Source: a virus. Taken from it: DNA of 20,115 nt. Positions 1 to 20,115 of this stretch are shown here, piece after piece; within the stretch, counting starts at the first letter, position 1; each line of letters starts with the position of its first letter. A program made the position numbers and the translations under genes. Under the pieces are notes generated by a model that was not told where the DNA came from, made no database searches, and saw only the letters and a list, made by a program, of their open reading frames with translations. Location: the IMG/VR virus record IMGVR_UViG_3300023171_000045, positions 1 to 20,115 of that record. One strand, given 5' to 3'.

Positions 1-12
1 ATCTTCTTTCTC

Positions 13-34
13 CCCCCGAGGTGCTGACCGGGGG
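13..34 (+). other. Hairpin just upstream of the terminase genes
   Basis: Five C (13-17) can pair with five G (30-34), and GGT (20-22) with ACC (27-29), leaving a 2-nt bulge and a GCTG loop. It sits directly before the ribosome site of the first gene. No T-run follows, so it is not a standard terminator for + strand transcription. It could be the remains of a terminator or processing site, or chance in GC-rich DNA. No promoter can be recognised in the 53 bases before the first gene. Confidence 0.3.
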
Positions 35-53
35 TCACGCGCGAGGAGCGGTC

Positions 54-410
54 ATGAATGTTGATGCTTCGGTCTCTGTGGAAGCAATGACGCTTGAGGC
101 GATTGCTGCTGCTGAGCATCTAACTCCGATGGACAAGGGCGCGATGCAGGGGCTGGTTGCTTTGGCGCGGAAGATCGATGCGTGGGACACGATCGTTGAC
201 TGGGCTTTGGATGACGTTGCCGACTCTGAGGGTAAGTCTCGGCCGGCGGTTCCTCAGAACGACAACGTGTCTCTCTCTGCGTATCTGAAGTACTGCGACC
301 AGTTGGGGCTTTCTCCTGCTGGCCGAAAGGCGCTTGCTCTGAAGAAGGAGGGCGAGAGTGCCAAGTCCGCAAAGCTCACCGCGCTCCGCGGCGGTAAAGC
401 GACTGGGTAG
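54..410 (+). CDS. terS: Terminase small subunit (P27-like)
   Basis: 118-aa protein likely to be the DNA-recognition subunit of the packaging motor, which guides the large terminase to the concatemeric genome. The C-terminal part holds the stretch NDNVSLSAYLKYCDQLGLSP followed by AGRK (about residues 69-92). A YLKYCDQLGLsPAGRK pattern is typical of P27-type small terminases. The N-terminal half is predicted helical from its Ala/Leu content. The ATG at 54 is chosen because GAGGAG at 43-48 lies 5 nt upstream; a GTG at 21 in the same frame has no such site. The gene ends 53 nt inside the start of the large terminase, the usual coupled arrangement. The family call rests on motif and position. Confidence 0.85.
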   Translation: MNVDASVSVEAMTLEAIAAAEHLTPMDKGAMQGLVALARKIDAWDTIVDWALDDVADSEGKSRPAVPQNDNVSLSAYLKYCDQLGLSPAGRKALALKKEGESAKSAKLTALRGGKATG

Positions 411-1959
411 TGAGACCCCTCGGGTTTTCACTCCACCGTTACGCGAACTGACGCGTGAGACCACTAAGGGTTTTGCGTGCATTGAGTTCGCGGAGGAGAT
501 CCTAGAGATTCATCTCCTGCCGTGGCAGCGCTGGTTGCTGCTGCATGCGCTCGAGCTGCTTGAGGATGGTACGTACCGGTTCCGTACCGTGGTGCTGCTC
601 GTGGCTCGGCAGAACGGGAAGAGCACCCTCATGCTGGTGCTGGCACTGTGGCGCATGTATGCGGATGGTGCACCGCTGGTGATCGGCACCGCTCAGAACT
701 TGGACATTGCTGAGGAATTGTGGACGCAGGCTTACGAGCTTGCCGAGTCTATCCCTGAGCTCGCGGAACTGATCGACGGTGTTGATAAGACCAATGGCAA
801 GAAAGCGTTGCGTCTGACGACCGGTGAGCGGTACAAGGTTGCTGCAGCTTCTAGGCGCGGCGGCCGTGGTCTGTCAGGCGATCTCGTGATCCTTGATGAG
901 TTGCGTGAGCATCAGTCGTGGGATGCGTGGGCTGCTGTCACGAAGACGACGATGGCTCGCCCGTTTGCTCAGGTGTGGGCCGCATCTAACGCTGGCGATG
1001 CGGCGTCGATCGTTCTCCGGTTCCTCCGTGCTGCTGCACACAAACTTCTGGGCGACCCGGATGGTATCAACGCGGACCCTTTGACTGGCGCTCTGCCTAT
1101 CTCTGCTGATGAGGATGACGAGTTGATCGACGAAGACTCCCTCGGGATCTTCGAATGGTCGGCTCCTCCCGGCTGCTCGATCTGGGATCGTGATGGTTGG
1201 GCGATGGCTAACCCGTCGATGGGTCACACCATCACTGAGCGGGCCATTGCATCGGCTGCGAAGACCGACCCTGAGTGGGTGTTCCGCACTGAGGTGCTGT
1301 GCCAGTGGTTCGCCGGCACGACCGATGGCCCGTTCCCTCCCGGTTCGTGGCAGCAGGGCGTGGATGACGAGTCCAAGATTGCGAAGAAGAGCCGCCTAGT
1401 GGCGTGTGTTGACGTTTCCTGGGATCGCTCGATCGCCCACATTGCTTTCGCCGGATTCCGCAAGGATGGCGTTCCCCATGTTGAGATCGTTGCGTCTCGA
1501 GCTGGAACCGACTGGGTTGTCCCGTGGCTGACCTCGAAGGAACGCAAGCGGAAGCCTGACGTTCTAACCTGGCAGCTAAACGGTGCTCCGGTGTCTTCGC
1601 TCACAGAGGATCTGCGGGCCTCAAATCTTGAGATCGTGGAGTGGCAGGGTGGCGAGCTTGCGCGCGCTACCGGCCAGTTCTACGACCTCGTGCGGCAGGT
1701 TGTGCCCGAAGACGATGACGCGAATGCGAAGCCCGGTGTCGTCGGCGTCTACCACCTGTCCCAACCTCTGCTTGATGTGCCTGCCAACACGGCCGTGACG
1801 AAGCCTTCTGCTGACTCATGGTTGTGGGATCGGGCCAAATCTCCCACCGATATTGCCCCGCTTGTGGCTGCTACTGGTGCCGTTTGGGCGCTGCGGCGCG
1901 AGGAATTTGAGTTCTCGTCCGCATACGCCGATGACGATTACGAGTTGATGATCCTGTAA
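358..1959 (+). CDS. terL: Terminase large subunit (ATPase-nuclease)
   Basis: 533-aa packaging motor. An N-terminal ATPase drives DNA into the prohead and a C-terminal RNase H-like nuclease cuts the concatemer. Visible motifs: Walker A ARQNGKST at 83-90 (classic terminase form), Walker B LVILDE at 176-181 with catalytic Glu 181, a coupling-type motif AASNAG at 208-213, and the first nuclease strand VACVDVSWD around 348-356 with Asp 352. A GTG start at 358 is chosen because AAGGAGG at 345-351 lies 6 nt upstream, and no other ATG/GTG/TTG occurs early enough in frame. Its first 53 nt overlap the small terminase gene, implying translational coupling. Length is normal for HK97-like siphophage TerL. 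All key motifs look intact. Confidence 0.96.
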   Translation: MPSPQSSPRSAAVKRLGSETPRVFTPPLRELTRETTKGFACIEFAEEILEIHLLPWQRWLLLHALELLEDGTYRFRTVVLLVARQNGKSTLMLVLALWRMYADGAPLVIGTAQNLDIAEELWTQAYELAESIPELAELIDGVDKTNGKKALRLTTGERYKVAAASRRGGRGLSGDLVILDELREHQSWDAWAAVTKTTMARPFAQVWAASNAGDAASIVLRFLRAAAHKLLGDPDGINADPLTGALPISADEDDELIDEDSLGIFEWSAPPGCSIWDRDGWAMANPSMGHTITERAIASAAKTDPEWVFRTEVLCQWFAGTTDGPFPPGSWQQGVDDESKIAKKSRLVACVDVSWDRSIAHIAFAGFRKDGVPHVEIVASRAGTDWVVPWLTSKERKRKPDVLTWQLNGAPVSSLTEDLRASNLEIVEWQGGELARATGQFYDLVRQVVPEDDDANAKPGVVGVYHLSQPLLDVPANTAVTKPSADSWLWDRAKSPTDIAPLVAATGAVWALRREEFEFSSAYADDDYELMIL

Positions 1960-1968
1960 GGGGGCGAC

Positions 1969-4104
1969 GTGGGTATTCGCGAAGCGTTCGCTGCTCTCCG
2001 AGGCCAGAACTCGGTCTTTCCCAACGTGACCTATGGTCCCGATTTCCAGTCCCGTGTTCTTGGGATGAGTGTTGAGGATCTGTGGCGCACCCAGCCGTAC
2101 CTTCGTACCGTGGTGACGTTCCTCGCGCGGAACATTGCCCAGCTCGGTCTGCACTCGTTTGAGCGCATTTCGGACACGGATCGTCGCCGCCTAAAGGATG
2201 ATGCTCTTCCTCGTCTGCTGGGGACACCGAACCCGAACATGACCACGTATGAGCTGGTGTTTGCGCTGGTCGCTGACATGGCTCTGTATGACGAAGCTTT
2301 CTGGCTTGTCGCTGAAGATGCTGAGTCCAACTCGGGTTGGGCCGTTCAGCCGTTGTCGCCGTCGTGGATCACGTCGCGTGGTGGCGGTTCCGTGTTCGCT
2401 CCTGCATGGATTGAGTTCCAGGCCCCCAACATCATCCGCCCTACCCGGGTCGACATGAAAGACGTGCTGTGGTTCCACGGCTGGAACCCTGGATCTCCGG
2501 GCAGCTCGTCGTCGCCGGTGGAGGCTCTGAAGCAGATCCTTGCTGAGCAGATTCATGCGCAGACTTTCCGTCAGCAGGTGTGGCAGAAGGGTGGTCGCCT
2601 CGGCGGGTACCTGACCCGTCCGGCTGGTGCGAAGTGGGACAAGAAGACCCGCGAGAATTTCCAGCGTCAGTGGCAGGCGAAGTACGCCGGCAATGATGGT
2701 TCCCAGGCTGGTGGGACACCGATCCTCGAGGACGGCATGTCCTACTCGCGGGTGGGTTTCTCTGCCCACGAGGAAGAGTATGTCGAAGGTGCGAAGCTGT
2801 CGTTCTCGACGGTTGCGAGCGTCTATCACGTCAACCCGACGATGATCGGTCTGATCGATAACGCGAACTTCTCGAATGTGCGCGAGTTCCGCAAAATGCT
2901 TTACGGCGACACCCTCGGTTCCACAATCTCAATGATCGAAGACCGAGTGAACACGTTCCTTGTGCCTCGTGTTTCGAAGGCGCAGAACGTGTATGTCGAA
3001 TTCAACATCGACGAGAAGCTGCAGGGCAACTTCGAAGAACAGGCGACAGCGCTTGCTTCTGCAGTAGGCGCACCGATCATGACCCGCAACGAGGGTCGCG
3101 CACTTCGAAACCTCCCCGCAATCGAGGGCGGCGATGATGTCGTGACGCCACTGAACGTCCTTATCGGCGGGCAGTCCTCACCTCGTGACGGTGTGACTGC
3201 GGGTGGTGGGGGTGCTCTTCCCGTTTCTGGGGATGACATCAAGAAGCGCGTGGATGCTGCGGCTGCTTTGATCCGTTCTGGTTTCGACCCGGCGGCAGCT
3301 CTTGAGGCTGCGGGGCTCGACCCGATCAAGCATCTTGGTCTTCTGCCTGTCACTGTGCAGAAGCCCACGGATGAGACGGGCGCGGTCGATGAGTCGCTGG
3401 TGGCTGACATCACCAAGGATCTTGGTGTGCTCCGCCAGGTGAAGGCGCGAGGCATCACTGTGAAAGCTGAAACCCCGGCGTCCTACGTCGAGAAGTCGGC
3501 TGAAGTTCTGCGCGCGTTTTTCAAGCGACAGCGAGCATCCGTGCTCGCCCGTCTCGGAGCTAAAGCTGATGCTGAGTGGTGGGACGCGGGACGTTGGGAC
3601 GGTGAACTCAGCGACGACCTCTACACCCTCGCCGTGATGACCACAACTGAGCTCGGTAAAGCGCAAGCCGCAGAACTCGGGTTCAACCCTGACGACTACG
3701 ACGAGGCACGCACCCTCACCTTCCTTCGGGCGGTTGCTGATTCGCGTGCAGGTGCAGTGAACTCCACCACAAGGGACCGCATCAGTGCGGCGCTCGAGGA
3801 GAACACTGACCCCGCCGAGGTGTTCGACGAAGCCGAAGAGACGCGCTCCATGTCCGGCGCAACCGCCCTTGTGGTGGCTCTGGCAGGGTTTGCGCTCACC
3901 GAGACCGCCACCCAGCTAGTTGGGGAGACCGCCTCGAAGACGTGGGTCACCGGCCCGAAGGCGCGCCCTGAGCATGCGCAGATGGATGGCGAAACGGTCG
4001 GCATCGAGGAGAACTTCTCCAACGGCGCTGCGTGGCCTGGTGACCCTGTGCTGGGTGCTGAGGGTGTCGCTAACTGCAACTGCTCGGTCGAAGTTTCCTT
4101 CTAA
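1969..4104 (+). CDS. Portal protein fused to MuF-like minor capsid domain
   Basis: 711-aa protein. Residues 1 to about 400 read as an HK97-type portal: HVNPTMIGLIDNANFSNVRE at 287-306, a long helical stem after it, and a C-terminal TRNEGRALRNLPAIEGGDD segment (372-390). After a Gly-rich linker (about 401-420), residues about 505-711 look like a MuF/SPP1-gp7-type head morphogenesis domain: helical, then WVTGPKARPEHAQMDGETV (659-677) and a terminal GVANCNCSV with paired Cys 703/705. The portal would form the dodecameric DNA gate at one capsid vertex, with the MuF part facing the interior. GTG 1969 lies 9 nt after the terL stop, behind AAGGGGG. A portal alone is usually 400-500 aa, so the length supports a fusion. 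No frameshift or internal stop separates the two parts. Confidence 0.92.
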   Translation: MGIREAFAALRGQNSVFPNVTYGPDFQSRVLGMSVEDLWRTQPYLRTVVTFLARNIAQLGLHSFERISDTDRRRLKDDALPRLLGTPNPNMTTYELVFALVADMALYDEAFWLVAEDAESNSGWAVQPLSPSWITSRGGGSVFAPAWIEFQAPNIIRPTRVDMKDVLWFHGWNPGSPGSSSSPVEALKQILAEQIHAQTFRQQVWQKGGRLGGYLTRPAGAKWDKKTRENFQRQWQAKYAGNDGSQAGGTPILEDGMSYSRVGFSAHEEEYVEGAKLSFSTVASVYHVNPTMIGLIDNANFSNVREFRKMLYGDTLGSTISMIEDRVNTFLVPRVSKAQNVYVEFNIDEKLQGNFEEQATALASAVGAPIMTRNEGRALRNLPAIEGGDDVVTPLNVLIGGQSSPRDGVTAGGGGALPVSGDDIKKRVDAAAALIRSGFDPAAALEAAGLDPIKHLGLLPVTVQKPTDETGAVDESLVADITKDLGVLRQVKARGITVKAETPASYVEKSAEVLRAFFKRQRASVLARLGAKADAEWWDAGRWDGELSDDLYTLAVMTTTELGKAQAAELGFNPDDYDEARTLTFLRAVADSRAGAVNSTTRDRISAALEENTDPAEVFDEAEETRSMSGATALVVALAGFALTETATQLVGETASKTWVTGPKARPEHAQMDGETVGIEENFSNGAAWPGDPVLGAEGVANCNCSVEVSF

Positions 4105-4125
4105 CCGCTAACCAACCAAGCCGAA

Positions 4126-4153
4126 GGGTCACCCGCGTGGGTGGCCCTTTTTT
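4126..4153 (+). terminator. Intrinsic terminator between portal and protease
   Basis: GGGTCACCC (4126-4134) pairs along its full 9 bp with GGGTGGCCC (4139-4147), with a single G-U pair. The loop is GCGT and six T follow (4148-4153). This is a textbook rho-independent terminator. It lies 22 nt after the portal-MuF stop and 22 nt before the protease ATG. It probably attenuates rather than blocks transcription, because the downstream head genes show no obvious promoter of their own. Confidence 0.88.
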
Positions 4154-4175
4154 CATGCCCACGAAAGGGGCGGTG

Positions 4176-4922
4176 ATGGATACGAAGACTGTACGCGTCG
4201 AGGTGAAGGCCGGCCCGGAAGACGGGCTGGAAGAGGGCCAGTTCCTGGTCTACCCCTCGACATTCACGAAGACCCCCGATTCCTATGGCGACATCGTTGC
4301 CCCGGGCGCGTTCCTCGACACGCTCGCGGAATGGAAGGCGGCCGGGAACACCATCCCTGCCCTCTACGGTCACCGCCTCGATGACCCCGACTTCTTCGTC
4401 GGTGGCGCAATCGACTCCGGTGAGGATGAGCACGGTTGGTGGGTGAAGGGCGAGTTCGATCTCGAGTCGCCTAAGGGCCCGCAGGTCTACCGCCTGGTCA
4501 AGGGTCGCCGGCTCAACCAGCTGTCGTTCGCCTACGACGTGGAGGACGAGGCGTCAGTCGAGCTTGAGGACGGCACAAAAGCCAACGAACTCCGGAAGCT
4601 CAAGGTCTACGAGTTCTCGTTCGTCCCCGTTGGCGCGAATCAAGACACTTCCGTCGTAGCGGTCAAGGCAAACGCCGACGCCATCACAGACGGCATCAAA
4701 GCCGGTCGAGCCATCTCGGCCAAGAACGAGAGCGAACTGCGGAAGGCATACGAGTCAATCGGTGCCGTCCTCTCCGCTCTCGGAACTGATGACCAGGAGA
4801 AAGCCAGCGGTCAAGCAGTGGTCAACGACGAGGAGCCCCAGCGGGCCAAGTCGGAGGAACCGAGCGTCAACCCGTCCGCACGAACCCTGATCGCAGAAGT
4901 ACAACTACTCAGCCTCATTTGA
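4176..4922 (+). CDS. Prohead protease (HK97-type, S78 family)
   Basis: 248-aa maturation protease that cleaves the scaffold part of the capsid protein inside the prohead. Catalytic candidates are His 66 in ALYGHR and Ser 117 in NQLSFAYDV, matching the His and Ser motifs of HK97-type proteases. The core spans about 20-165, including VPVGANQDTSVVAV near its end. The last 80 residues are polar and helical, as in the disposable tail of these enzymes. ATG 4176 is chosen for AAAGGGG at 4164-4170, 5 nt upstream. An in-frame ATG at 4155 and a GTG at 4137 lie in or just beyond the terminator and lack ribosome sites. The capsid gene starts 20 nt downstream. Confidence 0.92.
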   Translation: MDTKTVRVEVKAGPEDGLEEGQFLVYPSTFTKTPDSYGDIVAPGAFLDTLAEWKAAGNTIPALYGHRLDDPDFFVGGAIDSGEDEHGWWVKGEFDLESPKGPQVYRLVKGRRLNQLSFAYDVEDEASVELEDGTKANELRKLKVYEFSFVPVGANQDTSVVAVKANADAITDGIKAGRAISAKNESELRKAYESIGAVLSALGTDDQEKASGQAVVNDEEPQRAKSEEPSVNPSARTLIAEVQLLSLI

Positions 4923-4941
4923 GGCAGGAAGGGGTTCCATC

Positions 4942-6165
4942 GTGAATCTCAAAGAGAAGCGTGCTGCTGCCCTCACGGCAGCGCAGGCGATCGTCGAAGC
5001 CGCAAAGGGCCGCGACATGACCGACACCGAATCCGAGACCCTTGAGGGTCACGTTGCGGAGGTGAAGTCGCTGGACGCGCAGATCGCATCCGCACTCAAG
5101 TCCGCGGCACTGATCTCCTCGCTGGGCGATCTTGCTCCTGAGCAGGTCCACACCACGGCTGTGGTTGACGCCGCAAAGAGCCTTGGCGATCACTTCGTCA
5201 AGCACGCCGGAGACCGCCTCAAGGCCCTCCGTGGCGAGTCTGGTGCCACCGTTTCTGCTCCCGAGTTCAAGGCTGCCACCGACACTCAGGTGACCGGCGC
5301 TGGCGTCTACACGCCCGTGCTCACCGAGTACGACCGCACCATCATCCAGGGCGTCCGGCCCCGGCTTGTGGTTGCTGACCTTCTCGGTTCGGGGACCATC
5401 TCGGGCAACGCCATCAGCTACTTTGTGGAAGGCGCCCTCGAGGGTGCGTTCACGACGGTTGCTGAGGCTGGCGCGAAGCCGCAGCTGCACGTTGTTGACC
5501 CGACCACTGTTGTGGACTCGCTGAAGAAGATCGCTGGGTGGACGAAGTTCTCCGACGAGATGCTTGAGGATCTCGACTTCATCGTCTCGGAGATCAACAA
5601 CCGTCTCATCTACGAGCTGCAGAAGTTCGAGGAGGCACAGCTGCTCAACGGCGCTGGCACCGGTTCGACGGTCCTCGGACTGCTGAACCGTTCCGGTATC
5701 CAGACTGAGGCTCGCGGGACTGTCGCGTCAGGCGACACCGCCGCTGACACGATCTTCCGTGCCATCACGAAGGTGGCGACCGGTTCGGGTCTGGACGCGG
5801 ATGGTCTGGTCATTAACCCGGCCGACTACCAGACGCTGCGTCTCACCAAGGATGTCAACGGCCAGTACTACGGCGGCGGGTTCTTCTCCGGCGCTTACGG
5901 CAACGGCGGTATCCAGGACCAGCCCAACGTGTGGGGTCTGCGCACGGTCGTCAGCCCGGCCATCACCGCAGGCACCGTCCTGGTTGGCGCGTTCGCGCAG
6001 GCCGCAACGGTGTACCGCAAGGGTGGCCTGCGTGTCGAGTCGACGAACTCGCACGCTTCGGACTTCACCTCGAACCTGGTCACGGTTCGGGTGGAGGAGC
6101 GCATCGCTCTCGCGGTCCGCCGCCCCGGTGGTCTCGTGAAGACCACCATCACCGCCGCCCCGTAG
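4942..6165 (+). CDS. Major capsid protein (HK97 fold)
   Basis: 407-aa shell subunit. Residues 1 to about 105 are helical and charged, as expected of the built-in delta/scaffold domain removed by the protease encoded just upstream. The mature part shows YTPVLTEYDRTIIQGVRPRL (123-142), the E-loop-like region SYFVEGALEGAFTTVAEAGA (149-168), KIAGWTKFSDEMLEDLD (186-202), LNGAGTGSTVLGLLNRSG, and a C-terminal NLVTVRVEERIALAVRRPGG stretch typical of HK97-family capsids. GTG 4942 is preceded by AGGAAGGGG (4926-4934). The cleavage point probably lies between residues 95 and 120; the exact bond cannot be read. No separate scaffold gene is present, consistent with a fused delta domain. Confidence 0.95.
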   Translation: MNLKEKRAAALTAAQAIVEAAKGRDMTDTESETLEGHVAEVKSLDAQIASALKSAALISSLGDLAPEQVHTTAVVDAAKSLGDHFVKHAGDRLKALRGESGATVSAPEFKAATDTQVTGAGVYTPVLTEYDRTIIQGVRPRLVVADLLGSGTISGNAISYFVEGALEGAFTTVAEAGAKPQLHVVDPTTVVDSLKKIAGWTKFSDEMLEDLDFIVSEINNRLIYELQKFEEAQLLNGAGTGSTVLGLLNRSGIQTEARGTVASGDTAADTIFRAITKVATGSGLDADGLVINPADYQTLRLTKDVNGQYYGGGFFSGAYGNGGIQDQPNVWGLRTVVSPAITAGTVLVGAFAQAATVYRKGGLRVESTNSHASDFTSNLVTVRVEERIALAVRRPGGLVKTTITAAP

Positions 6166-6176
6166 GTCGGCAATTT

Positions 6177-6202
6177 GGGGGCCGGGTGAAAGCTCGGCCC
6201 CC
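6177..6202 (+). other. Strong hairpin after the capsid gene
   Basis: GGGGGCCGGG (6177-6186) pairs over 10 bp with CTCGGCCCCC (6193-6202), with one G-U pair and a TGAAAG loop. It sits 11 nt after the capsid stop and 10 nt before the ribosome site of the next gene. There is no T-run, so it is more likely an RNA stability or processing element protecting the abundant capsid message, or a weak attenuator, than a full terminator. Confidence 0.6.
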
Positions 6203-6224
6203 TCACAAACTTGGAGGTTTCACC

Positions 6225-6380
6225 GTGAAGGAATACACCGTGGAAATTGGTGGGCTTGAGCACACCGTTCTGCTTACCGATGAGGACGCCAAGCGCATTG
6301 ATGCGAAGGCTGTCACCCCGAAGAACAAGCAGGCAACCCCGAAGAACAAGGCTGATGCCGGACCTCGCAACAGCGGCTGA
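6225..6380 (+). CDS. 51-aa protein of unknown function between capsid and connector
   Basis: Small acidic-to-basic protein. It begins MKEYTVEIGGLEHTVLLTDE, a short beta-type segment, and ends in a Lys/Pro-rich tail with two copies of TPKNK seven residues apart. The GTG start at 6225 is backed by GGAGG at 6213-6217, 7 nt upstream, so translation is likely despite the small size. Its last 26 nt overlap the next gene, which starts inside its second repeat. Small proteins at this place occur in many actinobacterial siphophages and are thought to be head-associated, but I do not recognise a defined family. Decoration or head-completion roles are only guesses from position. Confidence 0.75.
   Translation: MKEYTVEIGGLEHTVLLTDEDAKRIDAKAVTPKNKQATPKNKADAGPRNSG
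6315..6350 (+). repeat. Tandem 15-bp direct repeat inside the 51-aa gene
   Basis: ACCCCGAAGAACAAG occurs identically at 6315-6329 and 6336-6350, a 21-bp (7-codon) period. It encodes TPKNKQA then TPKNKAD. The identity at DNA level suggests a recent slippage duplication. The second copy ends 4 nt before the ATG of the next gene and supplies its weak AAGG ribosome site. Confidence 0.85.
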
Positions 6381-6903
6381 GCTCGCCGCCTACTCGAACG
6401 GCGCGATCTCCCAGACTGACCCTCGGGTGGCACCTGCTTTGGCTGGCGCTTCTGCGGCCATCCGCAATTACTGCGGCTGGCACATCAGCCCGGTGGTCAC
6501 TGAGACGCTCGTCCTCGACGGCCCGGGCGGTCGCCTCCTGTCCCTGCCGACGAAGCACCTCATCAACATCACCTCGTTGATCGAGGACGAAACGACTCTC
6601 GAAGACACCGCGTTTCGATGGTCGGAGGATGGTTCGGTCAAGCGGAACGGGTGCCGTTGGTCTGACGACTTCCGCATCCTCACAGTCACCATCGAGCACG
6701 GCTACGCTACCGCTGAGGATGTGAAGCGCGTGCTGCTTGCCGTTGTCACCCGTGAGCTTTCGTCTCCCACGGGTGCGACCCGCGAGCAGGCCGGTGCCGT
6801 GTCGATCAGCTGGGCGACGACTGCCCCTGGTGTCTCGGGCGGGCTCGCTCTTCTCGCCCATGAGTTCTCCGTCCTGGACGCCTACCGGATTGTGAGTGTC
6901 TGA
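6355..6903 (+). CDS. Head-tail connector (adaptor, gp6/gp15-like)
   Basis: 182-aa protein expected to form the adaptor ring under the portal. Residues 1 to about 45 are helical and end in ASAAIRNYCGWHIS, a pattern common in HK97 gp6/SPP1 gp15-type adaptors. The centre is beta-rich (TLVLDGPGGRLLSLPTKHL), and a helix with KRVLLAVVTRELSSP follows at about 123-140. ATG 6355 lies within the end of the upstream 51-aa gene, with only AAGG nearby, so it is probably translated by coupling. A longer frame reading back to 6247 has no ribosome site and would overlap that gene heavily. The stop TGA shares bases with the next ATG (TGATG). The call rests on motif and gene order. Confidence 0.82.
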   Translation: MPDLATAAELAAYSNGAISQTDPRVAPALAGASAAIRNYCGWHISPVVTETLVLDGPGGRLLSLPTKHLINITSLIEDETTLEDTAFRWSEDGSVKRNGCRWSDDFRILTVTIEHGYATAEDVKRVLLAVVTRELSSPTGATREQAGAVSISWATTAPGVSGGLALLAHEFSVLDAYRIVSV

Positions 6904-7241
6904 TGCTTCCCTCCTTCGCTCGTCAGACCGTTGACCGCATTCGTGCCGCAAGCACTGATGACGGCCACGGCAATGACGAACCGAACTGGGGGGACGCGTC
7001 GGAGATCACGCTCCCAGGCTGCAGCGTCCAGCCTGGGGCCACGGATGAGGTCTTGGCGGGCCGGACGGCCACCCTCATCCAGTGGACGGTCTACGCGCCT
7101 CCTGGTGTTGACGTGCTGGCGACTGACCGCATCCGATACCAAGACGTTGTGTACGAGATCGACGGTGAACCGGCGCGTTGGTCGTCCCCGACCGGAACCC
7201 TCGACCACATCGTTCTTCTGCTGAAGACATGGGAGGGATGA
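6903..7241 (+). CDS. Head-tail stopper / head closure protein
   Basis: 112-aa protein in the slot of the SPP1 gp16-type stopper, which plugs the connector and joins head to tail. It is mostly beta: LPGCSVQPGATDE, ATLIQWTVYAPPGVDVLATD and RIRYQDVVYEIDGEPARWSS, a layout common to stoppers and head-tail adaptors. The ATG overlaps the upstream stop by one base (TGATG), implying coupled translation. The last codons overlap the next gene's start. Family assignment is by size, fold-type pattern and order, not by a catalytic motif. Confidence 0.78.
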   Translation: MLPSFARQTVDRIRAASTDDGHGNDEPNWGDASEITLPGCSVQPGATDEVLAGRTATLIQWTVYAPPGVDVLATDRIRYQDVVYEIDGEPARWSSPTGTLDHIVLLLKTWEG

Positions 7242-7495
7242 TGACGAAATTCAAGCTTGAGATAAACGTCCCCGGATTCAATGAGGCCCGTAACGATCCG
7301 GCGATTCTCTCCGACTTGATGTCCCGCGGCCGGCGCATCGCGTCAGCGGCAGGTGGCGAACCTGACTTCGAGGTCATCGAATCTTCCACAGCCTCGCGTG
7401 CGCGGGTAGTTGTTGTCACCGCGACACCCAAGGCCATGAGGGCCGAGGCCACCGATCGCGCACTGACCAGAGCATTCGAGGCCGGCCGTGGCTGA
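7241..7495 (+). CDS. Neck/tail-completion protein (HK97 gp10-like position)
   Basis: 84-aa protein between stopper and tail terminator, the slot usually held by HK97 gp10-like or minor capsid/neck proteins. Visible features are an N-terminal helix, SRGRRIASAAGGEPDFEVIE, a beta stretch RARVVVVTATPKA, and a C-terminal helix ending AFEAGRG. The GRRIAsaAG...VVTATPkAm pattern recurs in actinophage neck proteins. Two adjacent ATGs exist at 7238 and 7241. The second is preferred because GGAGG (7232-7236) is then 4 nt away rather than 1. It overlaps the stopper stop by one base and the tail terminator start by 8 nt. Confidence 0.72.
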   Translation: MTKFKLEINVPGFNEARNDPAILSDLMSRGRRIASAAGGEPDFEVIESSTASRARVVVVTATPKAMRAEATDRALTRAFEAGRG

Positions 7496-7877
7496 GTACA
7501 TCGGATTCCCCGACGTAGAAGCCGTGGTGATCGGCGTGCTGAACGCCGCACTGACCACACCGTTCGCGGGCGTGAAAGCGTCAACCAAGATCAAGAACCC
7601 TCGACCCTCAGAGTTCGTCCGTTCGATCCGTTCCGGTGGCGCTCGCGAGTCAATCGTCTCCGAGAACGCCACCATCCTGCTCGAGGCTTACGCGGCAACT
7701 GAGACGCGAGCGTTCCAGATCCTCAACTTCTGCCGCGCCGTCCTTTTCGCTCAGGACGACGTGCTCTTCGGCGTGACCGAAATCGGGTCACCCGCAAATC
7801 TTCCCGACCCAACCACATCGCAACTGCGTTACGTGATGACGGTCGGGGTTCGTGTGCGCGGCACAGCAATCGCGTAG
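7488..7877 (+). CDS. Tail terminator protein
   Basis: 129-aa protein placed just before the major tail protein, where tail terminators (lambda gpU/SPP1 gp17 type) lie. These cap the tube when it reaches tape-measure length and dock to the head. Features: an N-terminal helix FPDVEAVVIGVLNAAL, then beta strands and a helix TETRAFQILNFCRAVLFAQD, ending in a strand RYVMTVGVRVRGTAIA. The GTG at 7488 overlaps the upstream gene by 8 nt. No own ribosome site is strong, so coupling is likely. Assigned by order, size and secondary-structure pattern. Confidence 0.8.
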   Translation: MAEYIGFPDVEAVVIGVLNAALTTPFAGVKASTKIKNPRPSEFVRSIRSGGARESIVSENATILLEAYAATETRAFQILNFCRAVLFAQDDVLFGVTEIGSPANLPDPTTSQLRYVMTVGVRVRGTAIA

Positions 7878-7885
7878 CAACACCA

Positions 7886-7919
7886 CTTCCACCCAGGGGT
7901 CCGCAATCCCGCCTGGAAG
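7886..7919 (+). promoter_or_regulatory. Possible hairpin covering the major tail protein ribosome site
   Basis: CTTCCA (7886-7891) can pair with TGGAAG (7914-7919). The second arm overlaps GGAAGGGG (7915-7922), the ribosome site for the ATG at 7931. The stem is only 6 bp with a 22-nt loop, so this is a weak candidate for translational control of a highly expressed tail gene. Confidence 0.25.
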
Positions 7920-7930
7920 GGGCACAACAC

Positions 7931-8512
7931 ATGGTTACCAAGGCATCGAATGTCGTTGTCGGTAAACCGCTCGTTTCGGGCGGACTGCTGGTAGCGCCCG
8001 TAGGAACAGCAGTTCCCACGAACGAGACCACCGCTCTGAACGCTGCGTTCAACGCGGTCGGTTACATCACGGAGGACGGATTCACCCGCTCCGAGACTCG
8101 AGACACGGAGAACCGGAAGGCGTGGGGTGGCGACATCATCGCCGTCCTCGACCGGGGCACTGAAGTCACCATCATGGTGGGTCTCGCCGAGTACCTTTCT
8201 GAGCTCACCCTCGGCCTGATCTATGGCGACGCCAACGTGACGGTCACGCCCGCTTCGGGTTCGGCAGGCAAGAAGGTTGCCGTGAAGGTCACCGCCGAAC
8301 CGTCCCCTCACAAGACGTGGGTGGTGGAGATGCTGCGCGGCGGCAAGAAGGGCCGACTGGTGATCCCGGACGTGCAGATCACCGAGCGCGAAGACATCAC
8401 CTACTCCGATGAAGATATCTCCGCCCGGGGAGTCACTGCGGTCTGCTTCCCCGATGCGGCTGGTGTCTTCATCTACGAGTACTGGGACGACGGCGTAACT
8501 GTCGCGGCCTAG
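7931..8512 (+). CDS. Major tail (tube) protein
   Basis: 193-aa subunit of the tail tube. It lies between tail terminator and chaperones and is flanked by structured untranslated regions, as is usual for this abundant protein. The start MVTKASNVVVGKPLVSGGLL is followed by GYITEDGFTRSETRDTENRK and AWGGD, then strands such as TEVTIMVGLAEYLSELTLGL; this G(Y)ITEDG...ETRD...AWGGD pattern is common in siphophage tube proteins of actinophages. A C-terminal strand pair FIYEYWDDGVTVAA closes the fold. ATG 7931 is supported by GGAAGGGG at 7915-7922. No Ig-like C-terminal addition is present. Confidence 0.92.
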   Translation: MVTKASNVVVGKPLVSGGLLVAPVGTAVPTNETTALNAAFNAVGYITEDGFTRSETRDTENRKAWGGDIIAVLDRGTEVTIMVGLAEYLSELTLGLIYGDANVTVTPASGSAGKKVAVKVTAEPSPHKTWVVEMLRGGKKGRLVIPDVQITEREDITYSDEDISARGVTAVCFPDAAGVFIYEYWDDGVTVAA

Positions 8513-8521
8513 CCACATGCC

Positions 8522-8562
8522 GGGGCGGGTGTTTCGTCGTGCGGACCCCTGACGCCCGCCCC
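8522..8562 (+). other. GC-rich hairpin after the major tail gene
   Basis: GGGGCGGGTG (8522-8531) pairs with CGCCCGCCCC (8553-8562) over 10 bp, with one G-U pair and a 21-nt loop. It begins 9 nt after the tail-protein stop and has no T-run. Part of its loop, GTGCGGACC (8539-8547), is also complementary to GGTCCGCAC (8575-8583), so either a pseudoknot or a switch between two folds is possible. It probably limits transcription or protects the mRNA end, lowering chaperone expression relative to tube protein. Confidence 0.6.
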
Positions 8563-8601
8563 AACTAAACCGTTGGTCCGCACACGAAATGGAGTCCGCA
8601 C

Positions 8602-8925
8602 ATGGCTGCACCTAAGAAACCACAGGACCACCTCTCGAAGGACGAGAAGACCGGTCCCGACCTGCCGTTCACGTTCGAACATGGTGGCAAAGAGTTCTCA
8701 CTCACCCCGCCGTCTGAGGTGATGACAGGTGGGTTTATTCGCAAGAACCGCCACCTCTCGACGGGTAACCAGTTCTGGCTCCTGATCGAGGCGTTGTCGG
8801 ATGAAGAGTCTCTCGCGGCCATCGACGAGATGACACAGCCGGAACTCAAGGCATTCCAGGTGGACTTCTACGAGCACCTTGGCGGCGTTGACCTGGGGGA
8901 ATCTCAGGCCTCAGCTACCTCCTAG
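8602..8925 (+). CDS. Tail assembly chaperone, short form (gpG-like)
   Basis: 107-aa unshifted product of the chaperone locus. It binds the tape measure and recruits tube protein during assembly, and is absent from the finished virion. The N-terminus is Lys-rich (MAAPKKPQDHLSKDEK), followed by FEHGGKEFSLTPPSEVMTGG and a helical part around FWLLIEALSDEESLAAIDEM, a layout typical of actinophage gpG proteins. ATG 8602 has GGAG at 8591-8594, 7 nt upstream. Near the end, GAC CTG GGG GAA contains the slippery run used for the longer form. The reading frame stops at TAG 8923-8925 if no shift occurs. Confidence 0.88.
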   Translation: MAAPKKPQDHLSKDEKTGPDLPFTFEHGGKEFSLTPPSEVMTGGFIRKNRHLSTGNQFWLLIEALSDEESLAAIDEMTQPELKAFQVDFYEHLGGVDLGESQASATS

Positions 8926-9281
8926 ACGGAGAGTACGCCGAGGCCATCGAATACACCCTCATCGAGCTCGGCTTGCGGGCGCGTTGGGTCGGCACCCCAA
9001 TGCTGTCCTGGCGCGACCTTTACGTGATCATCAAGCACTCTCCCCACGCATCCGCGTTCCGACGTGCGGTGCGAGGTGAGGCGGCGGATTACGGCACCAC
9101 CGAATACCTGCTGGTCGCAATGCTGAATGGCATCCGCACTCTCTCGTACCAAATGGATGGGCGAAAGAAGAAACCGGATCTCGAGTTCTTCTACCCGCCT
9201 GGTGTCGCCGATCCAAAGAAGATCGCCCGCGCCGATGTCATGTCCATCGAAGAAATGAACCAGCACCTCGGCTGGGCCTGA
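8602..9281 (+). CDS. Tail assembly chaperone, long form by -1 frameshift (gpGT-like)
   Basis: A -1 shift at GGGGGAA (8895-8901) joins 99 codons of the short chaperone to the frame that is open from 8892 to 9281. After the Gly codon at 8896-8898 reading resumes at 8898 as GGA ATC TCA. The fusion is about 226 aa. The downstream part begins GLSYLLDGEYAEAIEYTLIE, with LSWRDLYVIIKHSP further on, the usual second half of actinophage G-T chaperones. This downstream frame lacks a credible own start: the first ATG is at 9000, well inside conserved sequence, and a TTG at 8973 has no ribosome site. A stem-loop lies 5 nt beyond the slippery site. Frequency of shifting cannot be told. Confidence 0.85.
8895..8945 (+). 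promoter_or_regulatory. Programmed -1 frameshift element: GGGGGAA plus stem-loop
   Basis: The run GGGGGAA is at 8895-8901. Five nt later GGCCTC (8907-8912) can pair with GAGGCC (8940-8945). Inside it TACCTCC (8916-8922) can pair with GGAGaGTA (8928-8935) with one bulged A and loop TAGAC. P-site tRNA-Gly on GGG re-pairs perfectly after a one-base slip, whereas the A-site GAA would meet GGA, so slippage before A-site filling is more plausible than a tandem slip. The short-frame stop lies inside the inner loop. Confidence 0.75.
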
Positions 9282-9300
9282 CATTTGAGGCGGTGGGTTC

Positions 9301-11217
9301 ATGGCCGGTGAAGGCGCAAAACTCGCAACCGGTTGGCTTGAGCTCACCGTCTCAACTAAGGGCGCGCAGAAGTCCATGACGGACGCGCTTATCCCCGGCG
9401 CGACAGCCACTGGAAACCGCGCCGGTGGGCTCCTTGGCGGGGGCCTACTCAGCGGGGCTAAGGGCGCAATCGCTCCTATCGCAGGCCTTGTTGCTGCGGC
9501 GTTCGCCACCGGTGTGATCGTGGACTGGGGGCAGGCTCAGGTCAAATCGCTGGCGCGCATCGAGACGATCAACACCCAGACCGCGACCGCGATCAAGTCG
9601 ACCGGTGGTGCAGCCGGAGTTACTGCCGAGCATGTTGAGGATCTGGCCGGGCGGCTCGAGAACCTGACGGCGACTGAAGCGGAGTCGATCCAGAAGGGCG
9701 CAAACCTCCTTCTGACTTTCAAGAACATCCGCAATGAGGCCGGCGAAGGCAACGATATCTTCGACCAGACCACGGTCGCCATGGTTGACATGGCCCGGGC
9801 CATGGGCACGGACGCCGAGGGCGGCGCGATCCAGCTTGGAAAAGCTCTCAACGACCCGATCAAGGGCATCGCTGCACTGGCTCGAGTCGGCATCACATTC
9901 ACAGAGGACCAGAAAGACCTGATCGCTACGCTGGTTGAGTCCGGCGAAGTGATGGAAGCCCAAAAGATCATTCTTGCGGAACTGAACTCGCAGTTTGGGG
10001 GCTCGGCACAGGCTTACGCGCAGACCTACGCCGGTAAAGTCGATCTCCTCGGGCACGCCTGGGGGACCTTCGGGGAGACCATCTTCCAGCAGGTCATGCC
10101 CGCGCTCGGGGCCCTCGCGGACTTCGGTACAGACAGCATCAATTGGCTCACCGAGTCACCGCAGATGGCAGAGTTCACGACCGGGATTCAGGGTCGGGTC
10201 GATCTGCTGCTGTATGCACTGCAGCAGATCCGCGACTCAGCTGATGGTTTCACGTTCGAGAACGTGCGCACCCAAATGGAGAACGCATTCCCCGGGCTGG
10301 AGGGCGTGTTCGACGTTCTTGCGGAGCTTGCCCCGCAGATGCCAGCGCTGCAGGACGCCCTTGTAGAAGTCGGCAAAGCCCTTGTTCCGGTCCTGCCCGC
10401 GCTGACGAAGATCGCTGTAGATGTTCTGCCGCTCCTGCCAGTCCTGCTCCCGGTCATTGTGGCCGGTTTGCAGCTGCTCTCTGATCTCCTTGTCGGGATC
10501 GGCCCGAAGTTCGAGAACGGAGCTTCGCAGTGGGAGGCCTCGTTCGCCCGGTGGGGCAACGGGCTCAACCAGATCATCAACTTCTTCAACGGTGTTGGAG
10601 CAGCATTCTCTAACGGCGGGCAGCAGCTCAACGATTTCTTCACCGGGCTTGGTGCTTCCTTCGAAAATGGGTGGCAGCAGATCGCCGGGTTCGGCCAGAA
10701 GGTCGGCGAGTTCTTCACTTCTCTGCCTGCCCAGATCATCGCCGCGCTGGGCAGCCTGGGCGGACTGCTGATCCAGTCCGGTCGCGACCTGATCGCTGGG
10801 TTCATTGCTGGCATCGGGAGCATGGCCGGGGACGTGGCTTCCGCGGTCGGCGGTGTGATGGGCAACGTCCTTGACTTCTTCCCCCACAGTCCCGCAAAGA
10901 CAGGCCCGCTGTCGGGCTCCGGATGGACCGACATCTTGACTTCGGGTGGGGCTCTGGGCGACCAGTACGCCGAGGGAATCCTTCGCTCTCAGGGCAAGGT
11001 GCAGTCGGCTATGACGCAGCTGACTAGCGGCGTACCCGTCCCCTCGCGTTTCGTGGCTGGCGATTCACGCCAGTACGCAACCGCACCCGGATCGGCAGGT
11101 GCGGCGGCTGGGCGGTCATTCACGCAGAACATCTACGGCGCGCCGAATCAGCCGCCGGAGACGATCGCGCGGATTGCTGCGGATAGCGCGAACTTCGAAG
11201 AGAGGCTGGCCGGCTGA
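9301..11217 (+). CDS. Tape measure protein
   Basis: 638-aa protein that sets tail length and later leaves with the DNA. By the usual 0.15 nm per residue the tail would be about 95 nm. A Gly/Ala hydrophobic segment GGLLGGGLLSGAKGAIAPIA lies near 42-61 and continues to about 75. Residues about 80-260 hold a TP901/lambda-type tape-measure domain (GGAIQLGKALNDPIKGIAAL, ARVGITFTEDQ). A hydrophobic helical stretch spans about 350-400, then G(I/V/L)GxxFxNG repeats at 399-407, 431-439 and 449-457. LDFFPHSPAKTGPLSGSGW near the C-terminus is a common tape-measure end motif. ATG 9301 follows GGTGGG. The stop overlaps the Dit-like gene (TGATG). No peptidase or lysozyme domain is seen. Confidence 0.95.
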   Translation: MAGEGAKLATGWLELTVSTKGAQKSMTDALIPGATATGNRAGGLLGGGLLSGAKGAIAPIAGLVAAAFATGVIVDWGQAQVKSLARIETINTQTATAIKSTGGAAGVTAEHVEDLAGRLENLTATEAESIQKGANLLLTFKNIRNEAGEGNDIFDQTTVAMVDMARAMGTDAEGGAIQLGKALNDPIKGIAALARVGITFTEDQKDLIATLVESGEVMEAQKIILAELNSQFGGSAQAYAQTYAGKVDLLGHAWGTFGETIFQQVMPALGALADFGTDSINWLTESPQMAEFTTGIQGRVDLLLYALQQIRDSADGFTFENVRTQMENAFPGLEGVFDVLAELAPQMPALQDALVEVGKALVPVLPALTKIAVDVLPLLPVLLPVIVAGLQLLSDLLVGIGPKFENGASQWEASFARWGNGLNQIINFFNGVGAAFSNGGQQLNDFFTGLGASFENGWQQIAGFGQKVGEFFTSLPAQIIAALGSLGGLLIQSGRDLIAGFIAGIGSMAGDVASAVGGVMGNVLDFFPHSPAKTGPLSGSGWTDILTSGGALGDQYAEGILRSQGKVQSAMTQLTSGVPVPSRFVAGDSRQYATAPGSAGAAAGRSFTQNIYGAPNQPPETIARIAADSANFEERLAG

Positions 11218-11996
11218 TGGCAGACCTGCTGCTCAAACTCGGACCAGTCGAATTTCGGACTGCCCGCATCTTAGGGACGTCCGGGTTCTTCTTGGCCCCC
11301 GATGGTTACGAGGGGATCGAATCGGGTGCTGACATGCGCCGGGAAGACCTGGATCTTCCGGTTGCTCACGGGTCATACGCGCTGGGCGGGAAGCTAAGCG
11401 ACCGGGTGATCAGCCTTTCAGGCACGGCGGTTGCTGATTCCCCTGAGGCACTAGCGGCCATGGGGCGCACCTTCACGGCGCTCTTGGCTGATGGCGGGCG
11501 CGGTCTGCTGAAGATCGGCCAGAACGAGTTGAACCTGTGGACCGAGGTGGGCCTTGCCTCTCGGACGAAGTTCATCACCGATGGCCTTGACCTCAAGGCA
11601 GCTGACTTCCAGATCCAGTTCACGGCTGCGGACCCTCGCCTGTATGGGGACATCAACCGTTTCGGTCCTGTGCCAGTCGGTTCGATTTTGACGCTCTCGC
11701 ATCGGGGCACGTTCCCTGCATCCCCACGCTTCACGATCAACGGGGCGTCTGCTGGCGGCTACACGATCGGTGGCCCGGACGGCAAACAGTTCGTGGTCAC
11801 CCAGCCTCTCGTCGCAGGCATCCCGCATGTCGTGGATTTCCGCAACAAGCGTCTGTACGTGAACGGTGTGCGTGTTCTCGGTGGCGTCGGGAACGCGACG
11901 ACGTGGCTGGTGAACCCTGGTCTGCCGACAACGGTCGTGACGATCACGGGTGGTACGGCGACTATCGCGGCTTCGGTTTTGAACACCTACATTTAG
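11217..11996 (+). CDS. Distal tail protein (Dit-like)
   Basis: 259-aa protein directly after the tape measure, the place of Dit, which forms the hexameric hub at the tail tip. The N-terminal half has ESGADMRREDLDLPVAHGSY and later ADFQIQFTAADPRLYGD (about 131-147), typical of the ring-forming domain of Dit and of lambda gpM/siphophage tail-tip proteins. The C-terminal half, from SHRGTFPASPRFTING on, is a beta-sandwich galectin-like region with HVVDFRNKRLYVNGVRV. The ATG overlaps the tape-measure stop by one base. Function is inferred from position plus the two-domain pattern. Confidence 0.85.
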   Translation: MADLLLKLGPVEFRTARILGTSGFFLAPDGYEGIESGADMRREDLDLPVAHGSYALGGKLSDRVISLSGTAVADSPEALAAMGRTFTALLADGGRGLLKIGQNELNLWTEVGLASRTKFITDGLDLKAADFQIQFTAADPRLYGDINRFGPVPVGSILTLSHRGTFPASPRFTINGASAGGYTIGGPDGKQFVVTQPLVAGIPHVVDFRNKRLYVNGVRVLGGVGNATTWLVNPGLPTTVVTITGGTATIAASVLNTYI

Positions 11997-12004
11997 GGGC
12001 TCGC

Positions 12005-13081
12005 GTGTACTCGTTCTCGTTCACGGACACTCAGACGGGTGAGACGCTTCTGAGTCTCGAAGAGGGCGAGATGCCTTCTGCTGGTTCGTTCGGTTCTCGT
12101 CTGAATGGGTTCGAGTCGGGGCAGCACACGTTCCAGCTTGGGGCGTCGGATCTGTCACGGTCGGATTGGCGTGAGCTCTCTGACCCGTGGCGTCGCACCA
12201 TTGACGTGGACTGGGATGGGGTGCCGGTTTTCTCGGGCCTGACGATGGGCTACAACTGGGACCGCAACACGGGTTCGTTGTCTATCGCGTCGGCGGAGGT
12301 GCGCACGATCCTTGCACGCCGCCACCTTTTCGGCATCGGCGGTTACGAGGCGGGCACGCGAGTCCTCAATTCGCGGTCTCTCCGCGGTCTGGTGTTGCAG
12401 CTGGTGTACCTGGCAACGCAGGGCGCATATTCGTCGGTGTGGGATCTGCCGTTCTACTTCCCCACCTTTGATGAGCTCGGCCCCCACGACCGGACTTACT
12501 GGAATTACCTGTTTGAGGATGCTGAACAGGCTATCTCTGAGGCGCAGGACACCGAGGGTGGCCCGGACGTGTACTTCAAACGCATCAAGACCGGCAACGT
12601 ACGCAGGTGGGAGGTGCAGGTTGGTGCGCCTCGTCTGGCTGGTCCGATGCGGGAGTTCATGCTGACCGGGGATGAGCCGAACGCTTTCAACGTGAAGGAA
12701 ACCGGTGACGGCACCCAGATGGTTACGGGTGTGTTCGCGATCGGTTCCGGTTCGGAGCAGGACATCCTCCACGGTGAGGCGGCAACGGTCGCTGTCCCTG
12801 GTGGTTACCCGTCGCTGGATGTAACCCGGCAGTATTCGAACATCGACAATGTCGCCCAGTTGGATGCGATGGCGCGGTCTGAACGTGACGTGTTCAAGTC
12901 GCCGACAGCTCAGTTGTCGTTCGACACGTTGGCGGGCGAGTTCTTCCCCGGTGGGCAGCCTGGTTCAACTGTGCGGGCTTGGTCGGACGGTGACTTGTTC
13001 ATCCCGGATGGGTGGCAGCAGAAGTACTGCATTGGGGTGCGTGGCGACATGAGCGAGATCATCAGTTTGGACGTGCAATGA
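12005..13081 (+). CDS. Tail-associated / baseplate hub protein (Tal-like minor tail protein)
   Basis: 358-aa protein second after the tape measure, where Tal or gp37-like hub proteins sit and form the tip below Dit. The N-terminus MYSFSFTDTQTGETLLSLEE and RRTIDVDWDGVPVFSGLTMG show the beta-rich hub domain. A middle helical part (TYWNYLFEDAEQAISEAQDT) and a later WEVQVGAPRLAG strand resemble siphophage Gp37-type tail proteins. The C-terminal third has VARQYSN-like and ARSERDVF helices ending in WQQKYCIGVRGDMSEIISLD. No cell-wall hydrolase motif is seen. GTG 12005 is preceded by AGGGG at 11995-11999; the longer frame back to 11903 overlaps the Dit-like gene without support. ATGA couples it to the next gene. 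Confidence 0.85.
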   Translation: MYSFSFTDTQTGETLLSLEEGEMPSAGSFGSRLNGFESGQHTFQLGASDLSRSDWRELSDPWRRTIDVDWDGVPVFSGLTMGYNWDRNTGSLSIASAEVRTILARRHLFGIGGYEAGTRVLNSRSLRGLVLQLVYLATQGAYSSVWDLPFYFPTFDELGPHDRTYWNYLFEDAEQAISEAQDTEGGPDVYFKRIKTGNVRRWEVQVGAPRLAGPMREFMLTGDEPNAFNVKETGDGTQMVTGVFAIGSGSEQDILHGEAATVAVPGGYPSLDVTRQYSNIDNVAQLDAMARSERDVFKSPTAQLSFDTLAGEFFPGGQPGSTVRAWSDGDLFIPDGWQQKYCIGVRGDMSEIISLDVQ

Positions 13082-14004
13082 GAATCGACAACCTGCGCGA
13101 CTCCCAGGCGGTGCGCACACGCAAACAGGTCAAGGCTTTGGGGACGCGGGCACCTATCGGGGACTCATCAATAACAACCCCGGGCAAACGGCTGCGGGTC
13201 GGGTCTGTAGGTGCCGGCGGCTATCTCGAGGCGGGGGGGCGTCTTTATTGGCAGGGGCCAGTTGAGTTCGTTGGAGAAGTACTGCTAGACGGCAGCGTAA
13301 CGATCACCTTGACGCTTGACGTGACCGGTGATGCCCGTTTCGGTGCAAACACCGAAATCGAGGGGAACCTTGACGTTTCGGCGGAGACAATCCTTCGCGG
13401 CTTGACTACGCTTCAGAACGACCTCCAGGTGGATGCTGGTGGTTCGATCAAGGTTGGTACCGGCCTGACGATTACGCCTGGCGGTTCTTACGGGGGCGAG
13501 ATCGTCGCAGGCGGCGTTGGCGTCCTCCACCTCGTCGCGGCTAACGTTCTTGCGAGCGAGTACATCTCAGCGGATGGCTTGTCCATTGGAGCGCTTGGGG
13601 CCACGATCCTCGGTGACTTCACCGTGTTCGGCGCGAAGTCTTTCGGCATCGAACACCCCGCCAAGCCTGGAGTGCTCCTCCGCCATTCGGCCACCGAGTC
13701 TCCAGTGTCGGGCACTGAGTATGTTGGCTCCGATCTCTTCGGCGAAGACGGCCGGTGCCTCATTGCTCTCCCTGACTACTTCGAGAGCCTGAACAAGCCC
13801 GACAACCGATTCGTGTTCATCACGCCGATCGGGCAACCTTTCGCAACGGGAGCCGAGCCGGTACAAAACGGCTCCTTCGTTGCCTACGGCGAACCTGGCC
13901 GGTCATTTTCTTGGCTGGTCAAAGCTGAGCGTGTTGGCGGCGATTTCGACGTCGAATCGCCTATGCCCGAACGGCCTGTTCAGGAATCGAACTCCGGGCA
14001 GTAG
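13078..14004 (+). CDS. Minor tail protein with beta-repeat shaft and fibre-type C-terminal module
   Basis: 308-aa protein. After a basic N-terminus (RTRKQVKALGTRAP), residues about 36-182 form short hydrophobic strands with Gly turns (VTGDARFGANTEIEGNLDVS, LQVDAGGSIKVGTGLTITPG), suggesting a trimeric beta-helix-like shaft. Residues about 187-294 match a module seen at the end of tail-fibre and some non-phage surface proteins: KSFGIEHPAKPG, LLRHSATESPVSGTEYVG, CLIALPDYFESLN, FITPIGQP and GEPGRSFSWLVKAERVGGDF. It probably trimerises or contacts the host surface. ATG 13078 overlaps the upstream stop (ATGA). Its last 25 nt overlap the end of the oppositely oriented lipoprotein gene. Confidence 0.82.
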   Translation: MRIDNLRDSQAVRTRKQVKALGTRAPIGDSSITTPGKRLRVGSVGAGGYLEAGGRLYWQGPVEFVGEVLLDGSVTITLTLDVTGDARFGANTEIEGNLDVSAETILRGLTTLQNDLQVDAGGSIKVGTGLTITPGGSYGGEIVAGGVGVLHLVAANVLASEYISADGLSIGALGATILGDFTVFGAKSFGIEHPAKPGVLLRHSATESPVSGTEYVGSDLFGEDGRCLIALPDYFESLNKPDNRFVFITPIGQPFATGAEPVQNGSFVAYGEPGRSFSWLVKAERVGGDFDVESPMPERPVQESNSGQ

Positions 14005-14399
14005 ATCTTCGCAGCCCATGTTGCGATGGCGAGGCTGTTACGGAAGTAGCCGGTTGCTTCGTCAACCTGTTCGCCTTCGATGACTCGGATATCGAGCTTG
14101 GTCTGGCCCTGTCGGTAGTAGTCGCAAGCCAACTGGCCCGCAGCTACAAGCTGCTCGTCGGTGTAGCTCTCGAGGTTTAGGCCTCGCTCGCGGACCGCGG
14201 CAACGTACTCCGCGCTTCCGGCTACTGCCGGCGCTGCGGTTGGGGCCTCGAGAGGCGCTGCGACCGGTTCGGGTGTCTCGACGGGCGCAACGGCCTCGGG
14301 CGTCACGGTCACGGTTTCGACCGGCGCAGGTTCGGCGCTTGTGCACCCGGTGAGCAGCAGTGCCCCCGCGATCGCCGCGGCGACCCCCAGTTTCTTCAT
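13980..14399 (-). CDS. Lipoprotein with DUF732-like C-terminal region (phage moron)
   Basis: 139-aa protein, the only gene on the - strand. MKK, a hydrophobic stretch and LTGC with Cys 19 form a clear type II signal peptide. About 40 residues rich in Pro, Ala, Val and Glu follow as a wall-spanning linker, then a small helical domain (about 62-139) with AEYVAAVRERGLNLESYT, ACDYYRQG (Cys 92) and AAKIYCPEF (Cys 134). Two Cys with YCP near the end recall DUF732 secreted actinobacterial proteins. It should sit on the outer face of the membrane. The start at 14399 gives the best signal peptide; 14411 adds MIRG. Neither has a good ribosome site. Orientation opposite to all neighbours suggests separate expression, perhaps in lysogeny. 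Superinfection exclusion is a hypothesis only. Confidence 0.85.
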   Translation of the reverse strand: MKKLGVAAAIAGALLLTGCTSAEPAPVETVTVTPEAVAPVETPEPVAAPLEAPTAAPAVAGSAEYVAAVRERGLNLESYTDEQLVAAGQLACDYYRQGQTKLDIRVIEGEQVDEATGYFRNSLAIATWAAKIYCPEFDS

Positions 14400-14412
14400 G
14401 CCCCGAATCATA

Positions 14413-14428
14413 CGGCTGAACGCAGCCG
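14413..14428 (-). promoter_or_regulatory. Perfect 6-bp hairpin ahead of the lipoprotein gene
   Basis: CGGCTG (14413-14418) and CAGCCG (14423-14428) flank AACG. It lies immediately before the upper candidate start of the lipoprotein gene on the - strand, and between that start and the candidate -10. It may act as an operator or leader hairpin. There is no T-run on either strand next to it. Confidence 0.35.
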
Positions 14429-14460
14429 ATTAATAGAGCTTCTTGGAGGCGTGATGGCAA
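14429..14460 (-). promoter_or_regulatory. Weak candidate promoter for the lipoprotein gene
   Basis: Read on the - strand, TTGCCA (14460 to 14455) resembles a -35 box (5 of 6 to TTGACA) and TATTAAT (14435 to 14429) an AT-rich -10, with 19 bp between, longer than ideal. AT-rich sequence is rare in this window, which makes it stand out. It overlaps the ribosome site of the + strand gene at 14454, so the two directions would interfere. Confidence 0.25.
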
Positions 14461-14903
14461 CGGTCACATTCAACCTGGCGCAGATCACAGGCTCACCACT
14501 CACCGGTCTAGAACCACGGGTGTACGTGCTGTTGCCGCACAACGTTGCGTACCAGAGCTCTGTGGTCGTAACGCGACCAGCGCCTGTGACTCCTGATTCG
14601 TTCGGTAACGGTTCGGTGAGCCTCATACCGCAGGCGTACATGCGCGGGACTGGTGGAAGCCTGCGGGTGCCGAATTACCGGTTCAAGGTCGAATGGTTGG
14701 ACTCTTCCGGTCAGCCTGGCGTGCCCGAGTATCCGGACTTTGAGTTCCGTGTCCCTCCTGAGGGTGGGGCGCTTGAGGACATGATCGTCACCCGCCCGTC
14801 CGCGTTTGAGACGTGGATCGGGACAACGCCACCTCCTGAGCTTGGCAGTTACCTGTGGTGGTTCAACCCGGTCACCGGGAACTTCTTCGAATGGAGCGAC
14901 TGA
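14454..14903 (+). CDS. Small beta-rich minor tail protein
   Basis: 149-aa protein with no recognised catalytic motif. It alternates strands and turns: ATVTFNLAQITGSPLTGLEP, VYVLLPHNVAYQSSVVVTRP, GSVSLIPQAYMRG, YRFKVEWLDSSGQP and EFRVPPEGG, ending with an aromatic patch LWWFNPVTGNFFEWSD. It looks like a baseplate or fibre-adaptor Ig/jelly-roll protein. GGAGG at 14445-14449 lies 4 nt before ATG 14454; a GTG at 14451 is the alternative. The stop TGA overlaps the next ATG (TGATG), so the SGNH protein downstream is probably made together with it. Position next to fibre genes supports a tail-tip role. Confidence 0.75.
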   Translation: MATVTFNLAQITGSPLTGLEPRVYVLLPHNVAYQSSVVVTRPAPVTPDSFGNGSVSLIPQAYMRGTGGSLRVPNYRFKVEWLDSSGQPGVPEYPDFEFRVPPEGGALEDMIVTRPSAFETWIGTTPPPELGSYLWWFNPVTGNFFEWSD

Positions 14904-16258
14904 TGACCTGGGAATACAAAGGCAATCTCAAGGGCCCTCGTGGTGAGCGTGGCACGCAGGGTCTCCCTGGTTTGAATGCTGAGGCGACTGATGCTGGTGT
15001 GGCCGCGTATGTGTCTGCTGATGTGTCGGCGACGTCGACTGCGGTGAAGAACCTTATCGGTGAGCTGACTGGTGTGAACCCGGAGACGTACGCGTATAAC
15101 GTGCACGAGGGCAACATGGGGATCATTCGTAACGCTCTGCGGAATGGGAACGCCCGAATTTCGGTGCATGGTTCGTCTACCCCGTACGGGCACTCGTCTG
15201 GAACCCCGTACCTGTACACGTCGTACACGGGGCGTTTGAACCGCATCATGGCTGGACGGTTTGGTCCTAAGGGGCCGGGGATGATGATCCCGTGGGAGTT
15301 TTACGTTCCCCCGTATGAGCTGCAGACGTTCAACCGCAACTACTTCTTCGGTGGCACGTATGAGGCGCGCCCGTTTGGTATTTACACGCATGGTGCGATC
15401 CGCATCACGGGCACTACGTCGTTCATTGGCGTGCGCGATGTTGACTGTGATGGTTTCCGTGTGATCTTCGCCGGACCTGTCGGGGGTGGCACTGCGACCG
15501 TTTCGGTTGATGGGGTTTCGGTGGGCACTGTGCCGACGTCGCCGGATACGACGGGGACGACGTTTACGAAGGAGTCGGGGTACGCGTTCGATTCGGTGTC
15601 TGGTACCGGGCAGGTGTCGGTTGTTATTCCGGCTGTTCCGAAGGGTGACCATACTCTGACGATTTCGCCGAACACGGTGGGTGGTGCGGCGGCGTTCACG
15701 GTTCTGTCGATCGAACCTTTGGTGCGTACCCGCCCGGGTGTGGTTGTGAGCAACCTGGCTTTGTCGGGGCAGTCGTTGGGGCTCGCGTCTTTGACTACCT
15801 CGGATACGTCGAATGGGTTCCAGGGCATGTCCGTGTCGATGGACGCGCCTCGAGCGCACCTGAACATTGGACAGTTCGGGACCATTGACTACATCGATCA
15901 GGTGCCGATTGCGACGTTCAAGACGAATCTTGGACGGTGGATTGACCGGTCACGTTCTGCGACACCTGTTGCGAATGGTGGGACGAAGATCGCGGCCGAC
16001 GCACTGCTGGTGGCGGGTCAGCCGATCAACGAAGCAGCGTACCCGGCAACATCGGGTATCCCGTTCTCGGCGTACACCACCGCCTCCTACGAGGTTGCTG
16101 CTGCCTACGATGCGCCTCTGTTGGATCTCACCGAACTTTTCGTGTCGTATGCGGCCGGTGTTGCGAAGGATCTGTACGCGGACGACCTGCATTTGAAGCC
16201 GATCGGTCACGAGATGATCGCGAAGGCTGTTGACCGCGTTGTGATGCTGGAGGTGTGA
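14903..16258 (+). CDS. Tail protein with SGNH/GDSL-type hydrolase domain
   Basis: 451-aa protein. A short collagen-like stub GPRGERGTQGLPG (11-23) leads to a hydrolase core. ISVHGSSTPYGH (86-97) fits block I with Ser 92 as nucleophile. NLALSGQSLG (284-293) resembles block II. YADDLHLKPIGHEMI near 425-439 supplies the Asp 427 / His 430 pair. Block III is degenerate (GQFGTID at 323-329 in place of GxND). Residues about 155-265 are a beta-rich insert (VIFAGPVGGGTATVSVDGVS) that may bind glycans. Likely role: deacylating or trimming a surface polysaccharide during adsorption. GGAG at 14893-14896 supports ATG 14903 over ATG 14891. The substrate cannot be deduced. Confidence 0.85.
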   Translation: MTWEYKGNLKGPRGERGTQGLPGLNAEATDAGVAAYVSADVSATSTAVKNLIGELTGVNPETYAYNVHEGNMGIIRNALRNGNARISVHGSSTPYGHSSGTPYLYTSYTGRLNRIMAGRFGPKGPGMMIPWEFYVPPYELQTFNRNYFFGGTYEARPFGIYTHGAIRITGTTSFIGVRDVDCDGFRVIFAGPVGGGTATVSVDGVSVGTVPTSPDTTGTTFTKESGYAFDSVSGTGQVSVVIPAVPKGDHTLTISPNTVGGAAAFTVLSIEPLVRTRPGVVVSNLALSGQSLGLASLTTSDTSNGFQGMSVSMDAPRAHLNIGQFGTIDYIDQVPIATFKTNLGRWIDRSRSATPVANGGTKIAADALLVAGQPINEAAYPATSGIPFSAYTTASYEVAAAYDAPLLDLTELFVSYAAGVAKDLYADDLHLKPIGHEMIAKAVDRVVMLEV

Positions 16259-16260
16259 CC

Positions 16261-17037
16261 GTGTACCCGAACGGTCGCGCACCCGCATCGGCGCTCGTCA
16301 ATGTCTTCGGTTGTCTCGCGTCCCCTGACATGGCCCGCCGTGTCGCCGCAACGAAACGTGACTACGAGGCGGAGGTTGGCGACGTTCTGATCGTCAACGA
16401 GATCTACCGCACCTACGACGAGCAGGTGTACCAGAAGGCGCGGTGGACTGCCCTCGGCCAGCCAGGGAACGCGGCAGCACCCGGCTACTCCAACCACGGA
16501 AACTGGGACGTGGGCGCGGTCGACTGGTCCAGCAACAACGTTGCCGCCCGCCGCTCGATCGCTCTCCGCTACGGGCTCGAGCATGACATCGCGAACGAGT
16601 CCTGGCATGCAACCAAACGCAGCGACGGCACCCGCCCCCTCCCCGAGCTCGCCGACTTCGGGCTGGCCGGACTCACCCCCACACCCATCCCGGAGGATGA
16701 CATGAACGAGCAGCAGCAGGCCACCCTCGACGCCATCGCGTGGACGGTTGGTCAGATCAAACCGCAGACCGACAAGCTGACCCGCATTGCGGTTGCCACG
16801 GACCTTGTGCTGTGGTCCACAACTGACCCGGAGCAGGGGCTTCGCAGGATGGTGGCGAACCTCACGTCGCTTATCCCGAAGGTGTCGAGCCTGTCTAAGG
16901 AAGCGGCTGAGGCGGAACTGGTCAAGGCCCTGTCGCCGTTCACCCAGACCACCGTCGCCGCACAGACGGTCGAGGCGGGCAAGCGGGTCGACGCTGCAGC
17001 AGCTGAGGTTGTCGCCGCACAGCCTCACCAGGTCTGA
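16261..17037 (+). CDS. Endolysin with M15 (VanY/L-Ala-D-Glu type) peptidase domain
   Basis: 258-aa lysin. The N-terminal domain (about 1-125) has GYSNHGNWDVGAVD at 75-88 with zinc-ligand candidates His 79 and Asp 88, and NESWH at 112-116 giving catalytic Glu 113 and ligand His 116, the M15 metallopeptidase pattern. It should cut peptidoglycan stem peptides. A Pro-rich linker (TPTPIPEDD, about 139-147) precedes a helical region (148-258) of unknown type, presumably for wall binding or oligomerisation. GTG 16261 has GGAGG (16249-16253) 7 nt upstream; GTG 16255 would be too close. No signal peptide, so a holin is expected. His-to-Asp spacing is two residues longer than in the usual SxHxxGxAxD. 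Confidence 0.9.
   Translation: MYPNGRAPASALVNVFGCLASPDMARRVAATKRDYEAEVGDVLIVNEIYRTYDEQVYQKARWTALGQPGNAAAPGYSNHGNWDVGAVDWSSNNVAARRSIALRYGLEHDIANESWHATKRSDGTRPLPELADFGLAGLTPTPIPEDDMNEQQQATLDAIAWTVGQIKPQTDKLTRIAVATDLVLWSTTDPEQGLRRMVANLTSLIPKVSSLSKEAAEAELVKALSPFTQTTVAAQTVEAGKRVDAAAAEVVAAQPHQV
16692..17037 (+). promoter_or_regulatory. Internal ribosome site and in-frame start for the endolysin C-terminal part
   Basis: GGAGG (16692-16696) lies 5 nt before an in-frame ATG at 16702, exactly at the junction between linker and C-terminal region. Translation from here would give a 111-aa protein starting MNEQQQATLDAIAWTVGQIK without the peptidase domain. Internal starts that yield free wall-binding subunits are known for endolysins such as enterococcal Lys170 and clostridial CD27L/CTP1L. 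Use of the start here is inferred, not shown. Confidence 0.55.
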
Positions 17038-17064
17038 TCATCGCCATTCTCGAAAGGTGGGCTG

Positions 17065-17352
17065 ATGGAAGCGATCTTCTCGTTCCTGTCGAACCCGGTA
17101 GTCAGAGACGTTGGGGCCGGCGCAATCGTCGTCCTGGTCGTGACGTTGATCATCACGGGCCGGTTGATTCCTTTGCGCACCCACACGCGGGAGATGACGG
17201 AAGTGCAAACTTCGCGGGACGCATGGAAGACAGCGCACGGAACATCCGAGGTCGCCAGGCAGGCATTACAGACGGAGAACTTCAAGCAGTCCGAAACGAT
17301 CCGTTACCTCACCCCACCAGCGCGAGCCACCGAACCATCCGGGGGTGCCTGA
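17065..17352 (+). CDS. Single-TM protein in the lysis cassette
   Basis: 95-aa protein with one clear membrane segment VGAGAIVVLVVTLIITGRLI (16-35), then a polar, probably coiled-coil region (TREMTEVQTSRDAWKTAHGT) and a Pro/Ala-rich end. AAAGGTGG at 17053-17060 supports ATG 17065. It starts 27 nt after the endolysin stop and overlaps the next gene by one base. Similar one-TM proteins follow lysins in many actinophages and may help holin timing or link membrane to wall, but I do not recognise a specific family. Confidence 0.78.
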   Translation: MEAIFSFLSNPVVRDVGAGAIVVLVVTLIITGRLIPLRTHTREMTEVQTSRDAWKTAHGTSEVARQALQTENFKQSETIRYLTPPARATEPSGGA

Positions 17353-17546
17353 TGTTTTGGCGACGCAAATCAGTCATAGACCTCGAAGACCTCGAGGAAG
17401 CACGTCAGGCAATCGCACGCGCGAACGAGTCCATCAAGCAGACGCAGCAGCGCGAACCGGAAGTGAACCAGTTGGTTATCGAGATGAAGAAAGCGGACCC
17501 GTTTGGTGCCGGTCTGATCCAAGCAATGGGGAGTAGGCACAAATGA
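17352..17546 (+). CDS. 64-aa helical protein of unknown function
   Basis: Starts MFWRRKSVIDLEDLEEARQA, an amphipathic helical segment, continues as a likely coiled coil, and ends with KKADPFGAGLIQAMGSRHK. It resembles small proteins common next to actinophage lysis genes, with a conserved ADPFG-type end, but I cannot give a function. The ATG is one base inside the upstream stop (TGATG), and the stop overlaps the next ATG (ATGA). Coupling on both sides supports it as a real gene despite its size. Confidence 0.72.
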   Translation: MFWRRKSVIDLEDLEEARQAIARANESIKQTQQREPEVNQLVIEMKKADPFGAGLIQAMGSRHK

Positions 17547-17905
17547 GTAACATCCTTGCCCAGTTCGATGACCTGAACGCGGTCCCGAATTTCATAGCGG
17601 GCCTGGTGTTCGTGGGGGCGCTCGCGTTCGTGATCATTTACGGCACGCAGTCGAAGTGGCGGACGTTCGCTCCAGGCCGGGCGCTCATGTACTGGGTGGC
17701 ATCGTTCGCGCTGCTGGTCCTCATGAACACCATCCACCTCGCAACCGGCCCGTATCCCGGGATCGAGTTCGTGCGCATCTTCGTGTACACCACCCTGCTG
17801 CTGTCGGTGTGGCGGCTGGTGTTCGCTCTCCTCGCGATCCTCCGTGATGGGGAACAGATCGACACGGAGACGTTCATCAAGAAGAAAGAGCCCGACAAAA
17901 AGTAA
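17543..17905 (+). CDS. Membrane protein with three TM segments (holin-like)
   Basis: 120-aa protein with hydrophobic segments at about 16-34, 48-66 and 76-100, short loops and a charged C-terminus ending KKKEPDKK. Size, TM count and place between endolysin and a second small membrane protein fit a holin or holin partner. The VYTTLLLSVWRLVFALLAIL segment is especially hydrophobic. ATG overlaps the upstream stop. Which of this protein and the downstream two-TM protein is the holin cannot be settled from sequence; actinophages often carry two. Confidence 0.78.
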   Translation: MSNILAQFDDLNAVPNFIAGLVFVGALAFVIIYGTQSKWRTFAPGRALMYWVASFALLVLMNTIHLATGPYPGIEFVRIFVYTTLLLSVWRLVFALLAILRDGEQIDTETFIKKKEPDKK

Positions 17906-17910
17906 CAGGC

Positions 17911-17935
17911 CTCGGAGTGTCACTACCACCCCGAG
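17911..17935 (+). other. Hairpin between the two membrane-protein genes
   Basis: CTCGGAGTG (17911-17919) pairs with CACCCCGAG (17927-17935) over 9 positions with a single A-C mismatch and a 7-nt loop. It begins 6 nt after the stop of the three-TM gene. No T-run follows, so it may be an attenuator or a message-stabilising element. The rest of the 93-nt gap holds only the ribosome site of the next gene. Confidence 0.45.
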
Positions 17936-17998
17936 ACCCGACCCGTCTGCAGACAAGTGACGTGAGCCTAGCCGCCACGCCCAACGAAAGGAATAGCA

Positions 17999-18244
17999 AT
18001 GAGCAACCCCACCGAGACCCCCAACGTCATCGTCCAGAACCCCACTGTCCGCAAGGTAGTCGGCAACGTACTCGGTGCCGCCACCCTGGCCCTGTCCATC
18101 GCAACCCTCGTGGACGGCGCGATCGAGGCCATCAACTACTCGGAGATCACTGGTCCTGCCGCGATCATCGTCGCCGGCCTGTTCGGCATCTTCCAGCTGA
18201 CCGTCACGTCGCCGAACGTTCCGACCGGTCGCCACGGAGCGTAG
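17999..18244 (+). CDS. Holin candidate with two TM segments
   Basis: 81-aa protein. A short polar N-terminus is followed by membrane segments at about 20-38 (VVGNVLGAATLALSIATLVD) and 50-70 (GPAAIIVAGLFGIFQLTVTS), then a short polar tail ending GRHGA. Size and two-TM topology are those of class II holins and of many actinophage holins. GAAAGGA (17986-17992) gives a good ribosome site for ATG 17999. It is the last gene before a structured non-coding gap with a terminator, fitting the end of a lysis operon. Distinct hairpin upstream suggests separate tuning from the three-TM gene. Confidence 0.82.
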   Translation: MSNPTETPNVIVQNPTVRKVVGNVLGAATLALSIATLVDGAIEAINYSEITGPAAIIVAGLFGIFQLTVTSPNVPTGRHGA

Positions 18245-18252
18245 AAAGAGCA

Positions 18253-18287
18253 AAGCCTCCGACCGCTGATCTGGCGGTAAGAGGCTT
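18253..18287 (+). other. Two-step hairpin after the holin gene
   Basis: AAGCCTC (18253-18259) pairs with GAGGCTT (18281-18287), and inside it ACCGC (18262-18266) pairs with GCGGT (18274-18278), separated by a 2x2 internal loop and closed by a 7-nt loop. The arms are perfect. It starts 8 nt after the holin stop and has no T-run. It may be a first-stage attenuator or a processing site ahead of the true terminator 67 nt further on. Confidence 0.6.
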
Positions 18288-18300
18288 CGTCTGCGCGTAC

Positions 18301-18312
18301 CCAGTGCACTGG
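18301..18312. repeat. 12-bp perfect palindrome CCAGTGCACTGG
   Basis: CCAGTGCACTGG equals its own reverse complement. It has no loop, so a protein-binding site on duplex DNA is at least as likely as an RNA hairpin. It lies in non-coding DNA with a second perfect 12-bp palindrome 5 nt away. Confidence 0.7.
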
Positions 18313-18317
18313 TCAGT

Positions 18318-18329
18318 AACCGCGCGGTT
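18318..18329. repeat. 12-bp perfect palindrome AACCGCGCGGTT
   Basis: AACCGCGCGGTT equals its own reverse complement. Its centre is 17 bp from the centre of the neighbouring palindrome. The two differ in sequence, so if they are operators they would bind different proteins or different half-site specificities. Confidence 0.7.
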
Positions 18330-18353
18330 CCCCACCATCTTAGCGCACCACCC

Positions 18354-18375
18354 GCCCCTTCGCCGGGGCTTTTTT
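18354..18375 (+). terminator. Intrinsic terminator closing the lysis cassette
   Basis: GCCCC (18354-18358) pairs with GGGGC (18365-18369) around TTCGCC, followed by six T (18370-18375). It stops + strand transcription 110 nt after the holin gene and 22 nt before the next ATG. The following bases CATGCCC then GAAAGG repeat the arrangement found after the portal-protease terminator. Confidence 0.85.
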
Positions 18376-18397
18376 CATGCCCGAAAGGCGGAGACAG

Positions 18398-18955
18398 ATG
18401 GCTGAGCCTGACAACGTGATGGGGCCGTTCTGGCCGTCCAACTGGAAAACCGGGTGGATCGCATGCCGGTACGTGACCGTGGACGGAACCCCCACCAAAG
18501 GCAGCGTGCACCTGTCACTCGTTGCAGGTCGTGGTGTCACTGAGGGCAACGACGAAACCGTCACACCCTCCGTCCGCACCCTCCAACTCATGGACGGGCA
18601 ACTGTACGGAGTCGGCGCTGAACAGAACAGCAACGGCGACTGGGTGATCGAATTCCCCGTGACGGACGACCCCGACGTGTCGCCGACCGAAAACCGGGTC
18701 CGGATGGTTGAGGACTTCGAAGGCGGCTCAATCCTCGAATTCAACCTCCCCAGCACAGCCACATTCGACAACCCGTGGTGGCCCGCAACAGACCTCACCG
18801 CCACCATCACCCAACCCGGCATCCGACTCGGCTCACTCTGGCTCGAACCAGTCGACCCACTCACCGACACATGGCCTGCACAACCCTCCTACATCCGCAC
18901 CGGAGATGGAGTCATTTTCGAAGACACGGGACGACTCGTCCGGATCGGAGCCTGA
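18398..18955 (+). CDS. Beta-rich probable tail/baseplate protein after the lysis cassette
   Basis: 185-aa protein with no catalytic motif. It shows repeated strand-turn units: IACRYVTVDGTPTKGSVHLS, RTLQLMDGQLYGVGAEQNSN, GDWVIEFPVTDDPDVSPTEN and VRMVEDFEGGSILEFNLPST. This resembles upper-baseplate or fibre-adaptor proteins, and its position just before a fibre gene supports that. ATG 18398 is preceded by AAAGGCGGAG; an ATG at 18377 is in frame but adjoins the terminator T-run and lacks a ribosome site. Six nt separate its stop region from the ribosome-site-to-ATG stretch of the fibre gene, so the two are probably co-translated. It could bind glycan directly. Confidence 0.75.
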   Translation: MAEPDNVMGPFWPSNWKTGWIACRYVTVDGTPTKGSVHLSLVAGRGVTEGNDETVTPSVRTLQLMDGQLYGVGAEQNSNGDWVIEFPVTDDPDVSPTENRVRMVEDFEGGSILEFNLPSTATFDNPWWPATDLTATITQPGIRLGSLWLEPVDPLTDTWPAQPSYIRTGDGVIFEDTGRLVRIGA

Positions 18956-18956
18956 C

Positions 18957-20087
18957 ATGGGCGACCTTGTAGACCTCGGATATATCGCCACCAACCCCGT
19001 CATCGACGCCGCCATCGCGACCACCACCGCCAAGGCCGCACTCGCCACCACCAAAGCAACCGAAGCCGCCGCATCCGCCGCTGCAGCTGCCGCCGTCCCC
19101 ACCACCACTGACGGACTCATCGCCGGGCGCATCAACGACCCCGCATCCGCCACCGCAACGGCACTATCAGCCACAACTCTTGCGGTCACCGCGGACGCGC
19201 TCGAGAACCCCGAGAGCGCTATCGCGAACGCGGTGAACCTTCTCATCACCGCTGCACTCGCAGGGTTCTCGCCCGACGATGTGCCGATCGTCGTGAACCA
19301 CGGAGCCAACGCGAGCTTCGCTCGCCCGACCTGGGCCGGGCCTGTCATCTGGCAGGGCACCGTGGAGCCGAACAACCGCATCGCCGGAGACTCTTTCTTC
19401 CTCGTCGAGACCGTCCCTGTGCCCTGGACGCCGCTCAGCATCCCAACCCTGCACACTTGGTACGACCCGACAGAGGCCGCGCTCAGCGGCGCGAACATCA
19501 CTTCGATCCCCGACAAGTCCGGCAACGACCACCATCTGACGACCGTCACGGGCGCGCCCACCTATAGCGCGACGGGCCTCAACGGTAATCCCGGCATGGT
19601 CCTGAACGGCTCATCCCGCATCAAGACGGCCGCATTCCCCGCGATGGGGACCGGGCCGCTGACGGTGTTCTTCACCGGACGCCACACTGCCACGGGCATT
19701 GCCTCGTTCTTCGACGGAATCGCTGCCGACAACAACCTGAGCGTTACCGCCGCCCCTACCTCTGCGCCTGCCGGCTACGGACTCGTGCGCGCGGGTGGGG
19801 CGGTGCAGCCTCCCGGAACCGGCGACACCCTCCCGCACGTGTTCTGCGCCGAGTTCAACGGGGCGTCGTCGAAGCTCTACATCGACGGCGTGCTGTACTC
19901 CTCCGGCACCACACTCTCCACCGATGTCGTCACAGGACTGACGCTCGGTGGACGAGCCGTCGCCACCAACCGGTACATCACCGGCGCGATCGGAGACTTC
20001 ATCCTCATGAGCGGCCTCGCCGACGTCGACACCTTCGCCAACGCCCACGACTTCCTCGCCGAGCGCAGCGGCGTCACGGTGGCCTGA
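18957..20087 (+). CDS. Tail fibre / receptor-binding protein with LamG-like C-terminus
   Basis: 376-aa protein. Residues about 15-110 are Ala/Thr-rich and helical (IATTTAKAALATTKATEAAA), likely a trimeric coiled-coil stalk. After NHGANASFARPTWAGPVIW and a linker, residues about 165-376 match a concanavalin/LamG-type sandwich: WYDPTEAA, IPDKSGNDHHLTT, NPGMVLNGSSRIKTAAF, LTVFFTGRH, SSKLYIDGVLYSSGT, LTLGGRA and ITGAIGDFILMSG. Such domains bind carbohydrate. GGAG at 18947-18950, 6 nt before ATG 18957, sets the start; the open frame extends upstream to 18708 inside the previous gene without support. The stop overlaps a following ATG. Confidence 0.83.
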   Translation: MGDLVDLGYIATNPVIDAAIATTTAKAALATTKATEAAASAAAAAAVPTTTDGLIAGRINDPASATATALSATTLAVTADALENPESAIANAVNLLITAALAGFSPDDVPIVVNHGANASFARPTWAGPVIWQGTVEPNNRIAGDSFFLVETVPVPWTPLSIPTLHTWYDPTEAALSGANITSIPDKSGNDHHLTTVTGAPTYSATGLNGNPGMVLNGSSRIKTAAFPAMGTGPLTVFFTGRHTATGIASFFDGIAADNNLSVTAAPTSAPAGYGLVRAGGAVQPPGTGDTLPHVFCAEFNGASSKLYIDGVLYSSGTTLSTDVVTGLTLGGRAVATNRYITGAIGDFILMSGLADVDTFANAHDFLAERSGVTVA

Positions 20088-20115
20088 TGCCCACGACCGC
20101 CACCGGAACCACCTA
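20087..20115 (+). CDS. Start of a further gene cut by the window edge
   Basis: ATG at 20087 shares its A with the TGA of the fibre gene (TGATG), the same overlap used several times in this window. Only MPTTATGTT can be read before the window ends. A real gene is likely from this arrangement, but nothing can be said of its function. Confidence 0.5.

Follow-up and report, generated by a model that had tools for sequence, protein, structure and literature searches.

A gene for a predicted lipoprotein, lying on the reverse strand between the tail genes of an actinobacterial siphovirus, was found to form a conserved cassette together with its own putative promoter, and a reverse-strand gene for a secreted protein occurs at the homologous tail junction of six further, distantly related viral contigs (G001-G006). 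We interpret it as a lysogenic-conversion gene (moron) of temperate actinobacterial siphoviruses, the product of which would most likely act in the cell envelope in superinfection exclusion, and give this reading a probability of about 50%. Its components differ in strength: the anatomy and conservation of the cassette are almost certain; expression of the gene in the lysogen is, judging from the promoter and from an analogous phage gene, highly probable; and the exclusion function, argued from analogy, would have slightly less than an even chance. The conserved cassette with its own promoter is new, and the kind of element, a lysogenic-conversion lipoprotein moron, is already known. The analysed DNA (the window) is a viral contig of 20,115 bp with head and tail genes, and the prophage state therefore cannot be read from the window alone.

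The lipoprotein gene (Table 1) is the only lipobox-type ORF of at least 80 amino acids in the window (3 in 20 whole-window shuffles). Its codon-position GC content (0.70/0.51/0.74) is as in the real genes of the window and the remaining long reverse-strand ORFs show a shadow pattern, so the initial annotation was correct in recognizing a single reverse-strand gene here. An in-frame ATG at 14411 would yield a protein of 143 amino acids (listed ORF 13980-14411), but it lies inside the -10 box. The placement of the gene, described as wedged between minor tail genes and overlapping the upstream one tail to tail by 25 nt, was confirmed, the two neighbours being members of a TMP-Dit-minor tail gene chain. 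The locus had been drawn as 13980-14460; the gene itself spans 13980-14399 and its promoter region 14400-14433, and positions 14434-14460 contain nothing of the lipoprotein gene, being occupied by the ribosome binding site of the next tail gene and by its start.

Table 1. Features of the lipoprotein cassette and of the surrounding tail genes (positions in the window).
Feature	Position	Strand	Details
TMP	9301-11217		part of tail gene chain
Dit	11217-11996		part of tail gene chain
Minor tail gene	11903-13081		part of tail gene chain
Upstream tail gene	13078-14004	+	stop overlaps lipoprotein gene stop by 25 nt (13980-14004)
Lipoprotein gene	13980-14399	-	139 aa; best start, predicted leaderless ATG at 14399
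DUF732 domain	13992-14210	-	residues 64-136; invariant Cys92 (14124-14126) and Cys134 (13998-14000)
Pro/Ala/Thr/Glu-rich linker	14217-14342	-	approx. 42 residues; predicted disordered (low pLDDT)
Signal peptide and lipobox L-T-G-C	14343-14399	-	MKKLGVAAAIAGALLLTGC; codon of predicted lipidated Cys19 14343-14345
-10 box TATGAT	14407-14412	-	TANNNT in 7/7 phages; 7 nt before ATG (6-7 nt in all)
GC-rich dyad CGGCTG-cgtt-CAGCCG	14413-14428	-	fills promoter spacer
TTAAT element, -35 position	14429-14433	-	exactly 16 nt before -10 box in 7/7 phages
Downstream tail gene	14454-14903	+	ATG 14454 or GTG 14451; SD ggagg 14445-14449; divergent from lipoprotein gene
GDSL/collagen-like tail protein	14855-16258		follows 14454-14903 in tail chain

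The encoded protein begins with the segment MKKLGVAAAIAGALLLTGC, continues with a Pro/Ala-rich stretch and closes with a C-terminal domain whose last residues are AKIYCPEFDS. The N-terminus agrees with the substrate rule of signal peptidase II (SPase II): a positively charged N-terminus, a hydrophobic core and a [LVI][ASTVI][GAS]C lipobox. The LTGC lipobox, with its Cys at residue 19 when counted from 14399, and the Pro/Ala-rich linker are both as initially described. The small two-Cys domain, which had been said to recall DUF732, matches this family (PF05305) over residues 64-136 with 26.3 bits, above the curated gathering cut-off of 22.4 bits (Pfam). Structure prediction with AlphaFold2, which had been suggested as a check along with the DUF732 search, gave a confident three-helix domain (mean pLDDT 94.8), and Cys92-Cys134 is a candidate disulfide. 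A Foldseek search of the PDB revealed no meaningful match to a solved relative of the domain, and the named top matches among viral models were mostly DUF732 phage proteins. To our knowledge, DUF732 is a large family of actinobacteria and their phages without known biochemical function.

In 50,697 phage records, tblastn retrieved nothing with the window, G001 and G003 proteins, and only weak DUF732 matches (best E about 0.03) and chance matches with the G002 protein; a plasmid search gave one chance match only. Several identities were rejected: (i) Cor/Rz1/LysC, as the matches do not extend beyond the signal peptide and linker (with Cor, phrog_1119, residues 5-33 alone were aligned at E 0.003, reflecting the signal peptide and not family membership); (ii) Ltp, since Pfam gave no Ltp match, the PDB searches gave neither a fold nor a sequence match to Ltp, and the genome location is different; and (iii) Llp, with no sequence or fold match. 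The analogy to Llp and Ltp drawn in the initial annotation stands in the sense that the protein may work like them, not as membership of the Ltp, Llp or Cor families.

The initial annotation had also proposed a survey of related phages for this gene at the same junction; it was present in six relatives, a small number, and absent from Glutamicibacter phage BV-113. Contigs G001 and G002 were found using the neighbouring minor tail protein (approx. 50% identical to that of the window), and not the lipoprotein, as the query against viral contigs, and G003, a metagenomic phage, via a back-translated tail motif; these three relatives, obtained through a tail protein, are thus independent of the promoter. 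Their lipoproteins share 27-34% identity with that of the window. G001 and G002 are two contigs under one isolate-genome identifier and probably share one host, and their lipoprotein copies are 41% identical. G001, G002 and G005 derive from sequenced isolates; scans of genome contigs revealed no relative. The cassette proteins are pairwise 23-41% identical, with one at 19-26%. The flanking tail proteins, where compared, share 33-37% identity and are about as diverged as the lipoproteins, which indicates that the lipoprotein gene was retained while its surroundings changed.

Residues M1, K3, L4, G5, C92, G98 and C134 (plus P49 in the alignment) are invariant in all seven homologues. The DUF732 profile score exceeds the cut-off of 22.4 bits for G001, G002 and G006 (34.3, 39.2 and 25.1 bits, respectively) and falls below it for G003 and G004 (19.9 and 16.9 bits); the G005 homologue gave no DUF732 profile match. 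The G004 gene, on the reverse strand and with tail genes of the same kind on both sides, encodes an LTAC lipobox in addition to the sub-threshold domain. The lipobox Cys is present in six of the seven homologues; in that of G005 (L039:6311-6646, -) it is replaced by Ser and the N-terminus is an ordinary AxA-type signal peptide, so that this protein is probably secreted and not lipid-anchored. A stop-to-stop overlap with the upstream tail gene occurs in 7/7 cases: 4 nt in five, 25 nt in the window and 28 nt in G006. At the junctions of G001, G002, G003 and G004, a CTAG common to the tail and lipoprotein genes produces the 4-nt overlap of the stops.

A tyrosine-integrase match was detected in each of the six relatives, the one in G004 being weak and located at the contig end. 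Phage BV-113 carries homologues of both flanking tail genes with a rightward 66-aa ORF between them and no lipoprotein gene, which argues, in an empty-site comparison based on this one phage, that the lipoprotein gene is an optional insert, i.e. a moron. Phages Galaxy, DrSierra and Shambre1 were dropped as putative empty sites, their flanking tail genes not being demonstrably homologous.

The gene has a putative promoter of its own. In the window and in G001-G003, the ATG is directly preceded by TANNNT-(TCGGGGC or TCGGGC), where TANNNT is TATGAT for the window and TACACT, TACACT and TAGGAT for the three relatives. This spacing fits transcription starting at the A of the ATG, so a leaderless mRNA is predicted; leaderless mRNAs are common in actinobacteria. 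TANNNT at the cassette distance precedes only 0.3-1.3% of the ATGs in the cassette genomes, and once TTAAT is required as well, a single ATG remains in each genome, in every case that of the lipoprotein gene. The combined TTAAT-N16-TANNNT pattern was observed once in the window (0.02 expected); every cassette phage has a single copy, and neither the five comparator phages nor a reversed-pattern control gave a match. In viral contigs, a scan with the -10 motif only gave mostly chance matches outside the cassette phages, and a scan with the complete promoter motif, which used no protein information, recovered G001, G002, G003, the new G004 and one AT-rich chance match. A relaxed scan (spacers of 14-18 and 4-9 nt allowed, M-x-K-L-G start required) added G005 and G006, its other new matches being AT-rich phages with unrelated frames. 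As G004-G006 were found via the promoter pattern, their match to it is in part built in; this does not apply to the gene type, the junction or, in the relaxed scan, the exact spacings of 16 and 6-7 nt, and despite the relaxed limits every cassette found had a spacer of 16 nt and 6-7 nt to the ATG. In a sigma-70 consensus scan, no promoter passed the standard threshold, as the non-canonical -35 element TTAAT is not TTGACA-like. TTGACA-like -35 boxes, differing from the TTAAT of the lipoprotein gene, precede leaderless genes near the early region of G003 (40669, +) and G001 (40477, +), one of which is repressor-like. At the level of sequence, the opposite strand and the TTAAT-N16-TANNNT-6/7-ATG arrangement conserved in seven phages suggest a moron with its own promoter, independent of its neighbours.

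A promoter directed against the tail operon would also suit a transcript that is itself the functional entity, damping the tail genes in the lysogen by antisense or transcription interference, with the protein secondary. No intrinsic terminator was found in 13000-15000 (by an E. coli-type scan rule), and leftward reading beyond gene 40 of phage Adephagia, a DUF732 gene described below, likewise runs antisense to genes 37-39; the constraint on the protein is nevertheless clear (the M-[KR]-K-L-G start, the signal peptide, invariant C92, G98 and C134, the DUF732 profile and the coding GC pattern), and we regard this explanation as extremely improbable.

The promoter spacers of most of the seven phages contain GC-rich inverted repeats of differing sequence. 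Their joint excess was reached in 0/3000 shuffles, in which the related phages are not independent, and the spacer dyad is suggestive of a possible operator or RNA hairpin. Its assignment as a phage-repressor operator was rejected because neither the rest of the window nor G001 or G002 has a close copy; with no repeat of the dyad near the immunity region, there is no indication that the phage repressor controls the gene. This counts against a T5-Llp-style blocker of early lytic infection, the promoter of which would fire on DNA entry and protect the infected cell and the progeny from re-adsorption, lysogeny being incidental. Such a role would agree with the location of most other phage DUF732 genes, which lie in early lytic operons near whiB, e.g. 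in Redi and Finkle (PMC8612146), and the difference between TTAAT and the TTGACA-like boxes of the G001 and G003 repressor-region genes means that regulation may differ. The integrase matches in all relatives and the expression of the Adephagia gene in a lysogen point away from it, and we consider it improbable.

The closest precedent for expression from a prophage is gp40 of mycobacteriophage Adephagia (cluster K; JF704105, L063:5817-6119, -), so far annotated as hypothetical or LprJ-like and, according to published RNA-seq data from the lysogen (PMC11373665), 'relatively strongly expressed'. Our analysis adds its DUF732 assignment (40.4 bits) and a leaderless-type match, TAGGCT exactly 7 nt before the GTG start. 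Like the lipoprotein of the window, gp40 is a secreted DUF732 protein encoded on the reverse strand behind a TANNNT box, and its gene is found close to the right end of the structural/lysis arm. Unlike it, gp40 is encoded beside the integrase gene and not between tail genes, its signal peptide is without the lipobox Cys, no TTAAT-N16 element was noted, and the protein is not toxic. Taken with the conserved leaderless promoter and the integrase matches in 6/6 relatives, this precedent makes the prophage expression assumed in the initial annotation probable.

Exclusion lipoproteins are known from two settings that resemble the cassette in different ways. The llp genes of T5 and BF23 adjoin receptor-binding-protein genes (llp-oad and llp-hrs, respectively), and Llp is likewise a small lipoprotein encoded beside a receptor-binding tail gene (PMC4728585, PMC9586334); T5 Llp contains a Cys11-Cys58 disulfide, where the window lipoprotein has the candidate Cys92-Cys134. 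However, T5 is a virulent phage of a Gram-negative host and its Llp acts on an outer-membrane transporter, whereas the actinobacterial hosts of the cassette are probably single-membrane. Ltp of the temperate phage TP-J34 is a lipoprotein of a Gram-positive host, transcribed in the prophage, that blocks DNA injection and, like the window protein, combines an extramembrane flexible linker with a small helical domain; it differs in that its gene lies in the lysogeny module and its domain is another one (PMC3952083). The DUF732 family as such is not tied to exclusion: Redi gp45 and Troll4 gp76 share the domain family, but belong to rightward early operons near whiB/recET with no promoter of their own implied, and some such proteins, including Troll4 gp76, are growth-inhibitory (PMC7474061, PMC8612146).

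DUF732 proteins are also common among the secreted proteins of mycobacteria, which leaves room for fitness cargo of the lysogen, an alternative that the initial annotation had named as well: the lipoprotein would alter the host wall or surface to the benefit of the lysogen (in stress, adhesion, signalling or nutrient binding) with no anti-phage role, the tail junction serving as a tolerated docking site. The promoter data for a self-promoted prophage gene fit this equally, the proteins have diverged strongly in sequence, that of G005 is without the lipid anchor and none of the four homologues tested matched a PADLOC defence model. Against it, a fixed site beside tail-tip genes in seven phages, at 19-41% identity, exceeds what chance docking would give, and the neighbourhood is like that of llp-oad and llp-hrs, yet shared descent of the tail module could equally explain the position. 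We hold fitness cargo to be possible rather than probable. The preference for exclusion comes from the prophage-type promoter, the predicted surface export, the tail-tip linkage as in llp-oad/llp-hrs and the example of Ltp.

Superinfection exclusion by the lipoprotein would involve the following steps: (i) TTAAT-N16-TANNNT, as predicted from sequence, starts a leaderless mRNA at ATG 14399 independently of the rightward late tail transcript; (ii) by the Adephagia precedent, the gene would be transcribed while the prophage is otherwise silent; (iii) the product is predicted to be exported, lipidated at Cys19 and tethered through its flexible linker to the outer face of the membrane, so that the small three-helix DUF732 domain, stabilised by a disulfide, would be displayed within the cell wall; and (iv), the least certain step, the lipoprotein may hinder phages with related tail tips at a later step of infection, either in their use of the receptor or in the entry of their DNA. 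In a host that is likely single-membrane and thick-walled, a linker of approx. 42 residues would keep the domain near the membrane, for which reason a block at DNA entry fits better than surface masking. The G005 homologue and Adephagia gp40, both without a lipobox Cys, indicate that membrane tethering is not essential to the role of the family.

A more specific proposal, which we consider unlikely as it stands, is a tail-linked exclusion module, in which the DUF732 lipoprotein would be cognate to the adjacent tail tip and TTAAT-N16-TANNNT would represent a distinct class of leaderless promoter active in the silent prophage. If true, this module would be the Gram-positive counterpart of the T5/BF23 module of receptor-binding protein and Llp, and if the lipoprotein excludes phages, DUF732 would gain its first function. 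The analysis turns an odd single gene into a searchable cassette, defined by a promoter motif and a leaderless DUF732 lipoprotein gene at a fixed junction of the tail genes; one further cassette member was already predicted from the motif. TTAAT-N16-TANNNT could also mark lysogen-expressed genes hidden in structural operons.

Some minor observations concern other ORFs. In the upstream tail protein, residues 177-274 of ORF 13012-14004 (FGIEHPAKPGVLLRHSATESPVSGTEYVG region) match phrog_17490, and the homologue of this protein in G001 ends before the matching module. At the right contig end of the window, an ORF (18708-20087, +) with a Ser/Pro-rich and then a lectin-like part, which gave no PHROG match, probably encodes a further tail fibre. 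Contig G001 carries a second putative lipoprotein gene (L025:1988-2437, -; MNRRGSAFAACGIASVLVLTGC...) with a leaderless-type -10 box, located near the integrase end.
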